This document shows, in pieces, positions 1 to 64,000 of a DNA stretch of 64,000 nucleotides. Source of the DNA: Dromaius novaehollandiae. Its lineage: Eukaryota > Chordata > Aves > Casuariiformes > Dromaiidae. Below the pieces are notes generated by a model. The model was not told where the DNA came from and searched no databases. It saw only the letters and a list, made by a program, of their open reading frames with translations. The stretch lies in assembly GCF_036370855.1 (NCBI RefSeq), contig NC_088110.1, forward strand, positions 21,447,501-21,511,500, read 5' to 3'. The position numbers and the translations under genes are program-made. Position 1 is the stretch's first letter. Each line of letters begins with the position of its first letter.

Positions 1-1552
1 TGGGTTATAGTCAGGGTCGCTAAATAAAAATGTATTGAACGCAAGTTGCATTGTCTTCATATTTTAGCAGAAATTAATTGTAATACGAATGCTTTTAAGT
101 AACCACCAAGAATAGTTAATGTTCCACCACATTATCAGCTCACCTGGATTACTAATCAAACATGAAACAAGTGAAATTGCAAATGATATATAACAAAACT
201 GAGGGACAGATCTTAGAATGGCATTTGGGAATGTTATTCAAATCAACAGGAATCAAGTGTCTAAACATATTTTAAAAAAATCTTGGGCTTAATGACTCTC
301 ATATGAGTCATTCATTAGTACTCTATAATTTTATCTCCAATTACAATTATACAATTTCAGCTGCTTCACACGAACAGAGGTTTGCTTTCCTATCTATCAG
401 GTGTCATGAAAGTTTCTTTTCAGAATGGACCCTGTGTATAGCTATTATTTTGAAAGATTTAGCAGCAATGCTTATCTGCTGGAAAGAATATGAATTTATT
501 ATATTCTTCATGCTTCTTATCTAAAAATAATCTTCTGTATAATAGAAATTACCCAATGAACTGAGGGAGCTCTCATTCTCATTCTCCATATTATCCTTTT
601 CGAAGATTTCTTTATATAGGCAAGAGCAGAATTACTGAGGAAGATATTTCAATATGCAGCCTGTTCTCCCAGGCCATTTCTCAGGCATTGGAGAACTGGC
701 TCTGGATTTAGTCAAAAGAGCTAATCTTGCTATAAATACGTCTTTGGAGGAAACATATGCTAAACGTTGATATCTTCTCAGCTGGAGGCAGGCACCCTTG
801 CGTTGCAGCGGCAGTTCTTTGCAGCGTTCCACAATTCCCATCTCTCACAGTAGAGATGGGAACTCTCCGTTTGTTTTCCCTAGCTTTATTGAGCTTGAAG
901 CCTGACAGAACAAGCCCTGCGTCTCAACGCCCTGGTAGGCCTTGAAACAGTTAAATGAAATGCTCGGTTTGGGCAGACAAATTCGAGTGAAGTCCTTTCA
1001 AGGTGTGCACTAAGCACGTTTCTCTTCCCCCCCCCCCCCCCCCCCCCCCCCCCCCGATACGCCCAATGCCAAACAGAAGACTATTCAAATCTAGTTAGCC
1101 ATTGAAAGCTGTTAGTTAATTGGTGCTGATAGGGACTTTAGACTTCAGCTGACTGTATCTTTGAATTCATTGTGCAGAGACAAAAGGCCTCAAGAGAAAA
1201 AATACACAAGGCGTGGGTTTCCCTGCTTAACTTTACCTGCTTAACTGCATTGTTCTCTAGCATTCAATATTACGTTATTTTCCTATCGAGGAGGGAGAAA
1301 GTGAAACATCTTGATGGAGACAAGGAGGGGAGTGCATGTATTCCCTGTTCATGAAATAGTTAAGACAGCTTTAAGCCCAAAGATGCTTCGTTATGCTAGA
1401 GTGCTCAAGGGTGGATGTTAAGTCTTCCCAGTAGGAAGACAGGGAATAGGATGAAGGATGATCTGATCCTTCCCCCTCTCTCACTTCCTGCTGATGGCCA
1501 CAGAGCTAAAAGAGATGAGAACTGAGGGTTAAGAGCAGAAAGAAGAAGTTAC
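1..1552 (-). other. COTL1 intron 3 (partial)
   Basis: This stretch has no coding exon. It is AT-rich and holds one 29-base C tract (1027-1055). The expected last COTL1 exon was looked for on the minus strand and not found. Confidence 0.8.
1027..1055. repeat. Homopolymer C29
   Basis: Twenty-nine consecutive C residues, the longest C run in the window, inside COTL1 intron 3. Confidence 0.92.
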
Positions 1553-1710
1553 CTGTACTACTTCTTTGACCAGCGTCTTGTCAGTCCCAGTTTTGGCTCT
1601 CTGCAGGCCACTGACACTCTCTCCAATCCAAGTGATGAGGGCGAACTTGACTCGCTTGCTCATGGCATCGCCGGTGGTAAATCGGACAAAACCAAACAAT
1701 CGAACATCAT
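1553..1710 (-). CDS. COTL1: COTL1 coding exon 3
   Basis: The exon encodes Asp54-Gln106, including FVRFTTGDAMSKR, FALITWIGE and the end KTLVKEVVQ. The acceptor is CTCTCCAG on the minus strand; the donor is GTAACT (1547-1552). The 158-bp length equals that expected from the human protein across this exon. Lys75 falls here. The following codons (family NFAKEF...) are not found in the remaining 1.55 kb to the left. Confidence 0.96.
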
Positions 1711-4700
1711 CTGGAGAGACAAAGAAACAAGGAGAGAGCGATTAAAAACAGAAGCATCCTTGCCCCACTCTTTTTTTGGGTGGGAATATTGCTCCCAATT
1801 TAATGATCGAGTCAGGCACATGATACTGCGTGTGTGCTAGGATCATTGTGGGTTTACAGGGCCACTGCACACCTGCCCTTGGCTTGCAAGATGTGCTTTG
1901 CCAGCGTTAGGTCTGTGTCCTCCTAGGGAGCTCTGAGCGACTGGGAGAAATCTGGCTCTGTCGGCTGCACCATGCCACATTAGTGTGCTGCTGGCAAGTT
2001 TGGAAAGGACTAGAAGAGTCAACTGGCAGTTCAAGGCCACCAAGCTAACCCAGTTGTACGTCCAGCCAGACCACTCATCTGCAGGTCACTGGTTAAGAAG
2101 GAAAGCAAGCGATTACTCAGCCACTCTCTTTCTTACGGGACAGCATGATTAGGATCACATTTTATAACATATATTCCAAAGCTGGACACTGCAAATCTGA
2201 TTCTTTCCCCTCCTTCCCTTTAGCAACATTTTTGGCTCACTTGTAGAATGAGTTTATAAGGGGTGAGGGAGCAGGAGCAAAAACCATCTGCAACTACTTT
2301 CCCAGATGTACTTTTCTACTCATTTCTAAGACCTGTAGAGAAGGGGGAACATCAGGCCTTGGATTTTAAAATTGTTCTAATCCTTGCTTCACAGTTGGTT
2401 TCTGCTATATCAGGCTAGACTAGAGTTATTTAGTCTGGCTATGTGTGTAAAACCTTGTAAACTTGTCTCTACAAGTTTTTTCTTTCATTGCAGGGTGATT
2501 CATCCACTGAGGCAGTAGGATGCCTTCATGATCGCAAGCACTTATAAGGCCTGTGATAGCATCTACTCAGATATATATACCCAGTCATATATGCCCATAT
2601 ATATGCCCAGACTCTTCTGGTAGCTTGCAGGATGCTGAAACCTATGACCAGGATTGTGCAGAAACGCAGAGCAGATGGAGAGTTGCACAATCATGGAATA
2701 CACCTAGTCATAGCTACTTCAGCTTTGCCACTGAAGACCTTTTCAATGGAGCAAGATGACTCAAAATAGAAGAATAAACTTGTTGTTTGAAAAGAATCAT
2801 GTTAATCCTGGTTACGCTTGTTGTGACCAGTTCAACATTTATTTGCTGTCTTGACTACTTGCCAGGTGAGAACACAGTCTCCAAGTGTGGTAATGTGTTT
2901 GCTAACGTCACCTTCATTTGGGTCCATTACAGCATTCTCCATAAAAGGTCAGGACAGCCCCAGAAGCTCTGGAGATAGGGAAGCAGCAGTTCTATGTTGT
3001 CCATCCTCAGAAAATAAGCTGCTAGAAATCAACGCAAAAAAGTGGGATGTTCTCTGAAAGCTGACAAGTCTCAGTGCTAGTTAAAGACTTTGCTTTGTCA
3101 AAGCCTGAATCAGCAGAACTATCTTTGACGAAAGACATAAACTTTTTTAGTCTTAAAAAACCCATCCATCCACTCCACATTTTTTTCTCTATATACTTTT
3201 TTGCTGCTGAAAGAGAAGTATTGGGGAAAACTGGAAAATGTTTGGTTGGGGGGGAGGGTGAGTCTGTAAGAGTGTGTAAAACAAACTCCACTAAGAATTC
3301 CAGTTTAGATACAAAAAGAGAGATCTTGTTCAAAAAACTAGACATGCAGATGGATCTCCTGAAGGAGAAGAAGAACCATATGTATCAAAAGTGCAGGCAA
3401 ACAAAACTTCTCTCGCAGGTGCCCTATTCCTGGCAAATATGAGAAGCCTCTGGTGAGAACTCACATTCCTGACAGCAAATCCTCTTGCCAAGATTGATTA
3501 GAACCGTAAATGAACCGACAGCCAGGAAATACCCAAGGTGAAGAGAGACTGTAAATCCCTGAACGTTACTATTAACAGTTATAGAAAAAAACCTTGCTTT
3601 CCCAGATCTGACAGTAAAGGAGGCCACACTTTGCTAAGAACTGTGCTGTGGTTCCTGTGGGAACACAGAGCTAGAAGGCAATTTAATGTCATCAAGTCCT
3701 GGTCCCTACTATGCTGTAACCATGTCACAATCTTTGTCGTGGATTGATCACTTTCCACCTTGAGTATGTAGGTTTTTCAACCTTGCTGCTTCTACCAAAG
3801 GCTACTGCAGATCCTGAAGACTTCTTTGGAGTATGTCTCTTTATACAGACAATATGAAAATATAATGAATATGAAGAATTCCAAGTTTTTGTGCAGAGCT
3901 TCTTCACAGCAACCCAGAAAGGAGGCTGAAGGAGTATATCTGGCAGCATGAGCTTTAATTTGACATGAACCAACAGGTCATTGGCAGCAAGGGGATCTCG
4001 ATTCTCAGCATAAGAGTTTGGGCACTTGCTCATTCTGTTTGAGAGCTGCTTCAGCAATGGCACCTAAGAGAGCCCAAATCAGCAGTTCCCTGTGAGCTTT
4101 TATCTTTCAGATCACCTACAGCTTGAGAGTCTGAGCAACTGCTACCTCATCATGTTAAGTCCTAATACGTTTAATGAGTAATTGAGGTTAGATTTAGGAC
4201 TTTGAGTCACAGTCTTTGGCAATATTTCCCCGGGGCATGTTTACCTGTATGGGCTTGAAAGGTTACACCCAAGCTGGGTGCTTTCTCCTCCTGTTTCCTG
4301 GAAGTTATATCTCCACAGCAGGCAGCTCTTCAGCTGCCACAGTTTTCAGTCCACTGTATTGAATATAAACTACCAGTATGTGATGCTTCAACTTAATGTG
4401 CCAGGTTGTGAACTGCAGTGGCTGAGGCAGATAAAGCCAAGAGCGAATGCGAATCAGGGCCCTTAACAGTGAACATGTCTCTTTACTAACTGTGCAGTAG
4501 GAACAGGCGTGGAGTTTTCCAGCAGTGGTGCAGCCTCCGTACGTGTCCCTGCAGCCGCCGGTCCGCACCCCTGAGCAGAAGTGCTTGGGTTTCACAATTA
4601 GTCAGAAGTCTGCTCAGATAACAGGATCGAAACGCAAGCGCTTTCATACTCCCAGATTTCCTCTTTCACAGTTAATCAGTTCTGCCCTGACACATCACCT

Positions 4701-7700
4701 CACTGTGCTGGAGGTCCTCAGTGCCATCAGTGCCAGCTGCATGAGAAATCTCAAGACATTAATATCCTCCCCCTTCTCCTCATTTTCACAGAGAAAAAAA
4801 ACCCACTTACATTGGTTTTAGGAATTTGCTGGGTGTGTGGGAGAGTCTAACAAATCATAGAGAGACAGCAGATTTCCTCTGAAAGAGGAAATCCTGCCTA
4901 GCTCTACACAACCACCTTCCTAGTTCCTAAGCCACGAATTTCAGGGCAGAGAGAAGCAAATAAGGCATATTATTAATAGAACTGGGTAGAACAGAAATAG
5001 CAGCTTTATTTGAGAGGATTTCACAAGCTACAAACAGCAGAAATTAACATTAATTCCTACTGATGTCACCACTCCTTTAACTGCAATTGGCAGTAGGTGC
5101 TATACAAACTATGAAAAGTACAACGAATGCCTTAATGAACACTGCTTAGTACCTTTCTCCAAACCCCTTACTTATCAGTAAGGCAGGATTTTCCAAATAT
5201 ACTGATTAAGCTGCTCTTGGCTGTCAACCAAGCTTGATGCCAAGCTGCAGAGATTTCCTTGGTGGTATTCCCCTTTTCCCCCCTCCACTCAAACCCTTTG
5301 ATTTGGCTGCACTAAAAAATTCCCTATTAGGCTGAAATGCACTGACTGATCAGTAAAAGATATTAGCTGCAAGAAAGAAATACAGCGTCAAAAGCTCCAC
5401 GGCTCTCAGTCTTACAGCTCTGAATGGCCAAGCGAGAGACACGCTGAGATAAGGCCACCACTCCGAGCTTCATCTGCCTGCTAAATCGAGGTCAGGCACA
5501 GGAAGGCATCTGATAGAAAGATCTACTTCTGTGTTCTGTCCAGCGCTGAATTACCAATAGCACATGACAGATTTCAACAGGGATTTGTTTGTTTCAACTG
5601 GAATTTATTCATTTTAAGATGAATTTGTAAATTTTCCACCTCTTCAGCCACCCAAAGTCCCTTTAGTCACCTGGCTGGAGTGAACACAGAAAGTCACCCC
5701 TAGCTTTTGCACTGGTTTTTCCCTCTTTTATAGCCTAGGGGGGACTCTCAGGGTTTGCCCTTGAAAAAGCCCTTGAAAATCAGCCGAGCCTTGCCACAGC
5801 CTCTGTCGGTGTTTGGAGCAGGCTCTGGGTGAGGATCCGGAGCTGGAAGCAGCGCAGCCAGGCGCGTGACGTCCCAACGCAGCCGTGCCGCTTCGCGAGC
5901 GGTGCTAATCCCTCCTCTCCCGGAGAGCCGCCCGCCCAGCCCCTGCACCGCTGGTGCAACGCCGCCTTGCACCGTGCAGGCACGTTCCTTAAGTCATCTA
6001 AGACAAATACAAAATGTTTGCTCTCAGGACCATAAGCACAGGACGTGCTGTAGCCGAGGCACCGATCCGTCCCCTGTAGCCGTGGCGGCTGACACGAGTG
6101 CAGGGCGCTCAGGACACACGTGCATGGCGAGGATGACCCACCACCGAGTTCCCTGCTCTCTCGGGGCCAGTGAAGCCAGTGGTAGCGTGTTGCCGGCATG
6201 AATTGCTATGAGAGGAAGACGGAGACCCTCCGACCAGGGCTGAATACAGGCACCAGTAAAGTAGACAGGCCCCATCACCTGCTTTGCCAAACCACAGATC
6301 CCCTCAGCTGGGTTAACTACGCCCGCTGAAGGAGCACGGAGCATACGTGGTCAAGAAGCGGTAGCTGCTACCCCAGCCACAGTGGCCCTGTGTTGGCCTC
6401 TCCCTTGAACTGGGTATATACTGGAGCACAGAGTGGGAGGAAACCGGGGAGCTACCATCCAGCTGATCTTTGTTCCTCTTCTCTGAAGGAAGGAAAGATT
6501 TCATTAGCGTCGGCCAGAAGTGAGAGGCCAGACAGGCCCCAAAACAAAGAGCATACAAAAGATTAAACCCTCTTCTTTTCTTGCTCTTGTGCCTTGCAGT
6601 AGATGGTAAAATGCAGACCTACAGCCATGCTACTTTAATAAAGCATCACAGAACTAAACTGAAGGTAGAGAGTTACTATTTCACTGAAGAACTTGACCTG
6701 GTGAGTTACCCCCACAAAAATTAATGAGAAAACTCCCTAAGACAACCTTCCTTCCAGTCCTAGGGACAGCCCGAGCCGCAGCTCCAGCTGCCAAACCCAC
6801 GTCACTGCAGCTGGAGCCGCCACGGCCACGGCGAGGGCCGAGGGCAGGGAAGCTCTGCAGACAAGGACAACGTGAAAGTCCCACAAACCGTCATTGTCCC
6901 TAGGTCTTCCCTTCAATATACGTATGGGAAAGCAGGAAAGAACTTTAAAAAGGAAGAACAAAACTAGTAAGCAACTGATTTACAAAGCCATTTTAGCACC
7001 TAAAGGTGTAGCCAAATACAGAAAAGGATCTACCTCATTATATGTCCTCCGGTATTTTTACAAATCTCAGGTGCTTTCCTACAACTTGAGATGCCAACAT
7101 AATCTTGATGATCTGACTCTCGCCTCTTATCTCCTAAGTTCTGTATACACCAGTTACGGCTAGGCTTTATATGGGAATTGTCATAAGCCCAGGAGAGCTT
7201 GCATTTATTTCAGGAGTTGGTTCTGTTCCTATTTTCTTCCTAATATTTTATGTCAATCAGAAATAATTTTGTAGGGTCTTTATTTCGTATCAAAGATTTT
7301 CAGTTCTTCCTTGTGCTGAATGCACAGTGTGGTTTTGGTCTGATCTTTTCAGACACATGAATAACTATCTCATTTCATGCTGTCATTGCAATTATTTATC
7401 TGGACTGGGGCTTTCCAAATAGAAGGGCCATTATTTCTTTTGTCAGAGGGGCACTGAAAAACAACTGTTCACATATGAGATGGGGGAAAACACAGTATTC
7501 CAACCTCTCCATTACTTCCTGATACCTTAAAAAAAGTAAACTACAGACAAAGACTATGCAATGCTCTGTTGCTCAATAATACTTGAGAGTGCACAGAAAA
7601 TGCACCAAGCTGTCTAGTGCAGTCAGGTATCACTGATATTTAAAACACTGTATGCATATGTTTTGGATTGGTGTTGTAGTTCAGTATTTCAGTTGTATGT

Positions 7701-10700
7701 CATACAACTCTTCTCAGCAACAGCATCACCAGCTCAAGTAAGAGACTTTGAAATTAACTGCAAAAAAACCCAAGAGCCTTCACATCCTTCCGTACAACAA
7801 CCTTCAACTCTTATCTGTGTTCCTGGCTTCGAATCCGCCAGCTCAGCTTTTTGTTTAGAATACTGATGGCACGTACTGCTAAACACCAAATTAATGCTAC
7901 GTCTGGATCCGCGCCATCTGCACAGGCAAGAGCTGTAACTGTGAAGTAGAATGAATCAAAAGCCTTGAATTAAGTCCTTGTTTAATGCAGAGGTAATCTT
8001 GCGCTGTTAAGCCCAACCAAAACAGTCCTTAGCCAGAAGACACAGGGGGTGTCTACACGGCGTGTTTAATGACCCTGACACAGTTAATGTCCTCAACTTA
8101 TGGTCTCCAGACTCTCTGGGTCAGACAAAAGCCAATACAGCCACATACGTGGGTCATTATACAGGACTGCAAGAGGAAGTGTTATCAGAGGCCACCTCCT
8201 AGTCCTCTAAGGCCAAAATGTGGCCTTATACGGACCTGAGTATGACAGCAACTGATAAGCAAAAACTCAGGGCTCAGGCTATGCTTGCAGCACAGATGCA
8301 ATCATGGGCCCCTGAACAAAAGGGCATTGAAGAATTTCTTACCATGTTTTCTTCCTTGAAGAGTAGCAATCACCATCTCCAAGTAATGGGAAGGGGAAGG
8401 ATGATAGGTTGATTATGCATTTCCTTTAACTCTTCTGCCAGTACATGAAGCTTAGTAAAAAGTTCAAGAAGAGAAAGCCTCCCCCGCCCGGGATATGTAA
8501 CATGTGGTTCTGATGTACACTGAATATTTGAGAAAACAGCAGGCAAGAGAGATGAAACCTGTACAAGATGGATGGGGTGCAGCAGCAGATCCCGAGGCAG
8601 GGCATGGACCTCACTGCCCCAGGAGCATCTCAGCCGTTCATGCGTTCACTGAACGGCAGCCCAGAGTGTTTCCAGAGGTGTGCAGAGAGCTGCTTTGTCA
8701 CGTGGGTTTTTTTTTTGAACTGCTACAACCATTAAATGAAGCCATTTCACTTTCTTTCCCTGGGTCCTTGTCCACCATTGCTCCCTGAGGAGGTTTACAG
8801 GATCAGTAACGAGTTGGGCCATGGTCCACATGCAAAGAGTTATGTATGGGAGGAAGAAAAAGAAAAAATATGACCTCCCTCTAACAACAGCCCCCTCCAG
8901 CCCTTCATAACCTCTACCCTTGCACAGGGCAGGATATCCACTACAGGCAAAGGCAAGTCTTCCACACTGGTACCAAAGGACTCCCTAGTCTCAGAGCCAC
9001 ATGAATTAGCACACGCTGACTCTGCCTGCCCTGTAATTTAATGCCCAGGAGGAAAGCGATATGTACTGCACGCTGAAGGTGCTTTTAATAAGAATGGCTA
9101 TTAAAGCAAGTGGGAGACACAGATGTTTTCCACTTGGAACGGCACCGAAATAGCTGGTGCATAAGTGGAGCAGAGCAAGCTCTGACCGAGGTGCTTGGTG
9201 ACGCTCTGCATGCCGAGGTTTGCAATTCCAGCTCCCACTCTCACCTTCAACCATCAAATTACACTCAGCTTGTACAAGAGGCTGCTGCAGTACTCTGTGG
9301 CTTTCAGGGCAGTGTTTTGCACAAAACAGGAATTCAAAACAAGGAAGGAAGTTTATTCTGATGTCGTTTTTTTTTATCTTTTAATCATATTTGCTGAAGT
9401 GCTTTGCATGGATAGTAGCTCTTATTCCCTCCAGTAAAATTTAGAAGGACCAGGAGGAAAGAGATGTAGCAACAGGAAGGAACAATATTTAGCATCTCTT
9501 CCCTTCCCTTCCTCCTCTTTTTCCACTGACTTTGTTTCAGTAGAAATATTCCAACCAGCTCTGCTTCATAGTAGCATTTGGCACCTTTCTTCCAGATGGG
9601 AAGGAAATCTCTAACTTCACTGCTGGCACGAGCCTCGCTTTCTGGCTGATGTCTAGTGGTCCAGGCTATGGCGAGTTGCACAGATGGAGCTGAAACTTGC
9701 CTCTCTTCCTTCCTCTACTGGTGCAGCATCCGTTAATTCGTGGGTGGAGGAAGTTCCTTTCTGACACTTAGCCAAGAACCTGGTACCTGAATTTGCCTGG
9801 TTCTTTAAAGCCTAGACGCAGATTTGAGAACAACCTCCCATGCCTCTGGTCTGCCAAGGAACCAGCCCGTAGAAGGTGCATATGAGGAACGAGGGAGAGA
9901 GAAAAATCGAGCAGCCATAAGGGATTTAGCTTCACATTTTAGGCTAACAGTGGGCCACAGTCGCCCCCAAAGAAGCCCATATTTATATCCTCCCTCATCT
10001 TGCTTATGCCTAAAACATGCAGAATTTCCTTTTTGCTGTAAAAATGTTTCCATATTGGGACCAGCTTGGCACTTTGCTGGTACAAAACAAAGTTTTCTCA
10101 AACTATATCTGTTTTAATGCCCTGTTTATAAATATGGGTTTGGCGCATGTGAAAGATGGCAAGAAAACAAAACTGGCCCTTTTCCAAAGTGCAATATGTG
10201 ACTCCATTAGTTGTTACATACATCCTACCCAGCCCAACCGGTGACTGCTCTCTGCCAAAGCCCCCCTCCCTGCTGATCCACTCAACAAAAATATTCCCTT
10301 TGCTACAGAAGGGAAGATAGGAGCTGTTCCCAAAGAGGGAACCACTTCAGACAAAACATTAAGAATCAACTCAGACAAAATAAGAGACGGACTCTTTAAA
10401 AACAAGGAGAGAAAATACACGGGGAAGGTTGCTTTGCAAGCCTCCGATGCCTGGAGATGCTGGTTCAGTTATCTCAGCCACAAGAAGAGACAGAGCACAA
10501 AGGCACTCAGATATTTCAGCTGTTGACCTCCAAGAAAACTACTAACTCTCTAGATATTGTTGGCACGAACTTCAGAAGTGCTGACGCCTTGAAATCTCCC
10601 TAAAGACCACTAGGAATTGAGGTGCTCAGCATCTCTGGGCAAAAAAAAAAAAAAACCAAAAAAGGAAGTTTCCTCTCTTCCAAATGGACCTGTGTGGCAG

Positions 10701-12975
10701 AACTGAGGACAAGCCCTGGGCTTTTCTTTATGCCTGGTAATTGTTTGGGTTTTTTTTCCTATGTTCCACGTTAAAAAAGGTTGGGTGGGAGAGGGGTTCC
10801 TGTGGTACAGGTCCCTAGCTCTCCTGACCCTGACTACTTGAATTTAAGCAGGATGCCACTCTATTTTGAAAATTTCCCCTGCAAAGGTCTCAAGAATAGC
10901 TGGAAACTAGTAGTTATGTTAGCACTGACAAGACCCCACCACAAATGTCTTGGCAGAACAGTGTAAACCCTGTGATTTAGTGACTACTTCCCAGAGCTAG
11001 AATATAGTTTTCTCCTAGGATCTCTATTTACTGATCAGAAGACCAGTCCTGCCCTCATTCAAATCAGTGGAAGTCCTGCCCTCAAACTCAATAAAATACA
11101 GCCAAGCCCTAGGACTGGAAAGGCCAATATGGACCAGTAAGACCCTCACAGTCATTAGCATTTCAGTCCATGCAGGGCTCTTTGACTACACTCCCTCCCA
11201 GGATTCGCCCCTTCCTGGGAAGCGAGAGATTGCTCAACACACAATTCCTTCACAATACAGATCTATAAGTCTAAAAATACAGAAGATTAACCATAACACT
11301 TGACTATAGAGTAACTAGGTGAGTCAGGAAGGCTTTGTTGGTTACAGACTGGCATTAGTTACAAATGCTTCATGTCTTATGTCACCTCATGACATTATTA
11401 AATATCAGGCAAGATAGGGGGAAAAGCCATACAATACCCGCCAAGAAGTTATTCTGAAAGAAATCAAAGCATGTTTTCGTAAAACATGCCAAAACTCAAG
11501 ATCAGATTAAGTTAAATATTTCTCCACGTATTTTCATTTCCCCCAGGGCTTTGTTTCTCCTGTTAATATTCCACAGCTGACAGCTTAACCATCCGCTGCC
11601 ACGTTTAAACCTAGAGCCGCAGCTGCCGGGGTTGTGCAGCGCCACACATACGATTGTCCTCAGCGCAGCATTGTTCAAGCAAATCTGCATAACCACTCTG
11701 CTCCGAGGTTTCGGGCTCCTAAAAACCGGAGCGAGCCTTCGAACGGCAGTTACGTTAGTGCTACGGATACAATCTACAGGGGAAGAATTTCCTTGCATAA
11801 CAGTCAGCATGACTAATTTTTTTAGCCGCAAAAATAGGAGTATCTTGTGCTCTTCAGTAAGATATGCTCCGAAACTGCAGCGCTAAACAATGGGACCCTC
11901 GCTAAGCAAGCGTTTTATCGGGTTTAAGCGCAGACTGAGAAGCAAAAAGAAAACTGTGGAAAGGAGGTAAAAACGCCAAAGGAACTTAAGCCCTAGGGTG
12001 AAACAAAGGACTGATGTAGCTATGGACTTTGGCTGCCGCGGGAGCGAGTCGCACTCTGTGGTGGCAGGAAAACCCGATCGTGCAGGACAGGGTGAGACAC
12101 AGGGAGCAGCAGGACACGCTCCACTTCAGCCAAGTTTCCTCCAGCTCTTTCCCCCTTGTCCTGGGCAGCAAGAAACACCGTCCGCTCCTCGTCCGGGAGC
12201 AGCCCCGCGGGGCTTACCTGTGCACTTCCGTGTGAAGGTTTCGTAGTCCACCCCTTGGTCTCCGGGGACGATGGTGGAGCCATCGTATTTAAACGTCACC
12301 CTTTGGGACGGGGAGAAGAGGAGAAGAGAAATACATTTAAAATTCACCCTTTGGGAAGGGGAGAAGAGGAGACAGGGGATGATGTATTTAAAAGCCACCC
12401 TTTGGGAAGGGAAAAGAGAAGAAGGGATGTAATGTAGTTAAGTCACCCTTTTGGCAGGGAAAGAGGAGAAAGGGGGTTGGTGTATGTAGAAGACACGGAG
12501 GAGCAGGGGGCTGATGTATTTAAAAGATATCCTTCGGGAAGGGAACGGAGGGGAAGGGGGCTGATGTATTTAAAAGATATCCTTCGGGAAGGGAACGGAG
12601 GGGAAGGGGGCTGATGTATTTAAAAGTCCCCTTTGGGAAGGGGAAAGAGGAGACGGGAATTAACGCATTTCAGCCAACCTTTAGGAAGGGCAGAGAGGAG
12701 AAAAGGGAAAATACATCGAAAAGTCACCCTTCGGGAAGGGACCGGAGGAGAAGGGGGTTGACGCGTTTCAGAGACACCCTCCGGGGAGGCACCGGCGGGA
12801 GGGGGGAGCGCAGCGCTGGCGCTCGTCCCGGCGGGCCGAGACGGGGCCCCGGAGCCCCCCGGGGCGCCGGCCGCCGCGCCCGGCCGGGGGGCACCTACCA
12901 GTTGACGGCGGTGGCGTCGTCCCTGACGAGGTTGTACGCCTCCCGGCAGGCCTCCTTGTCGATCTTGGTGGCCAT
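1553..12975 (-). CDS. COTL1: COTL1, coactosin-like F-actin binding protein (5' three coding exons; 3' end outside window)
   Basis: The minus-strand join 12975..12899, 12300..12218, 1710..1553 gives an uninterrupted 106-residue product. It opens MATKIDKEAC and contains VTFKYDGSTIVPG and FALITWIGE, which I recognise as coactosin-like protein (142 residues in human). About 36 C-terminal residues are on an exon left of the window. The family has one ADF-homology domain, binds F-actin and is a known partner of 5-lipoxygenase. Lys75, reported as essential for actin binding in the human protein, is present in KRVKFAL. All junctions are GT/AG, and the phases fit: the Trp26 codon is split 2+1 and the Asp54 codon 1+2. 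The start is chosen by family alignment. Its -3 base is C, so Kozak context is only moderate. The gene is head-to-head with KLHL36, as expected from vertebrate synteny. Identity is nearly certain. Confidence 0.97.
1711..12217 (-). other. COTL1 intron 2
   Basis: This 10.5-kb intron has no second gene. Open frames of up to about 120-140 codons at 3022-3442 and 5748-6344 occur on both strands, show no family resemblance, and look like chance or composition effects. A locally GC- and CpG-rich patch lies at about 5820-6180. Possible degenerate old repeats lie near 3660-3720 and 11030-11100. Confidence 0.75.
12218..12300 (-). CDS. COTL1: COTL1 coding exon 2
   Basis: The exon completes Trp26 and encodes Val27-Thr53 (VTFKYDGSTIVPG ... 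RKCT) plus one base of Asp54. The acceptor is CCCAAAG followed by GGTGACG; the donor is GTAAGC (12212-12217). The first 16 exonic bases and the preceding pyrimidine tract form the proximal unit of the tandem repeat that fills intron 1, so this exon edge is part of a minisatellite. Confidence 0.96.
12285..12813. repeat. ~50-bp minisatellite spanning COTL1 intron 1 and the exon 2 splice acceptor
   Basis: About 11 tandem units of 48-51 bp begin near 12285, 12335, 12385, 12434, 12482, 12516, 12566, 12616, 12665, 12714 and 12763. The plus-strand core reads GTATTTAAAAGTCACC, then CTTTGGGAAGGG, then a purine-rich GAGGAGA segment. The units starting at 12516 and 12566 are identical over 50 bp, which points to recent turnover. 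The unit starting at 12482 is shortened. Read on the transcribed minus strand, each unit is a pyrimidine-rich tract, an AG and a copy of the first bases of exon 2. The array ends about 85 bp before the exon 1 donor, so it makes up most of the 598-bp intron. Confidence 0.92.
12899..12975 (-). CDS. COTL1: COTL1 coding exon 1
   Basis: The exon encodes residues 1-25 and the first two bases of the Trp26 codon. The donor reads GTAGGT on the minus strand (12893-12898). The 77 bases lie inside a dense CpG island. The reading frame stays open upstream to another in-frame ATG at 13161, but that extension is Ala/Arg/Pro-rich island translation and is not part of the known protein. Confidence 0.96.
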
Positions 12976-13113
12976 GGGCGCGGCGGGGGGCGCGGAGCGG
13001 CGCGGAGCTGGGGGCCGCCTCGGCCGCCGCCGCCGCTGCAGCACCGCGCGCCGCCGCGCAGAGCCGAGCGCCGCCGAGCCCCGCGCCGCCGCGGCCCGAC
13101 CCGCCGCGCCGCC

Positions 13114-13179
13114 CGCCAATGGCGCGCCGCCGCCCGGCCACGCCCCCGCCGCCGCCGCCAATGGCGCGCCGCCGCCCGG
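13114..13179. repeat. Tandem duplication of a CCAAT-containing promoter module
   Basis: The segment beginning CCAATGGCGCGCCGCC at 13116 recurs at 13158 with a 42-bp period and is near-identical through CCCGGCC. Each copy carries an NF-Y-type CCAAT box next to an AATGGCG element resembling a YY1 site. The pair sits about 140-185 bp upstream of the COTL1 start codon. Confidence 0.8.
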
Positions 13180-14335
13180 CCGCGCCCCGCCCCCGGCCTC
13201 GGGGGAGGAGGGAGGCGGGAGGCGGGACGAAGCGGCCCCGGGGGCGCGGGCGGCAGCGCGGCGGCCCCGCTGCCGGCCCGGGGGAGCCGCCGGGGCAGCG
13301 GCCCCCGCGGAGCAGCAGCGGGGGGCTGCGGTCCTGCCCCTCCCGGCGCGCGGCCGGCGAGCGGCGGGGCGCCTGCGGGCGGGGGCAGCCCCGGGCCCCG
13401 CCGCTGCGCGCCTGCCCGCGGGGCTCCGCGGCGCCCGCCGCGCCGTTGCGGATGGAGCGATCTCCCCCTACCGGGCTCAGCCTCCAGCACCGGCGAGCGA
13501 GAAAAAGACAAAAAAAGCGGGGGAGGAATTCCGGCCGAAGCCAAGAGGACGCTCATGAGAGCGACGGATTTTTGGGCAAAATAATGAAGGTTTTCTGTAA
13601 GACTGCACTCCATCCCTACGCCCGCAGAGAGACGGAGCCTTGGTCCGTTGCTTAGCAGAGCCCAACTTCAAACAAATACCATCAGATGTTGTTGTGGCCG
13701 CAGAGCGGAGGTTTAAAAACTGGTCTTTGTATGTCTCAGTGAGTTTCTACCATGAATCTGGGAGGCTGATTATTATTTTTTTTTTTTGCAAATTTAATAA
13801 AAACTCCATTCCATGAAAAAAAAGTATCACACTTCATTTCCTTTGAAGTTTGCACATTGATACATTGTACGGTTTGCAAATATGAAGTCAGAACAGTAAG
13901 AAACTTCATTACAACAAGCAGTTACCCAGTGTGTGCGGAGAGCTCGGGGAGCAAGGTGACCAGTGTATGCACTAATTATGGGGTATGTCATTTACTGCTA
14001 TACAAAATGTACCTCTAATCCTGCAAGCAGCCTCTTCCAGACAGATTCCAGAGTGACATAGAGATCATTGCAGCACTGGGCCAGAAACACAGCCGTACTG
14101 CTGCAGAGCATCTCTGTGATTGAGATGAGGTCATGGGCAAGACAGCACTGTCTTTAAAGTCAATACCAACACAGGACACAGCATCTGGGTGAATTGCACT
14201 GTCTTTGTGGACTGCAGACTCCAGATGATAATATAATCACACGTTAATAAGTCTGAATTTCTATCGATTTTCTTTTCGAACTGTCTTTAGGAACACTTTT
14301 TCTTTTTTAAAAGCCTTTATGGTGACCATTATCTG

Positions 14336-14336
<1 letters not shown>

Positions 14337-14368
<32 letters not shown>
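14337..14368. repeat. Homopolymer T32 (A32 on the minus strand)
   Basis: There are 32 uninterrupted T residues. No target-site duplication or recognisable retrocopy was found beside it. Confidence 0.9.
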
Positions 14369-14369
<1 letters not shown>

Positions 14370-15656
14370 TAGTCTGCATTCATCAGCCTTTGGCACCAGC
14401 TTAATGCTATTTATACCTGTAACAACTGCTGGAGTTGTCCTTGTCTTTTCAAGCTTGTTCATGAGCTCCTGAGGTTTCCTAGGGGAGAGGTGGCTGATTG
14501 AAAATGTCATTTCCCCTGAAAGGACAAAAGCTCAACCTTGTTTAGGTCTCTGATCCAGTAGCTGGCATCATTAGCAACTTTGTTCATGTTTAGAAGTGCC
14601 AGATTCAAACCTCAGAAATGCATGCCTTTCTCATGGGACCAAACCTCTTCTCCTTGCTTCTCTTCCTTTTCCTTGACACATTTTCATGGATTTTCTCTTT
14701 CAATGCCTGCAGGAATACATACTGTGCTTAGTTTCATGTGGCTGAAACTGAAGAGGGGAAAATAACTACTTTTCTGGCTTCAGTGAGCCCAGATTTGCTT
14801 TCCATATGGGAGCTCTGAGCCCTCCATCTTCTGCACGTGCATCTTCCCTGCGCAGGAGATGTCAGCTCGGCTGGCAGGAGCATCTGTCCTTTTCACAGGG
14901 GCCCTCAGAGAGGAAGCACAGCAAGCAGAGAAAGGACTTGAAGAGAAGAATATGCAGTCCCTCAGAAGATAAATGTCTCCACCAAGTATGGGGTCTTGGG
15001 TAACTCAACCAATGTTCAGTTGTCTAAACTTTATTAATGAAGTTGAGCAAGGGCCTCAGGATGGGTGGAGGGAGCAAACGGGACATACAGCTATAGCCCC
15101 CCAGGAGGCTTAGCTGTTCTCCTAAAATATATTGCTAATGCCTTACTCTTACGGCTCTTTTCCATCACACATTTTTGCTTTCTCCTTTTATGCAATGTTC
15201 CAAGTCCTGCCTGTCCATCTCTGTCCTCTTTGTGCATGAGCACTCTCTAAAATAACATGCTCTTTCAGGAAGGAGCTGCTGTGAGTTAATAGACCATAGT
15301 GAACATCAGGGTTGTGATCAAGGCAGCTTTTTTACTCGGGGAGCCCAGGAAATGAGGGATCACTATCCTATGTCCCAATGGTCACATGTGCTACAGGCAA
15401 GCCCAAAAGCAAGCAAAAATGTCTCTCATCTTCAGCCTGGATTAGCAGAAAGCCATCCTCACGTGTGGTTTGCTCTGGGGCTGAAGATCAGACCCAGCAG
15501 GCTAGATGCTACTGTAGAGCCGTCACCTCCTCTCCGTCAGAGAGGGAGTGGACGGTGGCTGGGATACTGCAGGTGCTCACGGCCAAGGCAGCCCTAGCGA
15601 CACTCCCCTTGTTTAAAACGCTGCTGCTCTTTGCTGTAGACATCATCTTCCAACGA

Positions 15657-15724
15657 GGACAACTGCCCCACCACCACGTGCTGTACACGTCACCTTCCGA
15701 GGGGACAACTGCCCCACCACCACG
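15657..15724. repeat. Two-copy tandem duplication, 46-bp period
   Basis: A 22-base segment starting GGACAACTGCCCCACCACC at 15657 recurs exactly at 15703. The linker between the copies is CGTGCTGTACACGTCACC-like. Confidence 0.85.
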
Positions 15725-16239
15725 CGGGACGCGCGCCCAGCTGCGGCTGTCCCAGCCCAGAGCTGACGGAGCTGGGGGGCACGCACACCCCTTCGAGCCT
15801 CCGCCATCCCGATGGAAACCTCTGGAAGAGGCCCAGAAGCGCTGGAGCGAGAAACGGTTTCTCCACTTGTGTTGCGCTTTGGCGAAGAACAAGCGCGCTG
15901 AACCGAGGCAGCTTTGCTTGTCACCACCCCTGCCAAGCAGGAGGCACCCGCACGTCGAGAGGGGCGGCCTGTCCCTCCGCCGCTCCCCAGGGCCGTTATT
16001 ACCCTTCGGGCCTCAATCAACGGGAGCAGCGGCAGGGCCACACGCGTTGCCGAAGCGGCACCAACCGCCGGCCACGTATCCCCGGGGTCAGGCAGCTGCC
16101 CGTCGCGTTTAGGAAGATCGCGGCGGAGCTGAGCGCTCCCCGTCACGGCCCTGGGCGCCGCACACCAGCCCCGGGGGCGCCGCAGCCATCGCGGTTTCAG
16201 TCCCTGCACAGGGGCCGCGACGCCTCACCACAGCCCGGG

Positions 16240-16480
16240 GCACCGCCGCCATTTCCTTCCCACCACCCACCTCCCCCGCCCCGCCCCGCCCCGCCCCTCC
16301 GCCTGTGCCCGCCCCGCGCCGCCGGGGCCCGCTCCCCATTGGTCCCCGCCGCTGTCAATCCGGCCGGCATTTCCTGGGCGAGCCATGGCCGCGGCGGCGG
16401 AGGGGAGCCATGCCGCGGCCGCCGGGGGCCCTGCGGCGAGGCCGCCCGCCGCCCGCAGCCCCTAGGGACGCCGCGCTGTG
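16240..16480 (+). promoter_or_regulatory. KLHL36 CpG-island promoter and probable non-coding exon 1
   Basis: The core holds a run of four CCGCC/CCCGCC Sp1-type boxes (16275-16297), a CCATTGG inverted CCAAT box near 16335 and a GCCGCCATTT YY1-like element near 16245. The first transcribed exon probably begins around 16,350-16,400 and ends at 16480, where GCGCTGTG meets GTAACT, a plausible donor. This exon would be non-coding because the KLHL36 start codon is in the next exon. Exon limits are inferred, not shown. Confidence 0.6.
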
Positions 16481-17243
16481 GTAACTGCCCTCCCCCGGGT
16501 CCCCGCGGGCGGCGCCGGGCCGAGCCGAGCCGAGCCGAGCCGCGCCTGGGGGCTGCTCCGCGGAGGCGGCCCCGCGCCCGCTAACGGCCGCCCGGGTAAC
16601 GGCCGCGGCGGCGGGGGGCGGCACGGGGGCAGCGGGCACCGCGCTCCGCCGCGGCGGCAGCTCTGCGCCCCCGGGGAGCTTTTTCCCCCCGGCCTCGTCG
16701 CTCCCCCCGCAATAAGCGCTGTGGAAACGCAGCCGGTGCGGCTCAGCCGGGGGGAGCCAGCGTCGCCCTGCCCGAGGCCGGGGGCTGCAGGCGAGCGGCC
16801 GCCCGGCCTTCACGGGGCGGGGGAGGCCGGGGCGCGGGGTGGCCGGGCGGGACCCAGGCCGCCGCTCCGGGAGGCGCCGGAGCCGGGGGGTGACATTGCT
16901 GGGCGCCGCCAGGAAGCGGTTTTGCCCCTGGGGCTCTGGCGAGGAGTAGCGGTGAGCTCGCAGCCCGCGCCTGCAGCGCCGTGGCATCACCAGTACCCGT
17001 GCTGATCTCTGGTTGTGCAGCAGCGTGCGCCGAACTTGTTGGCACGGCAAAGCGTTAAAAAAAGTGAGAAAACAAGATCCATCAGGGAGCTGAAACGGTA
17101 TATATTTATTTTTAATCCTACTATTTTCAAGCGGCAGATCAGCACGTACGGGCCTTTTTATGTGTTTTTGTTGTTTATTCAGCACAATGTGGCTTTTTAC
17201 CACTTTGCGTATGCCACTGACAAGTTCTCTGCCTTTGTTCTAG
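16481..17243 (+). other. KLHL36 intron 1 (inferred), with (CGAGC)n tract
   Basis: The first half is CpG-island sequence, including four tandem CGAGC units at about 16518-16542. The rest is ordinary sequence ending in the acceptor TTTGTTCTAG at 17243. The 5' boundary depends on the inferred exon 1 donor. Confidence 0.5.
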
Positions 17244-17265
17244 ACGTGCTGCAGATCGGCCTATC

Positions 17266-17325
17266 ATGGAGGGAACCCGGCAAACTAGGATTTGTCGTCC
17301 ACACAAGATAAGTGAATCCTCAAAG
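17266..17325 (+). CDS. KLHL36: KLHL36 coding exon 1 (residues 1-20)
   Basis: The exon encodes [20 protein letters not shown], matching the known N-terminus of KLHL36 apart from the second Met of the human protein. The exon probably starts at 17244, after TTTGTTCTAG, and the donor is GTCGGT at 17326. It is short and lies 4.06 kb from the next exon, so it was identified by similarity and phase. Confidence 0.93.
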
Positions 17326-20300
17326 GTCGGTACATCTTGTATTACCTGCCAAAACAAGTTACAAAAATAACTGCTGTTCCTGAGAATGGGACTAAGAGGC
17401 TCTGCAGTAGATGGACAGTGTTGGAGGAAAGTGGGGAATATTCGGAGTTTCTAGAAAAGATACAAAACCAGTGATCTATCTGCTCAAATATTCTTGAAAT
17501 ATGAATTTGCTATGTTGTGCTTAAAAACAAAAAAAGTAGCAGCAAATGGGCATCTGCTCATTGTGACTCATAACTTACAAAAGAAACCTACATCACTGCA
17601 ACACAGTATTTTTTCTACAACAGAACTTAAGTCATTAAATGAAATATATGTTGGAAACTTTACGTATTGATCCATCTCATAAAACTAAAGCTAGCTACAG
17701 AAGCAGAGTTAGGCTTGCTTTTTAAACTTAATCTTTTGTTTTGTACAGAATGGGAGCCATGATCCAGCAAACAATAGTTAATCCTGTAAACTCAGTGGGA
17801 TGTTTTCTTAGGTTCGTGAGGTTCATTTTCTTTGTCTGGGATCTCTGTCGGCACAAATAAATCGATCTCTGCTGGGAATCCCAGAAGTCTATCTTAAGTA
17901 ACTCTTCATGCAAAATCAGGATGACAACCTACATTTTATAAGATGTTAATTCGGCAGTAATTGTGTTCATGTTGTTTCATGTTGGTGAAAACTGCTCTTT
18001 TTTTTTTTGTTACAGTGTAAGCACTAGGTTACAGGCATTGCAGAGCAAGCATCTACCTACCACAGTTAGAAAAGCAAAACTATTCAGTGCCTGTGTCTAT
18101 CTTATCAAAGTTGAATGAGACAGATCTTATTTTCTTTTGCCTCACTGAGGAGTAGTGATACTCCATTAAAAATCCAAAAGAAATTGGATACTTGAATCCA
18201 AAGGAAGTTAGGACTTCTACAGCTCTAATAATGAACGCTTAAAGATACAAAGAACTAATTTCTAAATGCATCCCTTCCAATATAATCTTTTCCTGAGTGC
18301 TGATCCTATATACCATTTAAAGGTTTAGTCTGAATGTAATAATAATTTGTTACATTAAAAATTAATTAACTTGACAGCGTTATGTTGTCTTCTTGCTGAG
18401 ACAGCAGCTGTCACTATCTGTTAAACTTAGAATTACTGGTTAATGTCAAAGTTGTTCAACGGAATATAAATAACTTGAGAAAGCTGTTTGTGTTTCGTGT
18501 AAAATTTGTCTTGGTTTTGAAATGTGTAACTATCATCTTGTGTTTCTTGTTCGCTGAATGAATGGCTAACTTGCTGAGTGGCTCAAATATGTTAATGTAT
18601 TCTGAGTCCATTCGGTGCCATGAGTAATCATTTTATGCATGGTTTCTGAAGTGGCAGCAGTTCTACAGGGCAGCGAGGATTTTAGCAGTACAAGTTGTCA
18701 TAAGTATTCGCAGTCAGGATTGCACTGCTGACTCTGCAGCCAGTTAAATAAATGGGGATCTTCGGCAGCTCTTATATTCTCATGTAATCTCGTTATGCAA
18801 GATGGTGGTATTAGAGAATATTGAGAGAGATGATCAACCACTTAAAAGGATGAGAAGGAATGTGGTTTTGGTTTAATCCAATAACTTTGTCTCACGAGTC
18901 AAATTCAGAATGAGGTGCTGTAAGCTGTTGGCTATTACCTCTGTTCATCCTGTAAGAAACCCTTTCTCATAATTGCCTCAAATGTATGGTTTGTCCTTTG
19001 GCATGTTTATTCTTCTTCCTACCTCCTCCACCTCTAGGCCTCTGCTTGGGCACCTGTGTGACATCAGCATCTCTCAAGCTAAAAAAAGAGGATAAAACCT
19101 TTACAATTTTTAAAGCCCATACTTTTTTTTTTTCCCCCCTGTTACAGTTCTCTGGCAATTATATTGTTCGGTGGAAGTTATTTTGTTGTCTGTGCTATAG
19201 ATTGTGTTTTAAATTCAGAGTATGAGGTATGCTCAGAGTTTTGGCCCAGAAAACTTACAATTACTGAAGCCTGTCTAGTTAGATTGGTTTAACTCTGTAT
19301 ACTTGTATGCAGTTGCTCTAAAAGAAGGCTTTTTGGCAGCTTAGCCTCCGTTGTTTAGAAAAAAGTATATGCAAAGCTAAAGAGAAACCACTTGGATATA
19401 ATGTTAAGGGTATTCATTTGGGAAATTGCATCTGATGAAACTTTCTTTGTAGATGAGGTCTAAACAGAGAAGCAGACAGAAGCTCAGATGTATGATGCCC
19501 CCCTCTTTCCCCAGTGTCAACAAACACAGTGTGATTGTTATAAAGTGGCCCTTGAGTTTTCAGTTTGGAGAGGATGTAAAATGCAAATTCCCATATGGGA
19601 GTTAATAATAATAAAAATCATTTATTAGCTGCAGGATGAAGAATTGCATGGTGAGCAATTGCAGGCCTTTGGGGAGTGGTCATGTTCCCTGCAGGTTCTT
19701 TCTGAACCTGCCAGGTGTATATTTAGGGCTCTTTGAGTTTCAGGACATGATCCTGAAAGTAAATCAGTAGGCTCTGTTTTGCTGCAGAAACCTGTGTCTC
19801 TGTGCATAATGTTATAGAAGCAGGTCTTGCTATGTATAAAAGAAATGCTGCTATACTGGCTAAATCTTATCTTTCCCAGCGTATTTGGTTATTAATGTGG
19901 ATCTGATCTTTGGCAGACTGCCTGTCACTGTACCGCCAACTGTTAAAAGGCAGATGTGGGAGGTCAGGCTCCCGAACTTGGTATTAGCTCAGAATGACTG
20001 GCTGCCGTTATGTCTGGACAGTGGTGAGCTGTGTGCATTAATCTTGGACATCTTGTATGAAAGTATGGTTACCAAATTATTTACACAGAGTGCATATACA
20101 GAGTCAGGTTTCCATGCAGCAGAAAAAGCTTGGCTCTGGGACTTGAACTTTCCTCATCCAGGTGCATAGAGAAGTCTCCCAGTGAGTTAACCAACCCGTT
20201 GATGGGTTCGCCAGACAGAAATAATCATGTGCTGTCTATCTGGGAAACTGAAAACGCGTATTTATGATTTTTAAAGGAGTAAATGGCAAGCAGTAGTTTG

Positions 20301-23300
20301 AGAAAGGAGAGGCTGAATGACTGAAGGCTTGAGGAGAGCTCAGGTCAGCTGTGCAACCTTTTCCAAAATGTCTATAGCCTGAGACACCCTTTTAGGGTCA
20401 GAACTCTGTGGGAATAGAGTCTGAAGGTGCAGAACTGAGCAAGATCCAGAGTCCTGCAGCCAGAAATGTTTAGAGCTAACAAAATGTTTCCAGGCTGGTT
20501 CTTTTAAGACTGGTAACATAAGTCTGTGCAAAAGAAGGGAACACTGACTGCTTGCTTCAGGAGCTCTACGGCACATACAGAGCTAGTGAAAAGAGTGTCT
20601 GGATCAGAAGCGTCCCAGAAGGGCAATTAACAGACATATTCTGAGGGCATCTTCCCCTTTCAAAAAAAATGTATATTTAGTTGAATTCATTAAAACAAAA
20701 ACTACCTTGGTTTCTGGAAGCAAGCAGTGGTCATATGGGAATAAGTTACCAACATATGTAGCTTTGCATGTAAATAAACAGCTACTGTTTTTTGAATGCA
20801 GTGTGCGTGCCTGGAATAATATGGAAAGACAGACAGGGATTTTACCCTAACGTGCTTACCAATGCAGAGTTCTGAAAAGCTTTAAGAGGGAGTAGCTGTC
20901 AAGTAAGCACTAACCCAAACAATACATGGGATGAATGAAAATTTGGCACAGTGCTGCATGTGTGTCTCCCACTCCAAATATTTAGTGTGTAGCTTGGTTG
21001 TGAGAGACTATGTGAAAAGTCATTTGGGGGACAAATAAAAAAGGAAATGTCAGCAAGATATCTTAAAGACAATGAGTGGAAGAGTTTCAGAAAATTATGG
21101 TCTTATAAATCATGAAAGAGGAGGTTTGGATGCAGTGTTGTGGAGGAGATGGGAGTTAATTATGACAGAAATGGATAGTAGGAAGGGATAGAGCCTGTAT
21201 AGGCCTTTCAAAGTGAAGGTGAGGAGCTTAGGCTCATAGTATGTCACATGCCGACTGGTTCAAATCAATTGCAGCACAAATAAGCTTTCTCTCCTGTGTG
21301 TGAATATCTGTCTTGAGAAAACACTTCAAGAATGCTGTCGTTTCCCTTGCTAAACAAAACATCAGTCTGATCCTGTTTGTTTATCACAGGTGTACAGATG
21401 GGACGACCACTCTAGTCTTGTTCTTCAGAGTCTGAATGAGCAGAGGCACCGAGGCCTCTTCTGTGATATTGTCCTTGTGGTGGATGAGCAGAGAGTCCCT
21501 GCCCATCGGAATCTCCTAGCTGTTTGCAGTGACTACTTCAACTCTATGTTCACTATTGGCATGCGAGAAGCCCACCAAAAAGAGGTTGAACTCTTTGGAG
21601 CCTCTTATATTGGTCTCAAGGCTGTGGTAGATTTCCTGTATGGCAGTGAGCTGTCTTTGGATGGAGGCAATATTGACTATGTGCTTGAAACAGCTCACCT
21701 GCTGCAGATCTGGAAGGTGGTCGACTTCTGTTGTGAGTACCTTGAGAATGAAGTCAGTGAGGAGAACTACTTGTACCTACAAGAGTTAGCCTCTATTTAC
21801 AACCTGAAGCGCCTTGACTCCTACATTGATTCTTTCATCTTGCAGAACTTTGGCACGCTGTCTTTCACCCCAGACTTCTTGCAAAATGTTTCCATGCAGA
21901 AGTTGTGCCAGTACCTGGACAGCAGCAATGTGCAGCAGGAGTGTGAGCATGACTTACTGCAGGCTGCCTTGCAGTGGCTTACCCAGTACCCGGAAAGGGA
22001 GAATGAGGCTTACCAGGTTCTGGATAACATTCACTTTCCTTTGATACCTAAAAGTGATCTTCTCCATCGAGTCAAGCCTGCTGTTTGCTCTCTTCTTCCC
22101 AAAGAAGCAAACTGTGAGGGTTTTATAGAGGAAGCAGTGAACTATCATAATAATGTCACTGCTCAGCCGGTGCTGCAGAACAAACGGACTGCTCTGAGAA
22201 CTAGCGAGGAAAGGCTCCTCTTTGTGGGTGGGGAGGTTTCCGAACGGTGCTTGGAACTGAGTGATGATACCTGCTTCTTGGACATCAGAAAGGGGCAATG
22301 GGTAGCAGAAACCCCTCTCCCAGCCAGACGAAGTCACCACTGTGTTGCAGTCCTGGGAGGCTTCATCTTCATAGCCGGAGGCAGCTTTTCAAGAGACAAT
22401 GGAGGGGATGCAGCTTCAAATCTCTTATATAGGTATGATCCCCGCTGTAACCAGTGGATAAAGGTGAGACTTGAGCTGTATTATATCTCTGTTTAAAGTC
22501 CTTAATGTTTGGAGTGTGGTGTTCATTTTTTGGTGGAAGGAAGATGCTCATTACAATAGTCAACATGTAACAATGTTTGCAAAAGGAAAATTGGATTGCT
22601 TAAATGGGAAAGCAGCTATTTGAATCCTTTGTGTGAATGCTTTAGTTACACATGCAGGGAAAGTGTTCGGGGCAGATTTTCAACTTCACTGAGGAACTAG
22701 GCATCTAATCTGTTGAAATTCCTGTTCAGCTCCTAACTGCAGGTCTTTCAAATTACTTCTGAGAATAGTGCTAGAGTGAGTCTACAGAGGTGATTGCTTA
22801 GCTCATCTTTCCCAAGCAGTAGTACACATAAATCAAAACTGGGTCCAATATAAAAAGAAAATGCCTCTGACATTTGTCAAATGTCGCTTTGCTAAATGTC
22901 TCTTAGAACAAGCTATTCACTTCCAGTCGTATTGTAAAGCCCTGCTGCTGATGCAGGACCTATAAAATATTACACTTTTCCTGCATTTTTGAGCCAGTAA
23001 TCCTCTGAGATTCAATTCTGGTTTTGAGTGCTTCCAGTATACTTTTATTCATGGAGTTTTGCAAGGTGACCCGTGTAACACTGAAACATTTATAGGGTGG
23101 CCTGTTTTTTGGATGCTTTCTGTTGTCCCCTTTTTTTTGAAACGGAGTCCTATGTAACATGGTACTGCAGGAAAAACAAAAGTATTTTTTGAATGTAATA
23201 GATCAAAACCAGTAGTTCTCATTTTCAAATTAATAGGGAAAAAACTATCCTCAGACATGAATATACATTAAGTCAGCCTGCTTACCGGATATTTGAAGAT

Positions 23301-26300
23301 GTCAACATGTTATTTTTTTGACAGGTTGCCTCCATGAGACAACGTCGCGTAGATTTCTACCTGGGAGCTATTACCGACATGCTGGTAGCTGTTGGTGGCA
23401 GGAATGAAAATGGGGCGCTTTCTTCAGTTGAGACCTATAGTCCTCAAAAAGATACGTGGTCCTATATAGCAGGCTTGCCAAGGTAATAGAGATAAGTTTG
23501 GAAAGTTAGCCTGTGTTTGAAGAGTGGCGGTGGAGGGAGCTTACCTGATTTTAGCAGGTGACTGACTGGGTATCCCTAGGAAGGAGGCAAAAGGAGAAAT
23601 AACCAACATTGTATCAGCAAGTAACATACCATATAAGCAGTAATTGAGCAACCCTCTCTTCTGGGCAGTGTGCTTCATATCAGCAAATTGGGTTTTGATT
23701 TCTGTCCCGAGGTACACCTGAAGGAAGGAAGGGAAGAGGCCTTGTAATTTTCCTTTCTAGGTCTTAATACTTTTCCAGAAGTCACTCGGAGCTGAGTCTT
23801 TTCAGAGGCCCTGCTTAGGTCTTGATCAAAGGCTTTTATAATTTGTTTGGCCTTACTTTGCTGCCTAGCTATAGTCATTTTCCTTGTAAGGTGTTTGTCT
23901 TTGGCTGTTTATATTGGCTTTTGCAGATTCACGTTTACCTGTATGCAAATACCAGATATCCTTGGCAAATGTGATATCCCTCTCCCGAGGCTTTAGTACT
24001 GAAGCTCTTACTGTAAGTAACAACAGCGCAGGACATTACTTGTACCTGGAATCAGCATTTGGGTGGTGACTTTGTAAGGCTAGTAGGATAGCATTTAATT
24101 TGCAAACAGCTATTCAGATTTTATAGTGTTTCACATTCTCAAGAATTACAAGGGTATTGGCTATACAGGTGGTATTTTCACGACATCTGGAACCTGTGGC
24201 TTCAGCAGTAGCGCTTGCTTTCTTAGTGGCATCATCGACAAGGTACTTGCAATTTGATTTTTAGAGTTTAGGTTTTTTTTCCTTATTCCCTTAGCTGCAG
24301 AACTGCAGAGCCCTAGGCAGCCAGTGAAGGCACAGAAGCCTGTTACCCAGTTCTATTTTGGGTAGGTGCTGCAATGCGAGTCTGATCCAGACTAACAGCT
24401 GGGCTTGAGTGCTCTTAAGAAGCAGGATGCTTGTTTTCTTCTGCTCATGTAAGCAGATCTGGGAGTTGTGGCTACACAGCACCATCTTCCCTGGAAAGTT
24501 GCATATGAGAGTATCTTTAGTTCCTATGCTCTTTTGTTAATTGGGGTGACTTGTGAGACTCCAGTAACATCTCACAGAAATTGTAGCACAGTTGTTTCAG
24601 ACACATTTTTTAAAGAAATGTAGATGTGGCGTGACTGCCTTGTATGTTGTTTAAAAAAACACTTGCCTGGGAACAGGGTTAAATTTTTTTTTTTTTCTTT
24701 TTCAGCCTGCTTCCCTCTCCCCGCTCCTCTATATAAAAATGGTCTTTGGCTTAAGCCGACCAGATTCTAAGCTCTCTGAAAAGGGGCAATCTTGTCTGTC
24801 TGTTCCTACTGCTCCCTGTGCATTGGCTTTGGGAATTTTGCAGCTCTGGCATTTAAAAGTGAACCTTGGTGAGGTGGGGGCAACGACTAATTTTTGGTTA
24901 TGTTGGCAAGCTGATCAGTTTGGACTAGGCAAATGTTCCCCTTATGGGAGAGACCCCAGTTATATCAGCTTAGCTGGTTGTTAAACTGCAGGGTTAAACT
25001 AGTAGTGCTGTGACTATTTTAAGCTATTGCTGTACTCCAAAGAAATAGTCCTGTGTCCTGTCTCTCCCTGCCTGCTCTGTCCTGCTCCTGTGCTAACTCT
25101 CCCTTGTGCCAGCTCAGGTGTTTGTACAGCTGCATGAACAGTCTAGTTTCCCATTTTTCCCTATAGCTGCTCTCTTACCTGTTAATACATCTTTAGTTAC
25201 ATCTTAATGGACACTTAGTACCTACAAATTTTCTGGCTTTCCAGCCTTCTCTCTCCTGTTTGGGAACTCCCGCACTGGGCAACATACTGTTAGCAGCAAT
25301 GTTTTTTCTATACAGAAGGAATAAAGTTAAAATAACTGTATTCAGGTTGCAAAAGGCAAAGATCAGTGCCGAGGTCAACAGCAGAAACTATCTGAAAGCA
25401 GGTACGAGCTAATGCCACTTGAGCCCCAAGAAGAAGGTGGGCTGCAGCAGGTGTGGACAACTGCTGGAAGGGAGCGGGGCAGTCCTTTACTGGTGTTGTT
25501 CAGATGTATTTGCTGACAGCAGAGGAAGAATGAGAGAGAATTTTGTTATCTATTCAAGGCTAGGAGAATGCATGCTGGTTGCAGTTGCTTCTGCATATTC
25601 TTCCCATTTTCCCTTCAACATACTCTTCGTTCTCTGTCATGTTTTTCTCCCCTTTCACGTGCTTTTGTTTCTCATACCGATTTTCATTTTTTTCCCAAAT
25701 GACATCTTTCCCAGCCCTAATCTAGCATTAAGTCTTTCTTCCTCATGTAGGAGGAATTAGAGGGTCCAGTCCTCTGCTTCCTTACTGTCATAGTCTCATC
25801 AGAAAACACGTTCGACTGTATCCCTTTTGTTTACCACATTTTCTGTCTTGTCCTCTCTGAAGGGAACATCCACAGTTGCTTTTAGAAGGGGGGTAGTGGG
25901 TGGGGGGCTGTTTTGGTCCTCTTAAGTGCATGGTCACGGGAAGCAGGCTCCCTGTCCCTAGCTTCTGACTGTTCTGACTGTGTTGCTTCTGACTGCTCAA
26001 GCCAGCAGCTGTATGGCAAACTGTTCCTTGGAGTGACAGGCACATGTTCTGTGGTGATGGCTTGTGCATAGCTGGGTTAGAGCTGTGTGGGGTGGGATTT
26101 TCAGAAGTTACATTTGCTAAAGATTTTATTCGGAACATGCAGGTAAGGATTTTTTCTTTCCAAAGAGTCATGGCATGCCATGTGTGGAGATTTTCAGGGG
26201 AAAGGTAGTGGTTGCATCCTTGATACGCAGGCCTCCTGTCCACTTCCGAGTTCTACGTCCTTGAACAATAATGCTCCTCAAAGAAAGAGCTTTGCAGACT

Positions 26301-29300
26301 CTTCCCCCACCCCTCAGTGTGGTCAAAACAATGTGTTGTTTTCCCTAACCACTTTTCTTGGAAAGGAGCTGAGCTGTTTTGACTGAAATAGTGCTGTCTT
26401 ACTGGAAGAGAAAACACCACATCCTGAGGCAGATGCTTAATTGGAAAACTTCAGCCAACCTATCTAAATGATGGAGCTGGTCCAAGTCTGCTACAAGTGA
26501 ATTTTGCGTGAACCTCATCAGGGTTCATGGTTATAGGATACCTTTCCCATTCCTAAGAGAGGTGCTATATTTTTTTTTTTTTTTAGCTATTCCTCCTGTC
26601 TCTTTGGGAGCAGTTGCTGCCACAGTTTCCAGTCTGGAAGGGAACAGCAGTAGGTGACTAGCTTGGCAGAGCAGAAGCTGGTGCAATGTGTTCTCATCTT
26701 GAATAGACTTAGCAAAAGTGTGCTGCAGGCATCAGTGAAATTAATTTTGTGGCCCTAGGTTAAAGTTTGGCAGAACAACTGAGAGCAGTTGTACGAGGAA
26801 ACATGTTGGAACAGGTTAATGAATGATGGTAGCTGTTCTACTAGTTGTATCGTGAATAATCTTGCAGGGTTGCAACAGATGGACTCTTAAGATTCTGAGT
26901 AACCACAGCTCGCCTGGACTTTGGTTGGAGTACAGGATTCCCAAAGTTTTAATAGAGTTGGGCTGTGTGTGGCATTCATTCTGTTCAAGAAGATAAATCC
27001 TAAATTTTTCTAGAGCTTACCGAATGGTGTTACTGTGACAGAAGCTGTAATTTTTGCAGCATTATGTCTGGGAAGGTTATTCAAAATTGGCGGTTGGTTC
27101 TAATATGTTCTGAATTAGAACTTCTTTTTCCTTAATGCCTCTGTCTTTTCTGTCCACTCTCTTATAGATGATGCTGCCAAAATGCTTGTTGCTTGCAGTT
27201 GGAGAATGGCTGGGCCTGTTGTATTGAAATGTCCTGTTCTGTTGTACACTTAAAAATGCCACTGTTTAAACCACAGGGCCTATAGGAAGCATTCTTTTTG
27301 ATTGTTTTAAATTTTTGTATTGTTTCATGCAATTTCTTATTAATTTGAAGCCTAGTATGTGCAATTTTGGATGAGCTTTTCATAAATTAGTCTAAGTGAA
27401 AGCATCTTAGCCTGTTTCAACAGGTAATCTCCCTATATTGAAAAAATAATAAATTCACAGCCAATTTGATGCTTCAGATATGATTGCCTTTTCAAATTAC
27501 TGTTTTAACTATTGTTGTTCACTGGACGTACCCACTGGTTAAGGAAAAAAGAAAAGTTTCAGTGCTTTTTGTATAGCAGTCTATGCTAGACTGCTTGCAT
27601 GGGCTTAAGAGGAAGAGTCTACCACCTACCTATATAGAATTCTGCTTTCCTGTTAACATAGGGAATAGTTTAGCCTATGTCACCCAGGGTCGGTGAAGTT
27701 CATTACATTCAGCATTTTTGGTTTTTAATCTTTAATGGGATTGCTATCAGCAGTACGATAACCCTCTGCTATGTTTTGGATTCAGTGTCACCATACTCTT
27801 CTTGTTTTGCCTCCTAAAAGCTGTCTATGATCTCATACTGCCTCCATAGTGTGCTGTACTGTATGTCTTCCAGGTAGCTTGTTGGTTAGAAGATGTGGGT
27901 TTAAAATCCCACCCAGTTTGGGAAAGGCAAGGAATGTAGGTTGTCCATCCCGTTTCCCAGATAGGTGGTCGAGCTTCTCAGACCCACCCCTCTGTGTGCG
28001 TAGAGAAGCAAAGAGTATACCAACCAGACTGGGTGTCACAGGAGACTTGGATGCTGCTCCACTTTGTAGTCTCTTAGGGACAGGAATTGGGAGCCCATCT
28101 ATACTACACACAGCATTTCTGGAAGGTGCAAAAGCTGGAATGCATGTGCCTAGGGAACTTCATGTCTCATGGAAGCACTGAGCAGGATTTAGGTGCCTCC
28201 ATGGTTAGGCAGATTGTGAGCTACGGAATTTTTGAGACGCCTTTTTTGGATGAGGTCTTATAGCTATCCCTGAGGATCTTTTGTTTTGATGTGTGTGTTT
28301 TTGTTTTGTTTTGTTTTTTTTAAATCTTGCCTTTAAGCTTTTAAAGCAAGTGGCTAAGAAGTGATAGAGTTCTAAAGTCTTCTCTTCAAGTTCTCCAGGG
28401 ATGGTACTGCAGCCCCTACAGCTGCAGTGTCTGTCCTAGGCATGCTATATACTTAAGCCAAGTGCGTCAAGGATTTTTGTTTCTTGTAGCAGGAGCTTGT
28501 TAAAACAATCTGATTCAGACGCTGGTCAGGGATCAGAGAGCTTGGTAGGCCTCTAGAATAATAAGCATCTTTTAGTTTTTCTCAGAAGTATTGTGCTTTC
28601 GGGGTAAATGTCTTTTCTTGCTTTTCTTTTCCACCTTTTCCCTTGGCACAAAAGTGCTTGGTACTTTATGTGTATGGAAGAAGTTATGGTACAGTTTGTG
28701 TAGTTGAGACAGACTATTACCATGTGAAATAAAACAGCTCAAGGTTCTATCCACATTCAATTTTGAGCATATTCAGGCTTGGTTCAAAAGCGTTCCAGGC
28801 TAAAGCAATGTTGACGTAGGTTTGCCTGCCATAGAGGTTGAGGTATCTTGAGTCCTTGACTACAAAGGATGGTAGCAGAGTGCAGTGTGATGTGTATATT
28901 GCTCTGCAGCCCCATGGGCGTTAAATTGTTTGGGCTTTTTGTAGCAATGTATGAGCCGGTTTGTCATGGCCGGTGCTGCAGCTACATCTTTTGACCAAAA
29001 AAAAAGAAAAGCATGTGCAGGAAGGGTGTGTTCAAAGAAGCCGAGGCTGTCCCTCATCTTAGCATTCTACTTTGAGTTCAAAGGGGTTTGGTCAGAAATA
29101 TCCTTATGCAAAGTTAAGAACAGCCTCAAGAACTGGGTTTGTAGTGGCTTAATTATAGCCAGTCAAAGCGATTTTCTCTTTGCCCTATGGAAACAGCATA
29201 TATGATGTTGGTTTCTACCAGCTTATTTTGTCCTATTTCAAATATGTCCTCTGATCTATGATTGATAAGGTCTGACTTGTTCTGAGGTGACTGGAGAAGT

Positions 29301-30509
29301 TATAACCTGTAGAGCAGAAGTGATAGAACAGACAGGTAGATCATGAAAAGGACATTGGACGTAACATGCCTGTAAATAAACTGGGCTGTGAACATTGGTG
29401 AGTAAGAACTGATTCATGATCCTGAAGCTGAGGAAGGGGAAGGCAGTAGTAGTTTTCTTGTTGGTTTTTCTTGGTTAATCACTACTGTTAAGTCTGACAG
29501 GTATCATGATTATTTCCTCTTTCTGTCATAGAATCCCTTGCTGAGATGTGGATTTTTTCCTCTCAGGCCCTCTCAGACTGATCCAACCCAAGCACTGGAA
29601 CAGAAAAATGGGAGAGAAGGCCATGCCAACTAGAGCAGGATGGGTTACTTCTGTTGTATGACACACTGTAGAGGATGCCTTAAAAAGTGATTGTCATACC
29701 TTAGTGCTCTGTAGCGAACAGGTATGAAAAGGATGCCTTAAAAAGTGATTGTTGTACCTTAGTACTCTGCAGCCAGCAGTATGAATATGGAGAAAAGTTA
29801 CTGGGTAACTAACAGGATTAGGGATTCTCCTGTCTTCAGTTACCATTAATTTTCTTGTTTAGTATCAATCCTTGTTAAATGCTGGGTATCTGTCTCAGGT
29901 ATCTCAATAAAATCCATAAGTACTAAGATGGACTCTTTGTTTGCCTGTCCTAGGTTTACTTATGGCCATGCTGGAACAGTCTACAAGGAATTTGTGTACA
30001 TTTCAGGAGGCCATGATTACCAAATTGGCCCATATAGAAAAAATCTGCTCTGCTATGATTATCGCACGGATGTTTGGGAGGAGAAAAGGCCAATGATCAC
30101 TGCCAGGGGGTGGCACAGTATGTGCACCTTACAGGACCATATCTATTCCATTGGAGGCAGCGATGACAACATAGAAACCATGGCCCGTTTTGACATTCTG
30201 AGTGTGGAGTCATACAGCCCTCAGTGTAACCAGTGGACCAGAGTTGCTCCTTTGCTGCAAGCAAACAGTGAGTCAGGGGTGGCCGTTTGGGAAGGCAAGA
30301 TTTATATTCTTGGAGGCTACAGCTGGGAAGAAACAGTCTTTTCCAAAACAGTCCAAGTTTATGATAAGGAGAAAAATAAGTGGTACAAAGGAACAGACTT
30401 ACCCAAAGCAATTGCTGGTGTGTCTGCATGTGTCTGTGCATTGAAACCGAAAACAGATGACAAAAAGAAAAAGACAAAAACAAAAAAACATCAAGATCGA
30501 GGAAGATGA
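17266..30509 (+). CDS. KLHL36: KLHL36, kelch-like BTB-BACK-Kelch protein (complete, 4 coding exons)
   Basis: The join 17266..17325, 21390..22463, 23325..23482, 29954..30509 encodes 615 residues; human KLHL36 has 616. Phases fit across all junctions and all introns are GT/AG. BTB covers about residues 36-137 ([31 protein letters not shown]). BACK covers about 142-245 ([25 protein letters not shown]). Six kelch repeats cover about 295-590 ([52 protein letters not shown]), followed by a lysine-rich tail. BTB-BACK-Kelch proteins are substrate adaptors for CUL3-RING ubiquitin ligases; the specific substrates of KLHL36 are not known to me. The start has good Kozak context (A at -3, G at +4). Position between COTL1 and USP10 matches vertebrate synteny. 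Confidence 0.98.
17326..21389 (+). other. KLHL36 intron between coding exons 1 and 2
   Basis: This 4.1-kb AT-rich intron has no exon or convincing repeat. It ends in TTATCACAG before GTG TAC AGA TGG. Confidence 0.8.
21390..22463 (+). CDS. KLHL36: KLHL36 coding exon 2 (BTB, BACK, start of Kelch; residues 21-378)
   Basis: The 1,074-bp exon holds the whole BTB and BACK domains and the first kelch repeats, up to [11 protein letters not shown]. The donor AAG|GTGAGA is at 22464. An open frame continues 11 codons into the intron to a stop at 22494-22496, so intron retention would give a 378+10-residue truncated form. Confidence 0.98.
22464..23324 (+). other. KLHL36 intron between coding exons 2 and 3
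   Basis: The intron is 861 bp with no gene. A palindrome-like stretch at about 22675-22760 (ACTAGGCATCTAAT ... CAGCTCCTAACT) resembles a decayed sauropsid interspersed repeat. Confidence 0.75.
23325..23482 (+). CDS. KLHL36: KLHL36 coding exon 3 (kelch repeat; residues 379-431)
   Basis: This 158-bp exon follows TTTTTTTGACAG and ends with AG|GTAATA, leaving the Arg431 codon split 2+1. It encodes [40 protein letters not shown] and WSYIAGLP, a typical kelch blade with the GG pair. Confidence 0.97.
23483..29953 (+). other. KLHL36 intron between coding exons 3 and 4
   Basis: This 6.5-kb intron has no recognised gene. It holds a degenerate tRNA-like segment (27873-27914) and a two-copy 58-bp tandem duplication (29672-29786). 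A minus-strand open frame of 151 codons (25788-26243) has no family resemblance. Confidence 0.75.
29672..29786. repeat. Two-copy tandem duplication, 58-bp period
   Basis: AGGATGCCTTAAAAAGTGAT occurs at 29672 and again at 29730. The similarity continues through TACCTTAGT.CTCTG.AGC in both copies, with a few substitutions. The array lies 168 bp upstream of the last KLHL36 exon. Confidence 0.9.
29954..30509 (+). CDS. KLHL36: KLHL36 coding exon 4 (last kelch repeats and C-terminus)
   Basis: The acceptor is TGCCTGTCCTAG. The exon completes Arg431 and encodes [19 protein letters not shown] through the lysine-rich tail, ending HQDRGR and TGA at 30507-30509. It includes three kelch blades and the strand that closes the propeller. 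Confidence 0.98.
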
Positions 30510-33099
30510 CTACTTCTGGATAACCAGCCTTTGAGGATGGACTCCAAAGGAACTTCGTATTTAATCGTTTCTTTCTAACCTTGATTCTTTCCTTTCCTTT
30601 TCTTTTAAAATGGAAACAAAAGAAAGTGTCTTCTGAGACCTCAGAAAATGTACAGTTGAATGTGTTTTTTGGATTGAGCTAATGTTTAAGGTTAAAAACA
30701 ACAAAAACATAAATTCCAAAACCCCCTACCCCCTACCACTGTATAAGGAGTGAGGTGGCAAGAGAGGTTATGCCACTTTTCTGAATGTTACGGTGTAGTC
30801 TTTTACTTCTGTGGTTCATGGCATTTCTACGCACATCTTATTCTATTGACATTTTAAAATAAAGTTGAATTTTTGGCTGAGGTCATAACGTAGACAGGCA
30901 GAGTACAGAGTGTCCAGTTTAAAGTTACAGAGCAGTTCAGAGGAATTCAGAAGCATTTGCTAAGGAAAAAAATGAAATGGAACTTGGACAGTGTTGTAAA
31001 TCTTGAAATTTTTGTTCCATTAAATTTCATTTACAGTATGTTTTTGAGTTGTTAGTATCAGATTTCTGGAACACACGAGTGTTCAAAGAGACTTGCTTTT
31101 GGTGAATGCAGATCAGATCAGCTTGTTGAGCAAGTAACTCCCCTGTACTCTTAAGATTCAGAAGATGTTACTATGTGGCTAAACAAATAGGAGTGACATG
31201 GGCTTGGAGCGGTAGCATTGTAAACTTAGAAATCTGGGAAAGATGACATGATTTTTGCATCCCTTGGTGGCAGGAACTTTGCAGCATTTTTCATAACATA
31301 AGAGCAAGCTTTGCTTAGACTTCAAAATCTGCCCCAGACTCAGGGGGAAAAAAAACACTGAAGAACTTGGAGATTTGAGGATTTGGTTGGAAACTGTATA
31401 GTTTGCCTGGAGCTTCAAAGCAGATGGAACTGATACAGTTCATTGAGAGGTGGCTGAGTAGGTAACGGGGGAACAAATGGCAGGAAGAGCCTCTAGGTGA
31501 ACCTGGAGCAAGAGTATGTCCTTCTCAGCCCCTTCAGGCAGTAGAAGCTAGGATCTGCTTCATTCACCTTGGGGCTCACAGTGGTCATCATTAGTATCCA
31601 GTGGGGGGGATGTACTGGGCACATCTGCTATCAAGAAGCTGATTAACCCAGGATGATAAATTGGGATTCAGTAATGCTGAAGAAAAGCAACTTGGATTTT
31701 TACCTGAGCTAATAGGCTATCTTCCCCCCCAACACACCTTGAAATTCAAAATGTCTTTTCATGAAACTAACCTTTTCTGATAAGCCCTGAGTTGCAGTCC
31801 CCACCAAGCCTATCAGAAATGCAACAGAACACCGTCCCCAGCAAGAAGGTTTAAAATGGAGAAAACGAAACTATTCTCAGGGCTGTGTTTGGGAGCCAGA
31901 CAGAGGGACTGCGAATTGCATGTTAGCCTGTGTCATGCTGTTCTCTGCATACCAAGTAAAGCGATTTCAGACCCAAGTGTTAGTCCATCCTCGACAAACA
32001 CAGCTGATTCTGCTGCAGATATTAAAATTCCTCGACTGTCTGGCCAGCCTTTGGTCGTTCACCCTGGGGCATTTTACAAATGCACCTCTGATCTGGAAGA
32101 GGTTGATCACCAGCAATCTGATACAACTGCTTTAGTTATTGTAATAATGCCAGGCCACAGACTAGTATTCCTCCTTTCCAAAAGAAGAACTTTTTAGAAA
32201 GTTTGTAAAAACTTTTATACTCTTTTATAGCACATTTTGCTAACTCAGTCTCTCGTTTGCCATATATTACATTATTTACTATGGAAGCTACTGCTCTGTA
32301 ATTGTGGCCCTATTGTTGCTGTCAGGAACTCATAACTGGATGGATCTTTTAGTCTTTGCATAGTTGGTTGGGATGTGATGCAGCTGTTAAAGCAGCATTT
32401 ACATTCTCAGCATTGTTAGGCAGTCAGCTATAATTGTGACTATTGTACAGCCTCTTTGCTGATAGTCCAGCTTGTCAGACATGCTAATAAACATTCTTTA
32501 TTTTCAGCTATTGGTGATCTGCTGAGTGGATTTCAAGAGCTTTGGTTTAAAGTTCTGCTGGGGAGCTACTGCTTCTTTCCCCTCCACCCCCCTCAGTCCT
32601 CCTTTCATATCTCCCTTGTCATACACCATAACCTTGTATTTCAGACTTGCCTTTTTTTTCCATCTAGTGTACGTACAGTTGATATCCTGCTACCCCCTTT
32701 TTTTTTGTAACTCTTTACCTCATTAATTGGAAAACGCTAAGAAAACATCTTTTGCACTTAAAAATGTCATTAGAAGCTCTTGTAATTTAGAGAACTCCTA
32801 GACATATTACAAGAACTTGTGTTGAAAGAAGTACCTCTCAATAAATTCCTGGGGTGCAAGAAAGTTACAGGACTCTTTCCCAGTGCTAAGAAAGGATTTG
32901 AGAAAACTAGTTATGAGATGAATTTTGTAAAACTCCTTGATTTTTTTTTTGATGTTTTAAAAAAATGCCTAAGGCATTAGTCTTTCACTTGCATTAATGA
33001 ATTTGTTTTAAAGACTTTGTACATTGCATGAGGTAATGGTTATTCTTTTTTTATCCTAAAAATAAATACATTTTGGTTATGACAAACTCACTAATGAGT

Positions 33100-33104
<5 letters not shown>

Positions 33105-33131
<27 letters not shown>
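33105..33131. repeat. (TA)13 microsatellite
   Basis: The run is pure TA dinucleotide within the inferred KLHL36 3'UTR. Confidence 0.95.
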
Positions 33132-33305
33132 CTGAAATCCTTGCTATGTTGACTGACAACTCCCACTTAACTTTTGGGGAAGTTTTCATGTGTAAGTATA
33201 GAACAAAGATTTCAAAGACGTGCTTTGTTTCTGTTAATTGGTTGCTTGTTACTATATTTCCCCCCTTAATTAAATGTGCTTATGTATTACATTGATGTCT
33301 GAAAA

Positions 33306-33311
33306 AATAAA
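33306..33311 (+). terminator. Probable distal poly(A) signal of KLHL36
   Basis: AATAAA is followed by the GT-rich downstream element TGACTTGTGTGTTGATTT at about 33341-33360. It is the last AATAAA in the KLHL36 3' region before the 4.8-kb intergenic gap. Confidence 0.55.
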
Positions 33312-33339
33312 TCCAATTTAGAATATTGTATTCATCACT

Positions 33340-36300
33340 GTCTGACTTGTGTGTTGATTTAGCTGGTGTTTTCTCTACTGATAAGCTGGAAATAAGTAAT
33401 TATTTTAAGGTGGCATTAATACTAAATGCAGACATATTAATAGGCAGAACGCAAATGTAACAATTTGAACTGACGTAGAAATATAAAATATTATATGGCT
33501 CATCCACATTTGCTTCCATCATGCTCTAAATTATACAGTCCTACATAACTTTTCATGTTCTTTTTGCAGCTGTGACAAAAGACCCAATCCAATTTACAGT
33601 GGTTTCAAAGGTAGTATTTAATGGGGGCAGGCTAACTTCATAATGTTAAACTTAATTATGTAGGCAAAATATTAGCTCAAGACTCATCAAAGTAAGTTTG
33701 TTGGTGTCCCTCCCACCCCCCATCATTATCCATTTATTGCCCTTTCAGAAACAAAGGCTATAAATGGGTACATGACGTCTCTCATATTATTACAGACTCC
33801 TGGAGCATCCTATGTGTCATTGCTGTAAGAATATTTCCATTATTAAAGGAACAAATGATTACCATTTGCACATAGAAAACCCATGGTAGTAAGTGTTGCT
33901 AAAAGCACAGTTTGGCAGGTTCTTCCCTTAGTGTGGATGTTGTTTACCTGGCCGTGGCTTATCATTAGCACTCAGGAAGTGTTAGTAGTTTATTAGTAAG
34001 TGGCATGTTATGTTTTAAAATAGCTTCAAAATAAGCCTTCTAAATGCTGAACTGCTCTGTCAAGTTGGTGTGCTGGAATTTTGCAAAAATGAAAGGGAGA
34101 ATATGTATGAGATGAGTGAATTTCTACTTTCATTTTCATAGTCAAAACAGCAATCTCAGCAAGTAATTAAGATTGGTAGAGAAAGTGTGCATCTTACTGG
34201 TCTCTACTCCTACAGTTATAGCATCAGCCTGGTTTCTGCACCTGTAAATTCCCCAGACTTCATCTGTAATCTTTGTAAGACATTTTACCTCTTGTCAGGA
34301 AGCAGTTTTCTTCCTACCTCACGGGAAAATAAATACTGCTCTGCCTCATTTTAAAAAGGCTCCTAATCCAAATTCTGAGGAAAGCTCCTCTTGCCTGACA
34401 CAAAGTAGCTAACAAAAAACTCAGTTCTATCTTCCCACACTCACATAAATGTATCTTAGCATCCACATGTCAAGGAGCTGCTACCTGTAAAAGTAACATT
34501 AGATAACAAAAATACCTGGAGATACCCTGAGGAAAAATTGCACAATGGTGTGAAATGCAGTTGTTTTGAATGCTTGAGAACAGAGTAGTAAATATTTTTG
34601 TTTTCAAGTTGAAATCTTAAATCGTGAAGAATACGCCTGAGTGTTTGTCTTTCTCCACAAGAGATGAAATTGCTTTCTTCCAAATATTGAAGATTTCTAT
34701 ATGACATTGCAGATTCAACAGATTCTTGAGTGATGGCAAAAAATGTCTCATGTCTAGAGAATTTAAAGAAAGATTTTAACCTTTAGTACTCTTTCTGAGA
34801 AGCAGGTTGACTTGCAGAAAAAGAAGTCTAGATTCTAATGGTGATTCTTAGATTGCTGATATGTCTTAAGGAAGCTCTGACCAATCAGAAGTTTCTATGG
34901 AAAAAAAGGAAGAATGACAAATATAAGGGTTTGGGTTTTTTAAATATTTTTAAAAATATTTTTACAATTTTTAAAAAAATTAACATTTTATTTCCGTTTA
35001 TTGTAATAGTTCAGCTCTCTTCATCTGGCAGAATTTGTAAAGACTGAACACTTCAGCGAGTAGATAGTGTCATCCTCACATCAGACAAGTGGAAAATGAG
35101 ACAGTTTTTACATGGCTGATAGTCACAAAGCTAGAAATGGACCTCAGGATTGCTGACTTCCTTTTCTTTTAACCTGTTAAACTCAGCAGCAGTTAGTCCT
35201 TTTGATGAAATCTCTTTATTTGGGCAGCCTTAGCAGGAAAGAAGATGGAGTGGAAACTGAAATTAAGAATGATCTTCAGGCCAGTTCCAGATCATTCTGT
35301 TCCTATGACTTTAATTAGTGAGAAGGTAATTAATTATACCTTTACAGATGCTGGTTTTGAGCTGTTTTTCAGACCATGTAAGGCAGATGCACCCCTAGTG
35401 CAGACAGAAGTGCGTTGTTGCTGTTCTGTGCAAGGTAGAGCGTACACAAGTGAAAGTCCCAGCTACGCAGTTTCCTTCTCCCTGCTGATCCTCTACCGGA
35501 TGGATGACAGACACACACCCCAGCCGTGGGTTTGTTGATACTATATCCACGTTACAGCATCACATGGGCTCTTGTTGGAACTCGGGGTAGCTCCGGGAAC
35601 AAAAATGTAGTTGTGTTTTTATCGTGATGGGTTCCGTGATGAGTAACAAAATGGTGAAAGGAGGGAATTTAGGTGAGATAAAGGTTCTTTTGAAACTGCA
35701 GCCCTAAAATAGACTGCATTGCGTGAGAAGAGAGAAGGCTCCTACTTAAGATAAGGAAGGATGAGACACAAATAATTCCGCCAAAAGGTTTGCATAGATA
35801 ATTGGAACAGAATATACTGAGTCAAGCATCCACACAATCTACTGAGGGCTTGTCTAGACTTGAAATTTCTTTCAGGCTAACTTGAACTATTTCACGCTTA
35901 AGTTCCTTGCATCAACAAATAAAGTGTGTATGTTACAAATTATCCGAAAGCCTAAGAAGGAGGAGTTTGGAGTCCAGTGTGCTTCAGGGCTTTCTGGAAT
36001 AAAACACCTCCCATTGGTGTCCTGCGTTACTTTGCTGATTGCTTCTACCTGTATAGCCTTTCCTGCTCTGTCTGGGCTTCCCTTTCTAAACACAGGGATG
36101 CCTGTTGCTAACTTGTGCAATTTCAGGTCACAAAAAGTTCACAAATTTATGACGACTTCAGCAAGCGTGTTTCAGTAGTCAGGATACTCTGAAGTACAAG
36201 GTTGTAGATTAAGTTTTTCTGGGAAAGCCTCAGGATTGAATATCCAGCAGAATACCATGCAGAGCATTTAAGCATAGACAGCTACTGGGTTTTTTCCTCC

Positions 36301-38100
36301 CAGTTGAATTCCATTACCAGAACGACTAGAGAAACAGCAAAGCCCTTATTGTATATAGCAACTACCAGAATAAAAGTTCTACACCTCTGAAGAAAAGTCT
36401 TCGAAAACTCCTAGCACTGTGAGGAAGTTTTACATGGACATTGATAAACCTTCCACAGTGATCAACCAGTTCTTGCAGAACTACAGGAAAATACTCCTTT
36501 CTATCCCCGAAAGAACAGATCAAAGCGGCCCATCATTTGCTTCAGTTCAGGAACCTCCAACATACAAACCCTTAACCTCCTGGGCATTGCTTAATCTTAT
36601 GATGTAGTGATATGATATCGTAGGATAAACCATTCCCAAGCATTTTGCATCTATAGCAGGATAAGAACAATTACAGTAGTTGTTAATGGGAGGCGACTAA
36701 CTTGGAGCATTTTATTCAGCTCACCGGCTAATGTAAGACAAGCCTTTCTGACTTCCAAAGATGTGATCCTCCAGTGCTGTTGATCAATATTCAAAATAGT
36801 TAAGTGGGTAACATGCTGTGAGTAACGTTATGTTACTCTCCCTGTGAAAGCAAAATATACAAATGCAATTTTTTAGTCTGAAAGGCAACATATTGCTTGT
36901 GAGCTGTGACCATTGGCATGAAGAACAGAAAAAAAATAAAACTGATTTGAGCAATGCAGTGACTAGTAATACAATAACAGATCACTAGAAATGGCAAGAA
37001 TGAATGAAAAGATAGAACTGAGGAGGAAGCTTTCCAGCAGGTAGAAGTTTCTTTAAAGAATTCTGTTATGATCATACTTACAAAACTTGCAGTATTACAA
37101 AATATTGTGGTCAAATTTTAACAGACATTACAATGAAACTGTATTAAGACAGGATAAAATTGAAGGTGTTACTAATTTTGTTGAACTATGAAACAGTTGC
37201 ATCCTCTCTGCCCACACCCCAATTCTTCCCAGTCTGTTCTGGCTTTTAACAATATTGGTACTTGAATTAACAGGCTTTCAGGTGGGAGGATGGGCTCATT
37301 TGTATTTTCAGCCATTGCAGGAGCAACTTCTCCAGCAAACACAGTCCGTTTACTTAGGCAGGACTGTGGGCAGAAGGGAATTTTTCCTTCAGCCAGATGA
37401 GCTATGTAAAGGTTTTTACTCCATTATTTACCTTGCAAATCAGACTCCTGTGGGGAGAGGGGGGGATGTATGAAGTGCTTTATGTAAAATCCCCATACAT
37501 GTCTCTCCGCCCACTTTTTTTCTTCCTCTCTTTTAATACTAAACAGCTATTTTTGCTGCTGGTTCCCTGCCTTCGGAGAGAAGAGTGACACTTGCTAGAA
37601 CAGAAAGGAGTGGATCGGGGTGTGTCAGCTAAAATGACAGAAACAGAAACAGAAAATCATTTACTGTAGTTCCTTCCCATTACTGTCATGAACACGCATC
37701 AAGCATTGCACTTCATAGAGTAAGAGGGAAATGTCTTTATCGAAAAATTAGGCAGATAAAGTCTTCCTTCCATCCTCAATCTTCTCTCAGAAAGCCAAAA
37801 TCATGAAGTTCCTTATGAGCACGTTATTTCCTTTTCTTCTCTTCAGCTTTTGCAGGATCCAGTAGTTTGTTTAAGGAAAAAAAACACGCGGTAAATTAGC
37901 GATTAGTTTAATGGCTTCTGACCTGGGGCGGGGGGTGGGGGGGTGTCAGCATTGCCAGCTTACAAGTATTCAGTTATGACTCAGTCCTCTTAAAATCATG
38001 AGATAGGCTTAGTCACTTAATGTTTTTCCCCAAATACAAGTCGTTATCGTTCTCGCTATCTAGGATGAAGGCTTTTTTCTTTTTTTTTTTTTTTTTTTTG
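33340..38100. other. KLHL36-USP10 intergenic region
   Basis: No gene was recognised in this 4.8-kb AT-rich stretch. It contains a perfect 20-bp AT palindrome at 34942-34961. Open frames are all under about 100 codons and lack family features. Confidence 0.7.
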
Positions 38101-38727
38101 GCGTTTGAGACTTTCAAACTCCGCCAGCGGCGCCAGCCGGCAGCCTCCCCGCTCGGGGAGACGCACCCCCGAGGGCAGCTGAAGCTAAACGCCCGAGAGC
38201 CCCGCGCTCCTCGGCGCAGGGGCCGTCCCGAGGGCCGGCTGCAGCCCCGGGGCCGGGCCGGGCCGGGCCGCCCCGCTGGCCTCGGTGGCGACGGCATCGC
38301 CTCAGGGCGCGCGGGCCCGCGCGGCGCCGATCTGAGGCAGCCCCGCGCGCCCCTGGCGGGCAATGGCCGCTCGCCTCGTGGCAGACCCCTGGGGCCGCAG
38401 ATGGAGCCTTCCGGCTGCCTCGTCCGCGCCCCGCGGGCTCCCGAGCGGCCCGGCTCCCCCCTCCACCCCGCCGAGAGCGGGCCGGCCGCGACCCCCGCCC
38501 GCAGCGCCGCCGCCCCCCGCCGCCGGGCCCCTTCCACGGCCCGCCCCGCCCCCGGCGCCGGCGCCACCGCGCCTGCGCGCCGCGGGCGCCACCGCCTCCC
38601 GCCGCTGCCGCCCGGCCGGCGCGCAGGCGCAGAGGCGCGCCGCCCCTCCCCTCCCCTCCCCGGCGGGGCTGTGCGCAGGCGCAGTGCTTGCCGCCTGCCC
38701 GCCCGGCTGGTGCGTGCGAGAGAGAAG

Positions 38728-38754
38728 ATGGCGGCGGCGGGGGCAGCAGCGTGA
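38728..38754 (+). CDS. Upstream open reading frame in the USP10 5'UTR (8 codons)
   Basis: ATG GCG GCG GCG GGG GCA GCA GCG TGA overlaps the YY1-type element and ends 42 bp before the USP10 start. Whether it is in the mRNA depends on the transcription start site, which is likely but not certainly upstream. Confidence 0.4.
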   Translation: MAAAGAAA

Positions 38755-38796
38755 GGCGCCTGGGAGACGCCGAGCTCCCCACTGAGGCGGGGCGCC

Positions 38797-38817
38797 ATGG
38801 CCGTGAACAGCGCCCAG
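38797..38817 (+). CDS. USP10: USP10 coding exon 1 (residues 1-7)
   Basis: ATG GCC GTG AAC AGC GCC CAG is followed by the donor GTAGGG. The 7-codon length and the MA....Q pattern equal the human first coding exon (MALHSPQ). Confidence 0.9.
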
Positions 38818-41800
38818 GTAGGGGCCGTCCGCGCGCTGCCGGGCCGGCGGGCGGCGGGGGGCCCTGCCCGGCTCGGAGGGGCGGTCGGGCCGCGCGGCGC
38901 GGCTCGCCGGAGGGGGGAGCGTGGTGGCCGGGACTAGGCCCCGGGCGATTCTGCAGCCTCATTGAATCGGCTCGGGGCGGGGGGCGCGGCGGCCGCGGGG
39001 CCCCGCCGCTGTCCCTGCCGCGTCGCGGGGGGGGTGGGCGCGGGGGCGGCCTGGGGTGCCCCTTGCGGGATGCGGTCGGTGCCGCTCCCCCATCCGAGCC
39101 GCTGCAAAGAGGGGGGCGATTGGGAGCCGCTCGATAGGTCGGGATTTTTTTGGGGAGGGGGAACGGCGGGGGAGATTCTATAATGGGAAAGAAATAAGGA
39201 GATTTGTAAATTAATCCTCCCCCTCACCAGCCTCCCCCCCACCCCCCCGCCCAAACACGCCGTAAACCTCGATGCATTGGGGTGCGAAGGGCTGAGTGTT
39301 GCGAGGTCGTTCTGCGTGGGGATGGGTGTGCGGTTCCCCCCTCTCCCACCAGCCAAACCAGGCGGGAGAATTATGCGTGGAATAACCAAATCTGCAGCCG
39401 GGGTAGCTCTTCTCTGGAAGTTAAAAGTTCGATTCTTGGATCTAGGCCAGTTTACACTTACAACAAAGCAAATGGTTGAATGGGTCAAGGATTTTTTACC
39501 CCCAAAAAAGCTTTAAAGCAAAAATTTCTGGCAATATAAATGCTGCACTGGGGTGTGCATTTGTAAAACTTCATAAAACTTTCTTTTTAGCAAGTAATGA
39601 AGTTTAGAAAACTTAAATCATGTTAAGTATAGTTTTACTAAAGAACTCTACTTTTTGCGGGGAAAAATCTTTATTAAAATTTTAAGTCTTTCTAAAATGA
39701 TGATACTTTATCCTCTATTTTTTATTTTTTCTGAAGTTTGACTAGGGTGCTCATGTATTAAAATTGTATGCTAATGGTACTGACTTTTTGCTTTAAAGCA
39801 AAGTGTACAGTCGCTGAAAACGATCATGACATTTTTTATCAAAATTGATTTTTTTAAAGCTCTTGTTTTTTGTGGTAGATGTTCTGAGGACAGTTACAGT
39901 TTCTGAGGTTTGTTAAATTTTAATGTACAAGGCTGTGATTATAAAACTGTGTTCTTAAACTTTTTCACAGTGGAGAAATCTCGCTCTAGTTCTAGTACAT
40001 TGGTTGACTGACCTAATGAATGATAATTAGAATGCAGCTTGTATCGAAAGGAAGCGTGGAGGAGATTGTGTCCAACTCAGAAGCTGTTTCACTCTGCTTT
40101 CTCCTTCTCCTGAATACTAGAGAGCAAAATACTAGACAGCAGTGCGTGTAGTCAGGTTGATAAAACCATGGGGTTTTCATTGCAACTTTTTTTCTTGATT
40201 TAGAACAATAAAGGGCATTTTTGTGTCTGTACTTAATTAAGCTGCTGTACTTTTTATGTTGAAACACTGCATACCCATAATTAAAATGAGACTGCAGATT
40301 CATCTTTTTTCTTCTCCTAGTTCTTATCTTTTGTCGAGTGAAAGTCTTTGGATCTAGTCCTTTGTAGCTACTTGCTGTCAGTACTGTACTTAGATCAAAC
40401 CACTCTGTAAGTAAAGGTAGATATTTTGGTCTCTGGAGGGTTGCTGCTTAAATTTATGTATAATTCAGGAAATGAATCTGTAAGATATTTTTCAGGTAAT
40501 GCTGTCTTCATGTCATTAAACATAGCCTCTTGTGATTTTTTTTTTCCTAATGTATTATAAACTGTTTATTTAAATGGTGTTTCCTATTTATATGAGCACA
40601 CATTCTAGAGCAACACAGTGTTGTAATACTGAAATAACATAACTGTTTTATACTTTTTTGGATGGAGGATGTGAAGATAAGTTTAGGGATGTAGTTTTGT
40701 GTGTAGATATTTCCTTTTAATTTTAAGATGATAGTGTTTAAGATTAGTAAAAAAGTTTGAGAGACAATTTTGATAGTCATATAGTCTAAGCACAAGACTA
40801 AATAACTATTTAATTATGTTCATGTCATAATGTGGAGTCCTATGCAGAAGTACTTAGTTTGCCGTAATTGAGACATTTCTTGTCACATGGGAAAAAGTCT
40901 TCTAGAAAATCATACTCTTCTAAATATCATAAAATGTGCCATCAGGCTTCTGCCGATTAATGGATTCATATGGCGGTGTGCAGAAGTATTCTGTAAATCA
41001 GCTTGCATACTCTTAACAAGTGAATTGTGAAACATGACCATATCGGATATTTTGAAAGGAGGATTAATTTTGGATGGCCGACTATTCAAAAGGCACATCA
41101 GCATATGTTAGTACAGTTCAGATATGCTGATCATTTGTACCTCTGTATTCCATGCAGCTATTTCATAATCATTTAATCAGATTCTTAAGTGTTGCTGTCA
41201 TTCATAGTCTTCTGGGTGTGTTCTGAGTATATTTAAAATCTGTAAGATATTTTTTCTTAAGGCAAGCTGGAAGTAAACCTGTTGTAGCACTACTGGTTCT
41301 GTATGGCACTGCAGATATTGAGCTGATTTGACACTAGATATAATTGAAACGATTTTTCAAGGCAGACATTTATCCTTCTTTTTTAAAAAGGAAGATTCAA
41401 CAAATATTTCTGTGTTTGGAAACAGTACTGTGTAGGAACCTTATGGTTTCAGTCACTTTCTTATCCTTTTTAATGGAATGAATTACTGTAGACACTTCTC
41501 TTATAAATCTTGTGAAAACAAGTTAAACAGAAGAAAAAATACCAAAGCAGAATGAATCATTTATGCTTGTTTTGTTCTTTAACCGTTAGTCTGGTTTCAA
41601 ATTAACTTAGTACCATTCTAAATACACCATATTACCCCCAAATAAGCTGAAGTAAAAACCAGTAGAGTTTCTATTTGGAAAAAGCTGAACAAACTCATAA
41701 GTTGCTCATCCTCACCCAAGCCTGTATCTGGGTTGACAACCAGAATAACTGGAACTCAGAATACAGCATGCAATTTGACTCCTTGAAATACTGCACTGCA

Positions 41801-44800
41801 AACTACCTCTTTTATGGCTGGCTTGGAGTGTTGCTCCCTGTCACAGGAGTATTTGGTGTTCCCTTAAGCCAGTGCTCTTTCTGGAATAAAGCAGTCTGTA
41901 GGCACTTATTTATGTGCTGCCTTTAAGTTGTATTGCCTAAGGTTTGTGAGTAACCTTGATTAGAAATTTTTCTGCCTCAAAAATAATCCTAAAATAAATG
42001 GTTGTTATTCAGCTGGATGAATTTCTCGTGCTAGCTTACTTGCATCCATGCATATGTTTCTAGCATGATAGTGTTCTTACAGGCAGGATCAAGTAGTTGC
42101 GGAGAGGGCAGTGTGGATTTTTCTGTCAAGTTCCTGAAATACACTGAAAATGATGCATTCGTTGGGGGGGGGAACACCCTGAGCACAAAATGAAAAGTTG
42201 CTCTGGACTGTATCATTGGATGGGTTTGGAGAGAGGTGTTCGAGTGCATCATCATACTGTGATAGCTGCTGCTTCTCACCTATCCTGCTTGGTCATCCTT
42301 TTGTGTTTTAAGGGGGTAAAGAAACTGGATTCTTTTGCACCTTCCTCTCCCCCCCCCCCCCCTTTTTTTTTCTTTAGAATCCCTCATTCGTTGCTCATAA
42401 TTGGTTGGTTTGGTCCTTCTGCTAGAGCTCTTGCCTGTGTAGAGAGTAGCTTTTCTGGGTTTCCGTGATCTCGAGCTGCGAAAGTAGCTGCAAGTTTGGG
42501 TGGCCAGAAGGTATCATTTGTCTTTCTAAAATGTGAATGGTATATCCGCACAGAGTAGTGTGAATGTGGGCTGGTTAGCTTCAAAAGGAAGTCTGGGAAA
42601 ATTGACATAGAACTTAAATTTGTATGCCAACATGCAAATAATAGAATAAAAACTCTACAGTTTTTCTGAGTCACTGCTATTCTGTGAATTTTAGACTATA
42701 GCACTGGTTCAGAGACTTTTTTTTAGAATGGATCCAGCCATTTACATATTAATAAGTCTAGTTTTTGTAGGCAGTTGCTTAGACGCACTGCTGTTTCCAT
42801 TCATGTAGCTATTAAAATATTTGTAATGTTAAAGTGGAGTTATGCTTGTAGGTAAACTAGGCTGTTCAGTTTCTGTTTATTGATATGCATGCAACATGCT
42901 GTGTCCTACAAAACAGACAAATCTGTTGTAATAGAACTTGCTGGCCTTGGGCCATTGGATTATAGTCATTTGTCACTCTAATGCCATTTCAGCAATGTAG
43001 ACGTTCGTTTCCAAAGAATTAAACTTGCTAGAACTGCGTTTTTTCTTTTTGATAGAAGTATTTTAGGTGTGATCATTAAACATACAACTCAGGATTATGG
43101 AACAAAGGGTTATGCTTCATGGTGGAAAAAAAAGTGTGTGTGTGTGTGTGTGTGTGTAGATGTCTGTGGACATATATATCAACACTCTGTAATGGAATAG
43201 TCTGATATTTTAAAATTGGGGATGTAAGCCCTATTTTTGTTTTAAAAAACTGTAATTTATGGGTTAAGGCTACTTATAATAAGTAATGTTCCCAATAACA
43301 GTGAACTTTTAGCTGTATTTCTGCTATAGATTATTTTTAAAACACTGTAAAGAATTTTTCAAGATTAAAGTTCATGTGAATACATCCAATAACACCCCAG
43401 GAGAGCAGAGCTTTAAGTATGTTATCCTTTTTGATTTTGTGTTTGACTCTTAATACCTAATTTAATTGCAGGTGTCCCTGATATTTTAAATACATATAAG
43501 AACTTTTCCCCCTTGTTTGACACCATAAAGTCTTTAGTGCATACTGCAAGATTTGTTTTTTATCTGTAGTTAGGTGAGAGGTAGTTTAAATCACAGTAGC
43601 CCTGGCATAGTGATTGCATTAGGCTTATTTAAAGCATAAACCTTACAAAAAAAGCCACATGTTTAACTTAAAACTAAGAAAGAGATCTTGAGATATTCTG
43701 ATAGTTACAAAAATTACCACAGTTAGGAACTAAAAATAAATGTTCAAACATGCTTTTGGGAATATTACTGTTTATAGTATCATATGTGAATTCCTGTCTT
43801 CATATGTGAGAGTTCTAAAAGCAGCATTTTATATGGTTTGCCTTGGAATTTTATAATCCAAGAAAGAAAGGGATGTGGAGCAACTTTCATTGAATGTAAT
43901 GTTCACACCAACTGAAAAATCATCAAGAGTTCTGTAACTGTTCTTATTTTGATAAAGGGATTGGGGATTGACTTTGAGTGGGAAGAGGTAAAATGCCCTA
44001 TCTGTAAGAAACTATATAGAACATCTCTGTAAAGGTCATGTGAAAGGAGCAATTAAAAAAAAAATAAAATAAAAATGAAAAAGGTTTTCCTCAAAGAATT
44101 CTGTGTATGAAAGACTTCTCTTACTTTTGTTTTGTTTGAACTAAACTGAACATACTAGCAGAAATAGCAGCGTTATGTTCCCTCAGCGCAGTGGGCGTAT
44201 TTTTTCATACAACGTCTAGAGCTTTCAGTAGTAGTTCACAAGTATCCTGCCTCATTTTTCCCATGACAGTTGCAGGTTAGCAGTGGATCTACCAGTGTAA
44301 CTTAGAATACAGAAATCATACATCTTTCATGCAGAGAAAGTGAAGGCATTCGTCATGAAAGCATTGTGTCTTGTTTGAGTGGGATTCTTTTGCAAGTAGT
44401 GTAGCAATGTATAACCAGTGGTGATCCATATACTGTCAAGGAAATGTTCCTCTTTTCATGAGGATTTAACAATTTTGCCATATGCACATATCTGTCGCTA
44501 AAGAGCAAATTATTTATATGTTCTCATGCACTATGTAGGAAGAATATACTTTTTTTTTCAAGTTGGTTGAAGATAACCTGCCTTATTAGCATTGAAGCCT
44601 CCCAGAATGTGGACAGGATTGCCAGGTTACCAGATGACAAGAATAAGTTTTGCAGATCTGTTGACTTTTGTTTTGTGAACTTGTCAAGACTTCAAATTAT
44701 GTATGTGATACCAAACCACAGATTTTCCCTCTCCCGGTTTTCTGGTGAAGAGTCTGTTGCATGTGCCACCCCTTTGATTGGGCTCAGCATAAACCTTAAA

Positions 44801-47800
44801 GAGGAAAATGAATGCAGAACTTACCTTCTTTACAGTCCAGTTTCACTCACTCCCATCTTGTAACAGCAAAAAGGGGAGGAAGAGGCAAGCTATTGATAAT
44901 CCCCTTGATTTTTCCTGAAAGCATTCAGATGGGTGAAGGGGAAGAGTGAAGAAGTTCAGCTGTTTAGTTTAAAGGAAAAAAATAGATTAATCATATTCGA
45001 ATAATATTTTTGTACCATGCTAGTTGGTAGAAGATTTGATTAAAATTGATGTTATACAGGTACATAATATGGTCTTTTTGGCTTACAATATGGGTAGATA
45101 CAAAAGGAAAGGGAAATAAACCACAGAGAGGAAAGGGGTATGCTCAGCACCAGCTACAGTTGAATTGCAAGAAGAATCTAGTTCTCTTGAGTTGCAGCCT
45201 ACTTTAGTCTATCCATTAAATCATACGGTCTCTAATAATAGCTAGTGGTTACCAAAGAAAGTAAGAAATACTGCTGTAATGTCTGCAAAGCATGGAAAGC
45301 CTGACTTGCTGTTCTTTTCTATGGTCCTCAGGATACCAAAGCAAACCTGCCGCTATTTGAAGTTTTATTCTGTGAAGCACTGTTATTAATTGATATAAAG
45401 TCAGAAAGACGTCATAGATAACTAATTTAGGTAATTCTCAATATTTCACTTTCTTCTTCTCAACTAAAAGCTGTAATGCTACAGTGTTAGCTTACCAGTT
45501 CAATGTTGTCTGCCTTGTCCACTATCATAGGCTATTGCCCCTTAACAAGAAGTTTAAACTTCCATGAATTTCACATAGTGAAAGTTCCCTCAAGCTCCCA
45601 AAACTTGAGACAACAAATAAGGGATTATGCTCTCAATGTGCTTTCATAGTAAGCAGGAATTAGATATATAAAATTATCATCGTGGAATTGCAAGCAACAG
45701 AAAATGTAAGCACAGCAGAATCATAAAGGTGTGAAGGAAGACTAGTCAGCTTTTAGAGCAGAAGAACTAAAGCTGTTAAATTTGCTCATGTCAACAAGTT
45801 TGCACTCAATCTTTTGAACCTTACTTTTGTTCAAATCCAGAATTGGATTGTAGTGGTTACTCTTGTTGCTGCCTGTCAAAAGAACTGTAAATACTTGCTG
45901 CTGGCTTGTGGTGTTTCAGTTCTGAATGTTGCCAAAGAATCAGTTTCCTTAATCGGGGAGTTAAAGGTGATAGATGTACATTACCTCTAGTGCTAATGTT
46001 TGTCACATAAGGGCTACTGTGGCTTTTCTGATTTGGTGTAATTGCATCCTTAAAATAGAAATTTCCCGGAGTTCTTGTCAACATTCACTACTGGAATAAT
46101 GTATTAGGGCAAGCATGTACACATTTTCTTTGCTTTGTGCTGCTGCTAGTAATGGTAGGTACTGTGATCAGAAGTTGTGGTGGGCTAAAGGGATCCCTCA
46201 CTTACAGAATCAACTCTTGTGTGTGCTTACATGCATATGCCATGTTTGCATGGTAGTATGACTTTACAGTTAATCTGATTTTTTATTTTATTTTTTTTAA
46301 ATAGTTTCTCTGGCCTAAAAATTTAAGGCTCGGCCAAGGACCAAAGTGTGTTACAGCATCTTGCTTTGCATACCAAATTTTGTGTATGTGTTTGTGCTTC
46401 AAAATAATTTATTTTATGACAGCTTTTTTAAAAAAAGCCTGTAATTAATGCACAACACCTTATTATGTTATTTCTGAAGGTCAACTCCCAAGTATGAGAG
46501 TCTTAACACATGAGTGTTTACGGAGTAGCAAGAAGTTGCAATATCTGATATTGACAGACATCAGTACTGGAATCTTCTTGGTTCATATAGTATTTTCTGT
46601 CTGTCTGAAGTGTCTGTTTTGCAAATAACAATAGTATGAGTGATTGTGATTGTGTTTACCAAGTTTTTTTATGATTTGTAAGAAATTTTTTTACTGGATT
46701 TGGAATGAAAGGAGGCAACATACAGTCACATTATAAGCATTTTTTTTCAAATGCTGCCCAATTTGGTGTTGCTTGAGCATGGAAAATATTATAAATTCAT
46801 GATATGCAGGCTGAAATCTGAGGGCGTGGTTTTACCATTGTTGCACAACCTTGTCAGTGTTAGGGTTTAGACTCTGGTTTGCTGGTACTTACGTGGGGCC
46901 CCTTAAAATGCTCTAGCTCCTTTGTGCTGTAGTTGGATGAGGAGGATAGACGGTGTTGAAGCTGCAGACCTCTTCATGGAGGTGGGGGGGGTGAGCAGAG
47001 ACACTGCAGATAACAACTGCTTCTGCCTTTTTCCGTATAGTGAGTAAACTGAAGAGCTAGTGCTATTTTGTGTTCTCCTGCAAAGCGTAATGATATTTCT
47101 GCTTGGAGATAGCAGGACATGCAAGCCAAGGAAGTGTTGTCTTCAACTTTTGTACCAGGAACTGGATGGGAGTCGGTATGTTAGCTGTCAGTTGGGCACT
47201 CTGATCTCAGTATTGTGGGCTTTATCAGTAAGTATGTCTGAGTATGCTGTCTGGTTTAGTCCTATTTCTTTTCCTCAAAAAGTAAGAGAACTTAAATTTC
47301 AGTAACTTCAATATTGTAAATGTGTTGGGAAGTATCTTGACCTGTTTTACATTTTTCTCACTCGCGCAAAAGAAATCTGAATGCTGACAGAAGATCTCCT
47401 GTAAGGAAAGACATGAAATAGCATCACTGTCAGGGCTTACTTGTTTGAAATGAGCTTCCTAAAAAATTAGTCTTAATATCTACAGTATCATTATCGTACA
47501 GTAAACGTACTGTCACATTCCTATCCAGTTTTTAATACTGCTATTAAAAAAAAAAAAGCCCTGGATCTTTAATATGTTGTATCTGTATTTTAGTTGCAGC
47601 AATATATTCATCTGTGAATGCATTTGAACGAGTATTTTGTATCTACGTAAAATTGTCTTGCAGATACCTTAAGCTATAAAACTATCCCAGGAGGAACTGG
47701 CAGAAACTTCATTTGGCATGTATGAAGTGTCCTAGTTTTCATTTTAACTTACATATCACTTCAAAATATAAAGTTGTCGTGGATCGTGCTCAGTTCTCTC

Positions 47801-50800
47801 AGGGTTCTACCTGCCGTTTATCATGTAGTACTGTCAGAATCATTGAGCGGATGGACAGCTGCATATATATGTATTCAAAATCAAAACAATAGCTAGTGAC
47901 TTCAGTTTTCTCTCTGTCAGGAGAACATGTAGCATAGACATTGTCATGTGGTGAAGTAGTGGAAGGGTTTTGGAATTCCTGCAGGGAGAGAACAGAGTAA
48001 CTGTAACAGTTACAGAGCTTAAAATGTAGGAGAATTACCATTATGTATATGGTTATAGTTGTGTTTATTTTTTGTTCCCCTTGAGTCATTTACCAATTAC
48101 TATGTTTTTTTTCCTTGAGATTGTGGTTTCATTGTTTGCTGTGTTTTTATGAGAATATAACCCATTTTTTGCAGGTCACAGCTCCAGTCTCCCTTGTTCC
48201 TGACCACTTGCATCTGTTACTTTATACTGGCTCCTCACTTTCTCTTATGAACTACATTCTTCCCCTCCCTTCCGCCCCAATAAAGGTGTGTGTGGGAGTT
48301 CATGTCAGATTAATGAGGAAGATCATCTCACTGATTGATCAGTTCAGTGCATACCAAAAATGGCACAGGAGAAAAGATGGGATTGTGAATCCAGCAGGAG
48401 GAAAAGTGGCCAGTGTTATTTTGATAGGACTTTGCAGAATATTCAGAATAGCACAGAACTTCCTAGGTTAAATCTCATTCAGCTATAATTCTGAGCTTTC
48501 AGTGCTTCTGAAGTTTAGGGTTGAGATGTTAAGTTAGGCCCCCATAATAGGCGTATCAGTCCTGGATAGGTGGGCTAAATTGCCTTCTTAAGGTGCTAAT
48601 CTGTATTCCTTGTCAGGATGGAGACCAGATAGCTAATTTTTCCCTCACCTAATTTTAGCTATCTTAAATCCTACCCTGAGTAATTGCTTGTGAAAAGCAT
48701 TGTGTGGGTGACTTGTCTAGCTCTGGTGCTATTAGGGATAGATTTTAGTTTTCCATGAAACTTAGCTACAGTTACTCGGAGGCTACCCATTCTTTTCCTG
48801 CTTTTCCTGATCTTACAGTGTGTTTTTCAACTTACTTGACAAACTGGGTCAGCAGTCTGCTTTATTGCCCATTGTGGAATCACCCCCAGGACCAGTCTGT
48901 GGTGTATTCAGTCTCTGGGAAGATGTGGGTTGTGGGAGTAAGCAAAGAATATATCAAACAAAAGAGTTGGTATCAGATGAAGATACAGTTAGTCTTAATT
49001 TTTGTGCAGCTTTGCTTTTGAGTGCTTGATTTTAGAAATCTGTTTTTTTTTTTTTGGTGTAGTTTCCTCATCTGAAATAATGGGATGCCGTCCTGAAACC
49101 CACATGTAGCACCTCCAACATTAGAACCTTTATCTATGTGGAAAGGGCATGGAAACCTTCTATTTAAGGTCATGGAGCAATTCACAAGAGGAGGGAGTAT
49201 TAAAAGGAGTTGAGATGCATACTGCTCTGATTGGTTTCAGAGAGACTTGTGACGATAGTACAGAAATGATGCGATTCCAGAATTTGGGGTGATAGTTCAG
49301 TTTTTGGAGAGAAGAGTGCTCTGCCAGGCACAGACCAGCTCCTTCCATTTCTTGTTCTGTGCTGTCCCCACCCATAACTTCTGATCGTGTGTCTTCTGTT
49401 CATCTAAAGCTTGTTTCTTGTCTTTTTGTCTAACTGGTTGTAATCTCTATTTCTAAACCACTTAAAAAGGTGCTTAATTCAGCTGTGTTTTATTTCTTAA
49501 AACTCAGGGCCTTGTTGCAGTTTTTCTTCCTAGAGCTCCTCCTCACCATCACCTTTTTCTAGCTTTGTCCAAGTCTGTATGCTAGTCTTACTTTTTAAAA
49601 TTCTGGATTTGAAGGTTAACAGTTGCCTCAGAGGTAGCTGCATGTATATTAAGCACAGGAGAAGAAAGGCTTTCTGTTGTCAGGGCACTGCCAAGGACCT
49701 CTGAAGTTTGCTAGCTGGAAGCACCTACCAGGAAAGCCCGTGTGGTCCCCCTGCCCCGTGTAGCCCTGAGTATCCTGACTTGCTGGGGTAGGAACGTACT
49801 GGTTCCTTGATTTTAGAAACTCTGTAGATGATAAACATGCCTCGTCACTCTGAAGGGATAGCACATGTACTCTTCCACCTGGAGGAATTGAGAGAAGCTC
49901 CTTGAGGGCAAATCCTTCCAAATCTTAGTTGCTAAAATATGTGATAAGTAAAGATTTTGTAAACTTAAGAAAAATTATGATTTATATCTGGAATTTGGAG
50001 TAAAAAATGTGTTCTCTACTTGCAGAATCAGTTTTACTAGAGCGTTCTTAGAAGTTTGGTCTGCTGTAGGTATATGGCAGGAAAGATTGCAGCTCTAATG
50101 ATTTTAGTCTGGTGAAGACAGAAATAGCTAACACGCAGGTTTTTCTAATGGGAAATGTTGGGCAAAATTGGTAAGAGATCGTTTTACCTGCCCCACCTAT
50201 AATAAAATAGTGGTAAAACTGGCTACGTTCTCAGGTTACCTCATGTTCCGTTTTTTCTCTCCTCAGTGCTTATCATACTATAGTAAATCAGAATAATCCA
50301 GGTGTTCATTATTTTTGTTTTTCATTATAGGAAAAGTTTATGATTTGCACTTTCAACTCCATAACTAGTTCAGTGCAAGCAGAGCTCTGAACTGAATTTA
50401 TCTGCTCAACTATGAGCCAACAGCTTGAAGCTGGTATTTTTCGACTCTTTGAAAGAGTTGAAGATGGACTCTTAGTGATTGCTGTTTTACTGACCACTGT
50501 TCCTGAATTCAAAATTGAGGAAGGACCTGTATACCCATTTTGGAAGTGTTTATTTTTTCCTTTGATAATTGCCATGATTGCTTGCTTGGCAAATTTAATA
50601 GGAAAGTATTTTTGTGTTTGGCTTTCATTGTCATTTAACAGGTTGCATGAAAATAGATTGGAAAAAATTACTTCTGTGGAGCACTGGCAGATATTCTGTG
50701 GGCTTGTAGCTGATCGAAATGCTGGTGTAAAGGTATCAGAAATTCCCTCTTTTACTCTCCAGGGAGCTAAGGAATTTGATGTAATCAGCTCTGACACCTT

Positions 50801-53800
50801 AGTTGTCATCCTTCCTCTTGCTTACTGTCTAGAAGGTACTTACCATGTATTTCTGCTGTAGTCCCAAAATCACTGCTGTTTACTGCAGCTGTCGTTTGCA
50901 TAACATATGAAGGAATGTTATTACCTTCGTTTCTAGTGGAAGCTCCAAGGAAGATGCTTTCTTCTGTTTGAAAAAGAGTAAAGCAAGTGTAGCTGATGAT
51001 ATCCCTGAGGTAGTCCTGTTTTAGAGACTGGATGATGAGAGCGCTTTTCTATGGCTGAGGAAGGTGCAGTGCATTCTCATAAAGGCAGTAGTGCCTGTGA
51101 AGGGTGATGGGTAGGGTTTTATCCTTCCGCTCCACTTCTCCCCCCGCCCTAAACTAACTATAATCAGCACTTTATAGATAAGCTTCTTCAGGACAGTTGA
51201 ACTTTGTGCCAGCTGTTATTTGTTTGAAATGGAAGAGCTCCAACAAGCACTGCATTTTGGATATGGAATGAAGAGAGCACAGAAATAGAATTGGTTTTGG
51301 TGTAAGAAATTGGCTGATGTTTTGGCAGATTTTTGCCTGATTATTGATTGGGGTATTGATCTTATTTTAAATATATGGTCAAAGTGATGGAAATTATTTT
51401 AATGGAAGAGGACAACCAGTAGTCAAACTAGGGGGAAAAAATGAATTTTTGAGTTACAAGCTTTATGGTAAACAGTTCTGATCCACGTTATGTGCACTCA
51501 TGCTAAAGTCAGGCTGTAGATGACATTTGTTCATTAAACCTATCCTTCCATTAACTGTGTAGAGGCAGCCAACTGGTGCTTTCATACAAGGCAATGATCT
51601 GTTTTTTCCTCTGATCACAAAATGAGCTTTTGAGAATGATTTTTTTTTCCACAGTGGAATAAATACCACTCAGAATAATTCAAGTTAAATGTGTGGAAAA
51701 CACTTTCTTCAGCTGTAAGAATTCTGTAATAACATCCAAGAAGCACTAAATTAGAAAAAAGTAAAAGTCAAGTCATGCACTGAGTTTTAAGCCTTTGATT
51801 GCTTAAATGGTAAGGAGGCAAAGTTGTGCTGACTCATGAGCTAAGTTTGGCCTACTTTACCTGGCTTGGATCTTTCTCCACACACTATGTAGAAGATTTG
51901 TTACAATGATCTAGTTTCAAGCTCCAGGCTAGTCATTAAGGACTGTAAGCTATACTAACAGTTTGCTCACAACTTGCTGTGTTTTCAGTTGTTAAAAGCT
52001 TTAGCACGCAATCCCTCCACCTTCAAGATGCAGCTTATTCATTTGTCCAGAGCTTCATCATTGCCAAACTTTTACTTATGAAAATGGACTTTATTCTTCC
52101 ATAAATACAGAGGTATAATTTAAAATTACTGTCAGTGTAGAACTATTTTCAGAAGTTAGTTTTCCTGAAATGTAGCTGTATCACAGACTGCACAGTAATA
52201 AAGATGGCTAGTGTGCTTCATATCTTTCAGTTACAGTTACTGTTCCTTGAAAATTCAGTGTTGAAAAAATATGAACCTGTTTTCATTCCAACTTACCATC
52301 CTGTCTATGTTTTCATAAATGTCTTAGCAAATAATTTCTTGTGATTTGAAAGTTCAGAAAGCTTTGTATCAAGTTAAGTAATAACATATATACTAAAACT
52401 TCATGGGTTTCAGCCTCAAGAGAAAGGAGAACCTGAGGGAAGGGTGTCTTTCCCTACCCTTCCAAGAAAACGAAGATGACAAACTTAAGCAAAGTGTGAG
52501 AAAGAAGTGAAGGGTGAGAAAGAAACACCTTATTTGCTCCTGGGATGACGAATTTAAGAGCATTGTCTCTGCTAATAAATGCCAAGCGCACTCATACACA
52601 TGTGCCCTTGTTTTCCTTGCCAGTTTCTCCACAGTATCAAACGCACTTCTGTCTGAATGGTTCATTTTCCTCCTCTACTCTAGGTTATCCTGACAGCTTT
52701 AGGAGCAAGTAAGTACACTTTGTAGAAACACTAAGTGAGCAAGGCTGTACAGCTTATGGTATGCATAAACTATTTCATGACTTCAGTTTATATGTGAAGT
52801 GGTTTTGACTTGTTAGGCCTTCTGCTTTGATGCAGTTGAACTATTTCTTACTTCCTTTAAAAGCTGTATTTTTAACTCATTTGTGAAAAAACAATTGAAA
52901 TGAGAGTATTTGCAGTTTAAACTAATCCGGCTGGAAGATCTGGAGCTGTTTGTTACTAGATGAAAGCCACATTAACGCTGCTTGAAAGCAGAAGTTGACA
53001 TGTCATTTTCCTAACTCTCTCCAAGCACAGGTGATGCCAAAATGATGATGCATGAGCACTGTTTTTACTACTCATTTTTTCTAGGACAAGGAGTGATGTA
53101 ACATGTATTCCTCCTCCTTGCATTGCTGCAGAAGAGCTTTCTTGTTGCTAGACTGGAATACCAGTGGTGATTTCACTTCAGGCAATGGAGTAACATTTGC
53201 ATTCGTTCTGTAAGTGGTTAAGGAGTACACAGGAAAAAACAGTCAGTGTGGGTAGAGCTTGAAGGTTAATAATTTTATTCCTTTGGGGTCTTCGGAAAAC
53301 TCGTTTCCTATTTCTCTCCCCCCCCCCCCGCCCCCCTTGGAATTGCGTCGCTGCTGCTCATGCCTTAGTTAAAGTGTCACTTGATTTGTTATGGTAATCA
53401 GCGTTATGAGACAAAACTACTGATACTTTCATTACTGTGCAGTAGAAAACCAATTTTCTTGTGTAGATGTATTTGATTTTATGTAATTAATGTTTTATAA
53501 ACTAGATGCAGGTAGTGTCTTTAAGATTTAAAGATAATGCCATGGATTAAATTTCGTGTTCAAACTGGCATAATACCTACGCTGGAATGTAAATCTCTAT
53601 TCTACTATCGTAATGGAGTATAGATACTAATTTAGAAACTTGATTTCAGTTTTATTGCCAGTTGCTGGTGTTTCAGGTGGTAATTAGTAGGGTTTTGGAT
53701 GTTGCTCTAAAGCAGCTGTTTAATGTGAGAAACTTTTTTTAAAGAGAGAGCTAACTTTGGGAGACAAGTATTCAGCACTGGGAAACTTTGTCGTTTACAG

Positions 53801-56800
53801 CGTGTGGAACTGACCGCTAAAATTAGTGGCACCTGGCTCACTGGTGAATCTCAAAAATGCAGGCCAAAAATCCTTTCCTTGATATGATCTTCAGTAGTCT
53901 CCTTCATTCCATATTCTTAACTTCTATTAGAGGAAAAATATATTGTAGAAATGCTCTGCAGATGTAAAATTCGCAATATTGTCTCAAAACGTAAGTACCC
54001 CCATAGGAAGAGGACATATGCGTCTTTCAGATGCTCTCTTCAGTCAAATGGGAATGAGATCTGTACTGCAGTTGTATCTGGTTCTTTTAAATCTTTTCAG
54101 CAATTTACCAGTAACTTTGTGTGCGCAGGCGTGTGTGTGCGTGTGCTTTCCAAAGCTTACCAGAATGTTTTGAATTTAATTCCAGAACATGCAAAATTTT
54201 GATAGATGGAAGCATGGCAAACAAATCTGAAATATGGATAACATAAGAAAGTTTAATTAAAAAGCTAGAGCACCCATGCTGTTATCAGTTTCATGTGAAA
54301 GGAGGCATCATTTTAGAATTGCACAAAGTATATTTAATTTTTGTCATTTGTGTGTGAACTGTTGTTAGTGTCAATATTGAAAGGAGAGATTCTGTTTATC
54401 TGTCGTGTACCATCTCACTTCATGCTGTCTCATTTTTAAGCTTATTTAAGCATTGTTTACTTTTATTTTCGTCTTGGTCTCATGGATGTGAGCGTCTGCA
54501 AGAAGGTATTCGCATTTGAAAATTCCCAGAAGTTCACAGCTTGTATATCTGGAAACTGGCGTGAAAAAAAAAAACAGGCTAAACAACCTAGAGGAGCATT
54601 TTCTTTCTGAAGTGGTTGTTTATTAAAACAAGCCTCAATATGAAAGATACGAAATGGGGAAAAAAAATCAATCTGTGATTATGCAGTGGAGGAAATGCAT
54701 CTTGATATGTTGGTGTGAGATTACTTAGTTAAAATCATTTTTATTTCAATATGTTTAATAACAGTGTATATCTCTGGCAAAAGATTAAATTGGGTTAGAG
54801 TTGTGAATTGCAAAATGGAATAGCTCCATCAGTGTGTTGTAGTTTTTTTTTTTTCCTTGTGCTTTTCCATTCTGAATGAGAGGTTTGGAAACACTGTCAA
54901 TAAAAACTGAATAGTAGTAGAGGTAGGTGGTTCCCCCCCCCCCCCCCCGAATTTCACAAAACCTCCTCCCCCCTGCAAATGAGTATTTTCTTCCATTTGC
55001 TTTTCTTATAGAACTGCAAATGAAAGATAGTTGAAATTTATCATATGAGTTGATTTTGACATTGCTCTTAATCTGTGACAGCAATAAGCTAACTAGTCTT
55101 TTCGCTTTGAGGTTTCTGAGGGGTTCCTTGAATACACGTAATACAAGATTGATTATTACCGTGCAGAGTTGAATGATCCGGGGAGTAGCAGGAAAAAATA
55201 CAATGTAAAATAGTCACTCAAAAATGAGAGAGGATTCTTCCCTGTAGAAAGCATGTATGTAGGTTGCAGAGATGATTTGAGAAGGAGAGGGAGGTCAGAT
55301 TTGACTTCAAATTAAGCCTCTTAGGGATTATGTATTTGTAAAAGTAAGTCTAGGGGCAACATTGCGATAGAAAAATTTTAAAATTTCCCTCCAGCATCCT
55401 CTTAGACTTTTTCTTCACCATCCAGTATTGGTGGCACACTGGACTCTCCTTTAAATATTATTCTTGCCTCACTATGTGGGTTATCACTTACATCCTCAGC
55501 TACTAAATATTTAGCATGCTTTTAAAATAGCTGCTCTTGTTGTTTGTCTGGGGTTATAGATTAATTAAGGTTAACTTTTTAAATAGGTAATTAAATACTA
55601 TTTTTGCTTGGGAAAAAAGCTTAATTTTTGCCTTAAAATGAAATTTGTGAAGATCTTTAAATAAAGATCTTAAATCTTTTGCTTTTCATTGGCAATATTT
55701 TGTAATATTTTGTGCTTGTGTGTTCCCATACATTTTTAGTTTATATATTATTAATGGTCATATTCATGGATTTTGCTAACTGCTCTACTTCCTGTTGCCT
55801 TAGAATTGTGATACTGCATTATTCAAAAAGGTAGTGCTTCTAAAGAAGTGGCAACCCTCTGATTAGACTGATTTGCATAGTACATGTCACTTTTACTTTA
55901 TTATTCTGTCAAGACACTGAGTTTGTATCAAATTTATATGGGGGTTAGCCATAGTTAATGTGCAGGAAAGGTGCCTAGTGCATTGTCTTCTCAAAATTCT
56001 TCCTCATCTCAAGCTGATTTTTTTTCTGTACAAAGTTTTTGGTAATATTTAAAATTTTTATCTCCGAAACCATAATCATTAACATGTAGATTTTGGAAAG
56101 TCATATGGACTTAAACATAAGACAAGTTATTTATGTGTGAGACTGGACCAAATCAGCTGTCTTTTCATATATACTGTCATAGTAATTGTGCTTAGACTTT
56201 GTTAGGGTGATTGATTATACAGTTATCATTGCCATAAAGATAGGAGGCTGCTGCTGCACTGACAGGTCGGTAATGGTCGGCATGATGAGCAGTTTACCTC
56301 TACTGCCTTATGTACCCTGTTAGCAAATCGGTCCCTTGCCGGTACTAGGGCTGACTCAAAACAGTCTGTATTTAGAAACCACTTTTTGTTCCAAGCTTTA
56401 CGACAAAGTCCCAATCTTTCATTGGGCCTTCGAACTACTGTGAAGTACCTGCAAGTTTAGGGATGTTTAATCAGGAAGAAAGCAGGGTACGTAGGGCAGA
56501 TTGCACTTTGGCTATTAAAGCAGTCATAATTTGGTGTAGCTCTGGTTGATATGTCTTTTATGCATATGCACAAGCAAAAATGCTGAAATTGGAATTGAAA
56601 TAGTCTGAAACTGCTTTGTACAAGTTTATCATGTGCTAGTATATTTCTGCTGTGTTTTAGACCTTATTTAAAGAGTGTGGGGTGAATTAATGTTGATCAT
56701 TAGTAGCTTATATAAGAGCAGCGTAAATCATTAATTAAACTTCTGTTTGACTGCTCCCAATTTTTGCTTTTTGTTTGACAGTTTCAAGAAAAACTAACCC

Positions 56801-59800
56801 TGTGACTTTTAAAATTATTTGGAATAATTTAGAGTGTATAAGCTAAGCCCCTAAAAGCTCAAACTGTCAATGGGATTATTTCTTGACAGATTATATTACT
56901 TTTATAAAATCCTAGCTCTCTATTGTTTAAAAATGCTTACTCCTTAGGCACTTCAGTTGCAGAAAAACCTTTAAATTTGAACTAATGTAAAATGATACAG
57001 TGATGTCTTTCTGAAGCTATGTTTCACAGCTAAAATCAAATGTGTTCTTACACAGAGATAACTAATCGAGGATTTGTGCTGTATTTTGGATGCTTAACTT
57101 GCAGTGGCTTTCCTTCCCTCTGCATCCTTTTTTTCGTAGAGATTATACTCCCCAAATGTTGGGATATCTCTGTTCCTTTTCACCTCAGCAGGAAGCCATG
57201 CCTTAAAAAATGGTAGAACCTTCCCTCCTCCTAGTAAGAGGGTGCTGTGTGTGCAGCCTGCAGAAATTATTTATTGAGAGACTGGGTTGACTGAAGAGGT
57301 AGAGAATAGGAAGGTAGATTTATTTAGGTTTAGTTTCATCAATCATATGGCCTGATACCCCTCTTTCGAAACAGTATTTTTCTCAGTCTTCATTTATAAC
57401 ACAAACTGTTAACTGGCTAACTTTGTGTTTGCAGGTATAAAGCACTGCTAAGTAAAGTTTCATAAAAATCATATTAAGTTCTGGTTTCTTCATCCCAAAT
57501 GGTAAGGGATATTTGCCTGTGGGTAAATGGGATGGAGTTTTTTGCATTATAGTCTGACTAGGATTCGTTTCTGGATTAGATGTTTGTATATTTTTCGTGT
57601 CCTGTTTTCAGTTATGAAGAAACAGTTGCATAGTCAGTGTTTCCCTATGTGAATACTTCATTGTTTAGTAAAGCAATTCTGTTAAGATAGTATTAATAAT
57701 CACTTTATTTAATTTTGGCTTGTGTTCCCTAATTAAAAAGTAGCACTTTCTTTTGCTCTGAAAGAAGTGCTGGGCCTACAGTACCTCGGTTAAAAATGTT
57801 GGTAAATGAAAAAGAATGTATTATTGTATGGGGAAATTAGGGTTGGATTAGTATTGCTTCTAACAGTCTATGGTTGAGGGTTTTTTTTTTTGCATGAGTG
57901 CATCAGAAATGTCTTTTTAGAACATATGATTCAGCATGTTTTTGGAAGGTGATAAATTCTAGTTATGTTACTAAATAAAAATGGTGTGGTTACGTTAGGA
58001 GCATAAACCAGGTTTAAGTCCTGTACCAAGAACTATGAAACCATTCACAGAAATTTAATTTAGGAATTCTGTTCTGTTTAGGTGTTGTACTGTCTCAGCT
58101 GGTAGTTAGTAGGCTTTTTGTATGTTATTTAAAGGATTAACTATTAAACAGATGTTCTGGTTTGTTTTGACTGTTAGAACTGTTTTAAGAACTTTTTTCT
58201 ACAGTTCAGCTCCTGGTCTAGTTAGTTATATCTTGATACAGCTAAGTTAAGGATTTACCATGAATAAGACTCGATATTGACAAAGCTGGTGTCTTCACCA
58301 ATTTTCTGGTGGGAGGCTGGAGAATAGCAAAGAATTATCTTAATTGATGATTAAAAAGTACACTGAAGATTGATAAGAATGGTAAGCTGCAATGTATACT
58401 AAACAGTTACTGACCTGCTTTTATCAATACACATAATATTTGTGACTACTGTTTTAATGCATTATATCCTCTCATGTGCCAAGATTGTGTAGTCTGTGGT
58501 ATCTTCCAGCCCTCTATTTTGTGAGTTTATTCAACTCCTTTTTAAAATCTTCTTTCTGTCTTGGTATATCTCTGCTGTGCTGATTAGCTTCCCTGCATGT
58601 TCAGATGCTATTCAGCTAATCCGGATTGGTAGTGGAAGTTTAGAGAAAGTCCAATCTGAAGAAATGCCAACCTGTCAGGCTTTTTTGTTGAGAATGTTTC
58701 ATTTCTGTAAACTACTTCTAAACTTTCATTTTAGCATCAAGATTTTTGTGGTCTAGGTAGGTGCTTATGCTTTTTCATAGAAATGTAGATATAAAATATC
58801 AAAAGGGTGGATGAGAACCTAGGTTATTTTCAGTTCAGTGGGACTCTTGTGTGCTGAAGTAGTGGTACCATTACAGCCTCACATAACTCACATTCGAGTA
58901 AGTATGCTGAAGCTTCTCACTTAATAGTTTGGCAAAACTCTGGAAAAAAAGATCTCGCTTTTTCTGTTGTGAAAGGTAAGTATATGTGGTGTTATAGAAG
59001 GACTTGTGTATAGTGTTGCAACTTTTCACCGTACATATTTGTTTAAAACTAGTCACAGCATGAGCTGGAGTTCATGCTTTGGAAACACATTGTATACGTT
59101 CCAGAGCCTGAGGGAGTTTGCTAAAAACTGAAGAGGGAAAGTGAGAGTTGGGATGCAAACACAAGTTTCAGGCTCCTAACGCACAGGTCATTTTAAATGC
59201 CAATATCTTAATAAATTTTACCCTGAATTTACCTAATGGCATCAAATTTAATCCTTCTTTAACAAAGGTCCTTCTCTTTTATTTTTTAGTATATTTTTGG
59301 GGAGTTCAGCCCTGATGAGTTTAATCAGTTCTTTGTGACTCCACGATGCTCTGTTGAGGTAAGATCCATTTAAACGTTTTTAGAAAATTGTACTTTAAAG
59401 CTACATCTCTTTGTGTATATTTGCTATATAACAATAAAACTAGTTTTTATCATTTTATCAACTTGCTAATTTACAAACTGAAGATACCGAACAGGAGTCT
59501 TCCCTTCCATGTGTGCGGATGTTAAGTCAGTTTTTAAAAATATGAAATGAATTATTCTGCCTTTTGCTTGTAATCCTTCAGAGCTGGAATAGCTGGCATT
59601 GTAATAGTAGTATGTTCAAGGTGAATTTTCCAGTAGCGTTACCTCAGATCTGGTTGCTTTGTTTAGAGGTGGATATAGGAGAGAACTTTTTCGTCTTAGT
59701 TGTATATAAGGTGAGGTTCTAAATCTTCTGATCCTTTTGAAGCACAGCAGTTCTTAACTTTTTTGACAGGTGGAACACTGCTAACCATCTAAGCTAAACT

Positions 59801-62800
59801 TGTAAGACTATGCCTGAGGTCTGCAGAAATGAGAAATTAATGTGATCCATGGGTCAACAATGAACTAATTACAGTTGAGAACCACAGAATGGAAACAGTT
59901 GTCTAATGTGTATTTGAGTTCATAATATACTACAAATAGTAATGCAGACTCGGATTCTCTGTAGCTCTTGGTAGAGAGGGAAGAAACCCTTTCCTTCTGT
60001 AGGAAAGCAGGTATTATGCCGTTGTCTTAAACTCCGGACTTGACAGGTAATTGTCTATCTTAACCTTTGGATGAATTTCCATGTTTTTCCTCCAAACCTT
60101 TCCATCCTGCTTCTTCCCCCAGCCAAGGAACTGAACGTTTCATGTATAGGTGGGGAAATTCGCTTTCACCACATTTTACAAATCTGGTGACTGTTCTTAA
60201 TGTGACTTAATTTCCTGTAACTTAATTTTGAAGTATAATTATTATGCAGAAGTTACATGCCATGCTTTTTACGAAAATTGTAGGTGTACCTCTGACAAGA
60301 GTAAAGGTGTATTATGCTGCATGAAAGGAGTATGGGGAAGGGGGAGTGCAGAAATAAAAAGATAGCTTCCACTTGCCTTTAGGGCTAGCTTTGTGTCTGC
60401 TCTGGTGGGTGGGAAGGAATGCAGAATAGAACTTCAGGTAGTATCTGTTTCTTTTGCTTGTCTTTTTGTTTCCCCACCATTAAATATGGTAGCAGCAGCA
60501 TGATGTCTGCATCCTGTTTAGTGTCACTATAAGTGTCCTATATCAGATATTCCAACACTCACACTGTGGAAGATGAAAATGTTTTATCGTGTCTTCTATG
60601 AAGCTTCTGATGTAGTCTGGTATTCTCATACAGTATGTTGAGGAAACATGAACCTACAACATAAAGAGAAGCAAGACTGATTTGAGTGACTGTGTCTCAA
60701 GAGTACCACTTGCTGGTTAGCTGTCAAAATCTAAAACTGTGTTGAACAGTGTTCCTTAAGTTTGCCCTTGATCTGGTTCAGTTCAATGTTTTAATTATCT
60801 GGATGATGAAATAAAAAATATGCTTATTAATTTTGCAGCTTGCTGATATTTTAAAGAACGTTAGGAAAGTGGTCTGAGGAAAAAAAAAAAGAAATTCAAG
60901 AAGGACAAGAGTGAGATTATAATACTGCAGCTGTGTTTGACATACATTCTGTTGGGGTGGTGCCAGATCTGGGAGTCCCAGAATCCACTGCTGCTTGTGT
61001 CCTTCCGAAGTCCCTTGCTTGTCTGTAGACTGAAGCAAGGGACTAGTTAAAGGTAGTCCTTATTAAATTTCTTAAGAAAATTGGTGGTGGAACCATTGTC
61101 AATAATGAAATCTTCTGTGAAAGGTGTAGATGTGTACAAAGAAGATGCATGAAGTAATTCTGTCAGTCGCCTTGGTATTGGCAAAGAATCAACTGGAATA
61201 TTAGTTTTGGCACCATGCTTCAAGGAAGTAAGGGAAGAAATCCAGAGCAGAATAACAAGAGAGGTCTAGAAGACATTGAAAGATTGAAAGAATTGGAGTT
61301 TTTAATGCAAAAGAGAAGACTGAAAGGGTTTTTTGGGGACATGCGAGGCTTCATACACTGTAGTATGTTGGTTGCAGTGGGTAGAGGAAGAAGTAATGAA
61401 CCTCTACTGCAGTTGGAAGATCTAGAGGTCAGTAAAGTACTTGGTGAGATATTAGAATAACCTGTTACTTTTGGCATTCACAAACAGGCCAAAAAAATCT
61501 ATCAAAAATGCATGTGATAGAGGGTCTCAAACTTTGGTTCTGCTCCCCTTCTTTCTCTCTGTAGTAGTTTTGGTGTATTTGGTTAGTCCCTGTATTCTCC
61601 CATGTACACTTTATTCACCCACGCTGGCCTTCGTTCCAGTGACACATTCCCAAAACTTCTGAACATCTCTTTACATGGCATTTTTAATGCATGCTCCATC
61701 GGATACCTGTTGACTAAGATTATTCAGATGACCCAGTTGCAAGAAACAGCTCAACTCAGAAATATCTGCTTTACACAGCTGCTGTTGATTAACTATTGGT
61801 AGGCAACCAATAGGTGGACTGCTCCAGTTTTTTTTTTTTTAATTTTCTTTTAGGCATTGTATTTTTCTTAAGCCTCATGAATTAGAAAAATGATGAATCA
61901 CAGATTTCATTGTAAACTGTTGGCCATAGTCTTGTAATTTTTTTTTGTTTAACCATAGAACTATACTGAATCTGCATTGAATTTTAATGTAGATAATAGG
62001 TTCTCAAGAGCTTGGAGCCTCTTTTTCCACCTATTAATTCTCATTTTGATCAGGAAAGTTGCTGTGTTTAGAAGTGTTATGATTTATAAATGTATCTTAC
62101 AGTATATGTTATAGACTCTTTTTATACCGCTGTTTAGGAATATTTTTCTTACTGCCTGTGATGTACTGTTGTCTACAATGCTTTAAGAAGGTAATACATA
62201 AATATCTGTAGTTTTGGAGAACTGAAAAACTTCAGTGGAGAAATCTCCGGTATTTGCTACACTGTTGCATTTAATATTTAGGATAGCGTTATAAACTGCA
62301 TTGCACCCTCACAGTTTTATCTCCCACTGCAGGAACACTTCAGCTGCTCTCGAAGCAGCTGCTGGAGTGCTGTGTACCAGTGGCCAGTTCATGGCAGGCA
62401 CAGGAGAAGGCATTCAGCTGCTGGGGGAGTTTGGGGTGGGGATGTTAGAAATTGCCCACCTGTGGTTACACAATTAAAAGCGTTATATCAACTACTGAGT
62501 GCATAAAATGGTGCCAGTGTTTTAGATTAGACTGCGATTTACTGTCTGGTAACTATGTGCTGTGGTCACATTGTGCTTGGTCTGATGATCCAAAATCTTT
62601 ATTTTTGTTTAGTGTGATTATTTTAAGAATAGAACTTAACTGAAACATTTCAAGGGCAACGCTATACCTGAAATGGATTGAGAGTGAAAAGATTTAGGTG
62701 TGAGTATTGTCTGTACAAAACTTTTTCAACCTACATATATAATTTGGTCCGTCTTTATCTTCAGTTTTTATCTAAAAAGAGCATATGTTCCTCATTTTAA

Positions 62801-63175
62801 AATCCTGGTAAGTTGTTGTTGAAGAAAGATCCTGAGGCTCCGAGGTGCATTGCTTGAGAAGTTGATGAGCCTATGGTTTGTAACCAAGATAATCTTTATC
62901 TTTCACTAATTGTGGTAATCTGCAAGGACATTTGAAATTACAGTGTGGGATTTGATAAATATAGAAACATGAGTTCAACAAGACATTCTCAGAAAATTAG
63001 ACCTTTACAATAATGCTATTTTTAAAAGATTCAGATGTTTCAAATGAAATTGATACCATGTTATTAATAGAGTTGTATTGTCTTCAAATAAGTTTTTATT
63101 TTCTTTTGGTACAGCTTCCTCCCTACAATGAAACAGTTTCATGTGGTATTAAGTCCACAGGTAAGTTTCATGATG
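38797..63175 (+). CDS. USP10: USP10, ubiquitin carboxyl-terminal hydrolase 10 (N-terminal exons only)
   Basis: The join 38797..38817, 59290..59358, 63115..63175 encodes MAVNSAQ, then YIFGEFSPDEFNQFFVTPR with CSVE, then LPPYNETVSCGIKSTGKFHD. This matches the start of USP10 (human MALHSPQ, then YIFGDFSPDEF). USP10 is a cytoplasmic deubiquitinase of about 800 residues that binds the stress-granule proteins G3BP1/2 through its N-terminal FGDF motif and acts on substrates such as p53. Only about 50 residues are in the window; the USP catalytic domain is to the right. Phases are 0, 0 and 1. The start has strong Kozak context (GCGCCATGG). Order after KLHL36 on the same strand agrees with vertebrate synteny. 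Confidence 0.95.
42349..42362. repeat. Homopolymer C14
   Basis: Fourteen consecutive C residues precede a T tract. Confidence 0.9.
43134..43157. repeat. (GT)12 microsatellite
   Basis: Pure GT dinucleotide repeat preceded by an A-rich run. Confidence 0.95.
53318..53336. repeat. C12-G-C6 tract
   Basis: Nearly pure poly(C), broken by one G at 53330. Confidence 0.9.
54933..54948. repeat. Homopolymer C16
   Basis: Sixteen consecutive C residues in AT-rich intronic DNA. Confidence 0.9.
59290..59358 (+). CDS. USP10: USP10 coding exon 2, carrying the G3BP-binding motif
   Basis: This 69-bp exon lies between TATTTTTTAG and GTAAGA and encodes residues 8-30, starting YIFGEFSPDEFNQFF. Residues 10-13 are FGEF, where human USP10 has FGDF. 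The exon is symmetric (phase 0-0), so skipping it would keep the frame and remove exactly the motif. Confidence 0.96.
59745..59887. mobile_element. Possible old hAT (Charlie/MER5-like) non-autonomous element
   Basis: The left end CAGCAGTTCTTAACTTTTTT and the reverse complement of the right end, CTGTGGTTCTCAACTG, form imperfect terminal inverted repeats. They resemble the CAGTGGTTCTCAA termini of hAT-Charlie elements. The size of 143 bp fits a MITE. No clear 8-bp target duplication was found, so the call is tentative. Confidence 0.4.
61215..61465 (+). mobile_element. Possible decayed CR1 LINE 3' fragment
   Basis: The order of short matches resembles the CR1 3' region: AGACATTGAAAGATTGAAAG (CR1 ...GAGCGGCTGAGGGAG-type), AAAAGAGAAGACTGAAAGGG, AGTAATGAACCTCTACTGCA and AGATATTAGAATAA (CR1 ...GGATATTAGGAAAAA). 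Divergence is high and the assignment rests on memory of the consensus. Confidence 0.35.
63115..63175 (+). CDS. USP10: USP10 coding exon 3
   Basis: The exon follows TTTTGGTACAG and encodes LPPYNETVSCGIKSTGKFHD plus the first base of Gly51; human has LPPYSGTVLCGTQAVDKLPDG. Two donors are possible, GTAAGT at 63161 and GTAAGA at 63176. The second is preferred because KFHDG then aligns with human KLPDG. Both leave phase 1, so either could join the next exon in frame. Confidence 0.9.
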
Positions 63176-63663
63176 GTAAGAAATCAACATTCATTTTTCA
63201 CAAACTTAAAAGCCCTGAAACTTTCTGTAGCATTATTACAGGCTGTCTTTAAAGTTAGTCTTTAAAGTTTGATTAACATGCATATGTGCATATATTTGGC
63301 AGGTTGCTTTTTTCTAAACACTTGTTTGTTGAATGAAATCTCTGAGGATACTTGAAAATGTTGCACTGATCTTTAGCTAATTAGAGTGGATATGCTTACT
63401 CTTTCTTGATTGTGCTACCACGCAGTCTTAATGTCGTGGTGAAATAACCTGGAGTATAGCTGTAAAAACGTGGAGAGACTGAAACTTTTGTTAGAGAACT
63501 TGTATTCAAGAAATAACTAACTTGTATGGAGTTCAGCTGGCCTTCCTGTAAAAGTCATAGAATGAATATTTTTCTGGCAGTTGCAACCTGAAGCTGGTGT
63601 TCTGTTCAGTGTTCCCGTTGACATTCTGTTTCTGTTTGGTCAGCTGTTTTTCTGGAAAATCCT

Positions 63664-63682
63664 TTTATTTATTTATTTATTT
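63664..63682. repeat. (TTTA)n microsatellite
   Basis: About five TTTA units within a T-rich run in USP10 intron 3. Confidence 0.85.
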
Positions 63683-63930
63683 TTATTTTTTTCTTTCTTG
63701 AAAGTATGATTCTTGATATAAAAACGCATTATGGAGTTCCAGTTTTAAAGCTGTAATGATCATGCTTCTACTGTGTCTCAAACTGTTCACCTTACAAATT
63801 GAAAAAGAAAGCTGACCTGATTTCATGATTGTATAAAGTTGACAGTTAAGTAGGAGTTTCCATAACTGTATATGCATACATACTTTGTCAGTACTTTAAG
63901 TAGCAGGTGAATTATTGGGGTTTTTTTCAG

Positions 63931-64000
63931 TGAATCAGGGGAGAAGCAAGAAACCTGAGACTTACCCAGACGCATTTGAAAATGATAGAAATGACACCTA
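63931..64000 (+). CDS. Candidate alternative USP10 exon (cut by window edge)
   Basis: The sequence follows TTTTTTTCAG. In the phase left by exon 3 it reads VNQGRSKKPETYPDAFENDR with no stop to the window edge. It does not resemble the known next USP10 segment (human QEYQRIEFGV). It may be a cassette exon, or a chance acceptor with a 23-codon open frame. Confidence 0.2.

Follow-up and report, generated by a model that had tools for sequence, protein, structure and literature searches.

The window analyzed here is a 64,000-nucleotide stretch of the Dromaius novaehollandiae genome (contig NC_088110.1), and its minus strand encodes COTL1 (coactosin-like protein). The gene is intact, with four coding exons, and its first three exons and first intron are placed as follows.

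12899..12975, minus strand: COTL1 exon 1, coding part (77 nt; ends TG/GTAGGT)
12301..12898, minus strand: COTL1 intron 1 (598 nt)
12218..12300, minus strand: COTL1 exon 2 (83 nt), the first 16-22 nt of which are the source of the exonic part repeated in intron 1
1553..1710, minus strand: COTL1 exon 3 (158 nt; acceptor score of 13.9 on a rough matrix)

Exon 4 lies 7.8 kb past the low end of the window and completes a 142-residue frame that closes on a TAA stop. Exons 1-3, translated together, align from end to end with solved coactosin-like chains (best E 4.3e-58) and also match Pfam Cofilin_ADF. The chain match and the intact frame bear out the initial annotation, which had named the gene COTL1. 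A genome search with exons 1-3 returned three places, all of them the window's own exons among the best candidates scored; with the same scope, a COTL1 paralogue or retrocopy was rejected as a source of the repeats described below. The reading of exon 2 is collinear with the solved coactosin-like chains and carries no insert, which places the ancestral acceptor at 12301. Retention of intron 1 would introduce an in-frame TAG stop at the start of the intron, and the exon 1 match contains one TAG. Elsewhere in the window, intron 3 of COTL1 holds a run of 29 C at 1027-1055 (29 G on the transcribed strand), and the plus strand at 17266-17327 contains a coding-like stretch with an ATG start, downstream of a GC-rich region. 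KLHL36 is the neighbor of COTL1 in human. In the genome at large, the haemoglobin exons fit a bird. The beta-type exon agrees with chain 2zfb_B at 72 of 74 residues; for the alpha-A exon, 3wtg_A ranks first among chains with one match, after six engineered double chains with two matches each. Since 2zfb is a parrot's haemoglobin and 3wtg an emu's, the two exons point to different birds. A lysozyme search gave three loci, one of which was translated.

Most of intron 1 (513 of 598 nt, about 86%) is a minisatellite, whose parts are listed below in order of position.

12301..12813, minus strand: minisatellite with units formed by a 3' splice site and the start of exon 2; nine decoy AGs and one degenerate unit without an AG
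12301..12348, minus strand: unit nearest exon 2; use of its decoy AG at 12349 is predicted to give a 48-nt, in-frame, stop-free insert
12349..12399, minus strand: second unit; use of its decoy AG at 12400 is predicted to give a 99-nt, in-frame, stop-free insert
12448..12531, minus strand: 84-nt interval composed of a 50-bp unit and a 34-bp remnant, the latter lacking an AG at the corresponding position
12505..12626, minus strand: perfect 50-bp periodicity, with a 72-bp exact repeat at a shift of 50 (12505/12555)

Tandem Repeats Finder (TRF) calls the array in two parts, 12287-12470 with a period of 48 and 12495-12789 with a period of 50. Its units are 48-51 bp long, apart from one 84-bp stretch that is readable as a fused pair. 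In transcript orientation, every unit consists of a pyrimidine tract, an AG, and a variably degraded copy of exon 2's initial 16-22 nt. The AG stands in the context AAAG or GAAG (GGAG in the outermost unit), and the bases that follow resemble GGTGAC.TTTAAATAC to varying degree. Decoy AGs end at 12779, 12729, 12679, 12631, 12582, 12532, 12448, 12400, and 12349 and the authentic AG at 12301, with AG-to-AG spacings of 50, 50, 48, 49, 50, 84, 48, 51, and 48 nt. The authentic exon 2 edge is thus the terminal unit, its AG closing the array, just as the initial annotation had proposed. That reading had also described units of about 50 bp built from a pyrimidine tract, an AG, and an exon 2 copy within 12285..12813. 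Both the composition and the array itself are confirmed; the unit size is refined to 48-51 bp, the outermost unit is a weak example, and the interval included the first 16 bases of exon 2, which starts at 12300. Its claim of two identical 50-bp units holds as well, in the form of the 72-bp exact repeat. Other two-copy tandem duplications occur in the window at 15632-15724 and 29672-29785, with 46- and 58-bp units and 87% matches.

The tandem unit spans the intron-exon boundary, joining an intron end to an exon start, and the authentic boundary is retained beside the copies in an otherwise intact gene. To quantify the exonic part, we summed the local alignment scores of the first 22 nt of exon 2 against the nine decoy flanks. 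The exon 2 start scored 78. Across 2000 shuffles the mean was 39 and the highest score 68; about 4000 other 22-mers from the window averaged 42 and peaked at 72. Since 78 exceeds every shuffle and each of those window 22-mers, chance similarity between the exon 2 start and the units was rejected. When the start was shifted 5 nt into the exon the score fell to 63, at 10 nt it was 46, and from there onward it was 36-47, near background; this fading indicates that the copied exon part is ~16-22 nt long. Ungapped identity to the exon 2 start over 16 nt was 14, 12, 12, 12, 11, 10, 9, 6, and 5 of 16 across the decoy flanks, with some of the low values due to indels of 1-2 nt. The exon copy is therefore present in every unit, badly degraded in some.

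These results bear on the simplest alternative, that an ordinary pyrimidine-rich minisatellite merely abuts exon 2 and that its AG and exon-like parts are coincidental. Pyrimidine tracts with an AG are generic, and the genome does have minisatellites near genes (at 5 of 70 control loci, below). Against this stand the 16-22 nt exonic match, which is in register and exceeds both shuffles and other window sequence, and the TRF copies, which extend into exon 2 itself (start 12287). We regard coincidence as highly improbable.

The array is also confined to its own gene in whole-genome pattern and array searches, both of which give lower bounds. A 28-base unit pattern allowing up to 3 mismatches found at least five matches in the 1.47-Gb genome, all inside the array (four decoys and the true edge), where none is expected by chance in the window; the reversed control pattern found 0 in the same 1.47 Gb. 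A search with the whole array found at least one place. The initial annotation had named dispersal of the unit elsewhere in the genome as the observation that would count against it, and what was found instead was matches within the array, where all five of those listed lie. A dispersed or transposon-borne repeat was likewise rejected, as five of the five pattern matches listed in these lower-bound searches sit inside the array.

How often minisatellites lie close to coding sequence in this genome was gauged from 70 of 154 reported Ras-family coding matches, each taken with 1-1.5 kb flanks (189 kb altogether). The best 30 were picked automatically and 40 by hand from lower rows, the others being skipped. 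With minisatellites defined by a period of at least 15, at least 2.5 copies, and a score of at least 100, none of the 70 control loci had one within 280 bp of the Ras-family match, and five had one farther than 280 bp off; in these counts some loci overlap, one twin pair from contigs C33 and C35 is present, and the matches do not end precisely at exon boundaries. Minisatellites near genes are thus not rare in the genome, and one fused to an exon edge is absent from this small control sample. At one control locus (L027, 336-3519), a Ras-family match has large minisatellites on both sides, with 78-bp and 18-bp units in up to 54 copies. Contigs C33 and C35 (loci L030 and L031) carry several Ras-family matches in pairs, with equal order and scores, as if two copies of a chromosome were present in the assembly, perhaps sex-chromosome haplotypes.

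The direction of copying can be read from the coding sequence. The start of exon 2 is conserved, reading WVTFRYDG in two solved coactosin-like chains and WVTFKYDG here; these conserved codons make the exon edge the source and the array the copy. The initial annotation had proposed an array seeded at the boundary by repeated duplication, and the exon edge as source stands. The mechanism is a matter that we infer, and the order of duplication cannot be read. Identity between units shows no clear dependence on how far apart they lie (Spearman -0.16, Mantel p 0.15), as expected when units are reshuffled by exchange, and a simple gradient of outward duplication is neither supported nor disproved by the same test (Mantel p 0.15).

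Acceptor-centered unit pairs are 52-89% identical in all but one pair (divergence 11-48%). The unit farthest out, on the exon 1 side, is the most decayed, at 52-67% identity to the others. Divergence of up to 48% implies that a large part of the array is old or decayed. Set against bird substitution rates, the 11-48% divergence suggests that the array is old and that a single duplication is recent; the perfect 50-bp duplication, seen in a single assembly, would fit recent turnover, and the continuing change in copy number that the initial annotation thought probable is a possibility. An assembly artefact might instead account for copy number or for the perfect duplication, as short tandem arrays are prone to misassembly and a single assembly is at hand. 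All acceptor-centered unit pairs but one differ, however, and so are not assembler copies, which leaves only the perfect 50-bp copy as one that an assembler could have made. We consider an artefact quite unlikely on these grounds. A regular-expression search for four-run G motifs on the plus strand found two G4-type motifs, at 12536-12560 and 12586-12610, in the identical units. G4Hunter exceeded 1.2 in 101 windows of 25 bases, making the G-rich strand G4-prone beyond those two motifs. G4s can destabilize minisatellites, and we take the G4-prone strand as only a hint of array instability.

The arrangement places nine decoy acceptors upstream of the authentic one, with which, as the initial annotation proposed, they might compete. 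Their scores come from a rough acceptor matrix that uses approximate vertebrate frequencies and ignores exon definition and enhancers. On this rough scale the authentic exon 2 site scored 7.7, the exon 3 site 13.9, and the decoys -1.2 to 11.1; six of nine decoys outscored the authentic site, including 12349 (10.0) and 12400 (11.1). The authentic acceptor (12301-12325) reads AAAG, with an A at -3, and has a G inside its pyrimidine tract. A TNAY branch motif is absent from the 46-nt AG-free zone of the authentic AG, where the only TNA forms are followed by A. Such a motif occurs in the AG-free zone of four of nine decoys (12679, 12631, 12400, and 12349), the other five being without one; for 12349 and 12400 it lies 30-43 nt upstream. 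The higher-scoring decoys and the missing authentic TNAY make undisturbed splicing less certain.

Use of the two nearest decoys, at +48 and +99 nt, is predicted to keep the frame open through exon 4 and to insert 16 or 33 residues. Use of any of the other seven would bring a premature stop 381 nt or more upstream of the final junction, so that these farther decoys are predicted targets of NMD. In the genomic sequence, the two nearest units (12301-12399, minus strand) are open and run on in frame into exon 2 (VAFKYII...VNFKCIS...VTFKYDG); splicing to their decoys would make COTL1 longer and not truncate it. Six of nine decoy distances are divisible by three (48, 99, 147, 231, 330, and 378), including the four nearest. 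Because unit lengths are correlated and four of those six paths meet stops, the multiples of three are not good evidence of selection.

The strongest competing account is that the decoys are used, so that a measurable share of COTL1 mRNA carries a +48 or +99 nt insert, farther decoys lead to NMD, and array length tunes output. The resulting 16- or 33-residue insertion would repeat the VTFKY segment in altered form. That both distances are in frame and stop-free speaks for this account, as do the scores of 10.0 and 11.1 against 7.7 and the TNAY motifs that the authentic AG misses. Its scores come from a matrix of approximate frequencies that ignores exon definition and enhancers, and the insertion would fall at W26/V27, inside conserved COTL1 sequence. 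Precedents point both ways. Human ABCA7 intron 18 has a VNTR with a splice donor at the head of its 25-bp unit, which shows that single-unit retention occurs in a vertebrate; exon 19, the next one, is skipped more often the longer the VNTR (PMC5954066). According to the same passages, however, unit retention is minor, out of frame, and independent of VNTR length. The passages cited for amphioxus describe 'mirages', minisatellite-like tandem duplications of an intron-exon boundary in which many units keep AG or GT signals, the authentic boundary stands beside the copies, and regular splicing is reported as undisturbed (PMC3087553; PMC3902484). By analogy with these mirages, we favor mainly normal splicing, and we judge measurable decoy use unlikely. 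A stronger version, in which intron 1 is a series of 3' splice-site cassettes and several can each be used on their own, would give isoforms with 16- or 33-residue inserts, and copy number would shift the balance of normal, lengthened, and NMD-targeted mRNA; we hold this to be more doubtful still.

Taken as a whole, the best explanation in our view (a probability of roughly 0.7) is a mirage-type boundary minisatellite that grew from the exon 2 acceptor, with splicing mainly normal. A segment of ~50 bp across the intron 1/exon 2 boundary, comprising the pyrimidine tract, the AG, and ~16-22 nt of exon 2, would have been tandemly duplicated. Slippage or unequal exchange may then have produced about 10 extra units that now make up most of intron 1, with the pyrimidine/purine repeat and its G4-prone stretches as a plausible substrate. 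The perfect 50-bp duplication would be the youngest visible event, and constraint on exon 2 would have preserved the original exon edge at the end of the array. The authentic AG (12301) is most likely still the main acceptor, the decoys being rarely used; in the rare cases, the two nearest would add 16 or 33 residues in frame and the others would lead to mRNA decay. We read the array mainly as a by-product of mutation whose decoys may be used at a low level, and its repeated acceptors are probably mostly harmless. Either way, the locus offers a natural test of how the spliceosome chooses one acceptor among ten similar ones. If the decoys are used, COTL1 would be a clear example in which a minisatellite contributes protein sequence in frame and unit number tunes a gene; if they are not, it would show how harmless repeated acceptors can be.

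The novelty implied by the initial annotation holds for gene and host only. Our literature search, which covered mostly open-access papers, found no COTL1 or bird case of a boundary or acceptor minisatellite, and in the one bird paper that contained 'mirages' the word occurred only in a cited title. Tandem duplication of a splice-signal-bearing segment is shared with a potato RdRp case of intron gain (PMC4974935) and with the Rogers model of such gain, as cited in PMC3087553. Those cases yield a new intron, whereas in COTL1 an old intron was lengthened and no new one arose. The ABCA7 VNTR and the COTL1 array are both vertebrate intronic repeats with a splice signal in the unit. The former is on the donor side, much longer, and polymorphic, and the COTL1 array is on the acceptor side; the passages on ABCA7 do not state that its unit is a copy of an exon edge, as the COTL1 unit is. 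Amphioxus mirages share with COTL1 a boundary-spanning tandem repeat and an authentic edge kept beside the copies. The lancelet genes named in the cited passages are Adh (Adh3), the globins BflGb6 and BflGb9, troponin C (TnC), and PGBD5 (PMC3087553; PMC3902484), and the BflGb6 mirage repeats the 3' end of an intron together with the 5' part of exon 2 (PMC3087553). Mirage units are given there as 10-72 bp (Adh3) or 150-160 bp (BflGb6), compared with 48-51 bp in COTL1. For BflGb6, two haplotypes are reported to differ in unit number, and Adh3 is reported to be somatically unstable; the COTL1 array is known from one assembly. The mirage host is a cephalochordate and its units are 81-100% identical, in contrast to divergence of up to 48% in the bird. 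The COTL1 array is thus a mirage-type arrangement, of a kind already described in amphioxus, in a new host group and a new gene, and it extends to a bird the boundary mirages that, in the literature searched, were found described only in amphioxus.
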